From assembly GCA_017506865.1 (NCBI GenBank), contig JAFCMP010000223.1, positions 1,860,001 through 1,924,000 of the forward strand: a DNA stretch of 64,000 nucleotides, given 5' to 3'. This DNA is from Tribonema minus. Taxonomy: Eukaryota > Sar > Xanthophyceae > Tribonematales > Tribonemataceae. The position numbers and the translations under genes are program-made. Under the pieces are notes generated by a model, which saw nothing but the letters and a program-made list of their open reading frames with translations, was not told the origin of the DNA and made no database searches. Positions within the stretch are counted from its first letter, which is position 1, and each line of letters opens with the position of its first letter. Positions 1-64,000 of this stretch are shown piece after piece.

Positions 1-125
1 TGCTCGTGCTCTCTGTACAGCACAAACGCTTTTGCTCTTGCTCACTTACTAATCTAACTTTGCACTTGAGCGCCACACGAGGAGCTTATTTGATCCCGAT
101 CTTTGATGCTGATGGTCATGTGCAG

Positions 126-3100
126 GCGGAGCATGCGGACAGAGACATGGCACTGGCACTGCACATGCAGGAGCTGGAACGGGTACAGGCACACCAGGCC
201 ATGGCTAAAAGGGGTCAGGTGAGTGTCCTTGCTCAAATTCGTCATCATACAGCTGTGACTGTGTCTCTACATCTTCTATTTTATATGCAACTTGCGGTTT
301 CGCTTGTTGATGTTTCATACGTCTAATGTATTGATGTGGCTGATGGACAACCTGCATCAAGAGTAGTTGGCTCGTACACAAAGTCATTGTTGCATAGCAC
401 AGGAGTACCAGTTACCCACTTTTCAGGCAGCCTTTGTGTTCCGCAGCTACAGCCTATGATATGGTGCATTGTCAGTACAGGCTGCCAACTCTTTGTACAG
501 TGGAAGCAGTGACTAGCGGGATGGGGTTGATATAGGATAACTTCTGATGGTGAGGGAGATGGCTCATAATTTATGTGGACCAGAATCCCCACGTTGACAT
601 GTAGGATAGTTATAAGCATGTCCGACTAAAGCCGACTTACGCTGACTTTAATCGCGAAAAATCGCAGAAAATCGGTGTTAACCGGCTGTTTTCTGACTGA
701 CGCCGACTATGATCGGGTATAACCGCCCAGATCGGCCCCAGAAACATGCCGAGTGATCAGCAGGCTTCTAACCAAGTTCCTGCTGCACAGGTGCACATGT
801 CACTACCACGCTGCTGGTCATCGGTGTGTAGCAGGGCAAGTAGCATCAAGCATCCACTGCTACTGCTGCTGCTGCGTTGGCAGCAGCGAACACACACACA
901 CAGCAGGCAAGGCTGCGAGTGCTGCTAGTCCTCTATGGTCTAACGAGACCTCCAGCACGCCTGCACCGGCCGGGTGGCCACAGCGGCGGCTGCTCAGACT
1001 GCAGCAGCTGCCCGTCATTCGAGCTCTCTCAGCGTCAACCGTTCTTTGAAATGTTCTATCTTGTACCAAACTTCTACCGCGAATGGATTGCACCGCTGGA
1101 AAGCCCCACGTGCCACGAGTTGATTGGTGATATTAAAAAAATTGCGACACCCTGATTGTGACAAGAGAAGCCAAGCCCTAGGCCAAACCCTAGCTAATTT
1201 TACCGAGACCTGCACGACTGTATCGCCTGCAGCTCAAGAAGTTTGGGGCTTCGAAACTCAAGAATAGGTGCATTCGAAAGGGCTCTTCAAGCCCATCAAT
1301 TTGAGCTGCTGAACATAAGCAAGGCTTGGTACAGCAGAGTAAATTTCAAAAGGGTGTGCTCGTCCCTGTAGTCAAGTCACTGCTTCCACTGTATGCTACT
1401 TCAAAGTATTCATGCTTCTCACTCTATTTGCGTTAGATAAATGATGTGTTTGAGATGACAGCACATCTGTAGTCTCATATGAATGTATGCGCGTGCAATG
1501 TGATCCTCTGAGAGATGGTGTATCTGAAGGTAGGTCCTTCATTCAGCAGCGTATGCAACTCCTCAATGGGGCTCACTTTTTATTGTGGCTGCTTGACAAC
1601 CATTCATGGAGTGATTTCTGTGTTTCAAGCGGTACACTCACTTTTTAATACCTCTCCATCATAAGTGAAGTAGAGTGATATGACTGTGTATGTGTACGTG
1701 CTGTGCTGGCAAGCAGGTGGCTGTGACCAGAGGTGGCAGCGGCAATGTGTCTATTGGTCAGGCACATGTCAAGGCTTCAAGCCCGCAGGTATAGTGTGCA
1801 TCAAAAAACACTGCTGCTTGCAGTGTTTGCAGATCATGCGATATCAGTGTAGCACATCATGGGATCATCACGCATTGCTGTTGCAGATGATGTGTCATAC
1901 TGATTGCACCAGTGTCACGTATCTCCAATCATGTGCGCATCTTGTGAGACTGCAGTGCTCAGTGTTTGCACATTGCGCATCTGTGATACTGAGAACCTGG
2001 TCAAATTGTTCTCATATACAGTGAACCACTAAACCCTTGTTGAAGTCTATAAATTGTGCGTCCTTTATCAATTTTAAAAGTTTTATTTAAAGGATTATAA
2101 AAACCAAGCTCTTCGATAGCATAACCATCACGACGTGAAGAACTATTCATTACCACAATTTTGTAAAACGGTTGTTTTTTTCGGCCACAGCGTTTAAGCC
2201 TTAATTTTTTTAACATTTTTCTAAAATAGGTGAATATTTTGTTGCATATTAATAAATCATTTGCGCTTTGATGAACGCAATGACATTGCGCGTCGGCATA
2301 TTTCTGTGAAGAATGTGAAGCGCCCTCTGGTGACAATTTTTGCTGACACTTGCATGCATGACGGCTTCGTGGTGTGATTTGTTGATGGGTGTCCAGGTTG
2401 TCAGCCAGCGGTGGGGTGCAGAGGATGCAGATGCATGCAAAGCCGCAGTAGCCGCGGAGGCACACGCACAGGAACTTGCAAGTGCGTCTGATGCAGGTAT
2501 GTTAGCCTATGCCAGCGCCCAAGCTGGCAACCATATGTTTTGGTAGAGTTGTTGTTTTCCTTGCGCACTTTGTGCTCGATTCTTTGAGATGAATTATATG
2601 TATCGTGCATGCAGCGACAGGCAACTTTTGTACAACCTGCTGTCAAGGCCAAGCTGTCGCAGCCGTGTTTGGCCATACATGCGCAGCGTTTGATGAATAC
2701 TTTGAATTTAAATTGCACAAATATGTCATGACCCAAGACCATGCATCACAGGATGCTGATGTGCTCCAACTAATGCCAATGTCAGCTCTCATCAACAAAG
2801 TCATACGGTACTGCCAATGGCGCTTGATGTCAGTACGCTGCCACACCTGCCGTGCCTTGCCTCATGTTTTTGCGGTATTGGTAGCTGTACTGGTACTGGC
2901 GCAGTCACAAGTAGTTTTCGCACTGTGCCTCATTCGTGCTGCTGATTGCCGCATTGCTTGTGCCTTGCCTTCACAGCTTCAGGTGAAGCATCAAGTCAGC
3001 CACCAGCACAAGTGTCTGCGACAATTGTGGGCGGCGGCGGCAGGCGCCGCAGCAAGGCAGATTTATACCGACTTCCGTCTGGCCAGATTGTCTCGAAGCA

Positions 3101-6100
3101 TGACGCAGAACTGTACGTACTGCATGGCAACACTCATTTTGGAATATGCATTTCTTCAGCTTAAAACATCTCGCACATCTTGTTCATCAAAGTATACTGT
3201 GTTGTGTGCCAGCTCCGACAGCTGCTTCTGCAACTAGTCTTGTACGATGTACCGGCTCATGTATTGCTTCTGTTTGGTACTGGATTATTCACTCGAAAAG
3301 CGAGATTCACATGATCCACATGACATTGTGCATCACCGGCAATCATGATTTGCAGCATTTACATTGAAGTACATGCTGCTGTCCTGTTGGCTTGCTGAGC
3401 CAGCCAGGTATTGCCAAAAATTCAAAACCGCATGACACGTCCATGCAGCTGGGTGCATGCCCAATGTAAGCATCCTCTGTGTGCAATTCACAGTGTGTGT
3501 GCCGTGCTTGTGGTGGGGCATGAGTAGTGGTGCATTTGTGTGCGTAGCAGACACTGAATGGTATCTGATCGTTTTGCTGCTGCTCGTTCTTCGCTGGTGC
3601 TGTTTGCTTCATGTCCACAGGTGCGGTCAGGCCAATGCCCGTGACCTCAGTGGATTTGCTGGTGTTGGTGACTTGTCTGTGGACAAAGTGCGGCTTGATA
3701 ACCAGACCGCAAATGCGCTACGCGTGAAGCTGATGCGGGCAAGCGCTGGGCCTAAGGGCGTGGCTGCAACTGGGCGGGTTGAGGTGGGCAATGGGCTCAT
3801 TCACTCACCCATACCAGTAGTCAATTGATTCTGCCATGTTTATGTAAACTCGAGTTCGCCAACATAATCATGCGCACAGTACATAGTTGCCCTCTGAACG
3901 GCGTGCCAACAATGCCGCCAACAGTGTGAATGGATCAGCTGGCAACAGTGAGGGAGGAATTGGCTGATGCTCACAAGTTGTGTAGAAGTATACGATTCAT
4001 TGGTGCGACATTTGATGCAATACTCATTTATGAGATTTTTCAGTTGAGAATGGTGGAAGCTGTATGTCAGTTATGTCAGTATGCAACGCCAGAGAGCTCA
4101 TTCATGCCGCCCTGCCCTCCATGCAGGGCCGGTAGCTTGCATTGCGCTTTTCACAAATGATGATTGAAATTTATGGCATTCATTTCTGCATGCTCCACAA
4201 TTTAGTGGATGAGTGTATGGCCTTGCCTCTGGCTCTGTCGGTTCGCTGGCAGCGATGATTAATGTTTGTTGGTTTTGAGCCCTCTGCTGAAGAGCTTCTT
4301 TATTCTCTGCTGCACACTGCAGGTGCCATGTCTGCGTATGCTAAAATGTTGCTTACCAGCCATTGCATTTCTTGCTTTCAAAAAGGAGTGCGCCATTTGT
4401 CCTCTTTGTTTGTTCTCTTTGCCATTGCATTTCTTGCTTTTAAAAAGGAGTGTGCCATTTGTCCTCTTTGTTTGAAGTGCGGCCTTCAGTGCATGTTATA
4501 AGCCCAGGTGTGACACCTGCAACAGGCAGTCTGCATTTTGTTGAATTGCCATGCGTTCATTCTGACAGACCCGTAGCAGCGTGCCTGTCGTCCCTTAATG
4601 TGTTTGCTCTAGTTAAGGTTTTCTACGGCGCTTGAAGTTGAAACAGGCGTTTTTGTTGCACATAAACTCAGATGTTGTCTTTTTGTGTGTGTGCATTCAG
4701 AAATCGCTGCACGCCACAAGAGAGGGCGTCCTGGACTCTCGCACTCGTCTGCTCCTGCACAGCATGGTGAATGCAGGCGGTCTGCTGGAGGTTGGCGGTG
4801 CAGTCAAGGCCGGCAAGGAGGCGTGTGTCTTTTATGGTGAGTGTATTTACTTCAGCTGCAGTCTTACAGCATGGACATTGATGGCTTAGGGTCATTGTCG
4901 ACTGCTGTCCTTTGTGCCTCAAGTTGATCAATTGTCCGGTATCACCACGTTTAGCTTGAAGGTTCGGGCTTTTTTTATTACAAGGTGTTGTTCGGCATAG
5001 CTGTTTTGCTGAGGATGAGCATTATGCTGGTGCTGTGATGGAGAAATGGTGCTATAGTTTCAAGCGTAATCAGCCGTACGTGTGCAGGTACAAATGCAAC
5101 GGACGTATGATTTTTGTATGTGCCTGCAGTGTTCAGCATGCTTTGCTGAGCCTGCCATACATATGGCTGTCCCTTGTGGCCATTGAAACCCTGATTCATG
5201 CCTGTTTGTGCACTTTGTGCAGTTCTGCAAGGGCTGAGGTTGCTGTGATCAGTTTTTTTTTCGTTGCTACAAACTATTGAGTGTCACTCACTTGGTGTGA
5301 CGCGTGCATGCATTTGGATGCATATTTGTACGCAGGTCTCGCACCTCCTGCGTCAGCGGCTGTTGCAGTCACACAGGGCACAACATTCAGCCAAAGTATT
5401 GCCAAGGCAGCAGCAGCATCTGCTGCGACGGCAGCGCTCACCACCGGCCAGAGCAATCAGCCGCGTGCAGTGGCTATCAAGGTGTGATTTCCCCCTTGTG
5501 CAGCTACTCCCAAGCTTGATATGTCTGTTGTTCTCGTCCTTTGCTTACATGAGGCGTTGTGTGTTGCTGCTCTGATGGTCGTTCAAGGTGTATTTGCTGC
5601 AGAAAATGTATACCGTGGCTCTTGCATTCTTCAAGTAGAGTGTGATGTGTGCCTATTCCATGCAGTTCATTGCAAATACTTTTGCAGTAACTGAGCTCCT
5701 TGCATATTCTTACTACACAGACATATTGTAATCATGCAGTCCTGTGCACTCGACAGAGATTGTACAGGCCTGATGTGAGCTTGAAGCATCTGCAGGTGCA
5801 GTTGTATCCAAGTAGCGTCTTGCTTTTTGTGGGGTTTTTGGTTGTTCCTATCACTTGAGATGTGCCATGATATTTATGTCTAGTATTTGAGAGTGATACA
5901 CATTGCAATTAAGCCACCTGTCTGGTTTGCAAGTGGCTCAATCTCTTTTCGTGTGTGTTTCATGTTTATTTCAGGTTTTCAAGACAACGCTGAACGAGTT
6001 TGCCAACAGGCAAGATTATGTAGAGGGCGATCCTCGGTATCGGGATGTCAAGTTCAACAAGCAGGCAAGTCACACTCCATTCTTAAACTGTGGTGATGGC

Positions 6101-9100
6101 AGCACTCATGCGGTTCATATCATGGCTTGTGCTGCTGTTGCTCTGGAGTCGCAAGCTGGTTGTGACCACTGTGTACACAAGTCACTGGCTCCTCTGCTTT
6201 GACCATGCCCAGGTCCACAACATATGTTACGATGATATGTATGTATATAAAATTAGCTCTGACGTGTAGAATAATGTCATTAGCAAGTCGCGTTTGCGTT
6301 TTCATACGCTTTTGGCGGCTGACTTTGAGATGCTGCTTGGTGGACACCACACTGTTTTCTGACAATTAAACAGAGATTCCAGCTCACTCCATTTTTGTTA
6401 TCCTGGTGTCGTGTCCTCCCAACACTGATGCAGGGCCGTGCGAAGATGTTCCGCCTATGGGCCGAGAAGGAAGCCCGCAACCTCACCCGTGCATGCAAGG
6501 CCGGCCTGATGGTGCCCAAGCCACTCCTGCAGCGCCAGCATGTGCTAGTCATGGACTTCTTGGGTGACGATGGGTGGCCGGCCCCCCAGCTCAAAGAGGT
6601 TGAGCTTGATTCGGAGAGGCAAGTCACTTTTCTTCGGGTACTTGGTGTGTGTGAATGCATGTTGGCAGCATGCACTGATGCAGGCCATTGCTGAAGGAAA
6701 CACACTTGTCATGCTGCAGGGGCTGGTGTGCACAGCCACATGGCATCTATACTACAACATGCCAGCTTATGGAGTTCTTTCATATCTAAACAGAGAAAGA
6801 GATCAAAAGCTCACACAACAAATGAAGGCTTCAGATTATGAATTCTTCGCATTTTATTTAAAACAAAAAACGTGCGGCTGGAGTTCACCCAATTAAAATC
6901 TTGATTCGACTTTAAAAAAAGTGAATTTCAAATTCAAAAATCAATATAATCACAACAGCATCCAGCACGCTACTGCACTTTACTTGACAGCATGCAGAGT
7001 TGCCTCTCGGTCCGTATTGGGCACATCATGTGTACTTTATAGTGTGATGCTCATATTTTGGTCTTCGCTCACCTGACGCATGTTGCATCTGTACACCTGG
7101 TCTTGGCAAACTGCATGTGACTCGACCAGCATTGTGTCAGAAACATTTGAGGGGTGGTGCATCCAACAGAAGTAACTATAACTGATCAGTAGTATGGTTT
7201 CAGCATGATAATGTTCATGTGCATGAATTACTGTGCTCATGCTGTTCTGCGCACTGTTGCGCAATATTATACTCCAGAAGTATGAGTCAGGCAATTTTGC
7301 CTCCGGGGATTGCATTGGTTTCATTTTATTGTGTGTCCTGTTTAATTAATCCACCTCTTGCACGTTTCTGCATTCAGGTGGTGGCGTGCATACGTGGAGT
7401 GCCTGGAGGCGGCCCGTCTGTTGCTGCTGCGCTGCTCACTGGTGCACGGCGACCTGAGCGAGTACAACGTGCTCTACCACAACGAGACATGCCATTTCAT
7501 CGACTTTGGACAATCCGTCCATAAAGCGCATCCAAGGTGTGTATCCTTGCACTCGAAGTATGTTGCAGCAGTTGCTCGGCGGGTCAGAGTTGACAGGAGG
7601 CCTGCATAGTCTTCGCTCTCATGAACAATCAAAGAGCCTTAGCATGTCAGCGTCTATCCAGATTTAAATTACTGGTGGACGACCGAACATTTGAGAAGCG
7701 ACACACAGGACAGTCCTTTGCCTGGGCTCTTGCCTCTACATGTACTACTGGCATGCGTGTTGCAGCGATCATGTGAAGCGCATCTGTTAGCGCATGTCCT
7801 CTGTCAATGCATGCGTACAATTCTCTGATGATGATGTCCTTCCATGCCTCTTTACATGTCCTCTGTCAATGCATGCGTACAATTCTCTGATGATGATGTC
7901 CTTCCATGCCTCTTTACACAGCAAAAAAACAGGAATCACATACTTCTATATACCTCTAAACTGCACACTGCTGAAAGCCCTGGTCACAAAAGGAGACTTG
8001 TCTCTAACTCTGGGTTGCTCATTTTCAATACATTTTGCCAATGCCAGGGCAATGGAGCTACTGGCGCGGGATCTCAACACCATGGAAGCGTTCATGGAGA
8101 AGCGACGTGTGCAGAGATTGGGGGAATCCCTAGCTTTCGCCTTTGTGACACAATATGTTGGAGCAAATGAAGTTGCTGGTGCAGCACTCCAGGCCCTGTC
8201 CATCAGCAAAGCCGAGGTGAGTGATTTTTTGTGAATAGGCAGTGTCCTTGTAACAGAAAGCTTCAGAAGCCCTAAGGGCATCAGCTACTCCGATATTGCA
8301 GATGCATGCAATCATGTAGCTACTCCTATGCTTCATTTGACTCTCAGAAGTCATGTATGGGCACCAGCATGGATAGGGATACTAATTGGCATCAAAGCGC
8401 ACCTGCTCGTGCCGCCCTTTATGAGTAACATGTCCTAGTGTCAGCTTTTACGTGCCTTTTGAGACTTGGCATCGCTGTATGGCCAAGTCACCAATCTTTC
8501 TACAGAAAGTGGCACCTCTGCGAGTCATCATGACGCATGCACTGGAATGACCTGGACTTTCACATTGCTGGATTTCAGGATGGCGAGGAAGCTGCCCTTG
8601 CATTGCTTCAGGATCTCAATGCGGAGGCCGTGCAAAGCGGTGAGACCGAGGAAGACATTGAGGCTGAGGATACAGAGGTGAGTCAGATAAACCATTGCAC
8701 ACCGTGAAATAGCCAATGCTGCTTGCTGTGGTGATAGTACTCGGAACTGTTGTGAGGATTGTAATTGATGTAAATCGCCGTTGCTACATTGTACTGCAGT
8801 GGTGGTAGGCAAGTCTGCATCAGGCAGCTTATGTTGTCTACCCTGAGCAGTGTCTAGTCGCGCAATTGCCCAACCATGCTGCTCAGTTTTAGAATGCTGC
8901 ACCAGGGGCGCATTGTCAACTTGTCACTCTGCAAGCATTGTCTGGGTGCACGTTTATGAGACGATCACACGCTACACATATGATAGTGCAATCCGTATGC
9001 TTACGGACAACGTCAAGGAGATCGCCAGCACAGTCGCAAGCAGTGCGAGTAACATTAAAAAATGATGTCTGGCAAGTATGCAGATGCTCTTCATTTTTCC

Positions 9101-9552
9101 GTAATTTGAAGTATGCTATCTGCAAGCCGCTTGCTTGTATCATTTGTTGTAGCAATGGGTAACTCTTGCACTGATGCTCAGCATGCGCATGGCTCTGTGC
9201 CCATTTAAGTAAATAATACTTCTATTGAAAAAATCTGGCCAAGCGTTGATTTGCGTGTATTTTATGTTACAGCACAGTACGTGCCACCAACTGCAGCTTT
9301 GTCAATACAGTCACCACAACACTGGTTTTGACTTTTACACTATGACAGCAGGATAAGTCAACAGGAGATGAACTTGCAGGCGATGATGGCGTCGACGAGG
9401 TTGCGGAAGATGACGAAGAACCTGCTGATGTAGAGCATCAGGGCAACAATGCTGGGGACAAAGTGGATTTGCTGGAAAGGGAAAGAGCCCGAACAAAGGA
9501 AGCGCGCATGTGGGCCAGGGCAAAGATGGCTCCCACAGACTACAGCATATAG
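126..9552 (+). CDS. RIOK3: RIOK3-type atypical serine kinase (RIO family), N-terminus off window
   Basis: RIO kinases act in late 40S ribosomal subunit maturation; RIOK3 is the type with a long N-terminal region. Exons I place: 126-218, 2397-2496, 2977-3112, 3621-3783, 4701-4836, 5336-5481, 5975-6064, 6434-6618, 7378-7536, 8048-8216, 8579-8677, 9352-9552. All joins agree in phase. Visible motifs in order are a conserved CGxxN segment (exon 4), the [15 protein letters not shown] block and glycine-rich loop [14 protein letters not shown] (exon 5), the ATP lysine in [14 protein letters not shown] (exons 6-7), [13 protein letters not shown] (exon 8), the catalytic loop [14 protein letters not shown] and metal site FIDFGQSV (exon 9). 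The FKTTLNEF and DLSEYN wording matches RIOK3 better than RIOK1 or RIOK2. The tail is acidic and then basic, ending TDYSI. An Ala-rich insert precedes the ATP lysine. Introns after exons 7 and 8 appear to start with GCAAGT. The start codon lies upstream of the window. Confidence 0.95.
2036..2216 (-). pseudogene. rps16: Plastid-type rps16 fragment (ribosomal protein S16) in a RIOK3 intron
   Basis: Reading the minus strand from an ATG at 2216 gives about 60 residues typical of organellar or bacterial S16: [19 protein letters not shown], then SSSRRDG, then [11 protein letters not shown]. Homology stops near 2038, just after a YRLQQG segment where S16 proteins normally continue QPT. The 3' part of the gene is therefore missing. 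The piece and its upstream flank (to about 2270) are much richer in A and T than the surrounding intron. This is what a plastid-to-nucleus DNA transfer looks like. It lies antisense in the intron between RIOK3 exons 126-218 and 2397-2496, so it is very unlikely to be expressed as S16. A mitochondrial or bacterial source is less likely but not excluded by eye. Confidence 0.85.
4359..4474. repeat. 62-bp tandem duplication in a RIOK3 intron
   Basis: Two nearly identical copies start at 4359 and 4421. Each contains GCCATTGCATTTCTTGCTTT followed by an AAAAAGGAGTG block. They differ at only a few bases, so the duplication is recent. Confidence 0.9.
6745..6960. other. AT-rich island in a RIOK3 intron, possible second organelle-DNA insert
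   Basis: Base composition changes sharply to A/T-rich between about 6745 and 6960, inside the intron from 6619 to 7377. The plus strand holds an open reading frame (ending 6896) with protein-like wording such as [16 protein letters not shown] do not recognise the family. By analogy with the rps16 fragment in the same gene this may be another organellar insert, but that is inference only. Confidence 0.4.
7793..7916. repeat. 62-bp perfect tandem duplication in a RIOK3 intron
   Basis: The copies 7793-7854 and 7855-7916 look identical (each starts CATGTCCTCTGTCAATGCAT). The period equals that of the duplication at 4359, although the sequences are unrelated. Confidence 0.93.
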
Positions 9553-9897
9553 GCACGATGCACTGCCTTCATGTAAATACAAACTGCTCGATCAACTGAC
9601 TTTGCGCAAGTTTTCTGTTGTACATTTGAAGCGTCGGCGGTCATGCCATCTTTCGCTGCGGACAGAAGCGCGTGCAGGGGACTTGAAGTTGCATGTGTAT
9701 TGATGCGCTGCTCTTCTGAGTTTGATTGGCACGGGCGCTTGTGCTGCCACTGCGCGCAATGGGGCCGGGTATACAGTGCCCTCGTCAGCGTCATTGGGCG
9801 CTGCATGAGACATCAGTGCTGCCGTTCACTGCAGTATCCATCATGGAGAGTCTGAACAAAGATCACTTTGAGGGCATGCCATTCACTGAAGTATCCA
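9553..9897. other. Intergenic spacer between convergent genes, with a 57-bp duplication
   Basis: No gene is seen between the stop of the RIOK3 gene (TAG, 9550-9552) and the stop of the minus-strand zinc-finger gene (TGA, 9898-9900). Two copies of a 57-bp unit start at 9821 and 9878 (shared core TATCCATCATGGAGAGTCTG). The second copy runs over the minus-strand stop codon. Confidence 0.6.
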
Positions 9898-12800
9898 TCA
9901 TGGAGAGTCTGAGCAAAGATTTACCACGCCTGCATCACTTGCTGCTGGGGGATTCTGCGATTCTTGTTGGGGAAAGTCACCAGCACCAGCTGTGTCTGGG
10001 CCACCTGCGACATCATCATCGCTGTCGCTGTCATTGTTCACTACTGCAACCGTGCCTGGCAGTGCAAGTATGCGGCCGTGCTCACTCATGCGTGCACATG
10101 CAAATTTCCTCTCCCATGCTGGCCAGGCTGCTGTTGACGTCGTTCTGTTGCCATTGGCTTTCAGGAAGTCCAGGAACTGCAAATTCGATTGCTCCGACTT
10201 GTCGCCGCATTCTGGGTATGCATTCCCTCCAGCTTTCTTTATGGGCGGGGGCCTCAGGGTAACCCATGCATCTTCAGTCACAGCGTCTTGAATGCTCGGT
10301 TGGAAGGGCATGTCTGCACCTGTGTCCATTGGCTGCGTACAATGTCAGCAAGAGGAGAGGAATACGCTGTGAGTTGACAGCAGCAGTAGGATCAAGAAGA
10401 CGTGCAGCGCAACGGTTATGCATGCACTGAAAGTATAGCCTGATCAATGGAATTTCGCCAACCAAGAGTGCCAACCTGAAAAGAGCAATGAAGTGTGTGC
10501 ACATTGTTCAGATAGTGCTGCTTCTGACCTGCAATTCCAATCATGGCAGCTTGCGACCTTGCACAGGCAGACACATGCCAGTCGTTGGCATCATCCACAG
10601 TGTAGCATGAGCTATGCAGTACCTCTGAGTGGCAGCAGTGCGTCACATGACATGTGTGCTTGCCTTATGGCCCTCTCATGTAAATGAGTTGCTGAAGTTT
10701 CTTAGGGCGATGTGGCTGACCTTAAAAAATCTGGCAAAGGCAAAGGCTTGCTCGTGCCGAGATGCACCTACTTTGAATCCTCTCCAGAGCACAACAGCAA
10801 GTGCCTGCGAAGTTGTGGCGAGTACGGTGCGCCAAGAGTCCTACATGATTGTTTGCGCCTCCACACAAATACTTTGAAGTACTTGTTTGGCACAGCTTCA
10901 TCGATGACCGTATTCTCTGTGTGCTTGCCTGTAACCAGCATATGCCACATGTGAGCATGTTGAAGCTTTCAGCGAGCGAATCCATGTTGAGATGATTATG
11001 TTGCTTGATGCTGTGAACTGGTCGTACTTTAAAGTACCATGGAAGCGGTTCATAGTGGTACAACCTGCATGTTGCACTGCGACTGACTGGTGCCTGCAGC
11101 CAGCCTTGTTGCATCAAACATGCTGCTGCTAAGTAGAAGCAAGGATGCTGCATGCACTACAGTGTATCTGCTCACGTTTCATGCATACTCAATGCCAGCT
11201 ATATGTACCATGCGCACTGGTGGAAGAGCTGCCGAGCAACACTTGATTCAGTGAGCTGGTCTTGCCTCAGTGCATGATGGGGAATGCATTGTGTGAGCAC
11301 GTGGCGCCGTGCGCAATGTGCCAGCCGCAACATTTGAAATTGTGGCAGTAGAGTTTCACCACACTCCTATACCACCATGCTGCTCTGGTTGTGCCATTGA
11401 AACACTATTGTGGGCGTAAGCGCAGCCCTACACCTGTGGGGCACGAACAAAAGCCCCACCAAAGCACTATGCTCTAGCATACAAAACCCTTGGGCGCAAC
11501 GATATTGACATGTCAGCTCCGTGCATGGACATGCTGTTCAGCCCGCATGTTCAGAATTTTGCTCATGACCTGAGTTCCGACTCTGCATGACATACCAGTA
11601 GACTGTCTTCATCAGTTGAAACTCACCTGCGGATCACTGGTTGTCTCGTCTTCTTCTGGCTCAAGCTCGTCAGACAGAGAGCCCCTGACTGCGCAAAGGC
11701 TCAAGCTGGTGCTGCCGTCGCTTGAGTTGATGGACGATGTGCGGCTTATTTGCTCAGACTTGCCGGTGGTTGCCATTTCCTGCACACACAATAATCAAAA
11801 AGGCAAATTGGCAGCTGTTGTAAAGTGCGGGAGGTACGATTTGCTATCAAAAGCACATGAGTTTGTGATGCCAAAAATAAGCAAATCTGATTATAAAGCG
11901 CAAAAGTAAATGGTTTCTGAATGCGCACTGTTATATGCATCTCTGCATTTGTGCTTCATAGCATGACGGCCGTGCTGAGGTCTATGTTTCAAGCAGTGAT
12001 GCAAAATGAGCTACGGGGAAAGCGTCACACGGTTGGTTTAACAGGCATGACTACAGGGAAAGCGACACACGATTGCATTCACACAAGCTTTGCAGTGCTT
12101 GCATGCATGCTGAACAGGCAACACCCTAGTGCGTTTCTGCAGAAATGCACCTGCCGGCTGCCAGATGGCACGAATCTGCTTCTAGAGTATCAACGTTTGA
12201 TGCACGCTGCACGCACCAACACAAAAACAGCAATCCAGCTGCAGCTGCACAGGCTGACATCAACATACGATATCTCAAACTACTGCACAGTCCCACCACT
12301 TGTCTGCAAGCAAAATGCATGCCGGGATGAAGGCAGTGGCCAAATACTGAACACGAACCTTTTGCAACCCTACACGCCCACCAAGACATGGAAAACAATA
12401 CTACATATGCAGCCTCTGCTTTGCTCTGCTTGCCAACGCTTGTGCGGTTGTAGCAGCGCACCTGCAGATTACACTGAGAAGTCAGCAGCTCTGGCACGCA
12501 CCGCAGTAGGATGTAACGTGCCCTGCGGTGAGGGCGCAAGTTCCGCGACCGTCATGGCAACGTCGTCAGCGCTGTCGTCAGCATCGTCGTCTGTTAATAT
12601 CAGAGCATTCTCCTTGCTGTTTCCTTGACTCGGAGCTTTCGGGGGTGGTGTGCGTGGCTTCTGGTGCATGACAGGCTTGTCTGCAGCACTGCCACCTCGC
12701 GGCTTCAGCCTTGGTCCGCCTGTTGCAGTGCGAGCGCCACGGCCGCCTCGTCCGCCACGGCCGCCACGACTGCCTCGTCCACCGCGGCCGCCGCGACCGC

Positions 12801-15800
12801 CACGACCGCGTCCGCCGCCTTTGCCCTGATCGCCTTGTTCGGGCTTGCTGTTCAAGCTGTCACCACCGACATTGCCGTCACCAGAGTCAGCAACGCCGTC
12901 AGTGCTGACAGGGGGCAAAGTGGCACGCAGTTGCTTCTTGGGTGGCGCTAATGGGTCGCGCAGTAACTCGTCGTCTGAGCTTGGATCACTCTCGTCCCCT
13001 GACAGCTGCTGTTTTGGTTGCGCTGCATGCACCGCGTCTGGCGCCACAACCTTGCTGGCTGAGGTTTGTTTGGTTTTCCCGCTTGACCGTGGGGGCGAAG
13101 ATGTCTGCTTGGCGTCAGAGTCATCCTGGTGACGCACAGGGCCATCTGCTTGTTCCTGTGCAGCTCCTTCCTGAGTGGCGCGCACTTTGCCAGATGGTTT
13201 CTGCGATGCTGTGGAAGCTTCAGGTGCGGCCTCAGGCACTGGTGAGTTTTGCGTAGAGTCCGCCTGCTGCTTGAGGGCCAGAGACCGTTTCTTGCGCTGC
13301 TGCAAGGTGAATGAGACGGTGGACGTACGAAGAACCTTAGCGAGCGCCGTATCAAAAACAGACGTGCATGACACACGCCTACATGCCTCAACAACTTGTG
13401 TAATTGTGCAGTGGGTGTATAGGTTTCCATTCAAGTGCAAACAAGCCCAGGTGATCAACATTGCACTTGCTGGAGGACGGCTCAATTTGGAATCACGCAA
13501 TGACACGGTTTTGAACCACTCCAGATCTCATTGACCTACGGCATCCCCTTGATCTGTGTAAATGAGAGCTCAACTACGACATGCAGTCATCACTGAAGGC
13601 ACTGCGGACTGTACCTACTGGTGGTGGTGTCTTTGGTATTGTGGCAAGTACCTGCATTTTTCAACCACTTTTTTAAACCTGCACCCAAATGCACCCGGTC
13701 AACGGCTGCGGTCAGACTGTACACAGGGTGCATAAACAGGTCTGCTCTTGCATGCAGGAAAACAACTGCATAAGATAACAAGCTCAGAATCTGACGCCCT
13801 TGTTGATGATTTGGCAGCGAGGTACAGAATACGATATTAACTGTGTGCTGTTGGAGCATATAGCAGTTGCAGTTGCACGCCCATTGTTTGCCGTTCAACA
13901 TACTTGACGGTCACAGCAGTTACACTTGACATGGAGAGACTTATTACATTCGCTTCTAGCAGCACAAGACTGGCGTCAGTCTTCTGCTGCATTGGTTGCC
14001 TTGGTGTGTACCTCTGGCGGTGTTCAGCAACAGGCTAGTAAGCAACAGCTCTCTACGTTGCATCCTTTGTGTAATACCCGATTTGTGTCAAGCCAGATTG
14101 AGCATGTTGGTTTGTACAGAGGGCCTTCAGTGACATCAAATTCAGAATGATGGTCAGCCTCGCAACGTCCTCATCATTAAAATATTATCTGCAGAACAGG
14201 GTACATAGGGGGTGATATCTGGAGCGTTTGCACCACAGAGTTGCTGCACCCATAAAATCAGCGGATGTTGCACTCGAAAGTGTTTTCTTAGACTTTTCTA
14301 TCACATCCTTGTTCAAGACCGGATGTAGTTGAAGCTGCATGCCTGCAACATGCTTGCAGGGAAGGCTTTGGCTCAAGGGGAGCAACAACAGTAGGATACC
14401 ACACATCTTTCTACAGTCATCCAGGATCATAGGACAGTGTAACAGGGTGGACACCACATGAGCTCAAGTTAAGCAACACATACCTGTGGAGGCTCTATGA
14501 TCTTTGCCATGGCCAGGGTCTTGGACCTGCGGGCAGCTGGATCGATGAATTGGAGTGCATTGCACATATCACAGCGTGTGCTGGCTGAGGGGTTGTGATA
14601 AGTGCACGTACGGCACTCCCATTGGCCTGGCTCAAGAGGAGCGCAGGCAGTGCCGTCGCCATTGTCCTCTCCGTCAGAATCAGCCTCTGCATTGGCTGCA
14701 AACAACCACATGAGAGGCACATTGACCCCCTGAGCAGCAGTATAATGAACTTCATGAAGGCTGGCTCGCACATGGTTGCTGATTTGTGGAGCTGCGGAGC
14801 ATGGGCGCTTGTCGAATACCTTCTCGGCTTTACAAAACAGCAGATCAATTCTGTGATCAATAGCCTACATTGTCAGATTGGACTGATGGACTGCTTCTGA
14901 TATTTTTTAAATAGTGTCAACTGTCATGAGCAAAAAGAATGAGGGTGTGTGCTGGTGTCCGTAGCGCCAGCACGAGCTGACAAGGTTATTGTGTGCACAC
15001 AGCCTTGAAGGCACCTGGAACATCTACGCCTGTCAGCTGGTAGATGCCATGTTGTAATGCTTGCGCGCAGCAGAAACACAGCCCCTGCAGGGGCCTTCAA
15101 TTCAGCAAACAGGCACACCTGTCCAACTTTGTTGTGGTAGAGCTGGCCAATTTCATAAAAAAAGACAGGTTTGTTTGCTCGCTGCAAGACCGAGCAGAAA
15201 CAAGCAGAAATGCACACCACTGCCGGTGCTTTTGAGTACACTGCATGTCGGTGTGCGCAGTGTAGCAATTTTATGCAATTGTGCCGACCATGAGTGCTGC
15301 TGTGCATGAGTGATGCAGTGATGCTCGGGGAAAGCAGCAAGAGGTCAACCTGATTGAATGCAACTTGTGTACTTCGAAGAAGTTGTAAACAGGGCACCCA
15401 CAACCAACTAGGGTAACAAGAGTACAAGTCACATGGTCAGAACTGAGAGCCCTCATGCTGAAATTTGTGCACACAAACATGTGCTGCTGAAATCATTGCA
15501 AGAGACAGCGTTGATGATCACTCTGCTGCAGCTGCACCTCTGCTTCCGGTGGAACAATACTTCAAGGGTATAATCCGAGGTATAATTTTTGGCCACATAG
15601 ATGACCAGAAACTCCAGCTGTACTGTTTATGGCCCACATCATTGATGAAGTTGACACTTTGCAAAGCACATTCTATCGTGCTGCAGTCGCATTCCTGATG
15701 TGGAACCATTGATGTGCAAACTTTGGTGCCGAGTATTTTCGCCAGCATGTCCGCGGTGCTGCACTGATTCAAGAAGAAAAAATGCTGTTCTGCCGCTATG

Positions 15801-18800
15801 TATCCCCAGCAATAATTTATTGCGTGCATGTGGTTGTGTTCGAAATGGCTGGGTCTGCACTGTTGATTAACCCCACTGGTGATTTCATTGAGGACGCTGG
15901 AGGGATATGGTAGAATCGGCTGCAACATGCAGCTCCTCAGTGCAGACTCGCTCTTTCTGACTGCCCCATGTACGCCAAAGTATGCACCATTAGTACATAC
16001 TTTGAAGCACCGTACTTCAAAAGGTAGGATTTGTTCAAGTTTACACAACACTGTGTTGCTTTGTCGTGGCCGGTCATGGACCCACAGCAATCCTGCCGGT
16101 TTGGCAACTGAAGCATACCATTGAAGATCTGCTATCGAGTGCCGCCGCTGCTGTACCGTTTACACCAACAACTGACCTGAGCCTTCCGCAGCCATTGCAT
16201 GGTTGCCATCAGCTGCTGGTTCGTCCACTTCCATCTCCGTCGGGTGAGGCTCAGCTGGCACATGACCTAAGTCTGGCTCAGCGTCTGTCCGCGAGTCCTG
16301 CCCGCTGGTGGCATTGCTGCTTGCATCGCCATCTTTCATTGCACTTCCTCCATGCTGCAGCTCGTGCGCAGCCTCTGGGCCTGCTATCCCCACCAGCTCG
16401 GCCAGGCCACGTGGTGCTGCACCATTAGGTTGCGAAGTTGGCGCCATCGCTGAGGGGCTTTGTTGAGCACTGTCGCGGGCAGCACCTGAAGGTGACTGTG
16501 GCTGCGGCTGTGGCGTGCCATGCCAACGGTCGACTCCACACTGACTACACTGAGATGTCTGTGGTCCTTGGATGACATTGCAGCCGCAGCGCCAGGGCAC
16601 ATAGCCACCACATGGCGGAGCGTGGGCCTTGCTTTCCTGGCAGCATGACAAAGCGGACAGAGACCCGGAGAGCCGCAGCTTCTGGCCATGAGCGACTGAA
16701 CATATAAACATGAGAGCGATTGATAAAGGATGCCGCACAATGCCTGACATTGTTTCCTTGTGCGACACTGCCAGTGTAGTCATTGGTTTGCTTCATGGAA
16801 GTTCATGCATCGCGGCACTAAACTGCAAGAACTGCCGACACGGGCACCCAAGGCTTGCCAGCACAAGCAGGCTGAATTGCACGTCTCACTTGACTGGGTC
16901 AGCCAGGGCCAGCTAAGACAGTACACACAAACTGGGGTGTACTGAGAAGTCCTGCACCAAGGCAATGCTGCATACCACCAGGCATATAATCTAAGATCAA
17001 GTACAATTAGTACCTCAGCGTAATGAATGATCAACACAAACCCTGTCGTCAGTGTGCCAGCCTTCAAGATATGTGTGCCACTGGTAGCATTCAGCATAGC
17101 ATATCAGCTCGTGATACATCTTCGAGGTCGATCATGCACGGGACATCATAACCAGCCGGTGTCAATTGTGCTCACGAGTGTCATGTACATACCAGGTCCG
17201 CGTTGACTTATCAGCCTAGACGGCCATGAAGTACACAGATGGGTGATGAGAGATGTGATGGTTAAGAAACCAACCTCGGCACCACGACCAGTCTTCTTGC
17301 GACCACTACGCTTCTGCTCTGCCACGGCTGCGACGGCGTTGTCTGCGTGCTTCCTTTGCTTGTCCGAAGCTGCAGAGTCCTGGCCCCCTGCATGGACTGC
17401 GCCAGCACCATCGCTACCTGCAGCGTCGTGTACAGATGCACAACAGGCAGGCAAATGATAGTTGGTCAATGCTGCTAGACCAGACCATCACGGAGCTTTC
17501 ACCCTAAGCCCAGTACTTAATAATTTGGTTGGCATGGCACACAAAGAGGCACCACATGACAACGTCCTGGCCAGTTGTTGGTGGACCATGACACATATCG
17601 TTGATGGCAGCATATCGATGCGTTGCTGGTACACTGGACATGCAAGTCCTGCTCTAATCAGCGGCACATAAACCTCAAACATCATGAAACACAACTATGG
17701 CACACCTGTGCTGGTATTTGTGACCGCAGAGGTGCACAGCATCAGTGTGTGGCTGCCGAACGTCACTGTTTCGCCCCCTCTCAACACCCACCAACCCCTT
17801 GAGCTGTGACAGGAGCAAGCACGGTATCAACGCGTGAGAGGTGGTGTTGATGAAAGATTTTGCATCTACATCACATATGTGTATGACATTGTGCCTCTCA
17901 AAATGAAGAAAGTGCTGCCAAAGGCCTCACATATCATTGTTGGACGGCTTACATACTTCTGCTTCTGAAGTATATGTCACGTCAGCACTGCATTAGAAAA
18001 ATCGCGCGCGCACAACATGGCACAGAGCACATCGAGTGCATTCCTCATCTAACACAGACTTCTTGTCTACCAGCACGCCAAGATTATTGCATCATTGCAT
18101 CGGTCCTGAAGGAAAAATACGTTCATGCTGTGCAGGGCACCAACTGGACGTGACTTGCCTGAGGGGTACTACTTTGCCGCCCTTCTTCACAGTAACATGC
18201 GCATCATCCATTGGCCGCAGCGAGTAACACCCCAAGGACATGTTTGCAGATACAGTCGCCAGCTTGCGGTCGCTGGGTGCGCCAGGTGTAGAACCTGTCA
18301 GCGACGTTCAAGGCAACCAGCACAGCAAGCAGCCATGCACACAATTACTTGAAAGTCTCTCCTGTTGTTGGTGCACCTTCAGAACTCAACACATCAGAAA
18401 CCGCACAGCATCACCTTACATCAAGCTCTTGCTATGACCAGGGCTACATGACAACAAGTACATGATGCACTTCAGACATGCAGATCACGACACCAATTTG
18501 TACTTTTATTATATTCCACTTGTGGCTGTGGAAATGCCAATTTGTACTTCTGTAAAGGTATCTGCGGCTTGACAAAGCATGACTGCACTGATCGCTCCCT
18601 AGATCAGCACGCGCCACATTTTTAGTACTTCACAGGCAATCCATGAGTCACCTGCAGCCGGAGGGAGCTGGATATCGAAGCGCTTGCCGCTGCACGATTC
18701 GCCCACATCGTTGCCTCCAGACAGAATTGGATACCTCCTGTTTGATGTGCTCTGCGTTGCGGGAGCACAGTGATAAGAAAAAGCGGGAAAGAACAGTAAA

Positions 18801-19202
18801 CAACAATGTGTTAAGCAGTAATGAGTTCAGGGAGCGACCATGTGTCCCGCGATAGCCTAAGCATGAAAAAGCCTTGTTGTGTCACACACGACTTGGTGCT
18901 GTCACAAGTCACGAAGCCGAACCGACTTGTGGTGATGGGCAACAAATTTACCTCTTGAAACCACGCTGGCGGCATGCTTCACGAAAGTTAGTCGCTCTCT
19001 GAGCCTGTCTCTCTTTGGCGAACGAATTAAAGTTCAACTTGAAGAAGTCACGAATAAATCGCCGAAGTCAGACTGAGTCTAGATCGCAGCGGCAGCAGCA
19101 GCAGCAGCAGCAACTCCAGACCCCCACACCTTGGCGGGGCGCTGCAAGAGCAGCAGGCCTCTCTTCTGGCGCCTTGTCAGGCTCAGCAGGTGAGGAAAAC
19201 AT
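9898..19202 (-). CDS. Multi-exon nuclear protein with RanBP2-type zinc fingers, RGG tract and SIM-like motifs
   Basis: I do not recognise the whole protein. Exons on the minus strand, 5' to 3': 19202 to 18952 (interrupted, see finding), 18737-18652, 18294-18121, 17417-17275, 16695-16177, 15181-15119, 14695-14484, 13299-12502, 11779-11637, 10319-9898. The first three visible joins agree in phase. Early exons encode an ordered region containing LNFNSFAKERQAQR, YPILSGGNDVGESC and CYSLRPMDDAHVTVKKGG. Exon 16695-16177 has a zinc-finger-like WRCGCN..CSQCG. Exon 14695-14484 has a clear RanBP2/NZF finger, WECRTCTYHNPSASTRCDMC. Exon 13299-12502 is low complexity with about ten RGG/RGRGG repeats, then the acidic LILTDDD. 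The last exon has VAVVNNDSDSDDD and ends VVNLCSDSP. Hydrophobic-plus-acidic motifs of this kind resemble SUMO-interaction motifs, and NZF fingers often bind ubiquitin or RNA. A nuclear ubiquitin/SUMO-linked role is inference. Some exons may be missing and the start is tentative. Confidence 0.7.
12502..13299 (-). CDS. Exon encoding disordered RGG-rich and SIM-like region
   Basis: The exon starts after TTGCAG with QRKKRSLALKQQ and probably ends at a GTGCGT donor at 12501. It encodes a Ser/Gln/Pro-rich disordered region, an acidic patch (GDESDPSSDDELL), then an arginine-glycine tract of about 40 residues (positions near 12735-12850). A ProArg-rich stretch and ALILTDDDADDSADD follow. RGG tracts commonly bind RNA or G-quadruplexes. 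The antisense reading frames here are Ala/Thr/Arg-rich shadows. Confidence 0.75.
14484..14695 (-). CDS. Exon encoding the RanBP2/NZF zinc finger
   Basis: This exon of the minus-strand gene is bounded by a TTTGCAG acceptor and a CAG/GTATGT donor. The finger has the family spacing: W-x-C-x2-C, ten residues, then C-x2-C. The Thr and the C-terminal Met-Cys of the family are also present (RTCTYHNPSASTRCDMCNAL). It follows an acidic stretch (NAEADSDGEDNGDG) and is followed by a basic stretch (ARRSKTLAMAK). Confidence 0.88.
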
Positions 19203-22200
19203 GAGACGCGTGTGACATTTCTATCCGCACTGGGTGGATGAGAAGCTGACAACGTGTGTGGAAGCATTGGTGTTGTCGGGCTGATGCGGTGCTCGTTGCA
19301 ATCTCGTCGGTACTTAACATGTGCAAGCCTCATGGAAGCAGGTAGGGTTAGTACTCAAAAACGAGGGAGTGAAGTCACTGCAAATCCTCTTATTGTGATG
19401 GTGTGTCCTGCCAAAAGTCTGTTGTCACTCTCTCTTGCCTGTGCCATGTACTACATGTAGAGCATGCCTGCATGTTGCTGGTTGACCTACAAACCGTTAA
19501 TTCGTGGTGTGCTCTTGTTGAGTACTTCGTCTTTCCCTTTGCTGCTGCAGTCATGGTTCATGCGAGCAAGCAGAGTTAGGTCATCTGCACGACAACGGAG
19601 ATTCTCTTCATCAGTGATGGTCAATGCGACTTTAAGACGCTGACAATGGCACCCTTCCATGTCTGCGCTCTTGCAGTCATGGGCGCAAGCGCTGGCCGCA
19701 TGGCTGACTGGCGCCGCCAACTGGATAGCATTTTGGAGTCAAAGAGGGGGGACCTGACTGATGCTGGCGTATAAAGGATGTGGAGCCAGATGACGTGCGA
19801 GCGGCTCTTGTGAAGCAGGGCATTACCAGTCAAGCGCAGAGCGACTCTTGCACGGTGAAAGAAATGACAAATGCCGGCATCCCACTGATGGTGGTGAAAG
19901 CGTTGAAGGGCTCAGGTGCGGGAAGAGGAACACAAATGCGTACACTGCAATGGCTGCTGATGGAATGTGCATAGTTATAACATCACGGTAACAGGTTTTT
20001 CAGCCCCCCTCTGTCATGATTGACTTGAAGCACATCCTGGGCACAGGTTTAGTCTATTTGCATTGCACTTTGTGAGTAGCTTGCTATAATCTGGGACCTC
20101 GTAGCTTTCTCAGACCAGCACCATTTTGCAAGCTAACGCACCAGCTGTGCACAATTTGTAGCTGCCTTGTGCACCTGCTCGTCACACAAAAAAAAATCTC
20201 GCGCAGTGCTGCTGACTCTGGACAACAGTGTACTGGCTGACGCTCGCCTTGCAGGTCATGGCCTTTCTGGCTGGTTTAGTGGTGCCTGTCATCGAGTAGG
20301 TTCACAGCATTCAAGGTCCCACCCCTACTTACATCTCTGCCAAGCCTGAGTGCCCAGTGGTGCACGGCGCCCATGAATGGCAAGGAAGCCTTGACTGACG
20401 TGATAACATGTCAGGAACACGCGAATAGGTTTCAACCAGTCTGGCAGCCATGGATGTGAAGAGAGTAGAAAGTGCCGGTTCAGCTGCCGCCGTCAGCACC
20501 CCATTCACCAAAAAGAACGGCGCAAGCAGCAGTGGTGGTGTTGCTGGTAAGCCGGAATGTAACCTCCTCAACAGGGCTCAGCAGCCCGCCGCGTGTAATG
20601 ATGTGGGAAGCACAGATATAGCAATTCATCCATAGATTCATGACCAAGACACGTGTCCATTATGTCCGTCATCCTGAGCACTGCACACTTGCAGTGCGTC
20701 TCCTTTCTAAATCACACCTCTTGCACCACGGGAACGAAGAGTCTGTGTCATCGTCTGCCTGTCTTGGTGTGGAGCGCACGCATCTCGTCTGCGCCAAGGT
20801 GTAGGGCATGACATCAGCAGTACACACTGCAGCAACCAGTGCTGTATGCTTGATCTTTGGAGCTCAGTAAAATATGTCCTCTACACCTTTGCTGTTGCAT
20901 GGCATGATATGTTTTTGAAATCATCAAGAAATAAAACTTCGAAACATTGTGGCACAACAGCTTTTTCACAAAGTCAGAGCCAAGAAATTACGACATGTGA
21001 CAGGCACAAAATCTGCACAACACCTGGCCAGGTGCAAGTGTATACATAGCCCCAGAGCCATGATTGTGCAGCCCAAGTTGAGTTGTCTGTCATGCAATAG
21101 AGTTCGATTTTGTGAATGAAAGTGAGATACAGCGACTCCATTTTTACAACAACATATGTTTGTATTTTACCTGGTGGACACACAGTGCTATGTATAATAT
21201 GGCACGTGCTTGAGATCAACAAACCGCTCTTAACTCACAACCCGTGAGGTTTTGAGGTTTGCTGTGTACTGTGGACAGACTGTTCATTGCTGAGCTCACC
21301 AGTGTGAACAGCTTTGTGTGTTGGGTGCACGTCTGATCAACGCTGTTCGGGCTGCCTGTACCTACCTTAGCAATAAGACAGCATGTACAGATGCGTTGTC
21401 AGCATGCAACATAATTTCTGCCAGCGCATGCCATTGCCTGATGGCTGACAGCTTTGGCAAATATTTGCAAAGGCTGCGCTGCACACAAAGTGATGCTCAT
21501 AATCAGCAAACTGCCAGCGCATTGTGCACGCCAGCCTTTACTCTGTTCTAGTGGCTATATCTTTAGTGGTCGGTTTGTGCCATCAACAATCATCCCTTAC
21601 TTCAGCTACTAGATGCTTGAGTCATGCACTCAATCTTTGCTACGTAAGCACACATGGTGGCCAACTGTCAGTAAGCGTAACGATGTGAAGCAGCGACAGG
21701 GCTGCCAGCATCCCTTCTGTGTTGACACGCATCAACCTGACATGTGTCTGCCATTGAGGATTGAGGGTAGCATGGTGCAAAGCCTGCTGCACTCTGGTGT
21801 GTAACGATACTGATGTGCGGGGGGGACAGCACCTTACAACATGGCTACTGACACCATGCAGAGGCCCATAGCCATTCAGCCTTTCAAATTGTACTCTGAA
21901 ATGTTGCGGCAGGCCCACTCGAGTCACGAACGATTTGGCAGGAGTGATATTCTGATTATTGCTGACGTAGCTGACTCCAGCCGCCTGACTTCAAGCATTT
22001 GCTGTCTGCATCAGAGTAAAGTTAGGAGGGTTGTTCATTTTGCAATCATCTGCGCAAACTTTTTTTGCGCATACTTTTCAAAAATCTGCGTGTACTTTTC
22101 AAGAACAGTCCCTACACAGCCATTTTGGTGATTGGTAGCATTCGCAGCACTCTCCTGTTGCAGTGTTCTGGATGGCATATCTGTGAGTCCGCGCTTCCAT

Positions 22201-22428
22201 GCGCTCGTGAACTTTATTGCTGTTGTGCGCTGCCGTGACATTCAGCAGTCAGAACAGCTTTGGCCAATCATACTATATCGCTCAACGTGAAACCATGTCA
22301 CTGTGATGTACATTGAGCAACGCGCTCGTTCAAGACTTTATAGTACTGTATTGTTGCATACAGCTCAGCAGCTTCATCAAAGTGCAAGCATGCTGATCTC
22401 ACTGAATCTTTCTTATCTGCTGCAACAG
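19203..22428. other. Mostly unassigned; possible first exon at 20450-20546 (+)
   Basis: No recognised protein is seen. At 20450 an ATG opens a 97-base reading frame (MDVKRVESAGSAAAVS) that ends at a strong GTAAGC donor. It could be the first exon of a gene, but its phase does not join directly to the eS30 exon downstream. A reading frame at about 19760-19974 (wording such as VEPDDVRAALVKQG) looks protein-like but has no clear borders. I could not find the exon encoding the eS30 N-terminus here. Confidence 0.4.
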
Positions 22429-22566
22429 GTCGACAAGCAGGAGAAGAAGAAGGACCCTCGTGGGCGCGCCAAGAAGCGCATGCAGTACAACCGGCGCTTT
22501 GTCAATGTTGTGACTGGCGTTGGCGGGAAGAAGCTTGGCCCGAACTCAAACGCAGCCAAGGTTTAA
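22429..22566 (+). CDS. RPS30: 40S ribosomal protein eS30 (RPS30/FAU), last exon
   Basis: eS30 is a small basic protein of the cytosolic 40S subunit. The exon follows a CTGCAACAG acceptor and encodes 45 residues: [20 protein letters not shown], then [15 protein letters not shown] and GPNSNAAKV, ending in TAA. This matches the C-terminal two thirds of eS30 across eukaryotes, including the invariant [15 protein letters not shown] block. The missing N-terminal part (about 18-20 residues, normally KVHGSLARAGKVRGQTPK) must come from an upstream exon that I could not identify in the preceding few kilobases. The codons are GC-rich, as expected for a highly expressed gene. It may be intact with a distant first exon or a partial copy. 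Confidence 0.9.
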
Positions 22567-23374
22567 GCACCCGTTGCTGCGCTGAGTCACTGCTAGCCAC
22601 AGTACCGCTTGCCGCCGTGTGCCATGCGATGCATTGCCCCTTAGGGCATGTACTGCCGCCGCAGTGGCACCCGCCTGCTTCTGCATAAATGCCACCCAGT
22701 TGATCCTGGTACTGTGCATCTGTGTCCGTCTGTCTTTGCGCCATGAGCTCATTCAACTTCTTGTTGCTCTTCATGCGGCATGTGCAGCAAGCCTGTGTGT
22801 ATCATGGTAAGACTTGCCTACACCAGCTCACCTGCCACCCATATGCCGGGACCATCTCCCATCTCTCAGGAGCAACTGACATGCACAAAGTGTTGACACA
22901 CATGATTTTTTCACCATTGAGGCGGTACTTTACTTGCTGCCGCCTTCAAACTATTACCATCAGGATGGTGCTGTGACAATTTAGTTGTTTCCACAGCAGT
23001 CATCGCGCGCTGAGCACATGAAAGCGTCTGGTGTGGCACGTGATGTTCTTTGTGCATGCAACAGCTACAGCCAAGCAGGCCGCTTCTGAACATGACATCA
23101 AGTGCAGCATGTAGCCAGAGCAGTCCAGCACGGCTCAACTGGCACTAGAACCATGAAAGGCAAAATAAGCTTTCGTGGCACACCTCATTTTACAAGATGA
23201 CGACGCTGCAGGCAACCTTGTTGCAGACTGGGAAGCAAGCTGCACAAGCATACAACTTCATTATGGTTGGACTGATCATGATCAGATGTATGCAGAGATG
23301 AGGAACTTCAAGGTTCCGGATCAACGGCGTATGCGATGTAGAGAGTCGGGGACGGAGGGGTGAGGGGGATGGAC

Positions 23375-23555
23375 GAGAGCTTGGTGGGGGGAAGATACCA
23401 CTTTTGAATTGAACAATGCTGCTGAGGAGAAAAATTGGCAGTACGCATTGAAACACTTTCAAGTCTTCAAAGATGCATGTAGATTCTGGTAGCAAGCTGG
23501 ACATCTTTCATCTGGGTTTCTTCGCACTCTGCGAGTAACAATATCTACAAAGTAT
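23375..23555 (+). repeat. Dispersed SINE-like repeat, copy A
   Basis: This shares with copies at 27895-28065 and 54903-55051 an ordered set of blocks: a GGGGGGA.GAGAT.CC start, ATTGA.A.ACTTTCA, AGATTCTGGTAGCAAGC (copies A and B), and a TCTGCGAG end followed by an A-rich stretch. Identity is moderate, so the copies are old. Confidence 0.65.
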
Positions 23556-24750
23556 CGACTGGGTTGTGAAATTGGAGATTCCAGACTAAAATGCTCAGCC
23601 ATTGAAGTAAAAGAGGATGGAGAGCACACCATGCCGTTGACACTACAGACTGCCCAAACCACTTGATCACTGCGTGTGCTGCTGCAGAGAGGCACTTGCC
23701 AGTGGCTGGAGGAACAAGTATTTCATGGGGGAGGTCAAACGAAAGCTGAGTACACTACGAACGGCTGGGCGATTTTTGTCAAGGCAATGACAATGCACCC
23801 AGCGCCCTGCTCAGGCGGGGGGAAGGCAATGTGTTGCAAAGGGCCGGGCTTGCTAAGCGTCAGGTCCTCACTGAGCTGTGTGTGTTGTTGGCACGAGCGC
23901 TGGCGGAGCGCATCATGGCGCACACATGTGGAGTGCGGATGCTGATTATTGCTTTGTGGCAACGCCGGTGTCCAGGCTCTTTGTACGCAGTGCAGACTGC
24001 ATAGGACAGAGCCTAAGCATGCACAGGATGCCTTGCCTTGCATTCACAATTAAAAGTACCCAAGTACACAGCTGTGGGAAGACATGAATTCAAGCTGTAC
24101 CCCCCTCTTTACTGGCCAGTTACTGCTTGATAAAGTCACATTGTAAGGTGGTGTCACGTTTCATGCATTGCATCACGAACTGTCATGTGGTTCCGTGGTC
24201 TGTGGGGCAGCTCTATGACCCAACAGCTGACCTCTTTTGATAGGGTATAGTATGATGGCTCAAGTCCCCTGCTAAGCAATTGTTGAAGTTATGTGCAGAA
24301 TAATGCGTCCAATGTTGAGCATTACCTTTTGAAGGCGAAATTTTGGTCAGGTATCACAACCTGCAAGCTTAGGCACAAGGCTAGAGGTCACTACTGAATC
24401 TGGTACCTAGACACTCAGTTTACCTCCGGACACCATGTGAGCTACCTGTAACCAACATCACTTCATTGCAGTAAGCAGGCCACGTCGGCAACATACAAGT
24501 GAGCAGAGTGCACTTACTTTAAAGGCGCAAGTTTTGGTGGGAGACAAAGTGTCGTCGATGAGAGAATGAGAAGTCGGTGACATGTGTTGCCCATGTACCT
24601 GAAGCAATGTGTGCAGCGGCAGTAACACAGCCGTAGTCCTGGCCGGACGCAGTGGCTGCAGAGCCAATGATGCCACCACAAGCTTTCACTATAAATTGTG
24701 TCCAGCTAACATTATGAAAAAGGGGGAAAATAAACTATGCACTGTTGCAT

Positions 24751-24925
24751 GCAAGAGGCACTTCTTGGTGGCGAGGATGGTGTATAGATACACCAGTGTG
24801 TGTGCACCCGTGGTGCTGCATGAAAAACATTGACTTGAGCAAGAACACATTGTTGCACAGTTGCAAGAGGCACTTCTTGGTGATACGGGTGGTGTATAAA
24901 TACACCAGTGTGTGTGTGCGCGTGC
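24751..24925. repeat. 112-bp tandem duplication
   Basis: The block GCAAGAGGCACTTCTTGGTG followed by GGTGTATA.ATACACCAGTGT occurs at 24751 and again at 24863. The intervening parts are diverged. The core GTGTATAAATACAC is nearly palindromic. Confidence 0.8.
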
Positions 24926-26768
24926 ACAATGCTGCTTGCAAATACAGGGATCTCACTTCGTGGATCTGCACCGATAAGGCACAGCGCCAGGCCCCCGCAC
25001 CACGACAAGGTGGAGACCGCTTACGCGGGGGGACTACCTGCACAGGCAAACATGCAATTCGGTGCACAACAAACAGGACACAAGCAGCAGCAGAAGGCAG
25101 CACACAGAAAAAGATTCGCAGCAAACCAGCGTAGAGTGCTCACAGAACAGCAGACAGGATGCATCAACGCACATGACACACGTCAGCACTGCAGATGAAT
25201 GTAAGCCATCATTGTCAATCAGACAGTCTGACAAGCAAGAACAACCAGTCAGTGGTGCAGGGCAATGACGTCTCGCATTGTCTCCAACACGCGTACGTGC
25301 AATGCATACATCGCTCACTTGTGTCTCACGCGTTCTCTTAGCGTACATACTGCTTGCGTCACTGTGCTGCACTTCTCTCCTGCCGCTTCTGCTGCGCACG
25401 TCATACTCGCTGTTTGCCGCTGCTGTGTCGCCTTGTCGCCACGGATCAAGCTCCATTGCCTCAAGTCATGCACGCCATCATCGCACTTGCCCGCAAACCG
25501 CCAATCTTCACTCAGGGCCACCCTCAGCATCACGTCTCGCCTTGTCTAATGCAAAGCGCCCCTCCTTGTCCAGCATCCCAGCCTGTGCCTGGTCGTCCAT
25601 GCACTTTACGACGCCTACAGCTGGCCCTTGTTCGTGCTGTCTCATCACTGGATGTCAGGTCTCACACTCGCTGCCGCACCGGGGTCTCACCTGGTTTCCT
25701 CCTTGTTGTTTGTCCATGCGCTGTCCAATGATGAGGTCCCACCTGGCAGCCAGCTGGCTTTGCCCTTCTGTGTGGGGCATGACCTCGCGCCTGCCACCAT
25801 CATGCTGCTTGCTTACAACTTCTTGCGAGTAACGCACCACCATCGCTTACCTCATCAGGATGTTGGTCGCATGTCGGAATAGGCTCTCCAGGTAGACATG
25901 TCTTGCCTGTGCTTCCTGTTCATGTTGCCTAGCTAGCAAAGCATGCAGTCCAGTCCTCTGAATTACTTCTACTAGCAGCGTGAATTCAGTACGATGCTTC
26001 TGAACATAGAACAGCCCGGGAAAGGGGGGGCGGCAGGTCCCCCCTTCCCCAGAGAAGAGCACGCACAAGATGTTTGTGCTCTCCTGCGTTTCAACCCACA
26101 CTGATTCGCCGACCGTTGTCAATAAGGTAATCTGACCAGAAGCAGGATGACTCCAGCCAAATAGGGCCCCACTGTGCAGCAGAAGGGAGCGGGAAGGCTG
26201 ATTCAGCCAGCGCGTTTCCCTCTTTACATCTGAAACTGCCGGGTCCCGAGCTAGCAAGCCATGAAAATTGTGCCCTCATGACAGACTAGCTGTCTATGTT
26301 CAGAAGCATTTACAACTTACTGATCACCTGTGATGTCCGGGCCAGGGCGTCCGTGGGCGCGATGGTGACCTCCAGACATTGTGTGATCCTGCCGACACAG
26401 GACACAGAGCTCCGCGCTTTGGGAACCAGGGACGGCCTTGAAGTTTAGCAGATATCTGCCATGACTTCAGTAGGCAACGAGAAACTCCCGTTGCAGCCGC
26501 CATCAGTGCCGTCCGCTTGTCCAGGAGCTGGAAGCTCCTTCGAACCATGAGGGGGACAGACTTACCTTTAGCATGCGTCGTCCTCGCTGCCCACAGTAAG
26601 CAGGCGAGGCCAGGCTGCGCATCTGCACAGGGAAGAGAGCCCTGACAGTCGCGAAGCCTCCTGGCTGTCCTAGGCGTCGGAGCTCGTGTGTGAAGGCAGC
26701 ACCCTCGAAGCCTTCGGCGGTTACAGCCTCATTGTTGAAGTTAAACTTGAAGAACGAACTTCAAACAA

Positions 26769-26799
26769 AAAATCGAAATCGAAATCGAAATCGAAATCG
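26769..26799. repeat. (AAATCG)n hexanucleotide microsatellite
   Basis: About five uninterrupted AAATCG/ATCGAA units form this array; it is a simple tandem repeat with no gene around it. Confidence 0.95.
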
Positions 26800-27894
26800 T
26801 GAGCACTGAGCGTGGCGCGTGGAGCGCACTGCACTCCAAATTTTGGGACGCTGCTGGCACGCAGGTGAGATCGCTGACGAAGAAGACCACGTTCCAATTC
26901 CTGCGATCTTCACACCCTGCAGCGCAGATCACACCGCTGATGATGATCAGAAGCAGGTTGTTCCGACCTTGATGTGTTTCCTGCAACGGCATCTTTTCAC
27001 CTCGGGCGACTGGTGGCGCTGGCTGGGCGGCCCCGCTTCCTTTCAAGAGTTGATGTTGCAGCGGCAGGCGGGCTTGTCAGGACGCCGCGGTGTGCCGCAG
27101 TTATTGATGGAATCGACGGATTTTTGCCTGCAACGACCATTTCGCAATGCCACTGGCACTCAAGCTGACCTGCTGCTTGAAGCGCTGGCCATGCATCGCT
27201 GATGTGAAGCAGAGTCTACCGTAACATGTGCCGAGTGTAGCTGGTGGGAATGGGACATAATGTTGGTTGCTTCCTTGCTGTTTGCACGTGCAACTCCTCC
27301 AAGCACGACGCATCAAGGCATATGGCACTATCGTGCACATATTGCAACAGTTTCAAGCATGCCACGCAGCGCATCCTGCCACAGTACCGCAAGACAGTGC
27401 TAGTCGACGAGGACTGCAAGCCATTCCTGACGTATCCGGGGCATCGCAGGATGGGTGTACACCGTGCTGCTTAGGCAGCTGCCGACGCCTTTCCGGCCAT
27501 CGGCTACGACGACGCTACGCGTCAATTACCGCTCATGACGGATGTTAGCTACTTGAAGGCACAGGCACAATTGCGGACGACGCAGCCTGCAGCAGACCCC
27601 TAGCAGTGCTGCCACGACCAAGAGGCCATCAAACAGGCTCACTCTTCTGGTCACCATCATACAAATTGCTACAGACGCGCCACTTTGGCAGTTGGGTCAA
27701 TTGGCAGCAGCGGGGCGCAGGGCAATCGCTACGGAGTACGCGAACGGGAGATCAGTGCCAGTCCTCTAGCTTTGAAAGGCATAGCACTGGTATCCATACG
27801 CTCAGCTCGCTTGGCAGCGCTACACATGGCGTACTCTTCGCGTGTGATTAGGCTCATGGCAGAGTTCAAAGGGGCGCCTGGGTGGATAGATGGA

Positions 27895-28065
27895 TGATGT
27901 AGTGGGGGGAGGAGATGCCATTTGGCGATGTCATTTAGAAGAGATCATCGATGCGCATTGAGATACTTTCAAGTCGTCACAGGATACATGAAGATTCTGG
28001 TAGCAAGCCTGACATCGATCATCTGAGCTTCTTCGTCCGCTCAGCGAGAATCAACGAAAAGCACA
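27895..28065 (+). repeat. Dispersed SINE-like repeat, copy B
   Basis: This is the best preserved copy. It contains GAGATGCCATTTGGCG, ATTGAGATACTTTCAAG, AGATTCTGGTAGCAAGC and CAGCGAGAATCAACGAAAAG. The first and last blocks match copy C at 54903-55051; the third matches copy A at 23375. Confidence 0.75.
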
Positions 28066-28132
28066 TGTGGCACTCCATGCTTCTTATCCTTTGTTGTATT
28101 TGTACAAGTATATATCGCCCCCAAAAGGGTTA

Positions 28133-28578
28133 CCGTCATGTTGCTATTCAAGCCGGCCGGACACCTAATTAGAGCGATATCATAACTGGCCCCAAAACCA
28201 TTTAAGCCTGGGTAATACATTAGCTGGATTCAATATAAGCCGACACCCCATTTGCTGATGCGAGTGCTGCTCGTTGAACTGAAGTTGCTGTTGTCGCATG
28301 CGCAACTTCTGAGCCTGTTTAAGCTTCGTACGCATGCGCAGCACACGTGCGGCCAAAAATAATGCAAAACTCAACAACTTGAACTACAAAAGCGCCGCAA
28401 GCAGCCGTGTGCTTATTGTGTGGTGCCACAGACTGGCCCACAGTGTATAAGGGTGGCTCAAAGGGGTCAACTTAATATAAGCCTGGGGATGCAAAGGCTT
28501 GATACCATTTGCTTGTCCGACGTAAATAAATGCCTGTTTTAATTAGGTGACCGGCCGGCTTAAACAGCGACATGACGG
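28133..28578. mobile_element. MITE-like element with 39-bp terminal inverted repeats and TA target sites
   Basis: The left end (28133-28171) starts CCGTCATGTTGCTATTCAAG and the right end (28540-28578) is its reverse complement with only a few mismatches. Both include the palindromic GCCGGCCGG. Each end is flanked by TA (28131-28132 and 28579-28580), the target duplication of Tc1/mariner-type elements. The interior of about 370 bp has no transposase reading frame. This is therefore a non-autonomous element of 446 bp, possibly Tc1/mariner-derived; the superfamily assignment rests only on the TA sites. Confidence 0.85.
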
Positions 28579-29936
28579 TATCGTGTATGCATGTATCTTA
28601 TTTACTTCCGCTTGAGGGACGGAAATCCTATGTAATATGCAAGATATGCAGCTCTTGTGCTCATAACATGTACTTCTACTTCACTATGTATTGAACTTCA
28701 GTAGTGAACGTTACTCAGTAAAGTTACTCTTTCCTCCTCTCAAGTGGAAGTTGATGAAATGCTGAAGTTATATAGGCGGATGGGCAGACCAAGCTCATGT
28801 GACAGGGTTGGCAAAGCAATCAACACTGCGATCAGGTAGAAGGAAGACGGATATACCAGATATACCGCGCAATGCTGTAATTGCTAAGCGTAACATCCTC
28901 ACTGGCTCTACCATAGTGATGCCCTTAAGGGGCCTGGCATACTCAAGTGCCCATGTGCTGCAAGTGCAGCCTAGGTGGGGCATCCTTCCAAAGCCCCAAA
29001 TCTGTAAATGCACACAAGTCACTTTAGTCCAGTCACAGCAAGCACTGCACTGCTGTGGCCCTGCCACCTCTCCAGCTACAAGATTTGGCCTTCAAGTTCC
29101 TGCTGCTCTGCCGCTCGCCTGCGGTACCCATTTGTGTCAACAGGAGGTGACGAACGAACCTGCATCATGGCGGCCGCACGCAGGGAAGAAGTGATGGGCT
29201 GCGCAGCTGCAGCTTATGGGTCAGACTTTTCAGTGCAGCACAGATTGTGATGCTACATGTGACGTGACTACAAGCCCACACTTGATGTCTGCCATGGTCT
29301 CTCTTTTTTTTTGAAGTCTATGAGGACTTCGCAGTCATGCACCTCAAGTAGAGATTCGCACAGTGTTGCCACAGCATGTTACTGCTAGCATCACTTGGCG
29401 CAAACCTGTCCTGATCATTTCGAACATACATGTTAGCTGCGCATCACATTTGAGAGAGCCATCTATGGACCTACCTCGCGTCGCGACTTTTCGACATTTT
29501 TCGCCCTTCCGTGTAACTGATTTTTTGCCGTCGCAACACACACCACGCACACACACAAAGCTGTTGCCGCCCCGAGAGTGCACGGCATTTGGTGTTGAGG
29601 CAGCTGCCTTGACACAGTTCCCGCCCTGCATTGTCGTCAGGAGCATCTCTTTCGGCCACTACTGAACAGCGAAAAAGAGTCAGCACACAGCTGCGACGGC
29701 GCTGGGGATCATCTACTACGACTGTCGTGGGGCGTCAGCAGCACGGTTTACCAGCACCACTTAGCTTTGCAGACTTTGGAGGTCATGAGCGACACGAGCT
29801 GATTCTTGTGTAGCTGATTTGGCGAGAATCACGAAAGCGCTAGCGAGGAAGGAGCCAGAGGCACTTGGGGGAGGTGCAGCGCTGACCCAACGACACCACG
29901 CTTTCGTCCCAGCTGCAGCTGGCAGGTGCACCAATC

Positions 29937-32900
29937 ATGATCACCTTCAGCGGTGTGCCCAGCAGCTTGACACAGGAACGACAGCAGATTGTGCACGACT
30001 TTTGCGCCGGTTTAGAACTGAGGGAGTTCCTGAGCATCAAGACGTGCACCCTGTCACAGACAGCCTGCCGCATGCTTGGAGGCTCTGAAGATGTTGGTGT
30101 TGACTTCCGACAAGTTCGAAAAGCGGAAGCCCTTGCAGGGGTGCTGGCGGCAGCGTGGAAAATGGCAGGATGTGATGTTGTCAGCATTCACGATCCACTT
30201 GACCAGAGCGAAATATTGGAGTTCCTGCAGGGGCTGGACAAGATGGTTTCGGCAAAGCTGTCGGGCAATGCCATGAACAGTTCTAATGGCGCAGCTGAGA
30301 GTGGTGGCGTGGACTCTCTGCTGCAGGACTCACAGGTATGGAATGAGTGTCTCGTAATGATGCTACAGAGTGTGTTAGTGCAGTCAATGCCAAATGCGTG
30401 CCCATACGATTGAAGCTGATGTAGAAGCAATGAGCATCAGTGCATGCGGCAATCGACATGATACTCGTATGAAGCGGTAGACTGCTTGGACTCTTCAATA
30501 ACCAGGCACATTTGTGTTTCTTTGTACTGTACTGCTTGCTGTTCATTCATGAGCCGACTATCGTGACCACATCTTGGCATTTTTCTGTGCATGGCCCCAC
30601 TCGCAGGGTGCGCAATTTGAGGAGCAGCTGGTGAAGCGTGTGGAGCACTTGCTGCACTGCAAGCAGGGCGACTGTTTTGCTCTGAAACTGAGCTTCACAT
30701 GTGAAGTTCTGAGGACCGCGTGGCTTACGCACATCAACAACTGTCAAGCCCAGGACTGTCGCATGGCAGACTGTATGCGGTGGAGGTGAGCAGCCATACT
30801 ACCAGACCTGCCTAGTGTATCAGTAGTTACACTTGCATGCGTATAACTTGCAGCAATAACTTGCATGCCTATGACTTGCAGCAGATGGCAGCTGCATGCC
30901 TACCAAATCGTCTGACGTACAAATCAGGCATGCTGACTCAGTGTGTGTACTTTTTATTAATTCTCGCTCAGGGCGCGAAAAAGCCCAGATGATTGGCATC
31001 TAGCTGTAAGGAATCTACATGTCGTATGACAGTCTGAAAGTGTCGCAACGTGTTGTGTACTTTTGGACAGATATTGCAGCTACCCATAACATCTGCTTGA
31101 ATTGTACTTAAAGTATCAAGCACATGGGCGTGCATCACTCATTCCCCCCCTGCTTGCCCTTTTTGCTCTTCGTGGTCATCACCACTGCTGAGGCAGGGTA
31201 CTTGCGAGGCGCGCCATACAGTGGCATGAAATGGGCCAGCATGATCGCCATCATTTACTTCGGCAACGAGCATATACCGCCACACAGCAGGCAAGTTGGA
31301 CAAATTTGCTGGCATGGCTTTGGTTTGCCGCTGTGAGGTATCACATCAGAGGGCAGCAGCTGATACTTGCACTATGATAGAAGTATAGATTAGGGGGTTG
31401 CACGCCCTGAAGTGCATCACAGTACCAACATGGGGTGCTGAGTCATCGCAGGACACACGACAGCCAGCATTGTCCATGCAGCGGAGCAGGTGTGATTCCG
31501 CATGACCCTGGTGCGCTGCACTTGTTGTGTACCCTCGTTGAAATTACGTACATATGGCAGTTGGTGAAAGCAGTTTACATTTGTAGTCTGTGGAAAACAG
31601 TTGTTGATTTATTCAGTTTGGAGTGCTTGAACTACTTCCACATGTACAACCACACACACGTGTGCTTGGCTGGTCAGTGACCATTGTGATTCTGCAATCA
31701 TGGCGGTGCATTTTTCTGCATCTCAGCCAGCGCCTGCAACTTCTTTGCTATCTACAAATGACAGATTTCGAAGCTCTTGAGCGGCCTGGGTGGTGCTGAG
31801 AGCGCTGGCGATGCGGTTGCTAATGGCGGTGGCGGCGGCACTGCTGGTGCTGGCAACGACGACATGCTACACGAGTGCTCTGACCGTGCTGAGGTGCGTT
31901 GCGACAACTTCGGAAGCATCAATACTGACTGAATAGCCTTGATAATCGGAAGTAGCTGAGTGGCAGCACTGAGGTTGAATTTGCAGTTGATTCAGCGACC
32001 TGTTTGGTCACTTGAAGAGTTCCATTCAACAAAATGTTAGGTAGTTCCCACACAGCTCACATGCAAGAAGCTTGTGCATGGTCACAGAGCATCTGGTGCC
32101 GGCCGACACGCCGGTTCTACTCTGCAAGTACTCAATATGGTACTGGTAGATCACAGCAATTTATACCTCAAAATGCGCGCGTACGCACTAAGCAGCGCAA
32201 GACATGATGATGGGCCAAACAGTAAACGCACGGTTATGATGAATTTATGCATGGAGCAGTTACAAGGCGATGGAACGGCAATGTCGGACATGTGAATTTG
32301 AAAAGCTTCAATGCTGGAAGCCCGCACTGCTTTCAAGCTACAGGCTGAACGCCCCAATCTGCTCGCCGCAGACAGGTGGTTCAGTTTGCTGGCGGTGATC
32401 ATCGCACAACTGCTGACTACGGTGCATTTTGTGAGCTACTGGAGAGTTTCTTGCACTAAGGAATTCCAAATAGTTATTGTATGCACGTTCAAGTGTGCCC
32501 AGTGCATCTGCAGCTGACATGCCTTCAGGGGGCAATGCTCAAAGTTGGAGTACTTAAGGTACTCATGATCATGGTCCGTTCAAGCGGTGCCGTTTTGTTG
32601 AAGCGATCAACAGTACAAACTCCTAGGTGTAGGGCTATGGGCGTAGGTTGTCTGCATGTGAGGGTCAGAGTTCAGATCAGCATACAACAGTTCAGTTCAG
32701 CGTACAACATAGCAGCTCTACTTACTTCAACAGTACACATTAACTACAAACCCAGCCCCTGCTCCTTTTCAGCATAAATGTATCCGGCTACAGCAAAAGT
32801 CCACAAGATGTCATTTATTGTGTGCCTCAGTTGCCTCAGTGTCTGAGCACTGCTACTGAGCAGCAGCAACGGCCTGCCCAAAAAGCATGCAGCTCAACAC

Positions 32901-35900
32901 CAGCTGCGTGGAATCACAGTATGCATTCCGAGTATCGATTGCCGGTTTGTAGATCACTAGTCACACGTCTAGTAGCCATACTGCAGTCTTAAGCGCACTG
33001 CGGCATCACCTCCTGGTGCAGCGTTAGCTAACATCTTACTAGTTTAGCAGTCATACACTCACGCCTAATCTTGCGCACATATTTTTTTCTTTGGGCCAGC
33101 TGTGCTCATGATTCGCATGTGTGATATCCCTGACATGTTGAGCACACAGAAAGCGTACATCACTTACAGTGCACCGGTTTCTCAAACTCCACAGGCTATA
33201 CACATGAAGTACATAGCTCATGACGTACTTCAAACAATTAAACTGAGGCGCCGTTAGCTAACAACATCTTGTTATAGTTTAGCAGCCATACACTTCTAGT
33301 CTTACGCACACAATGTTTTGTTTTTGGCCAGCCATGCTCATGGTTCTCATGTGTGATATCCCTGACGCATTGAGCACACAGAAAGTGTACATCAACCACT
33401 TTCAGTGCTCCGGTCTCACAGTTTATATGGACATGAAGTATTCAGTTCATGGCGTACTTCAAACACTCAAACAATACATGGAGTGTATGATAATGCGTCC
33501 TCTGCACGGGCCGGATATCACGGCTTGAGCCACAGACTCTTGTGCCCAAGCCATTTCATGTGTAGCATGTGCGTGCTACTAGCGTACCTGTGCCGAGTGC
33601 TGCACGGTCAACCTTACTGAGCCTCTGAGCACAGAGATGCTTGAAAGAGTGTACATCAATCAGCATCATACGCTTACTGCGTATTTGCTGTATCAACTGC
33701 TGAAGTGCATCAGTGACAAAGCCAGCCGATACCAGTAGCTTCTGAGAGGGTTTGCAGCCTTTGGCACTCTTTAACAGAGCTCCAGCTCGCCAGTGTCAGT
33801 CTATTGCCAGCAGGCGCGCTTCATCTCTTTGACATATTTTGGAGTTGAAGGAGGACTGCATGTGATGCGCAAAATGGTGATCTCATTCTGTACCGCATGT
33901 CGTGCATTCTCAGGCTGCTGAAGATCCTGAAGGGATGCTGAAGCCTGCGTCAAGGTGAGCATAGGTGCTTTGACACAATGTGCACAAGCCTCCCTGGTGT
34001 CACACTGCACTCAGCCCAGGCCACATCTACAAGCATGAACGCAAGAACTTTCAATGAGCTCTGTCGAGGTTGAAGTATGCCAGCAATATTGTACTTCTAC
34101 ATGCGCCTGTATTGCAGAGAGTACTTCAGAATTTCTCCTGGAAGCCCTTCTGTAGGTGGCTTGGCGGTCAGTCACCGTTTGATAGAGTAGATAGCGCATG
34201 TGTCACACGGTTGACACAGCACATGTGTACACGAGTTGCATATTTTGTTTTCATAGGGTTTCCGCCCCTCAAGCGGAAGTAAATAAAGTGCTCCGAAGTA
34301 TTCAAACAGAGTTCCGCAATGAGCACTGTAGTGCATGTGCCTGTTGCAGGCGTACTTACATGTGCTGTCAAAACATCGGGTCTCCAACAACACATGGCCT
34401 TGGGCACCCAACACAGGCCACGTGTATGCTCCTATCAGGGCGTGCGATGTTTGCACGAGCATTCTGACGTGGCAGTCTCATGTGGCCAAGAAGGCTCTGG
34501 GTGCTTTAGGCTACTTGAAGTACATGTCAAATAATACCAGATCAAGAGCCTGCAGTTAATTGATGCGCGTTGTAATTCAACTCATTGCAGATCTGGTGGT
34601 ACATCAGAGGTGTGGAGCTCGTTCACATTTTCTCAACACAGCCAATTACAACATTTTGCAATGTGCAGTGAACTTGAGTTACTTGCACTATCAGTGATAC
34701 TGACATATCTCTAGCGGCAAACAAGAAGTTTGGGCCACGGCTTGGTATTTTTCAGCATATGTACACAGAGCACAATGCCTGCGTTAGCGTTCGATGTGTT
34801 GCTGCCTTCAATGGAAAGCGCCTTATGAGGCACGCGTATGCATACTCGGGCTGCGGCAGCTGCAGTAGCGCATGCATAGGTCAATGCTTCTGGTTCAACC
34901 TTTATAAGCACACACACACATGACCTGCTCACTCTTTCATGAGCTGTTCATGTTGCACCGTGCCTCGCCTCACACACTCACTGCTCTTGCGATGCCTCTG
35001 CCCATCTTTCAGTTCCTCAGAGACTCAGGCGCCGCACATGCCAACAAAAACCGGCACTGGCGGCGGCACCCACATCAGCAGCATCAACGGACGCAGCGTA
35101 CTCAGGGGCCGCACGCCGCGTGCAGTGGCAGCATCAGCAGCGCGGCAGCAGCACATGTCACCACAAGCAGCAGCCATGCCGTCAACACAGCAGCAGCATG
35201 AGACACATCGCAGGAAGCGACGACAGTCTCTCACCGCATGCGCAATCGCCCCTGACGGAGAAATGGCTGCAACCAGCGACAACGTAGCATCGCCCGCAGC
35301 GCCTGCCCGCTCATCATCGCGTGCATCCAAGGCACGTAATAGCAGCAGCTTCAACCCAGCCGCAACAACGGCGTCAGCATCGGCGGCGGTGGTTTCCAGC
35401 ACTGTCACAAAACGCGCAACTCGTGTGACACCTGCCAAAGCACGACGAGGACAAGCGAGCGCTGCCACCCCGCCTGCTACCCCCCTGAGCACTGCTGCAC
35501 CCCCCCCATCTCCATCGGCCGGTGCGGCCGCCCTGCAGGCGCCTCCAATGAGCACTGCCTTATCGCTGCCATCTCCGCCTACCGCCGGGTCTGCGGTCGC
35601 CGAGGCTCCGTCTGACCATGCTGCAGCGCCCCCTTCTCTACTTCAGTTGAGCGAAGAAGACTTCCACTTGTCTCCGCTGGCCGGCGCACCACCTGACGTC
35701 TGCGTGCGCAAGTTGGCACAGTTCCGCCCCGACAACTTCACAGCTCGCGTGCTGGGCCGCAGCCTGATGGATCTATACCATTGGGCTGTCGACAAGCAAG
35801 CAGGTGACCAGCAGCTCCTGCAAGCCATCTGCTCGCAGCGCAAGGCCCTGGTGAGGTGCAACGACGATGCGACACAGGTGGAAGCCTTCCGTGCGCAGGT

Positions 35901-36290
35901 TGTTCAGGCACTCAGAACTTCTGGCGTGCCAGCAAAATTTGTCAGGTCAGCTGTGAACGAGTTCAACACCTTCCTGGATGCGGCGCAGCGTGACAACAGG
36001 AACGCTAAGCTGCACACCGAAGCGTGCCCGGCGTGTGGGGGGTACACGTGCGCAGTGTGTGAGTACAACTGCGCTCCTGTGCCCCCGCCCATACTGTTCT
36101 GCGCCAACGAGCGCTGCGGATGCGCCATTGCGTTTGAGGAGCCATTCTTCCAGTCAACGGATGGCCAACGCAGCTGGTGCAGCAGTTGCCAAGCGGACAC
36201 CAGGGAGTATGAAACCGCCATGGTCCTTAGCAGCACGCAGGGGGAGGGGGCAGCAGCTGCTGCAGAAGGGGGAACAGCAGGGGGTTCTTC

Positions 36291-36324
<34 letters not shown>

Positions 36325-39300
36325 ACAGCAGCACTCAACTTGGCAGCAGCGACGTCTTCAGCAGCACGTGTCACCCCCGGCGCGCCAACGCGCTCGTCCG
36401 CACGCATCAAGAGTGCACCAGACATGCCCGCCTCCCGCGCTCCAGCCGTGGTGCCAATCAAGGTCAATGGTGTGACTGTGCTGCTGGAGTGCCGTTTCCG
36501 GAACATGCCGATGCAGGATTGGCTCAAATACGATGGCTGCCCTCGGTGGGTACATGAGCAGTGCGGCGCAGTGAACTTGCGTGTGAACACTGGTGCGGCG
36601 CAGTGAACTTGCGTGTGAACACTGATGCCAGCAGGTTTCTCTGCCTGCACTGCATGCAAAACGCCAAGACACATGCGGTGGAGCCATCACTGGCGTGTTC
36701 AAGTACCACAGTGGGCGCAGGCATGGGAGCAGCAGGGTCGGCAGCAGTAACCGCCACAGCAGCAACGGCAGCACGGGCGGCAGCAGCAACCGTTTCGGCA
36801 GCAGCAGATCCTGAGACGGCAGCGTCGGCAGCTGCTGCAGGAACGGCAGCGGATCGCGCGGCGGCAGTCGGTTCGGCAGCAGCAGCAGCAGCGGCGGCGG
36901 CAGCAGCGGCAGCGCCATCACTCAATGGCCCGCAGTGGTGCAGCCCGCACTTCTCAGTGGCAACACTGCCACCTTCATTGATGGCCGTCTTCATACAGAA
37001 GAAGGTCAACGGCCGCTTGCAGGAGCTCAACCCCAACGTTTAGCCCGACGAGCTTGTGCACATCAACGTGCCTAGCAATATGGGTACAAGCTTCGACATG
37101 CCGCGCCTGTACAAGGCAGCGTTGTACCCGTTGGCTGAGTCGTCCCAAGTGCGCTACACCAGCAAGACGGTGTGCGCGTACCAGATGGTCGATGGTCAGC
37201 CGGTGCTGGTGCTGGTGCTCTTCTGCCAGGAGTACGGCCTCGACACCGTGGAGGCCAACAAGGGTCGCGTGTACATCGCGTATCTGGACACAGCAGCCTT
37301 CCTCTCGCCAGTAAAAGCTCGCTCATCTGTGCACAAGGAGGTACTGGCGGCGTACCTGGAGTGGGTGGCACGGCGCGGGTTCAGGTACGCGCACATCTGG
37401 TCCTGTCCGCCCAGGCCGAGGGTGGAGTACATGTTCCCCTGCCGTCCAGTGCAGCAGCTGACCCTCACATCGGAGCAGCTGCTGGGCTGGTACCTCAACA
37501 TGCTGGAAACGCGCTGCATGCGGGTGGGCATCAGGACACGCAATGATGTCCGGCTGTTTGTACAGGAGCACATCGACAGAGTCGCGGGGATCGTGCAGCG
37601 GGTCAGCAATGGCGATGCTGCCGCCATGCAGGAGCTGCCGGCGGCGGCGCCGCCACTGTTCGATGGCGACATCCTGCACATGAAGTTCGCCACTGCGGGT
37701 GACGCGTCGCCCACGCCTGCCGTGCTCAAGTGCATCTGCGAGGAGATGCTGGAGTTTAAGCAGACCCCGCTGGTGGTGCCTCTCGCATACGAGTGTGACG
37801 AGCAGCAGAACGACGATGATAGAATGCTCCAGCTGCTGATGGACCCGGTGCGTCTAGCAGATCCGGACGTCAAGCGGTCATTCGAGCCGCTCAACTCACG
37901 GAAGCACTTCATTGCGATATGCTCTGTAAACGGGTTCCACTTCAGCATTCGGGCCTTTGCTGCGCACGCGACCGCCATGCTGCTGTATGCTCAGCACCAC
38001 GCAGAGCGGCAGACGCTCAACCCGCTGTGCCGCAAGTGCGACAAACCAATTGTCGGCACATTTCACCACTGCAACGAGTGCTCCATAGGGCCTCCGTGCC
38101 AGGTGAGACAACAGTGAGGGTAGGTATGCTTATACATATTGATAGAATGTGGACTAATAAGAGGATCAAGCGATCAGAGGGGAAATGATTCTTCTGACCT
38201 CACCTGACTGCGCAGTTCAATGCCACGCCATAGTATCTGCAGGCTTTTGGCTTGCTGCACACCATTCACACGAATGTGGGCTAGATGTACTATCACTGAT
38301 AGCTGGTGCCTGGTGCGCTCACGTGCAGAATCATGCCTCTGCCTGGTATCATCTTAATGTTGAACTTGAAGTGAATGCTAAGCAAGGGTTGACAGTAAGC
38401 AGACGTGCTTGTTGTATTCAGTGAAATGTGCACTCTGACTACATACACCTGAATGCTCAGCTTCCGGCATGGCTCTGCAATGTGACCGGGGCACACAGAG
38501 TGTTACTTGCTACCTTATGCATCGTACAAATGACAACAGTTTCTGTCGTGTTGCTCTGTTGCATACAGTTCTGCAGCGCGTGCAGCCAGGAGCTGGGCGC
38601 CATGTGTCCACAGAAGCACCTGACCGTCCCCTGCTGCAGCAAGTTTCAGCTTTCCGCTGCCGAGATCAAGGAGTGCGACAGTCAGAGCTGCATTGCTCAG
38701 CAGCAGCTGCAGAAGCGCTGGGCAGAGATGCAGCAGCAGTTAGCCGCCAGCAGTTCAAACGCCATGGCTGCTGCGACAAGCGCCCACACTGCGGCGGTGA
38801 CAGCTGCACATGGCAGCGAGATGGCGCCATCTGCTGCTGTCGCTGACGGAGGTAAAGCAGGGGCTGCGAATGGGCTCGTGCTGAGCGCGGCAACTTCGGA
38901 GACTGGCGCCAGCGCTACAGGCACGCCGCAGGTGACGACGCCAGTCACATGCCCTGCTGCAGGGGGAGCAGCTAGCCCCCCCACTCGACGCACGCGCGGC
39001 GTAACAGCGATGGCAGCGAGCAGCAGCCTGAGCACTGCGACAGCGGCAGCAGCAGCAGCGGCAGCGGCAGCGGGCGACAGTGTGGTGGCCAGCTCTGATG
39101 TTGGTGTTGTCGCCGCAGCCGCTGCAGCATCGCAGGAAGTGACGCCCAGAAAGCGTCGAGTCGGGAGGGCGCCCATGGCAGCAGTTGCGGCAATCAGCAG
39201 TACTCCTGTAACGATGGCGGCAGGCGGAGGTGCAGCAACGCATTCTGCTGCTGGCGATTCTGTGGCGATGTCGCAGCAGACCACGCCAGTCAAGCGCCGT

Positions 39301-39780
39301 GGGCGTGATGTGCAACAGACTCCACCGACTCGAGCGCCTCGGCTGGCATTTCATGACAGTCCGGCGGCGGCGGCAGCGGCTGTGGCGGCTGGCGGCAGCG
39401 GCAGCGCTGCTGCGGCAGCAGGGTCAATCGGCGGAGGTGCCATGGGCATGGTGGTGGTGGCGGGCATCGCGGACGATGCAGAGGAAATGGCGGGTGCGGT
39501 GGCGGGGGCCAGCACTGCTGGCGCGGCGGGCGCGGCAGGTGCGGCGGTGGTGGTAGTTGGTGGGGATGCACATGTGCGTGCTGGTGGTGCTGCGGTGGCG
39601 GCGGCAGCAACTTCGGGGCGGACTGTGGCGCGGGGCGGTGCGCAAAGCAGCAGTGACGCAGAAGCGGGTGCGCGCAGCAGCATAGGCGGTGCTGCCACAG
39701 CTGGGGCGGAGGCTGTGGCGGAGGTGGAGGCGGAGGGTGACATGGAGGTGGTGCTACCTGATGAGCAGCCATGGCTCTGA
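29937..39780 (+). CDS. HAC1: HAC-type (p300/CBP) histone acetyltransferase with TAZ, PHD/RING-like, HAT and ZZ domains
   Basis: It transfers acetyl groups from acetyl-CoA to histone lysines in the nucleus. Exons: 29937(or slightly upstream)-30335, 30607-30785, 31197-31290, 31765-31893, 33914-33954 (weak), 35013-38102, 38569-39780; every join agrees in phase. Exon 2 ends with a TAZ zinc motif of exact HxxxCx4Cx4C spacing (HINNCQAQDCRMADC). The large exon starts with a long disordered Ser/Ala/Pro region. It then has Cys-rich CPACGG..CAVCEY and PPPILFCANERCGC, a PHD-like DGCPRWVHEQCG, and the HAT domain: FCQEYGLD, VYIAYLDT, HIWSCPP, GWYLNML, LFDGD. The p300 substrate and CoA residues Asp, Trp and Tyr are conserved in YLDT, HIWSC and GWYLN. 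A ZZ finger follows, CRKCDKPIVGTFHHCNEC, completed in the last exon (FCSACSQELG). The tail is Ala-rich and no second TAZ follows. The frame is broken by a 32-bp duplication and a TAG (see findings). Confidence 0.9.
33021..33475. repeat. Direct duplication of about 225 bp in a HAC intron
   Basis: The copies start at 33021 and 33251 (CGTTAGCTAAC). They share CATGTGTGATATCCCTGAC, GAGCACACAGAAAG and ATGACGTACTTCAAAC or its variant. They differ by roughly one base in six. The duplication lies in the intron between 31893 and 33914 and contains no open frame conserved in both copies. Confidence 0.88.
36561..36624 (+). repeat. Frameshifting 32-bp tandem duplication in the HAC PHD-like region
   Basis: The 32-bp unit GTGCGGCGCAGTGAACTTGC... 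occurs at 36561 and immediately again at 36593. 32 is not a multiple of three, so the upstream frame runs into TGA at 36604-36606. Removing one copy restores a continuous frame EQCGAVNLRVNTDASRFLC, which has the expected next cysteines. Confidence 0.93.
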
Positions 39781-40238
39781 GGGTATGCAGGTGTTTGCTT
39801 GGCTGGGGCATGTGCAGGTGGTGCACTGGTGAAGCAAGAGGCGGTCCCGCTGGGAGCGGAGGAGAATGTGTGGCACTTTCAGGGGGATGCTGGCAGAGCT
39901 GCTGAGAGCGCATGGCGGAGCTGGGGGGTATGACGGAGATGCAGTTCTGCTCGGCAGGTATGTTGAACTTGTAATGTTGATCGAGGCACAAAGTTGACCT
40001 GCATGTACCTTGGTCATCATATGCCTGTGTGGCTCTCCTTTTGTGCAACACCAAGCAGGCCGCACAAACAGTTCCTGAGACGATTCCAGGGCCTGTGAGC
40101 AATGATATGACTTTCAAGGACTTTAACCACTGTGTGTATGTACTGACCATCTGCTGTCACGCCTGTAGATGAAGAGCATGACATTGCTCAAGCTTACTGC
40201 CATTGCTTCTGCGACTTGTTGATGCTCAACGACAGGGG
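39781..40238. other. Region downstream of the HAC gene
   Basis: No gene is recognised. The sequence after the TGA stop (39778-39780) is ordinary mixed-composition DNA and probably includes the HAC 3' UTR. The long minus-strand frame over 39290-40150 is an antisense shadow of the Ala/Val-rich HAC tail. Confidence 0.5.
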
Positions 40239-41598
40239 AGTCCTTCCCGCATCATTTCAAAAGAGTTCAGTACAGCACAAGTGCCTTGCACGTGCGCATG
40301 CGCATGCAGGAAAAGGCGGGGCGCCATAATTTACGTGTGCACGCTGGCTGAGCATCACCACATCATCATCACGCATTCAGAGCACAAGCAGCTCGCACGC
40401 GACCATGTCTCCAGGGTGCCACATCATGACTTTGGAGTCAGCGTCAACGATCGGCAGCTTCTCATAAGTCAAACCTCAAGTTCCTTCAGCCTGGTGTGGC
40501 CTGCAGCTTTGCAATTCGTCATCACACGCTCGTGCGCAAAATCTGCACTGTGAACTTGCCGCATGATCATCACCATCAGCATCATCACGTTGTCACCACA
40601 TATGTCAGGATTAGCAAATGACCAATCCATCTGAATATTTATCAAGAGGCTCTGCTGTCTCTGCTGCTGTCAACACCTGTACGCCACAGGGTACGATGTT
40701 CAAGTGCAACCTGGGCACGGCGGATGCTCAGCAGGGGGGGTGGTCGGGTGGTCGGGGGTGCAACAGATTGAGGCAAGCCATAACATGCAGAGACACTTTG
40801 TGTGCTTTGAAAATAGGCTCAGGACGTCGTAGACTCATGAACACAAATCACTCATGAATTCATACTAGAGAAAGTGTGTGCTGTGATGGTGAGTAGCAGT
40901 GGCAATGATTTCACTTCACCCAAAGCCATGGCGCAGTCCGTCCCCTTTCAAGCAATTGCTTTCAAGTTTCAAGCAACCTGCAACAAAAAACTCTGTTCAC
41001 AAGTGATTCTGTATGGTGCAGCATGTTAAGAGTAGAAGCCGGGTGTAAATTTCACAATTAATTCCTGTAGTAAATAAAATTTTAAGAAGCGAATCCACGT
41101 GTGTGATGTTGGCGCTGAAAAGTCAGCTTACTACTCCCAGATCAAGGGGAATTCTCCCTATGCCATTGGCTATGCAAACTTTACAACATGCTGGTAGGTC
41201 ATTGCAGTTACCAGAACCACTCATGAGAGTGTCACATTTCCACACTGTCTGGGCATTGCAGGCGGAGTACTCATGGGAATTGGCGGCCCTGCATGCGTGG
41301 TGGAAGCCTTCGGAGGAGGGCAGCTCTCGGCTTCCAGGGCAGCAAGGTTTTCTTTTCTCAAAAGAGAATCGCCACAGTAACATGTACACTTGTTTGACAA
41401 GGTGTCAAAAAAGAAGCCACGCATACGCACATACTTGTTGTCGCCTGAGTACCATTCTCTTGTGGCGTCAACATCGTTGCACCTGCTTCACAGACCTCTA
41501 AGTACAACCAGAGCGACGATTCGGCAGCTGTAACAAGATCCCCCCGCTCCCTTGCCACCTGCAGGCCTGTCGCTCTGCGGCGCAATCTTGACAGGGGG
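40239..41598. repeat. Segmental tandem duplication of about 1.36 kb, copy 1
   Basis: The blocks match copy 2 (41599-42940) in order. They include CACAAGTGCC, GCTGGCTGAGCATCACCACAT, GCCTGGTGTGGCCTGCAGCTT, TATGCCATTGGCTATGCAAAC and GAGGAGGGCAGCTCTCGGCTT. Copy 1 has lost the reading frame near 40890-41050 that is open in copy 2. Confidence 0.88.
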
Positions 41599-42940
41599 CT
41601 CCTTACCGCATCATTAAAAAGTTCAGTATAGCACAAGTGCCCTGTACGTGTGCATGCGCATGCAGGAGAAGGCGAGGCAGCGATGATTCACATGTGCTCG
41701 CTGGCTGAGCATCACCACATTATCATCACGCATTCAGAGCACAAGCAGCTCGCACGCGGCCATGTCTACAGGGTGCCACATCATGAGTTGCAGTCAGCGT
41801 CAACAATTGGTAGCTTCTCACAAGTCAAACCTCAACTTCCTGCAGCCTGGTGTGGCCTGCAGCTTCGCAATTCGTCATCACACGCTCTTGCGCAATCTGC
41901 ACTGTGAACTTGGCCGCATGATCATCACCATCTGCATCACATATCGTCACCACATATGTCAGGATCAACAAATGACTAGTTCATCTAAATATTCATCAAG
42001 AGGCTCTGCCTACTGCTGTCTCTGCTGCTGTCGACACCTGCACGCCACAGGGTACGATATTCAAGTGCAACCTGGGCATGGTGGATGCTCAACAGGGTTG
42101 ATTGGGTGTGCAACAGATTGAGGTAAGCCATAACATGCAGAGACACTTACGTGTCCTGAAGATCATACTTTCAAGACGTAGTCAACTCATGAGCACCACT
42201 CACTCATCAAGCTCTACTAGACGAAGTGTGTGCCGTGATGGCGACCAGCAGTGGTGATGATTCCTGTTTGAGCAATGCCATGGCGCAGTCCGTCCCCTTG
42301 CTTTCAAGCGACCTGCAACAGAAAGCTCTGCTCACAAGTGAATTTTTATGGTGGAGCATCTTAAGAGAGAACCCGGGTGCAAAGTTCACAACCAACTTCT
42401 GTAGTAAATACAATACAAGGAGCGAATCCACGTGTGTGATGTTGGCGCTGAAAGATCAGCACATCAAAAGTCAGCGCACTACTCCCAATTCAAGTGGGAT
42501 TGTCCCTATGCCATTGGCTATGCAAACTTTACAACATGCTGGTAAGTTGTTGCAGTTACCAGAACCACTCATGAAAGCAACACATTTCCACACTTTGTCT
42601 GGGCATTGCAGGTGGAGTGGGAGCGCAGCGGCATTGGCGGTCCTGCAGGCGTGGTGGAAGCCTTCGGAGGAGGGCAGCTCTCGGCTTCCAGGGCGGCAAG
42701 GTTTTTTTCAAAGAAGAATCGCCACAGTAACATGCACACGTGTTTGGTGAGGTGCCAGAAAAGTAGCCACGCATACGCACATACTCGTTGTCACCTCAGC
42801 ACCGTTCACTTGTGGCATCAACATCATTGCACCTTGCTTTACAGGTACCTACAACCAGGGCAGCTGAGCAGCTGTGACAAGATCTCCCCTCCCCTGCCAC
42901 CTGCAGACCGGTCGCTCTGCGGCAGTTCTTCCCTATAAAA
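41599..42940. repeat. Segmental tandem duplication of about 1.36 kb, copy 2
   Basis: This is the second copy of the unit starting at 40239, with an offset of about 1360 bp. It keeps an open frame at 42226-42541 that ends at a GTAAGT donor. A second exon-like block lies at about 42611-42703. Both copies preserve these splice-like borders. Confidence 0.88.
42226..42541 (+). CDS. Possible exon of an unrecognised gene in the duplicated unit
   Basis: An open frame (MATSSGDDSCLSNAMAQS..., ending MPLAMQTLQHAG) stops exactly at a GTAAGT donor. In copy 1 the corresponding donor is GTAGGT at 41192 after the same MPLAMQTLQHAG wording, but upstream codons are damaged. The following exon-like block (AWWKPSEEGSSRLPG) is conserved between copies in one frame. 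I recognise no family. It could be a duplicated host gene fragment or a decayed element. Confidence 0.35.
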
Positions 42941-44459
42941 CGTTGCTGGAGCTTTGTGTTCACCTTACAGTGCGCATGTGTGACGCTCCATTTCATGGTA
43001 CATGCTCAGCATACGCAGTGGCGTCGTGGCAGCACTGCGTACTTACCACTGTGCACATTGTCTTGCCCCCCCTTGACGTATTTGTTGAAGTTTATGAAGT
43101 ACAAGTTGATTAGCCCCACATGACATCATTTGTTGTCTGTGCTGCAGTGCATGACCAGGGAAGGGCATGCAGGAGCAGTGCCAATCAAGTGACACATACT
43201 CTCTGCTGAAATTGCTGGTAATTACAAAGAGCCTTTGGTGGTGGTGTTGCTCGTAAGAATATACTGCAAGCATGAAGTAGCACCATGCATCTACTATTTT
43301 CGGAGCCTGTCTGCTAGAGTGGAGCAGCAGTGAGGTTGGTTGGTGAAGGCAGCCAGATAGTGAGTCTTGTTACGTTCTTGAGGTTACGTGTAACTTCAGC
43401 TTGATGCATGTACATGACCTGGGCTCCTGCAGAACCCCTTTGTTGACGTGCAAGACATATGGTGTTTGAAGCGTTACGCACACCCCGGAAGGTTGGTGAG
43501 CAGCTCAAGCACCATAAATATGTCCACGGCCATCATTGGGTCTTCGCATGGATTGCTCCTTGTCTGTCACGTGCATCAAGCGAGGCACTAGACGTACTCA
43601 GATGAAACTCGAACTTACCGTCTGTGTTTGTCTTCACTCTCCGATCGTGCTGTTGTTTCCAGTATATATATTTTTACAGAGGAGATTGCCCAATCTCAGC
43701 AGTGCACAGAGGTGCCCAAGAAAATTGAAATCGCAACCTTTGTGAGCTGAGCCGGGGGAGTGTTGTTTGGGGACTGTGACATCGTATTTACATATCCTCA
43801 CCATGCGTCATATAAGAAGACCGCATCGCATGCAGCGCTACCACTAGCATGCAGTGACCCCTACAATGAAGTCTTTCAGCGCTGATCATTTGCAGATGCC
43901 AGTGTTTATCTGTGCATACCTGCGCCACAACGCTGCGCTATCACTCCACTTCACACGTCCAGATGCGCTGAAAATACGGCGACAGGCTCTCACACCATCA
44001 TCGTGGCATAGTTTGTGCTCTCTGCTGCAGCTCTCCCATCACGTGCAGCAAGCGCTTCCGCAAAGGCATGACCTCCATTCAACTCTCAAGACATGCCACC
44101 ACAATGCGACCTGTGCCGATCATCAAGCCATCAGCCCCCCACCTGCACCACCTTTCAAGAAACAGAAAGAAGACGACATTGTGGAACCGCTGTTCGCGCT
44201 TGACAGGGCCAGGGGAGACGACCGTTATGCATGTCAACGCATCGGAGGTAAGACGCACCTTGTGGCTGATGACATCACAGTGCTCATCACGTGGTTCATC
44301 CTGCGTGACTGGTTTCTGGAAAGTATATACATAGGTATAGTAGCACAAACAGCAGAGTTGAGATGCCACTGGGCATGCCTTGCAATGGCTGCTTCAAGCA
44401 AACTTTTTGTTTTTTTAAACTGACCGTCTGCTGTGTGATTCAATTTGGTCATTTATGTG
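42941..44459. other. Unassigned region with one exon-like frame at 43854-44247 (+)
   Basis: No recognised family is present. A frame from 43854 runs about 130 codons (ending DDRYACQRIG) to a GTAAGA donor at 44248. It is His/Cys-containing (LKTCHHNATCADHQ) with a basic-acidic segment (FKKQKEDDIVE). It may be an exon, but no partner exon was found. Confidence 0.35.
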
Positions 44460-45150
44460 TGCGGCATGCATACCTGCTCACTGCTGCAGTACATCTTCAT
44501 CACTTGTAGCGCTACAAGATGCGCCTGCTACTGGTCATTGCGCTGCGTAGAGCATGCGGCGGCGGCAGCGATAGGACCAGGCGGATAGGAAGCAGCAATG
44601 GGGCGCGCCGGGTGTGATCACCACCTATGCCTTGGTGAATTGGGGCACCATCGTGAAGCTGCATACAGTGATCAAGCTCTACAGAGGTACGGTGGTCTCT
44701 GCTACCGCAGTACCCTTAAAGCCTTTCTTTTTGATACTTGGGAGTACCTTTAAGGTCTTTCACCTACTGCCTACTTCCTCGACTTACCCATTACTGCACC
44801 TGTAGATGCTTGCTGCTCCTCACTCATTGAGATCTCACCCCAAAACAGTAAGCCTTGAATACACATGGTAGTATTGACGAGGTGGCTGCCATGCGTCTGC
44901 AATTCGCCAGTGCCTGCAACTGGGTTTAATTAGTTGTCTTGTCAGCAGAGCACACCCAAACATGGCGACATGCATTGCTCTGACAATGTGCGCACATGTT
45001 TTCCTTACCTCAAGGCGTACCCTATTGCTTTCGAGAGCGGCAGTGGCATCTGTAGAACCACTTTTTCAAACACACATACTCATTCAAACACGCTGTCGCC
45101 ATTTGGCACGCTGCATGTGGAGTTGTGATCGCACGCACGGCAGCGTCGGA
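44460..45150. repeat. Second segmental duplication, copy 1
   Basis: It shares ordered blocks with 45395-45985. One block is CTGGTCATTGCGCTGCGTAG versus CTGGTCACTGCGCTGCGTAG. Another is TTGTCTTGTCAGCAGAGCAC followed by ACATGGCGACATGCA. A third is ACGCTGCATGTGGAGTTGTG versus ACACTGCATGTGGAGTTGTG. The spacing between blocks differs by up to 100 bp, so internal deletions have occurred. Confidence 0.8.
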
Positions 45151-45394
45151 GCAGTGAGTGCTCGTCGTCAACACCTATTTCCGAAAACACACAAGAGGTA
45201 AGGAGTCATTTGTGAATGCTGGCATCAAAACGCTCATTATATAGATTGCTTTGACTGAGGTGGTTCATCTCATCATCAGCAATGTGTCTAGCGAGCACGG
45301 CCAACAGCATGATACGGGCATTGCTACTTGCTGATGCCTGTTGGTGTCTACTTTGACTGAGCATGTATGCATCAGCTGCGTGTATGCAGCATGC

Positions 45395-45985
45395 ATGGCT
45401 GCTTACTGTTGCAGCACATCCCATCATGCCTGGAACTAAGCACAAGATGCACCTGTTGCTGGTCACTGCGCTGCGTAGGGCATGTGGCGGCGGCAGCCAG
45501 CTAGAGGACCAGGTGGAGTCGCAGCAGCGGAAACCTGCATGCAGTGCGCAAGCTTGGCAGAGGTAAGATTTCCTCCACTACCTTCAAGTCGCGTTTGCTC
45601 CTTTCAGGTGTATTGCTGTCTCTAATGGTGCTTCCAGCCCTTCACTCGTTGCATTCCAACACAAGTAGCTGCACATGACATGTGCTGAGGAAGTGGTTGC
45701 AAGTGTATGATTCATATAGCAGTCCACCACGGCCATTCTGACTCAGTCATCATTGTCTTGTCAGCAGAGCACAGATGAACATGGCGACATGCACTGATAT
45801 CGCTAAGGCAATGTGCGCGCGTGTTTTCCTCCTCTCGAAAGCGTGCCTCTTTGCAAACTGAATGCTGCAAGCGGCAGCCGCATCCCCTGAATTATCACCT
45901 CTCAAAGACGCGTACTCATTCAAACATACGCTCGCCGTCTGGCACACTGCATGTGGAGTTGTGGCGGCAGTGCTCACCGTCAGCA
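45395..45985. repeat. Second segmental duplication, copy 2
   Basis: This copy matches 44460-45150. It retains an exon-like frame (LLLVTALRRACGGGSQLEDQ) from about 45427 that ends at a GTAAGA donor at 45563. The same frame in copy 1 runs into a stop. Confidence 0.8.
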
Positions 45986-46297
45986 AGTGCTCCCGATTCC
46001 AAGCTCGACATTGGTTTTGGCGGCAAGGTGGTCGACCTTTGGCAGCGGCACAGCGAGACACCCGGTCTCAGCTGCACGGTCGCGATGGAGCAGCCGCAGC
46101 AGCAGCAGCAGGAGCAAGGGCGGTGGCATGCTGGTGCAAGCAGCTTCATCGGTTGCGCGGCAACTTGACATCTAGAGAGTGCGGCCAGGACGAGCTGCTA
46201 AGACACAACGAGTCCGTTGTTTCAGTGCCTACAACCAAGATGGTGTTGTTAAATGAGAAACGCCACTTTCCACTGTTTATGCTGAGAACGCCGTTCA

Positions 46298-46678
46298 TTG
46301 ACTCTCCCTTCTCTGTTTGCCTGCATACATGTTACTTTGTATGTTGATCAGAATCTGCTGGCATGTGCCGATGGACATGAGTTCCACAGTGTGTTCGCTT
46401 GTCCAGACGCAAAACGCTGTACCTCTGCATGTGGTGCAACATGCCTTGCTACAAAGTGCCCGCAAATTCTTAAGAAGCATGATCGGTCATTGCATTCCAG
46501 TCCAAATGACACACGTTGGGTGGCCCAGTGGCCTGCGTCGTTCGTCACTGTCAAGAAGCCTGAAGGCTCGCCTTCGGCCATTGTCGTGTCACTGGTCACT
46601 GCAGTTTGGCTGTCCGTGCTGGTTGCGGCACACAATGCTGACAGCAACTCTCTGACAGTGCTGACGGGTCTGCTGTGA
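46298..46678 (+). CDS. Possible terminal exon, Cys-rich with a hydrophobic segment
   Basis: An open frame of about 125 codons encodes a Cys-rich stretch (CADGHEFHSVFACPDAKRC, CGATC, KCPQ). A hydrophobic run near the end (SAIVVSLVTAVWLSVLVAA) could span a membrane, and the frame ends in TGA. I do not recognise it. The antisense frame is also open over much of this stretch, so strand and reality are uncertain. Confidence 0.3.
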   Translation: MTLPSLFACIHVTLYVDQNLLACADGHEFHSVFACPDAKRCTSACGATCLATKCPQILKKHDRSLHSSPNDTRWVAQWPASFVTVKKPEGSPSAIVVSLVTAVWLSVLVAAHNADSNSLTVLTGLL

Positions 46679-47094
46679 TTGCCACAACGGAATTGGGGCT
46701 GAATTGCAATTCAATCATTGGCATATGCAACGTGCGCTAAATAGCATGAACATTTCACCTCAAATCACGTGTTTGTGTGTGTGGAGGGGGTGAGGCTTGC
46801 ATTTCTTTGCAGCGCCTGTAAAAAAATCACAGATGTAGTGCCAAGGCAGAAAGTATGCAATACTGACCGAGGTATGCGAGCAACAAGAGAGCGATGCGGG
46901 CAAACAGCGCTGTCAAGCATCAATGTATATATGGCTTAACCCTGAACTACCAGCGGTATGAATGCAGTGCTGAGTCGTAGTGTTAGTGTCACATGTCTGC
47001 GCCAGCAAGGCATGCATTGGCAGCAACAAGCGGGGCTCAGGCTGCCGCACACGCACAATATCGCTCTAGCAGGCTCAACCGAATAAAAACGTGT
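46679..47094. other. Spacer before the WDR43 stop codon
   Basis: Nothing is recognised. It probably includes the 3' UTR of the minus-strand WDR43 gene. Confidence 0.4.
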
Positions 47095-48285
47095 CTATTC
47101 ATCGTCATCATCGCCTGCGCTCTCAACCCCACCCTCGCCTTCGTCTTGCTCTTCTTCGGCACCACTGCTCTCCTCAACGGCCTCGTCATCCAGCACATCC
47201 GCCGCCCCCTCAGAGGATCCCCCATCAGACTGAGCATCATCACCATCTTCGCTGACATCGCTGTCACCGTCAGACCCATCGCTTAGCGCATCGCCCGCAT
47301 CGTTTTCATCAGTGTCGTCATCGCTGACGTCACTGTCCATGCCGCGCAGCACGCACGTCATGGCTGCCTTGGACACAGTGCTGACGGCGGCGCTGCTGCT
47401 GGGTGCGTGCGCTAGTATCTGTATCAGGCGGCCGTCAAACTCTAGGAAGCGCGTAAACGTCGACAGTCGCGATTCTATCATCTGGTGCAGGCGGCCGAGG
47501 CGGACTGCACCAAGGAACAAAATAAATGCAGCAGCGTGGCGGTGGTGATGGGTTGGCTTTGGCGGCCGTGCTTGCAGTTTGGAGCGATTGTGGTGTATGC
47601 AATGAATGCCAATGGAAGCTGTACGTCATGTCTTTGAAAGCCAAAGAGATGTGACGGTGTGATTGTTGGGAACGGTGTGCATTGTGTCACTGGTTCAGTG
47701 GCTGCATACTCCCTTGGCTCAGCCACATAGCCAAATGCATCTGCCTGAGCAATGCAGTCAATGCCTGAGAATCAGCCACGGCCATGCTCAACCATTGTGA
47801 CGGCGGACCGCGGCCACCATCAACAGCAACATCATGCAAAAAGCCTTGCTGCACTACGCGAGTCTAAAGCTTGGTGAAGCCATGTACCACATTGAGGGCA
47901 TGATGCACATGCGGTGCACACTCTCAGTGCATAGGCATGACACGATGTACGGCTCAAAATTCACATGCAGTGCCATGGCGGTTCTGTGTGCCGACGAACT
48001 CACATGACCCAACATGGGGGACTGGGTGCTGCAAAGGGGCCCACAAGTCAACAGGAGAAGCGGGCAACTGAATCTTGACATCAAGGAAATCAGCACTGTC
48101 GTAGAAGCTGTCCTGCATGTTCATGAGGCGACCAACCTGAAAGATCGGGGATGCTGAGAAGGTAACCGGTGTGTCTTACGAGCACCGAGCGTATCCATGT
48201 GCACAGCACGGCTCCCCGCTGGGGCCGCCTCTCAAACTTGGCCACCAGGCGCGACAGGAGCAACAGCATGCGCGCCGCAGGCATT
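47095..48285 (-). CDS. WDR43: WDR43/Utp5, C-terminal exons (SSU processome)
   Basis: Utp5/WDR43 belongs to the t-UTP/UtpA part of the small-subunit processome in the nucleolus and supports rDNA transcription and early pre-rRNA processing. Exons on the minus strand are 48285-48137 and 47504-47095, joined in phase across a split codon. They encode the Utp12-type C-terminal domain: LLLSRLVAKFERRPQRG, CTWIRSVLVRHTGYLLSIPD, then RLGRLHQMIESRLSTFTRF and FDGRLIQILAHA. This aligns well with human WDR43 (WLKAVLTAHASYLMTLPDL..LGTLYQLMESRVKTF). An acidic Asp/Glu/Ser tail (SDGSDGDSDVSEDGDD... ending DDDDE) follows, also typical of the family. The N-terminal WD40 exons should lie at higher coordinates, but I could not identify them with confidence. 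A donor-bounded stretch at about 50499-50590 (ending AKFGDDHD before GTATGT) is a weak candidate. Confidence 0.85.
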
Positions 48286-48553
48286 CTGCGAGCGTTGAAG
48301 AACGCCAGGCAGTGCATGTGATAGACAACTTGATTGGAAAGCCAAGGAGTGTATGGTGTCAGGACAACAGATCAGTGAACATGCTGTTATGCTTGATGGC
48401 CCCCCCCCCCCCCCTGTAGCCTATCACATGCAACAGATGGTCCTTTGTCCATGATTAACAGGTGGGTATCATGTGTTTTTGTACCAGCCTCCCGCTTACA
48501 CCATCACACCATTTGTGATATCATTATATAACACCAAGTGTGATTGTACATCA

Positions 48554-49387
48554 CTATGCTTTAGTCTCAGCACTGACAGCAGCAATGCAAGCTTTCATCA
48601 ATTCTTGCTTATTGGGGTACTCTGCCACATGCATGCTGATACCCTGACAAGCCACCATCCATGCAGAGGGATATGCGACTAAGTCGTGGTCCAACCAAAT
48701 GTCTCTGGGACGGGGGAGAGCATTCAGCGGGGTATCCAACACACCAGAGCCCAATAGCGCTACAGCAAGGTGAAAGGTCATGCTCATGAGCATAACTACA
48801 TTCACATACCATAGTTTCACATCTGCAATAGTGGCCTTTGCCGGCAAGTCACTTGTAAAGGTGAACAAGACAGCGATTTCGCGCAATGACATCACTCAAG
48901 CGTCATGCACTGGGCCAATAGCAAGTTGCACATCTGCAACATAGCATTGTACACGCTGCAGCACCCTCAACACCGTGTTCCAAAGACACACATTCAGGGC
49001 GGCATAGAAACAGGTCACAGAGAGATAGAAGTCGAGGTGCGCTGAATGAAATGCATTCAACAGCGCGCCAAACCGCTTCAACGCGGCAGCGACTCCCATC
49101 CGAGCCCTAACGACAAAAAGTGTGTACACTCGACGCCGATGGCACGCAATGCTCAAGTCCGGCCCCTTCCACTCACTGCCATAGAGACAGTAGCCATGGG
49201 TCGTCAGCAACGCCTCTGCCTGCTTCCAAGCCTTAGAGCTGAGCATGGACAACGCCTTCTCCATCAAGCAGTAACGAAGCTTAGCCCTCACTATCGGCTC
49301 CGCCTGCCAAAACCGCCGCACATCATTGAGCCGCCTCTCCCTCCACGCCCTTCCCGTTTGCGTAATCTGTACACGGGGGGAGATCAT
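48554..49387 (-). CDS. Unrecognised ORF of about 275 codons interrupted by one TGA
   Basis: From 49387 the minus strand is open for 163 codons to TGA at 48898-48896. It then stays open in the same frame for another 113 codons, to about 48554. The first half is basic (RAWRERRLNDVRRFWQAE) and moves into hydrophobic stretches (HLDFYLSVTCFYAALNVCLW). The second half also has a hydrophobic stretch (VVMLMSMTFHLAVALLGSG), so it may be a membrane protein. No family motif is seen. It lies upstream of the WDR43 C-terminal exons on the same strand, so it could be inside a WDR43 intron or be a separate gene or element. Confidence 0.4.
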
Positions 49388-52300
49388 GGTGAGGTCAGGA
49401 TCCAGTTCACCAGTGCCTTGGTAACTGCATCACTGCTCAAACACTCCCATCAACACTTCGCTGGTTCGAGGGTTAAGTTCACATAAGCCTCACACACGCG
49501 GGACACTTGTCAACTGCAAGACTTGTGTCAACCGCAAGGCCCGCCACACTTGCCTGGTCAAGCCCCTCGACCCAATTTCCAATGCCACATCTGGGGGTAC
49601 ACAATACTACGCTTAGCTGCACCTGTCACCGAGTCAACAGCCACAGGTCTCTGTGTTACAGCAGCAGCGCAACCAAGCGAACTCTTTGTGTCAGGCAGTG
49701 TTGCCTTGGACACAGAATTCGACTTCAATCGTTAACTTCAACTTCAATGTCATGCATGTGATCAGTCACCACTGCAGGGTCCCTTGCGGGGTTGGCCTAA
49801 CTTGATGACGACGCCAACATCTCATGCAACACTCACACATTCGAGCAGTACTTCGTTTAAAATGCGCGCGCGCCTGACGCGCACGAACACTCCACGAATG
49901 CTCTCACAGAAAACCTAGTTGTACAAGACAACTATAGGCTTGCACTTTCCCTTGCTGTTTCGAATTCGAAGTGCAGCACAATCACAGCAACTTTTTCAGC
50001 ACATCTTATATTTGTCCATGCCGCCGCGTTATGCCATAATACATGGCGAGAAGGCCAACTGCATTCCACAAGACCTTGCGCATGTCGCCGCAGTGCGACT
50101 AGGCACAACTCGTCTGACAAAAAAAAGATGTGTCCATGTAGACATGATCTATCCACAAGCCTGGCCTGCAGCATCACTGCGCGCATACCATGCACGGAGA
50201 TCTGCCTGCCACTGAGCCTGCTTGAGCGACTGCGCCATGCAGTTCAGCCCACGTGCCACAGCTCCACATTAGCTTACCACCGCAAGCCTGCACTGCCTGG
50301 CTTTTACGCCAAACGCTGCTCTCACAACCGGTCCAGTCAGGACTAGATTGCGGCTATCGATACTTCACGTGAAGCGATGTGGGCTACAGGCCCATTCATC
50401 GCCAACGCGACAGCACAATCAGCACAGCCTCGGGCTCAAGTTTTGTATCACCTCCTCAAGGCACACATTGGCGCTAGTGAGTTTCACTGCAAACATACCA
50501 TCGTGATCGTCGCCGAACTTGGCCTCTCGCCGGGATGCAGGCGGCGCTGCCTCATCCAAAGCTTGGGGCTTGTGCTCGCAACGATCTGGTGACGCAGACA
50601 CGGACTTCTTGGTCGCCCGGTCTTTGTCCTCCCCCCTTTTCTAATAGTCCGTGTCTGTATGCGGCACAGAGTCGCAGTGAGACACCTCATCGAAACAACA
50701 TAAAACCAGGATATGGTCACGTGTGCCTATTGCGCATACATATGCCAGCATGCGACTGCACACTAATCGGCTAGCATCACATACAAAATGCCAGTCATAT
50801 CAGTCGTGTTACACCACGTATGCAATGGGCTCCCACACCAAGGCACTGCTGGTTTCACACGTGTGCAAAAGTGCTGTGAGCATCGCAGTCAAGTTGCTAC
50901 GTGCAGCATGCACTAAATACACCATTCATTCATCTGGTCAAGCACTGCTGTCTAGCCGAAGTTCTGTGTGGATACACCTCATGCATCACCCATACTTCAC
51001 TCATCAAGTCGCCTGGACCGTGGCAACACAAGCAAACGCTGACAATCGTCTGCAAGACAGCCCTGAGCTCACGGGCCGATTACACCAGGCTTTCACCTCA
51101 TGGTGCAGAGAAACAGAGGGGGGGCCGACAATAGCGTGGCATGTTCCCTGCTCGAGCAACCGTCGTGACAGCCACTCTCAGCCTCCTCATCTCGCCGCTA
51201 CAGTGCTTGAAACAACAGACGCCATGCGCAATACACGTGTGTGTGCTTCGTGCGCTACGCATGGAACACACTCGCACGAGCACCTGAGCGAGGGCCGCTC
51301 ACACAGCTAAGGCACAGCTGTTGGGGTGTCTGAACGCAGAAGTCGGCTAACGACGACGCACAGAAGAGCTAGGTGACTGCGTCGCTTTGACCGCCAGTTC
51401 GCCAAGTCCCTCATGCCTACACCTCGTAGTAAAGTTTGAACGAATGACAACGCCAGCGCGTCCGCTAACGTGCCTACTTGTGGACGAGGCGAGTAACTGA
51501 ATAGCTGAACGAAGTATGCGAAGCGAGGAATAAATGAGATGAACTAGGTGAATGAACGATAGATAAGCAGCTGAGTAAAGCACGTACTGCGTACTGCGCC
51601 AAGCCTCGCACAGACCGCACTGCGTGGGGGTTGCCAGATTAAAGCTGTCGCCGGGTGCAACTAAAATGGGATGCAAGAATATGGTGACATTAAGCAGCAG
51701 TGTTGCTACGGTCTTACTTGTGTGGACTCCATGATGGGGTTCTTGGGTTGGCCTCAGTAGTCTTCTCTGCTTGTCTCTCCAGGACTCTAGCCAAGCTTGG
51801 TTGTGAGAGAGAGATCAACCTGACACCAGATTCAAGCCAGCAGCTTGAATCTACAGTTGAATCTCTAACTATGACCTCACTCATATGCCAGCAATTCCGA
51901 TATATATATATATGTATATGACCGAACATAAGAAAGTAGTTACATCATAAGCCTAATAACAAGCAAAACAGGAAATACATACACCTAACCGTGTCAATAC
52001 CACTGAAGTCGATACCACTGAAGTCGATCATGGTAGCACAGGGTGTTACCCGAACAGCTACTGTAGGTTTAAGAACTGTAATGCAGTCCTCCTGAAGGTT
52101 TGGCGGTGTTCAGGTCACACGACTTATCCGAGAGCTGCGTGCTATCAGAGCGGTGGTGTGCGCGGCACAACACAAAATAGGGTCAACCCGCCTCCGAGGG
52201 GCCCGCGTCGTCCACCGCCCGCAAGTCTTCTCGGTGCAATCCTGTACAGTCACCGTCTAAATGATGCTTGTCCTTCAGCGCATCAGCGGTCGTCGTCACC

Positions 52301-54331
52301 AAGTGAGACAGGTGTCTGGTTTCTGCCAGTCCTCCAACGTTTTTCCCTTTGCTTATGGCAGATGGTCCACAGATCTGCAGCTCAAAGCAGGAACACGCAG
52401 TCCGCAAAGGTGCCCGCAAACTACTGCGCTAATCTGCAGCGCCCTGATCTAGCTGGTGCACTTGGCGGAATCACACATGTCCAACGTTCACTTTTTGCTT
52501 GCATGAGCATCTCGTTTGTCCACGAGTCGAGTAGAGTTGTAACCGACTTTGAGTCGCGGTGAAAAAAGCTCACACACACGTGCGCCGTCGCTAGACAACC
52601 AGGTGGCTCGGTGGATGTCAGGGCCCTCGTCCCTGGTATCGCCGTGGCCTGGCCTCGTCTGCGAAGCTGCGGGCAACGAGGTCGACACATGTCTGTGCGT
52701 GCCGCGCATCAAATAAAACCTCGAGGAGAGCGTTGGCACCTGCCTGCCTGGAGCCTGGCAGGGAGGTGTCAGAGGTCTCCTTCAGGGAATATTTGAGAGC
52801 GGCACCACTAGTGACGACAACTAGCAGGAGCAAGGTGACTGCATGTCCATGCATCCACCGTGTTCCGGGTCGTCCCTGTTGTCCAAAGCACGAGCTCAGT
52901 GTCCTGTGTCGGCAGGTTTCTACTGGTGACCGGAGGTACCATCGCGTTTACCGCCCTGGCCCGGAAGCCGCAGGTAAGCGTTTGCGCAGCTTCTGAATAT
53001 AGGAGACCAGGTGTCGTGAGGTGACATTCCTCACGGCTTCCTGGTCCGGGCCCAGCAGTTTACAAAGTAAAAAAGGTCTGATTCTGGCTGTTTCAGCTGG
53101 CACTTTCTTTTCTGCTGCACAGTGGGGCCCTGGTGTGTGATGGGCGCTGTCTGAATTCATTCGCCCCATTGGTAACAGTTGGCGATCGAAGCAGAGTCGA
53201 TCTGCCGGAGGGCAAGCCCTCTTCTGGTGGAGGCGGGGACCTGCCGCCCCCTCTCCTCCCGAGCTGTTCCTACATTCAGAAGCTTAAGTTTTTAAAATGC
53301 TGGAGGCAATATGTGGTAGGGAAAGCACGGCCTGACAGTATTGTAATATTGGTTGAGACAATGGTGTCAGCGGCCGCGGCGATGGTATTGGACGAAGCGG
53401 CGGTCATGGCGGCAGCAGCAGAGCATCAACAGCAGCGGTGCTGGTTGGTCGATATAAGCCTGCATGTAGTGTGGAACAGAGGCAACACTGGCAGCGATGG
53501 CGCCGGCGGCCGTGGCCACGGCGGTGGCAGCAACGGTGACGCAGCACCGGCAGCAGCAGCGGAGGTCACAGGTGACAGAGTTGAAGTTGCGAGTGGTGGG
53601 GTATCAGCAAGTTACGGCCACTAGGATGACGGGAAAAAGTCGTTGTATCGCGAAGCGGGGCGTGAGATCAGCGGCAATGGCTAGGGAGCTGGGCGTGACA
53701 GCACCAGCAGCAACAGTGCTGGCAATGGCAGCGAGGACCACTGACATGGTAGCAAGCTAGGCAAGTCAGCGAATGACCGACTTGAATGTAACGCCGGTCT
53801 CATTCTACCGCTGCCCGCCAGTCGGCACTTTGTTCACAACCGGGCTAGAGGTTGCTGTCAGGAAGTGGTGATGATCAGGTGAGACCTCACTGTCCAGGTG
53901 CCGGTGAAGCCTAGGGAACAGCATGTGACATGGGTGTGGATTAATTATGTGTGTAAGATTAGGCGCTGTCTCGAGCTGGAGGACAATCGATAATTGGCAT
54001 TAATGCATGCCTAGGTATGTGCAGCTTTTATGTTTTCTGGACCACAGTGTGTTGCATGTTGTTCTGTGAGCGTCCTGATCTCTATTGAGGTTGTTGTTGA
54101 CTCCATCTGTTAAGCACTTCTGCTGTCATTTGTTGCCTGCTCTGTGTGTTGTCTGGTGGTTTGCACTGCGTGCATGCCTGTATGAATGAGTGTTCACTGC
54201 GAATGCTGTATCTACCCTGTCGTGGTATTTGCTGTTGTGTGATGCATGTTGCACTGTAATTGTGGTTGCTTCTGCTGCGCCGTCTATTTTGATATTTTCT
54301 TGTGTGTGACTCTCTGCCTTAATTGCATCAG
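49388..54331. other. Unassigned region, microsatellite and low-complexity frames
   Basis: No gene is recognised. Contents seen: an (AT)n tract at 51898-51917; a short duplication of ACCACTGAAGTCGATA near 52003-52030; a Gly/Ala-rich plus-strand frame at 53360-53620 that looks like low-complexity DNA; and open minus-strand stretches at 52183-52854 without family motifs. Missing WDR43 5' exons and the GH26 5' exon or signal peptide are expected somewhere in this interval. Confidence 0.4.
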
Positions 54332-57300
54332 GCCACGGATGAGCCCATCAATGACTGCTTGCGACCGCTACAGCCAGGCAACATCAGCCTACTGGTGAAT
54401 GACAACGCTCACTCGCTGCCGTTCGCTGTTCGCAACTGCAGATATCCTTTTCTGGTCAAGCCCTACCTTGACCAAGGCTTTCAGGTGTGCAGTCAAAAGG
54501 ATTGAATCACATCATGTGACGACATGTACATGCTCCAAGTGACACCAGTCACACGTGTGGTCGCTGGCAACCACAGCATCTGTTTGTGAAGTCTCGATTC
54601 TGCATATCACAGTGTCTGGCAAACTACAGTTTTCCTGCCTAGCATGTGCAAGAACAGGTAGGGTTCACTCAAGTTGCACTTGCATGTCATGCGTGCCTAC
54701 TTACACCATCATTGAATTGTGTTGTGTTATTCTTGTTCAGACATCAACACACCAATATAGTACCTGTTTGCGTTGTTGGTCCTGACATGGAATGGCAGCA
54801 ACTTTGGCTTTGCCAACCCAGGGCACTTGACTTAAGCTCTGCTCAATTTGCCATGCGCTTTGCCAACCGCTACTGCATCGAGAAACCAGTAGTACCAAAT
54901 AGTCCCGAGATGCCATTTGGCGGCGGCGGCGTTTGAGTGGTTGTCGTTGAGACACTTTCAGGCTGTCACACGACATGTACATAGATTCCGTACAGCACGC
55001 TTCAAGTTAGATGCCATTCACGTTTCGCGCCTTGAGCGAGAATCGACAAAAAGTACCAAATAGCAGGAGAATCCTACTTTCAATCATGCTTCATGGAGGT
55101 TTGAACTCACACCCAATGTGCCTGCCTGTATTGCCAACACTTGTGGTTTGGAGCACCAGCTGACGCTCGATTTGCAGCAGGTTTGCTTCAGCAGTAGGCC
55201 GACAGTCAGTCTTGACAAGTGCCACACTTGCAGCACAGTTTCTTGTTATAAGTGTTGTTCTTGGTGTGCATGTACACGCCGCCGCATGTTGCAGGTGGTG
55301 ATGGTGACGAAGTTTCTGGACAACGAGCTGCTGACAAATCTGTGGCAAATCGGAAGCGGCAAGTACGACAACTACCTGTACCAGTTCATGGATGAGCACA
55401 AGGCTGATGGCAACCAGGAGGTCTGGATCATGTTAGTAAAGTGCATTTAACGGCAGGTTCAGAACACATTTTGATAGGTGCCCGGCGGTTGGCGCACTGG
55501 TGTGCATATTTTAACATCTGTTAACCACAGCTTCAGCGCAACAGGCGCGTGCAGGATACAGCGGCCCTGTAATAGCAAGCAGGTGGCACCGCATCTGCAA
55601 GTTGAGGTTGCATGTGATGATGCGTCCACAGCGCGTTCTGTTAGTGGATGTTTATGAAGGAGTGGGCTGCAAGGACGCGCCAACTTTGTATTTCTTGTTG
55701 ACATTGCACTGCTGGAGGGTAAGGACGGTGGGCCAACTGCACAGCTGCGGCTCTGTTGATTGGTTTGAACTCTATCCCGAGAGCAATAGTGCACATGAAT
55801 CCACAATAACGACCTTAAGGACAACAATCGTCAACAGTGTCCTCACCTGTACATGGTCTTCTATATACGAAAACACACCTTGAGTGAAGCTCTGTAAAGA
55901 ACTGTCATGAGCGCCCTGAGTTCAAAAGAGGTCGCAACGGCTGCTCGTGACGAGATATTGGCGCAGCAAGCAATTTATACATGCCCTGACTGTGGAGCCT
56001 CAACGAGCACATGCCTACGTGCTGCTGCATTCTGAATGCACTTTACTCAGCACGCCTATGCGCCTGCGCACTGCTGCTGCAGGCCCATGCACGAGTTCAA
56101 CGGCGACTGGTACCCGTGGGGTACGTACCACGGCGGCTTCAACTCCAAAAAGAACTTCGTCCGCGCCTGGCGCCACGTGCACGATGTGTTCACCGTCAAG
56201 GAGGCCAATGTCATATTCCAGGTGAATCATTGCCGCAAAGCAACATTGACCAGCAAGCCCGTCCACACATCACCAAGCCAATGCCCGCTTTCAAAACATT
56301 TCCTAGGCACATGTCGCTCTTTGCGCAAGTTGTGACTGTTAACTGAGCTCTTTGACTGTGTCAACTGAAGGATGTGCAAAACTTTTAAGTCACTTATTCG
56401 TCACTGTCTAGACTACACTGCTCTGTGTCTGGAAGACTGATCTGGGCTCAGTCATGACTGTTGACAGGGTTCAACAGAACTCATGTGTCTGGAAATGTGC
56501 GCCAACTTGTGAAGAACTCAAAAACTCACTGAAACACTGAAGCAGCAGCCACCAAGCGGTAGTGCCCCTCCTGCTCCAAAGAGCGCCGCCAGTGCTCGTC
56601 CCACCGCCATTTCGATCCGCTTTTTTCGTGCGCTGGCACTATGTATATGCATTATATTGTCGCTGTGGAAGAGGCCCGTTCTAGGCTCACATGACTGAAG
56701 AGTTCATGTCTGTACAACGCTGCGTCTATGTTACCTGGCATCACCAAGCTGTCCTACTTAGAAGCAAGATTTACATCAAGGAGCCCATATCACATGCCAC
56801 ATCTTCAAAATGAATTCATGTCTTCGTACTGTCGTCAATTCATTGTGTCGCTCTTCAATGCACAATCAAATCGAAGCTCTCACAGCGTAGTGGTTGAATC
56901 GGCACCAACGCACACTTGAGGCTTTCACTTACTGCATTCACTCCAACACTTGTCAATTTTTTCCAAAATGTACTCTTGCTTTCCATGATCAGTCTGACCA
57001 CATCTTTGCCGTGCCGCATCGCCAGCTTGTGTGCATTTCGCAACCTGCAAGCGTTACGCTGCATTCTGCTCGGCTCTCTCTCTGTCAGCTCGCCTGCAAC
57101 TGCGACAACGGGCAGGACGATGTGACCATGCCCCCTTCACGGACTGGTGGCCAGGCATGAACTACGTGGACATGGTGGTGTGCAGCGGCTACAACCGCGC
57201 TGGCACGGATGAGAACCACATGGAGTGGCTCACATTCCAGGTATGAGGCTGTTTCATAGCTCAGTGAAGCGTCACTCCATTGGCATTACTCTTGAACTTC

Positions 57301-60300
57301 TATTGCAGCCTCGCTGCGCATGCGGCAGCTTTCACGGGAAAGCCTCTGGCTTCCGATCATGGGTTACATGATGTAAGAGTGATATGCGCGTCGCTGTTGA
57401 GGTGTGGCTTGGAGCTGACGAGTTTTGAAGATTGCGTTCGCACCCAGCTTTTTGGTTACTGGTGATGTGGTGACACCGTCAACAACTCACCACCTTTCCT
57501 CCAGGGTCTCTATGAATCACACGTCTGGCGCAGCACCTTTAACTATGGCGGTGGTGCAGCATACACATGCTCTGGGGCCATTGCACACACTTGCATGCAG
57601 GGGGGGGGGGGGGGGACAGAATGGCACACCGTCTATCAATGAGGCATGCAGCATATGGCAGTCACTGCATATGCCTGCACACGCACCACGCCCCAAAGGC
57701 CGTTCATGATCACTTTGTGCTGATCGTTTGAAGGCAGCTCCTCAGCAGCACAGTCCATTCCTCTCCTCATGCTGAAGCTGGCTGCGTTTGCCCCCCTTAC
57801 TGCGCGCTCTCAGGACGTGTATGGCGCGGCGTATAAGCAGATGCTGGCGCTGCCGGGCTACAAGCCTCTGGGCGTGGGGGAGATGAGCTGCAATGACTTT
57901 GAGGGTTATGACAAGGTGAGCTGTCGCCGTTGTGATTGTGACATTTTTTTTGGATTCCATCGGCTTGAGAAAAGTGCTGGGCTCGCACCGGCCCATTCAT
58001 TTAGCGGTGGGTTCTCGGTGGCATGGTGGGTGGAAGTTCCAAGCGTGCGCATGCTTGAGCATGATCACGATGATGTTGCGTGAAGCTGTGGATAACCTCT
58101 AGCCCTCACTAATTGCAGACGCATCATACATAGTCATTTGATGAGTTGCTGAGAGCCTTGTGTTTTTAGTGCATCTGCACATAGTGAGCTTGCGATGGGT
58201 GGCAAGTGTGTGCACTGACGTGAGTGCCTTCACTGTCGCACGTGGCGCTAGACCAGACCAGAACAGCGAAAATTGATGTTGATCACGAGAAGACATGGAA
58301 CCGTAATGTAATGGCCATCCTCAAAGCATCGTCGCAAGTGCGTCGAAGGATACCATACAACCAGGGCTAGCGTCTACATCGAACCCCTCGCGCCAAAACG
58401 GTTGCGCCAGTTAGTGGCGCCAGTTGCGCCCCGCTGGCAGCCCAAGTGACTCATGGCACAACTGGCAATACTCGCAAGTATACTTGTGAGTATTGCTAAT
58501 TAGGTACTCGTGAGTCTACTTGCGAGTCCTGCCTAGGGTTAGAGTCGTTGCTAGAGTAAGCCGGACCTTGACTGTAACCCCTGCCCTTCTGGAAGTGCTG
58601 TGGGCTTAATTGTGACTGTAGAAGCACTAGAAGCCTTAATAAGACATGCGCCTCTTGCGCCATGGCTAAACAGGTTGCCTGGCTAGAACCTAAGCGCCTG
58701 TTACGCCAAGGCCGTCTGAGTTTAACTGGTAACCCTGCATACAACCGCTGCGTGCTGACACTGAACTGAAGACAAGAACATGAGTGAGGTTCAGATTTCA
58801 ACAGCGCCATCATCCAAAGATAAGACTTGTGCGTCCATCATAATGCAGCATGTTGCTGTGGGCCCTGCTGTGCTGGCAGCAGTCTGCGTTTTATAGGACA
58901 TGTTAATGACGACATCGATTACTGCTAGGCCTCAGAGAGAACGCACATCCCTATCAGTAGAGGATGGAGCCCGTTGCACATTGCAATGAGGTGATGCTTT
59001 ATCACACAATCATGATCAAGTGACAACACTCGTTGCAGATGACTCAATAGCATATGCAGGCGATAAAGCATATGCAGGCGATAAAGCATATGCAGGCGAT
59101 AACGCATTTCGATGATGGAGGCATCTCGCGCGATGCTTCATATGTTGCTACAGGCTTACCGTACTGTACATGCGATGCTTGGACTCACATCAGTGCAGCT
59201 CTGCGCACTCAAGTGCCATGTCTTGAGTGTTGTTGCGATGACGATTTCCAAGTCTGCCCCGAAGTTTTCAGGACTATGTTGAGCTGTTTCCGCTGCCACC
59301 ATATTTCGGAGCCAGCTCACCTTAGTCATTGATTGCCCGGCGTCTGTGGCTTGCTGTGCAGGCTCAATGGATCACGGACGCGTTCTACGACTTTGTCAAC
59401 ACGTACCCGCGCGTCAAACAAGCGTGAGTGGTGTATTAACCTACAAAGTATTTACGCAGGGCGTTGTGTTGCTACATCAGCATTTGTATTGTAGCAAATG
59501 CTTGTGCGGTTTCACTGGTTATTGCCACTTGCTAGCCGGACTTCCAAGGCATCACGTCACATCTGTAGAGAGGTGTATGTGGCCGCAGTGCAAGCTAGTA
59601 TGAACCTTGTGATACACCATGGGACCCTGGAACCTAGTGCCGTCAATTTTTTCTGGCGCGTCACCGCACAAGTGGCTACCAGCAGTGATTGTTATCATGG
59701 GCACCTTCTTGTGCAATTTCACACAGCGTAGTCTATTGTGAACACCAGCCAACAACCTGTGCCTGCTGCATGCACCTTTGCCCATGGGTCATGAACCGCT
59801 GAATTTCCCAGCATCATGTGTAGTCCAACTTTTCGAAAGAACGTCACTGGCACTTCCACACCTGGCTCAAGCTGCCCCCCCCCCCCCCCCCCCCCCCTCC
59901 CCTTTCCACATCCACGCTCCGTGTCCGCGCAGCACCTGGTACCTGCAGAACAAAGACGGCGACTGCCGCTGGGACCTCAACTCGCCCGAGCAGATTGCGG
60001 CGTTTGCCAACGGCCTCAAGCTCTACGCGCCGCAGAACCAGGTGCAGACGCTGCTGCCCCTCCTGGCGCCGCTGGCCCATGTCAATTTCGACGGCGTAAT
60101 CAATGGCGACGAAGCCCCCTCACCTCCTGGCGCCTCTGGCCGACATTAATTGTGACGGGGTGATAGACCAGAAGGACGCGGTCGGCGCGCCCGCAGCGCC
60201 GGGAGTGCCGGGCGTGCCGGCCAAGCCAGTGGTGGTGGGGCAGGATTTGAACGGCGATGGCCAGATCTACGGCCCGCAGGAGCTGCCCGGCGACTTCGAT

Positions 60301-61581
60301 TACGACGGGGAGGTGAACGGCGAGGACGGCGTCATCGCGGGGCAGCAGGTATTATGTATGTATGCAGGGCTGCTCATGTGTATATATGCACCCCCTGCAT
60401 CAGAGCTCGTGCTCATGCTCACGCGCTCAGGCTGCCGAGCTCGGCGCCCCTATGCGGTCATTCCCTCAGCACAGCCGTGCAGAGATCACAGTCAGAGCAT
60501 TCTGCATACTTGGGAAGTACGGCAGTACCAACTGCGAAGTTTGCCTCGAGGCTCAGCCGTGCATGCGCCCGTCACCGACAATCCCACGCAACGACGCGGC
60601 TCGTTCAGCGCCAGTTTTGTTAATGACATAAGTACGGGTAGCAACGTAAGTATGCGAAATGACGCAAGTATGCAGGATCTGGGTAATGCCGGCTAATAAC
60701 GGCAAACCCTAGTGACTGCAATCCTACGCCTGGCCCTAACCCCCCTGACTAGGAGGAGGTAAGAATGTGCTCTAGTGCAATGTGCTTGACAGAGCACGCT
60801 AAATACCATCAGGAACTACTGCGTGGCTGCCATGCTCAGGTCAATGCATGCAAATGTGACTACTAGCTCTACCATGAGTGTTTGGGTACACAGTGTCTTG
60901 ATTTCATGTACGTACTGCCAGTGTATGAGTACACATTGTCATGATTTCATGTACGCACTGCCACGCAGATGCCATTTGCAAACAAGAACTGCAAAGAAGA
61001 CACGCCGAGGCAGTAGCGGCACTCCCAACCAACCTGACCGCCAGCAGCAGCAACACTCGTTGTGCACAGCATCCACAAGTCAATCTTATTCTCTGTCCTA
61101 AGCATGATGCCTCTCGCCACTCTGCAATAGAGCAGCCACACTGCTCACACGCAAGCCACGTCATGCCCCTCGGCAGAACTGTGACGAGCGATTCGGGCCC
61201 GAACGGGGCCCGACTTCCTCAAACCCTTTTTCAGGTCGGGACCTAAACCCCTACTTGTTTTCAAGCCCTAACCCCCCTAACCCAACTTAGATGAAACTCT
61301 AAGCCGTCATTACCGCAAGTATGTACGATCCGGGCTAATGACGCCATAACGCGTACGTACCTACCCCCTGGACCCGTCAACACTGTTCAGCGCAGCACGC
61401 ACGCACGCCGAGATCTGACGCGTCCCGCGCTTCTCTGCTGTACCCTGCGCAGGCCGATTACAACGGCGACGGGGTCATTGCGGGCATCGACCAGCTGCCC
61501 GGCGACTACAATGCAGACGGTGTGGTGGACGCGAACGACGTGCCCCCTGCGCCCGCGCTGCCCGGCGATGTGCCTGTGTGA
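54332..61581 (+). CDS. GH26 (beta-mannanase-type) glycoside hydrolase with dockerin-like Ca-binding repeats
   Basis: GH26 enzymes hydrolyse beta-1,4-mannan and related glycans. Exons: 54332-54484, 55295-55431, 56083-56221, 57089-57240, 57814-57915, 59362-59423, 59933-60348, 61453-61581; joins agree in phase. Motifs: QVVMVTKFLDNEL and SGKYDNYLYQF; the acid/base Glu in PMHEFNGDWYPWG; WRHVHDVF; NCDNGQ; TDWWPGMNYVDMVVCSGYN; the nucleophile Glu in PLGVGEMSCND; DAFYDFVNTYP and WDLNSPEQIAAFANGLKLY. After the catalytic domain come repeated DxNxDGxxxxxD loops: HVNFDGVINGDE, DINCDGVIDQKD, DLNGDGQIYGPQ, DFDYDGEVNGED, DYNGDGVIAGID, DYNADGVVDAND. These resemble dockerin type I. The end is DVPV and TGA, or further exons follow. 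Two C-run frame breaks (near 57128 and 60114) are described in findings. The first exons and any signal peptide were not found. Confidence 0.88.
54903..55051 (+). mobile_element. SINE-like repeat copy C flanked by a 12-bp target-site duplication
   Basis: The copy is flanked by AGTACCAAATAG at 54891-54902 and 55052-55063. It shares GAGATGCCATTTGGCG, GAGACACTTTCA and GAGCGAGAATCGACAAAA with copies at 27895 and 23375, and ends in an A-rich stretch just before the second target site. That structure suggests target-primed insertion of a short retroposon. It sits in an intron of the GH26 gene. No tRNA-like promoter boxes were recognised. Confidence 0.75.
59875..59897. repeat. C homopolymer (23) at an intron 3' end of the GH26 gene
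   Basis: An uninterrupted run of 23 C lies about 35 bases before the acceptor of exon 59933-60348 and forms part of its pyrimidine tract. Other long runs are 48400-48414 (15 C), 57600-57615 (16 G) and 63299-63323 (25 G). Confidence 0.95.
60061..60188 (+). repeat. 64-bp duplicated dockerin-loop unit in the GH26 exon
   Basis: TCCTGGCGCC at 60061 and 60125 begins two similar units, each encoding a LLAPLA.(H/D)(V/I)N.DGVI loop. The spacing of 64 bp is not a multiple of three. Each unit therefore reads as a good calcium loop only in its own frame. Confidence 0.85.
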
Positions 61582-62010
61582 GCACGTATGTGAATATACT
61601 CTGACATGTGTATATGTTTATCTTGTATGCTCTTTTAGTTGCTGTCTTGCCGCACCAAAGGCACCTGTCCATTGTTTGTTTTATGTGCATCTGTGATGTG
61701 GTTTCGTGGTGTGCAAACAGTGATATGACTGTGATAAGATACACAGATAACATGCTTGGTTAGCATATACGTCAGTGCCAGTTGCACATATGACACGACG
61801 TGGATGTGCTGCAGAGTCTCTTGCAGTATGCTAGTATAGCTCCATTTGTCATGCTCGATGAAACCCGGTGCAAGCACTAACCCATAAATGATTGGGAATG
61901 GCTCAGGAGATCAGGAACACATATGATACCGGCGGCGCGCGCGACGGCGCCGCGCTCCGCGGCAGGCATCACACTGCTCAGCAGAGGCAGTGCCAGTTGC
62001 AAACATGTCT

Positions 62011-62384
62011 ACAAACCAGCATGTTCACGAGCCGCAGTCAACAGCAGCAGCAGCAGCCGCAACGGATTATCATCAACAACAGGCGCAGCGAAAAATTTGG
62101 TGTATTATGAACATGTGCCACAGAGGAAGCTGTGTTCTTAAGCGCTGCTTGCCGTCTTGCTGAATCACACTCGAGGCACAGCTACATTGATATATTTACA
62201 AACCAGCATGTTCACGAGCCGCAGTCAACAGCAGCAGCAGCAGCCGCAACGGATCATCATCAACAACAGGCGCAGCGAAAAATGTGGTGTATTATTAACA
62301 TGTGCCACACAGGAAGCTGTGTTCTTGAGCGCTGCTTGCCGTCTTGCTGAATCACACTCGAGGCACAGCTACATTGACACGGCA
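62011..62384. repeat. 187-bp tandem duplication with a CAG run
   Basis: The copies 62011-62197 and 62198-62384 are almost identical. Each begins ACAAACCAGCATGTTCACGA and contains (CAG)n followed by CAACGGAT.ATCATCAACAAC and CTTGCCGTCTTGCTGAATCA. They differ at a handful of bases. The second copy runs into a plus-strand open frame (IVVLEGVLARLAKHTLVPRL) that ends at 62492; I do not recognise it. Confidence 0.93.
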
Positions 62385-62878
62385 CAAATTGTTGTACTCG
62401 AAGGCGTCCTTGCGAGGCTGGCCAAGCACACACTCGTGCCACGGCTGCTGGACGAGAGTGCTGGCGTTACCAGTGGCGTACACATTACATAAACGCGGAG
62501 GTGCCTGAGGTACCTCCATGGCGGTGCGCTCCTCCGCGGTGCGCGCCGCCCAGTCCCCGCCCCCCCCCCGCCGTGAGCCACATCCTGCGTCGAGGAGAAA
62601 TATGCCTCAAGAGCCACTGGACGCACTTCTCCATCGCTAGCGCGTTGTGGGGCTCGGTGGACTCGAGAAGCACACTAGGGACTCCGTCATCTCCCGCACC
62701 AGGATCATGGAGGGCAAGGGGTCGACGACTCTGGTTTTTCTTAGACTAGCACCAGCCACAGTAAAGGCTCAGCCACGGCGGCGACCGGCCCTGAGCCCCG
62801 TGTATAGCCAATGTAGACCGCCGGTCCCGTGGCGTCATACTCTGCGAAGTAGTCTGTGGCTGTGGCCATGGCGATGAT

Positions 62879-63202
62879 GTGCTGGCTGCAGCCACTCCCA
62901 CAGGCGACTGGAAACCTGATGGAATCGTCGATGCCAACGACGTGCCGCCCGCCCCTGCAGTGCCTGGGGCCCCTGTTGCCCCTGTGGCGCCCGTCACGCC
63001 TGTGGCACCCGTTGCGTCTGTTGTGCCTGTTGCCCCTGTCATGCCGGCAGTGGTGCCTCCTGTGCCCGTAACGCCAGTGCCGCCGCCTGCCGGCGGCGAT
63101 CTGAACGGCGACGGTCAGGTCAACGGCCCTGATGAGCTGCCGGGGGACTACAACTATGATGGCGTTGTGGACGCCAACGACGTGCCGCCGCCCCCCGTGT
63201 AA
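62879..63202 (+). CDS. Second dockerin-like cassette with Pro/Val-rich linker
   Basis: This open frame encodes a first half-repeat GDWKPDGIVDANDVPPAP. A linker of about 45 residues follows, made of PVAPV/PVTPV units, then two calcium-loop repeats DLNGDGQVNGPDELPGDYNY and DGVVDANDV, ending PPPPV with TAA. It is very similar to the end of the GH26 gene (DYNADGVVDANDVPPAPALP). It may be a further 3' exon of that gene or the last exon of a tandem paralogue. I found no donor in the 61453-61581 exon whose phase joins it directly. The antisense frame (Gly-Ala-Thr, collagen-like) is a shadow of the Pro/Val linker. Confidence 0.75.
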   Translation: MLAAATPTGDWKPDGIVDANDVPPAPAVPGAPVAPVAPVTPVAPVASVVPVAPVMPAVVPPVPVTPVPPPAGGDLNGDGQVNGPDELPGDYNYDGVVDANDVPPPPV

Positions 63203-64000
63203 GCAGCGGCAGGGGGTAGGGCTATTATTTTTGATAGTGCTGGAGCCAGTGGCACCGGCCTACTGCTGCGACTGACACAGCCCCACAATGCCGCACGAGG
63301 GGGGGGGGGGGGGGGGGGGGGGGCACATCGACTGGGAACGTGGGGGGGGGTATACAGAGCAGCAGACAGCGAGGCGCCCTCCGTCCGTTAAACACACTGC
63401 CGCATTACTTCGTGCCAGGTGGGCGGCCGCCTTCCCATCTGCAGCGTGCTCTGCTGCTACTGGCGGGGCCCACAGAGCCTGCGCTGCGGCTCAACAGCAA
63501 TTGCAGCAGCCCGCAGCTGCTCTGTTGTTCTATTGTTTTGTGTCAGGCGGGGAGATGGTGTAAGACTTGGGAGCGAATCGACATATGGTAGAAAAGCAAT
63601 GCAGGCAGGTCTGCCGCCTCTGCAATGTGTCATGCATGGGGCCGATAGGGGCAGAGAGAATATAGTTGTGGACTGTTGATGGATGCCATTTAAGTGGGTT
63701 ATTTTCCTCTAAGACTTATCACTCAGGATGGCACAGGCGGTGGGCGAGCATGAAGAAGTGCCGCTGTCTTGCACAGTTCGGGCCGCGCCAGGACACCCAC
63801 GTAAGACCTGTGTCTCGGAACAGAGCAACAGCGACAGCTTTCCATTTTCATCCGTTGTGCAAATTAAATTATCCCTCTTGGAGTGGAACAGACAGACCCT
63901 GCTGGCTCTGGACCGACAAAGCGTTGCCTACGGCTGGGATGCTTAGTTCCCCCCTCTTTCACCGTGACAGATCCTTTTAAGATCAGATTACATCCCATGG
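63203..64000. other. Window end: G homopolymer and a possible exon
   Basis: After the TAA at 63202 there is a 25-G run (63299-63323). A plus-strand frame at 63728-63946 (MAQAVGEHEEVPLSC, ending SVAYGWDA) could belong to a downstream gene, but no family or splice support is seen. Confidence 0.3.

Follow-up and report, generated by a model that had tools for sequence, protein, structure and literature searches.

The locus at 54332..61581 of the window, by which we mean the whole 64,000-nt stretch of contig C223 that was analysed, raises the question of whether it is a working gene, and of which enzyme and which tail it encodes. The initial annotation had proposed a GH26 mannanase-type enzyme with a dockerin-like tail. 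The nuclear genome assembly of the alga (158 Mb, 554 contigs) was searched, and an intact paralogue was found about 125 kb from the window copy in inverted orientation (C223:2048325-2039670, minus strand), open over 724 amino acids in nine exons with 8/8 introns GT-AG. Its N-terminus has a hydrophobic segment behind a basic stretch, for which the choice between membrane anchor and cleaved signal was judged by eye. This is followed by a stem of 157 residues rich in Pro, Val, Ala, Thr and Ser, the GH26 domain, which contains the two catalytic glutamates, and a nine-loop tail with Pro-rich linkers.

When aligned to the paralogue, the window copy displays eight recognisable exons separated by seven introns, all of them GT...AG, with borders at matching places in the paralogue (Table 1). 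The claim of at least seven introns thus held, as did that of both catalytic glutamates, in MHEFNG and GVGEMS. Assignment to the GH26 family was also upheld, since Pfam GH26 gave 23.9 bits for the exon peptides of the window and 30.6 bits for the paralogue at a cut-off of 20.2. A KAT11 histone acetyltransferase exon also lies within the window and, together with the intron positions common to the paralogues, rules out bacterial contamination, as had been argued. The Rfam scan of the window gave 0 matches.

Table 1. Coordinates of the features of the locus (positions in the window).
Feature	Position	Strand	Remark
Duplicated block	54317..64000	+	homologous to C223:2038500-2048400 (inverted, ~125 kb off); starts inside paralogue intron 1
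Front part of the first exon of the initial annotation	54332..54441	+	probably intron, non-coding; paralogue splicing and C121 copies
Exon 2 (YPFLVKPYLDQGFQ)	54442..54484	+	aligned to paralogue exon 2; preceded by AG, GT after
Exon 3 (VVMVTKFLDN...EVWI)	55295..55431	+	aligned to paralogue
Exon 4, acid/base Glu (HEFNGDWYPWG; Glu codon 56093-56095)	56083..56221	+	aligned to paralogue
Exon 5, +2 frameshift in C run 57131-57135	57089..57240	+	CCC in paralogue vs CCCCC in window
Exon 6, nucleophile Glu (GVGEMS; Glu codon 57880-57882)	57814..57915	+	aligned to paralogue
Exon 7 (AQWITDAFYDFVNTYPRVKQ)	59362..59423	+	aligned to paralogue
Exon 8, GH26 domain end and calcium loops 1-4	59933..60348	+	loop 1 degenerate (H for D)
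Exon 9 part 1, two calcium loops	61453..61568	+	aligned to paralogue
Insertion in tail exon, 1,334 bp	61569..62902	+	not in paralogue
Exon 9 part 2, Pro-rich linker, 1 degenerate and 2 strict calcium loops, TAA stop	62903..63202	+	continues tail exon

The span first assigned to the gene needed correction at both ends. Its first positions, up to 54441, were rejected as an exon and are probably intronic, as paralogue exon 1 joins exon 2 at ...CTGCAG|GTATCC (RYPFLVKPYLDQGFQ) and the similarity of three copies on contig C121 to the window starts only at RYPFL. Neither is 61581 the natural end of the gene: the early TGA (61579-61581) was brought in by the insertion, and the tail exon resumes behind it. 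The insertion is flanked by GGCGA at 61564-61568 and 62903-62907, and its part 62204-62904 resembles the antisense of a 258-codon open frame on contig C543 (genome search and comparison). Both parts of exon 9 form a single open exon in the paralogue, to whose region 62903-64000 is 87.7% identical. In blastn of the window against that region, the main pieces had 72-91% identity from 54317 to the window end, and no match was found upstream of 54317.

The window gene is probably a pseudogene, a damaged duplicate of the intact paralogue, and the damage is visible only in comparison with the latter. Exon 1, with the start, the membrane anchor and the Pro-rich stem, is missing, and tblastn for an exon 1 homologue in the window returned nothing but Pro- or Ala-rich low-complexity matches. 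Exon 5 carries the +2 frameshift and exon 8 a +4 frameshift, aligned at ~60132-60135, so that the assembled sequence does not encode an intact protein. The acid/base Glu is no longer preceded by the conserved Arg, the last codon of exon 3 having changed from AGG in the paralogue to AT|G in the window (Arg to Met) and the donor from GTAAGT to GTTAGT. A relative-rate count, which skipped the split Arg codon as well as two codons at the lesion of exon 5, gave 10 nonsynonymous and 8 synonymous changes on the window branch (ratio 0.31) and 2 and 9 on the paralogue branch (ratio 0.05), a marginal difference (Fisher p 0.064). Nonsynonymous changes are below the neutral expectation on both branches, so the decay must be recent or partial, and a shortened yet used product may come from the window copy.

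As for the type of enzyme, R97, H100, E101 and E216 are invariant in a six-row algal alignment. The best phmmer match was Endoglucanase H with 135 bits, with other GH26 chains at 31 bits or less, and 82 of the 227 aligned residues (36%) were identical. The algal profile scored 179 bits against endoglucanase H, 62 against the next GH26 chain and 52 against the best chain named mannanase. The PDB chain 2bv9 we take to be CtLic26A, the GH26 module of endoglucanase H. Mannanases of branches A and B have His-136 and Phe-207 at subsite -1 in BoMan26B numbering (PMC6556568, in excerpt). With SWHP taken as the holder of His-136 from the motif and not from a structure, the His column contains Glu in 21/22 algal rows (Gln in L051) and the Phe column Tyr in 22/22; CtLic26A has the same Glu and Tyr, while His and Phe stand in three bacterial rows of the SWHP type, so the mannanase pair is absent from the algal rows. 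This result was identical in five MAFFT settings with two IMG/VR rows included. Rows L051 and L052 have gaps where a number of exon pieces had been missed. In an earlier alignment and in the phmmer alignment the algal Glu lay four positions from the Glu of CtLic26A, and the two were joined in all five settings only with the two IMG/VR rows; the lichenase reading is carried by the similarity ranking with or without this agreement. In conclusion, the enzyme looks like a lichenase (CtLic26A) type, and the mannanase type proposed initially is ruled out by the similarity ranking and the two active-site columns.

The tail contains seven strict D-x-N/D-x-D-G motifs in the window, five of them within 54332..61581; the six or more loops counted before are reached only with degenerate ones or with those past 61581. 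In the paralogue, the tail has nine DxNxDG loops, a number reached by 0/10,000 tail shuffles (maximum 4), at steps of 20, 34, 16, 20, 16, 21, 64 and 16 residues. The loops are followed by Pro-Gly or by Pro-rich sequence, and a Pro-rich stretch takes up the 34-residue step. Pfam Dockerin_1 (cut-off 22.9 bits) gave 23.8 bits for the first window tail piece and 23.3 for the paralogue, with the second window piece below; among five isolated tails three passed (33.5-38.5 bits) and two scored 11-12 bits. However, 7/8 of the best stretches, including that of the window piece, cover the calcium loop only, that is 13-16 residues of the 57-position profile, and one, in the L045 tail, reaches further (profile 3-44). 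The HMM check suggested at the outset thus gave the GH26 match and a Dockerin score over the cut-off, the latter from a bare loop. Two F-hands, each a loop followed by a helix, were not recognised in the sequence. The best, weak PDB match to the tail was the dockerin chain 6kg9 (E 0.0022, aligned over most of the tail length), in which 33 residues were counted between the loops in the alignment. F-hand contacts with cohesin involve positions 11, 12, 18, 19, 22 and 23 (PMC4728124, in excerpt), and where two loops are 16 residues apart, positions 18-23 already belong to the beginning of the next calcium loop.

Searches of the tail with other models gave no alternative family. On the five tails, no thrombospondin model appeared in Pfam up to E 10 and no EF-hand model exceeded its cut-off (best 20.8 vs 25.4 bits); NCBIfam had 0 matches to tail and domain up to E 1, and a 152-residue tail piece had no match in phage records. 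The structure model predicted for one tail piece from its sequence alone had a pLDDT of 51 and no secondary structure, too poor to be informative, and was not used. The cohesin docking partner that had been envisaged was not found either, with 0 matches of PF00963 in the genome (1/14 control genomes matched), a weak null as the search was blind to introns and a sister genome search with PF00404 (0 matches) missed even the window's own tail exons. Judged from its sequence, the tail is not a true dockerin: its loops are mostly 16-34 residues apart, lie in Pro-rich sequence and lack F-hand helices, and loop spacing and the sequence between the loops rule out the dockerin reading. Repeated calcium loops alone are enough to lift a sequence over the cut-off of the Pfam Dockerin model, so a 'dockerin' label in a eukaryotic genome calls for a helix and cohesin check.

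The genome holds about 66 GH26-like places, some probably allelic; Cys-rich leaders and doubled domains occur in some. Catalytic exons followed by tail exons are intact in the paralogue and present in 2/3 of the C121 copies (L046, the remaining one, yielded no loop beyond the first), which supports the view that the repeat exons belong to one gene with the catalytic exons. Copies on contig C113 have a short end of one strict and one degenerate loop. The combination of hydrophobic anchor, Pro-rich stem, GH26 domain and helix-free calcium-loop tail was found in none of the matches listed. In a midpoint-rooted tree with some long rows, in which 22 of the ~66 places were used, the 22/22 algal rows form one clade (100/98), placed by a split (100/97) on the same side as CtLic26A and two Actinomycetota rows. 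Left out of the extracted places were L015 (a fragment), L022 (near-identical to L023) and L013 (the L004 place). Bacterial and viral scans gave 5 relatives from 18 pattern matches, with the algal alignment, and 2 from 17, respectively, the former too few to name a donor. On the basis of the tree, a bacterial-type origin of the GH26 gene is plausible, in keeping with the horizontal transfer suggested earlier. As a separate observation, when two antenna proteins were compared with the PDB, 9vfj ranked first for both, followed by ACPI/CAC chains (presumably cryptophyte) for one and by 9kc5 and ACPI/CAC chains mixed with 9vfj for the other; chains from green organisms ranked lower for both proteins, which look red-lineage.

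The window copy would then be a decayed, 5'-truncated duplicate, and the intact version a GH26 beta-glucanase of the CtLic26A lichenase type, anchored or secreted, that acts on the wall with a calcium-loop tether, a reading that we consider reasonably probable and in which substrate and tether are inferred. At the cell surface the enzyme would cut or re-model a beta-glucan belonging to the wall or matrix of the alga itself. The first candidate substrate, suggested by relatives at 36% identity, would be mixed-linkage glucan, which is reported in the walls of several algae (PMC7997180, in excerpt). Extracellular calcium may be bound by the loops, which would make up a rigid tether, resistant to proteases, that keeps the enzyme at a distance or fastens it to acidic components of the wall. 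A short end like that of the C113 copies is the probable starting point of the tail, enlarged later by loop-pair duplication. If this is right, the alga possesses a large family of lichenase-type GH26 genes in eukaryotic form, which points to mixed-linkage or related beta-glucan in the alga as a testable prediction; the window gene on its own is ordinary.

That the window copy still functions would require its lesions to be sequencing errors or to be spliced around, a new upstream exon to give the start and the short tail (ending DVPV) to be the natural end. Both branches are constrained on average, GT...AG is kept in all seven introns and the +2 change falls in a homopolymer C run, where a sequencing error is possible. 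However, the +4 change lies outside a homopolymer with substitutions alongside, the insertion and the absence of exon 1 go back to separate events, the acid/base Glu has lost its preceding Arg and no exon 1 homologue was found in the window, which leaves a functional copy improbable. Still harder to believe, to the point of being very improbable, is a working secreted mannanase whose dockerin tail docks to a cohesin-like wall partner. It would account for the GH26 catalytic residues, the Dockerin_1 scores of the first window piece, the paralogue and three of the five tails, the weak 6kg9 match and the one loop step (34) close to dockerin spacing. Yet the frames of the window copy are broken, the relatives are lichenases, the Dockerin stretches are nearly all loop only, the next loop occupies contacts 18, 19, 22 and 23 in 16-residue pairs, the 34-residue step is Pro-rich and the intron-blind genome search gave no cohesin.

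Rather unlikely, too, is that the family acts on another polymer (e.g. glucomannan, xylan, storage or mucilage glucan) or digests food particles in a phagotrophic alga, and not its own wall. GH26 has several specificities in separate branches (PMC6556568, in excerpt), and diverse roles are suggested by the ~66 places, some with Cys-rich leaders or doubled domains; on the other hand, among solved structures a lichenase is the strongest relative of the clade with tails, and stem and tail suit a surface-bound enzyme. Returning to the wall-acting glucanase, its history could be a single transfer of a lichenase-type GH26 from bacteria into the alga, perhaps with a dockerin-like end of two loops, followed by multiplication to dozens of genes and by intron gain; in one clade, the helices of the loop end would have disappeared and its repetition would have given a calcium rod free of helices. 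The outcome would be a wall-anchored glucanase of a new kind, cellulosome-like in its past and lacking a cohesin, a scenario we hold to be a long shot.

Among known systems, CtLic26A of Clostridium thermocellum has the RP-HE-NGDWYPW acid/base motif in common with the algal enzyme, and like it replaces the SWHP His by Glu and the mannanase Phe by Tyr; it is bacterial, whereas the algal protein adds the N-terminal hydrophobic segment, the Pro-rich stem, the introns and the calcium-loop tail. GH26 beta-mannanases (CjMan26A, CjMan26C, BoMan26B and others) share the family and the catalytic glutamates, but their similarity is far weaker (~30-52 bits with the algal profile) and two subsite -1 positions differ. 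The IMG/VR loci L068 and L069 have HE-NGDWYPWGT as in the algal enzyme and their GH26 in a polysaccharide-making context, but are bacterial-looking, with Gln at the His column and, in two translated GH26 frames, without a calcium-loop tail. By its description, WpsE of Actinoplanes is similar, with GH26 beside polysaccharide-making genes (PMC13390465, in excerpt). Type I dockerins (PF00404) resemble the algal tails in the DxNxDGxxxxxD loop and the C-terminal position on a glycoside hydrolase, and some tails pass the Pfam cut-off; unlike dockerins, the algal tails lack F-hand helices and have one to ~12 strict loops set in Pro-rich sequence, no cohesin was found, and the paralogue's nine loops have no Ser-Thr at loop positions 10-11. 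Also comparable are Dx[DN]xDG calcium motifs outside EF-hands, e.g. thrombospondin type 3 repeats (PMC3123361, in excerpt), which are extracellular loops without EF-hand helices as here, while the algal tails differ in the Pro-rich linkers between their loop pairs.

The catalytic exons of the window gene matched Pfam GH26 in a profile search, both catalytic glutamates are legible, eight exons are separated by seven GT...AG introns, and DxNxDG loops are repeated in the tail exons. The GH26 domain, the introns and the loop tail described in the initial annotation were thus confirmed, while its gene model does not stand as drawn and needs comparison with relatives. When the genome (158.2 Mb, 554 contigs) was searched with the window exons, a close copy was found on the same contig (C223). 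Spliced at GT-AG borders, this paralogue gives nine exons and an unbroken 724-aa protein, a gene model predicted from sequence. Starting at the N-terminus, the predicted protein has a basic stretch followed by a hydrophobic segment, which by eye spans about residues 27-46, and by a stem of 157 residues with abundant Pro, Val, Ala, Thr, and Ser. The GH26 domain comes next, and the tail behind it has nine loops, located at residues 500, 520, 554, 570, 590, 606, 627, 691, and 707. The last tail stretch is entirely one open exon.

Coordinates of the features in the window and of the paralogue
Feature	Position	Strand	Remarks
Window	C223:1860001-1924000	+	
Histone acetyltransferase exon, p300/CBP-like	37044-38114 (window)	+	Pfam KAT11, E 1.2e-17
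Homology with the paralogue	54317 to window end		Starts within paralogue intron 1
Insertion in exon 9	61569-62902 (window)		1,334 bases; GGCGA on either side
Direct repeat in the insertion	62010-62190 and 62197-62377 (window)		181 bp, 97% identical
Part similar to the C543 frame	62204-62904 (window)		69% identity
Intact paralogue	C223:2041613-2047547	-	Span matched by the window exons; tail pieces just past it

Read against this paralogue, the window copy is damaged. The window shows no counterpart of exon 1, which in the paralogue supplies the start codon, the hydrophobic segment, and the stem. Exon 5 has two additional bases inside a C run, which, taken alone, could be a sequencing error, and exon 8 is four bases longer on balance. 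Ahead of the acid/base motif, Met has replaced the Arg of the split codon, and the donor there looks weaker. The insertion interrupting exon 9, part of which resembles, in antisense, an open frame of 258 codons on another contig (C543, L055), looks like captured gene DNA. Substitutions were assigned to branches with a copy from contig C121 as outgroup, giving 10 nonsynonymous and 8 synonymous changes on the window branch and 2 and 9, respectively, on the paralogue branch, with 6 synonymous changes assignable to neither. Since the difference between the two patterns is marginal (p 0.064) and neither branch fits neutrality (p 0.015 and 0.00002), the decay looks recent.

The genome exon search gave 118 GH26-like pieces, grouped into 66 places among the matches listed, a count uncertain in both directions due to the exon-wise search, some weak matches, and possible allele pairs on C90 and C179. 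On these two contigs, near-identical GH26 genes share their order and lie at comparable distances, and the assembly may include two alleles of some regions. A tree was built from 22 of the 66 places, five bacterial rows, and CtLic26A, the lichenase that we take to be the endoglucanase H chain; it was rooted at the midpoint, with L058, L060, and L061 as long rows. All 22 algal rows formed one clade (100/98). A split (100/97) placed them on the same side as CtLic26A and two Actinomycetota rows, and the window's clade united nine members (100/99). The copies on C223 and C121 share the positions at which the catalytic domain is cut (on C121, as judged from where the matches end). In the three C113 copies (L048-L050), exons 3-7 are fused as one open stretch followed by a short loop tail, so these can be used to study intron loss or gain; L050 has an apparent cleavable signal peptide. 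In the members read from the other two clades, the domain lies in one match without introns, with one stop in L019. A bacterial-type origin, for which we name no donor, followed by intron gain would fit this pattern, intron loss being a possible alternative. L022 and L023 (on C179 and C90) have two GH26-like domains per open frame, the first without the HE motif, and L012, L014, L017, and L024 form another clade with a Cys-rich leader.

The tail was initially read as dockerin-like. Strict counting gave nine loops in the paralogue, 7, 1, and 12 in the C121 copies, one plus a degenerate second in the C113 copies, none in L051, and one in L052. Three of five isolated tails passed the Pfam Dockerin cut-off (38.5, 33.6, and 33.5 bits; the others 12.4 and 11.3), but these scores are sums of several short stretches, and seven of the eight best stretches shown span 13-16 profile positions (the other, in the L045 tail, spans 3-44). 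Type-I dockerins, as described in PMC4728124, have two F-hands contacting cohesin at positions 11, 12, 18, 19, 22, and 23, the latter in a helix. Whereas in dockerin this contact helix follows the loop, the algal pairs, with a step of 16 residues, leave no space for it and are followed by Pro-rich sequence or Pro-Gly. The suggested genome-wide search for cohesin gave no matches at the default limit, and neither did that for dockerin; both nulls are weak, because even the tail exons of the window escaped the dockerin search. According to PMC3123361, motifs of the form Dx[DN]xDG are found in many unrelated contexts, mostly extracellular. We infer that the tail would be a calcium-stiffened spacer or tether.

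Two antenna proteins of the genome matched PDB entry 9vfj best, followed mostly by ACPI/CAC chains, presumably cryptophyte; a red-lineage plastid is therefore probable in this alga. The literature was searched for GH26 in combination with Chlamydomonas plus dockerin, with green algae, with Chlorophyta, and with haptophytes plus cryptophytes; among the matches listed, no paper described such a GH26 enzyme, nor did any among those listed for dockerin with green algae. In a study of green-algal GH9 cellulases (PMC6032398), the algal enzymes are stated to lack dockerin domains.

The label "mannanase-type" was not supported. Among solved structures, the paralogue domain matched endoglucanase H with 135 bits (82 of 227 aligned residues identical) and any other GH26 chain with at most 31; with a six-row algal profile, endoglucanase H scored 179 bits, the next GH26 chain reached 62, and the highest score of a chain named mannanase was 52. 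According to PMC6556568, lichenases are a separate GH26 branch, and four compared mannanases conserve His-136, Arg-197, His-200, Phe-207, Tyr-263, and Trp-314 at subsite -1. We read the His and Phe columns from a 30-row alignment under five MAFFT settings, including two IMG/VR rows (L068, L069). The latter are bacterial-looking contigs filed as viral, each with a lichenase-like GH26 and, judged by eye, a nearby frame resembling a GT2 glycan synthase. Without these rows, and likewise in the phmmer alignment, the algal Glu falls four columns off, so its placement at the His column of the SWHP motif rests on the fuller alignment. The best reading of the algal GH26 is the lichenase type, with a predicted substrate; mixed-linkage glucan would be reasonable, as brown, red, and other algae are reported in a review (PMC7997180) to have it in their walls. 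Under all five settings, the algal rows resemble CtLic26A in having Glu at the His column (21 of 22 rows; Gln in L051) and Tyr at the mannanase Phe column (22 of 22), in contrast to the three bacterial SWHP rows, which have His and Phe there.
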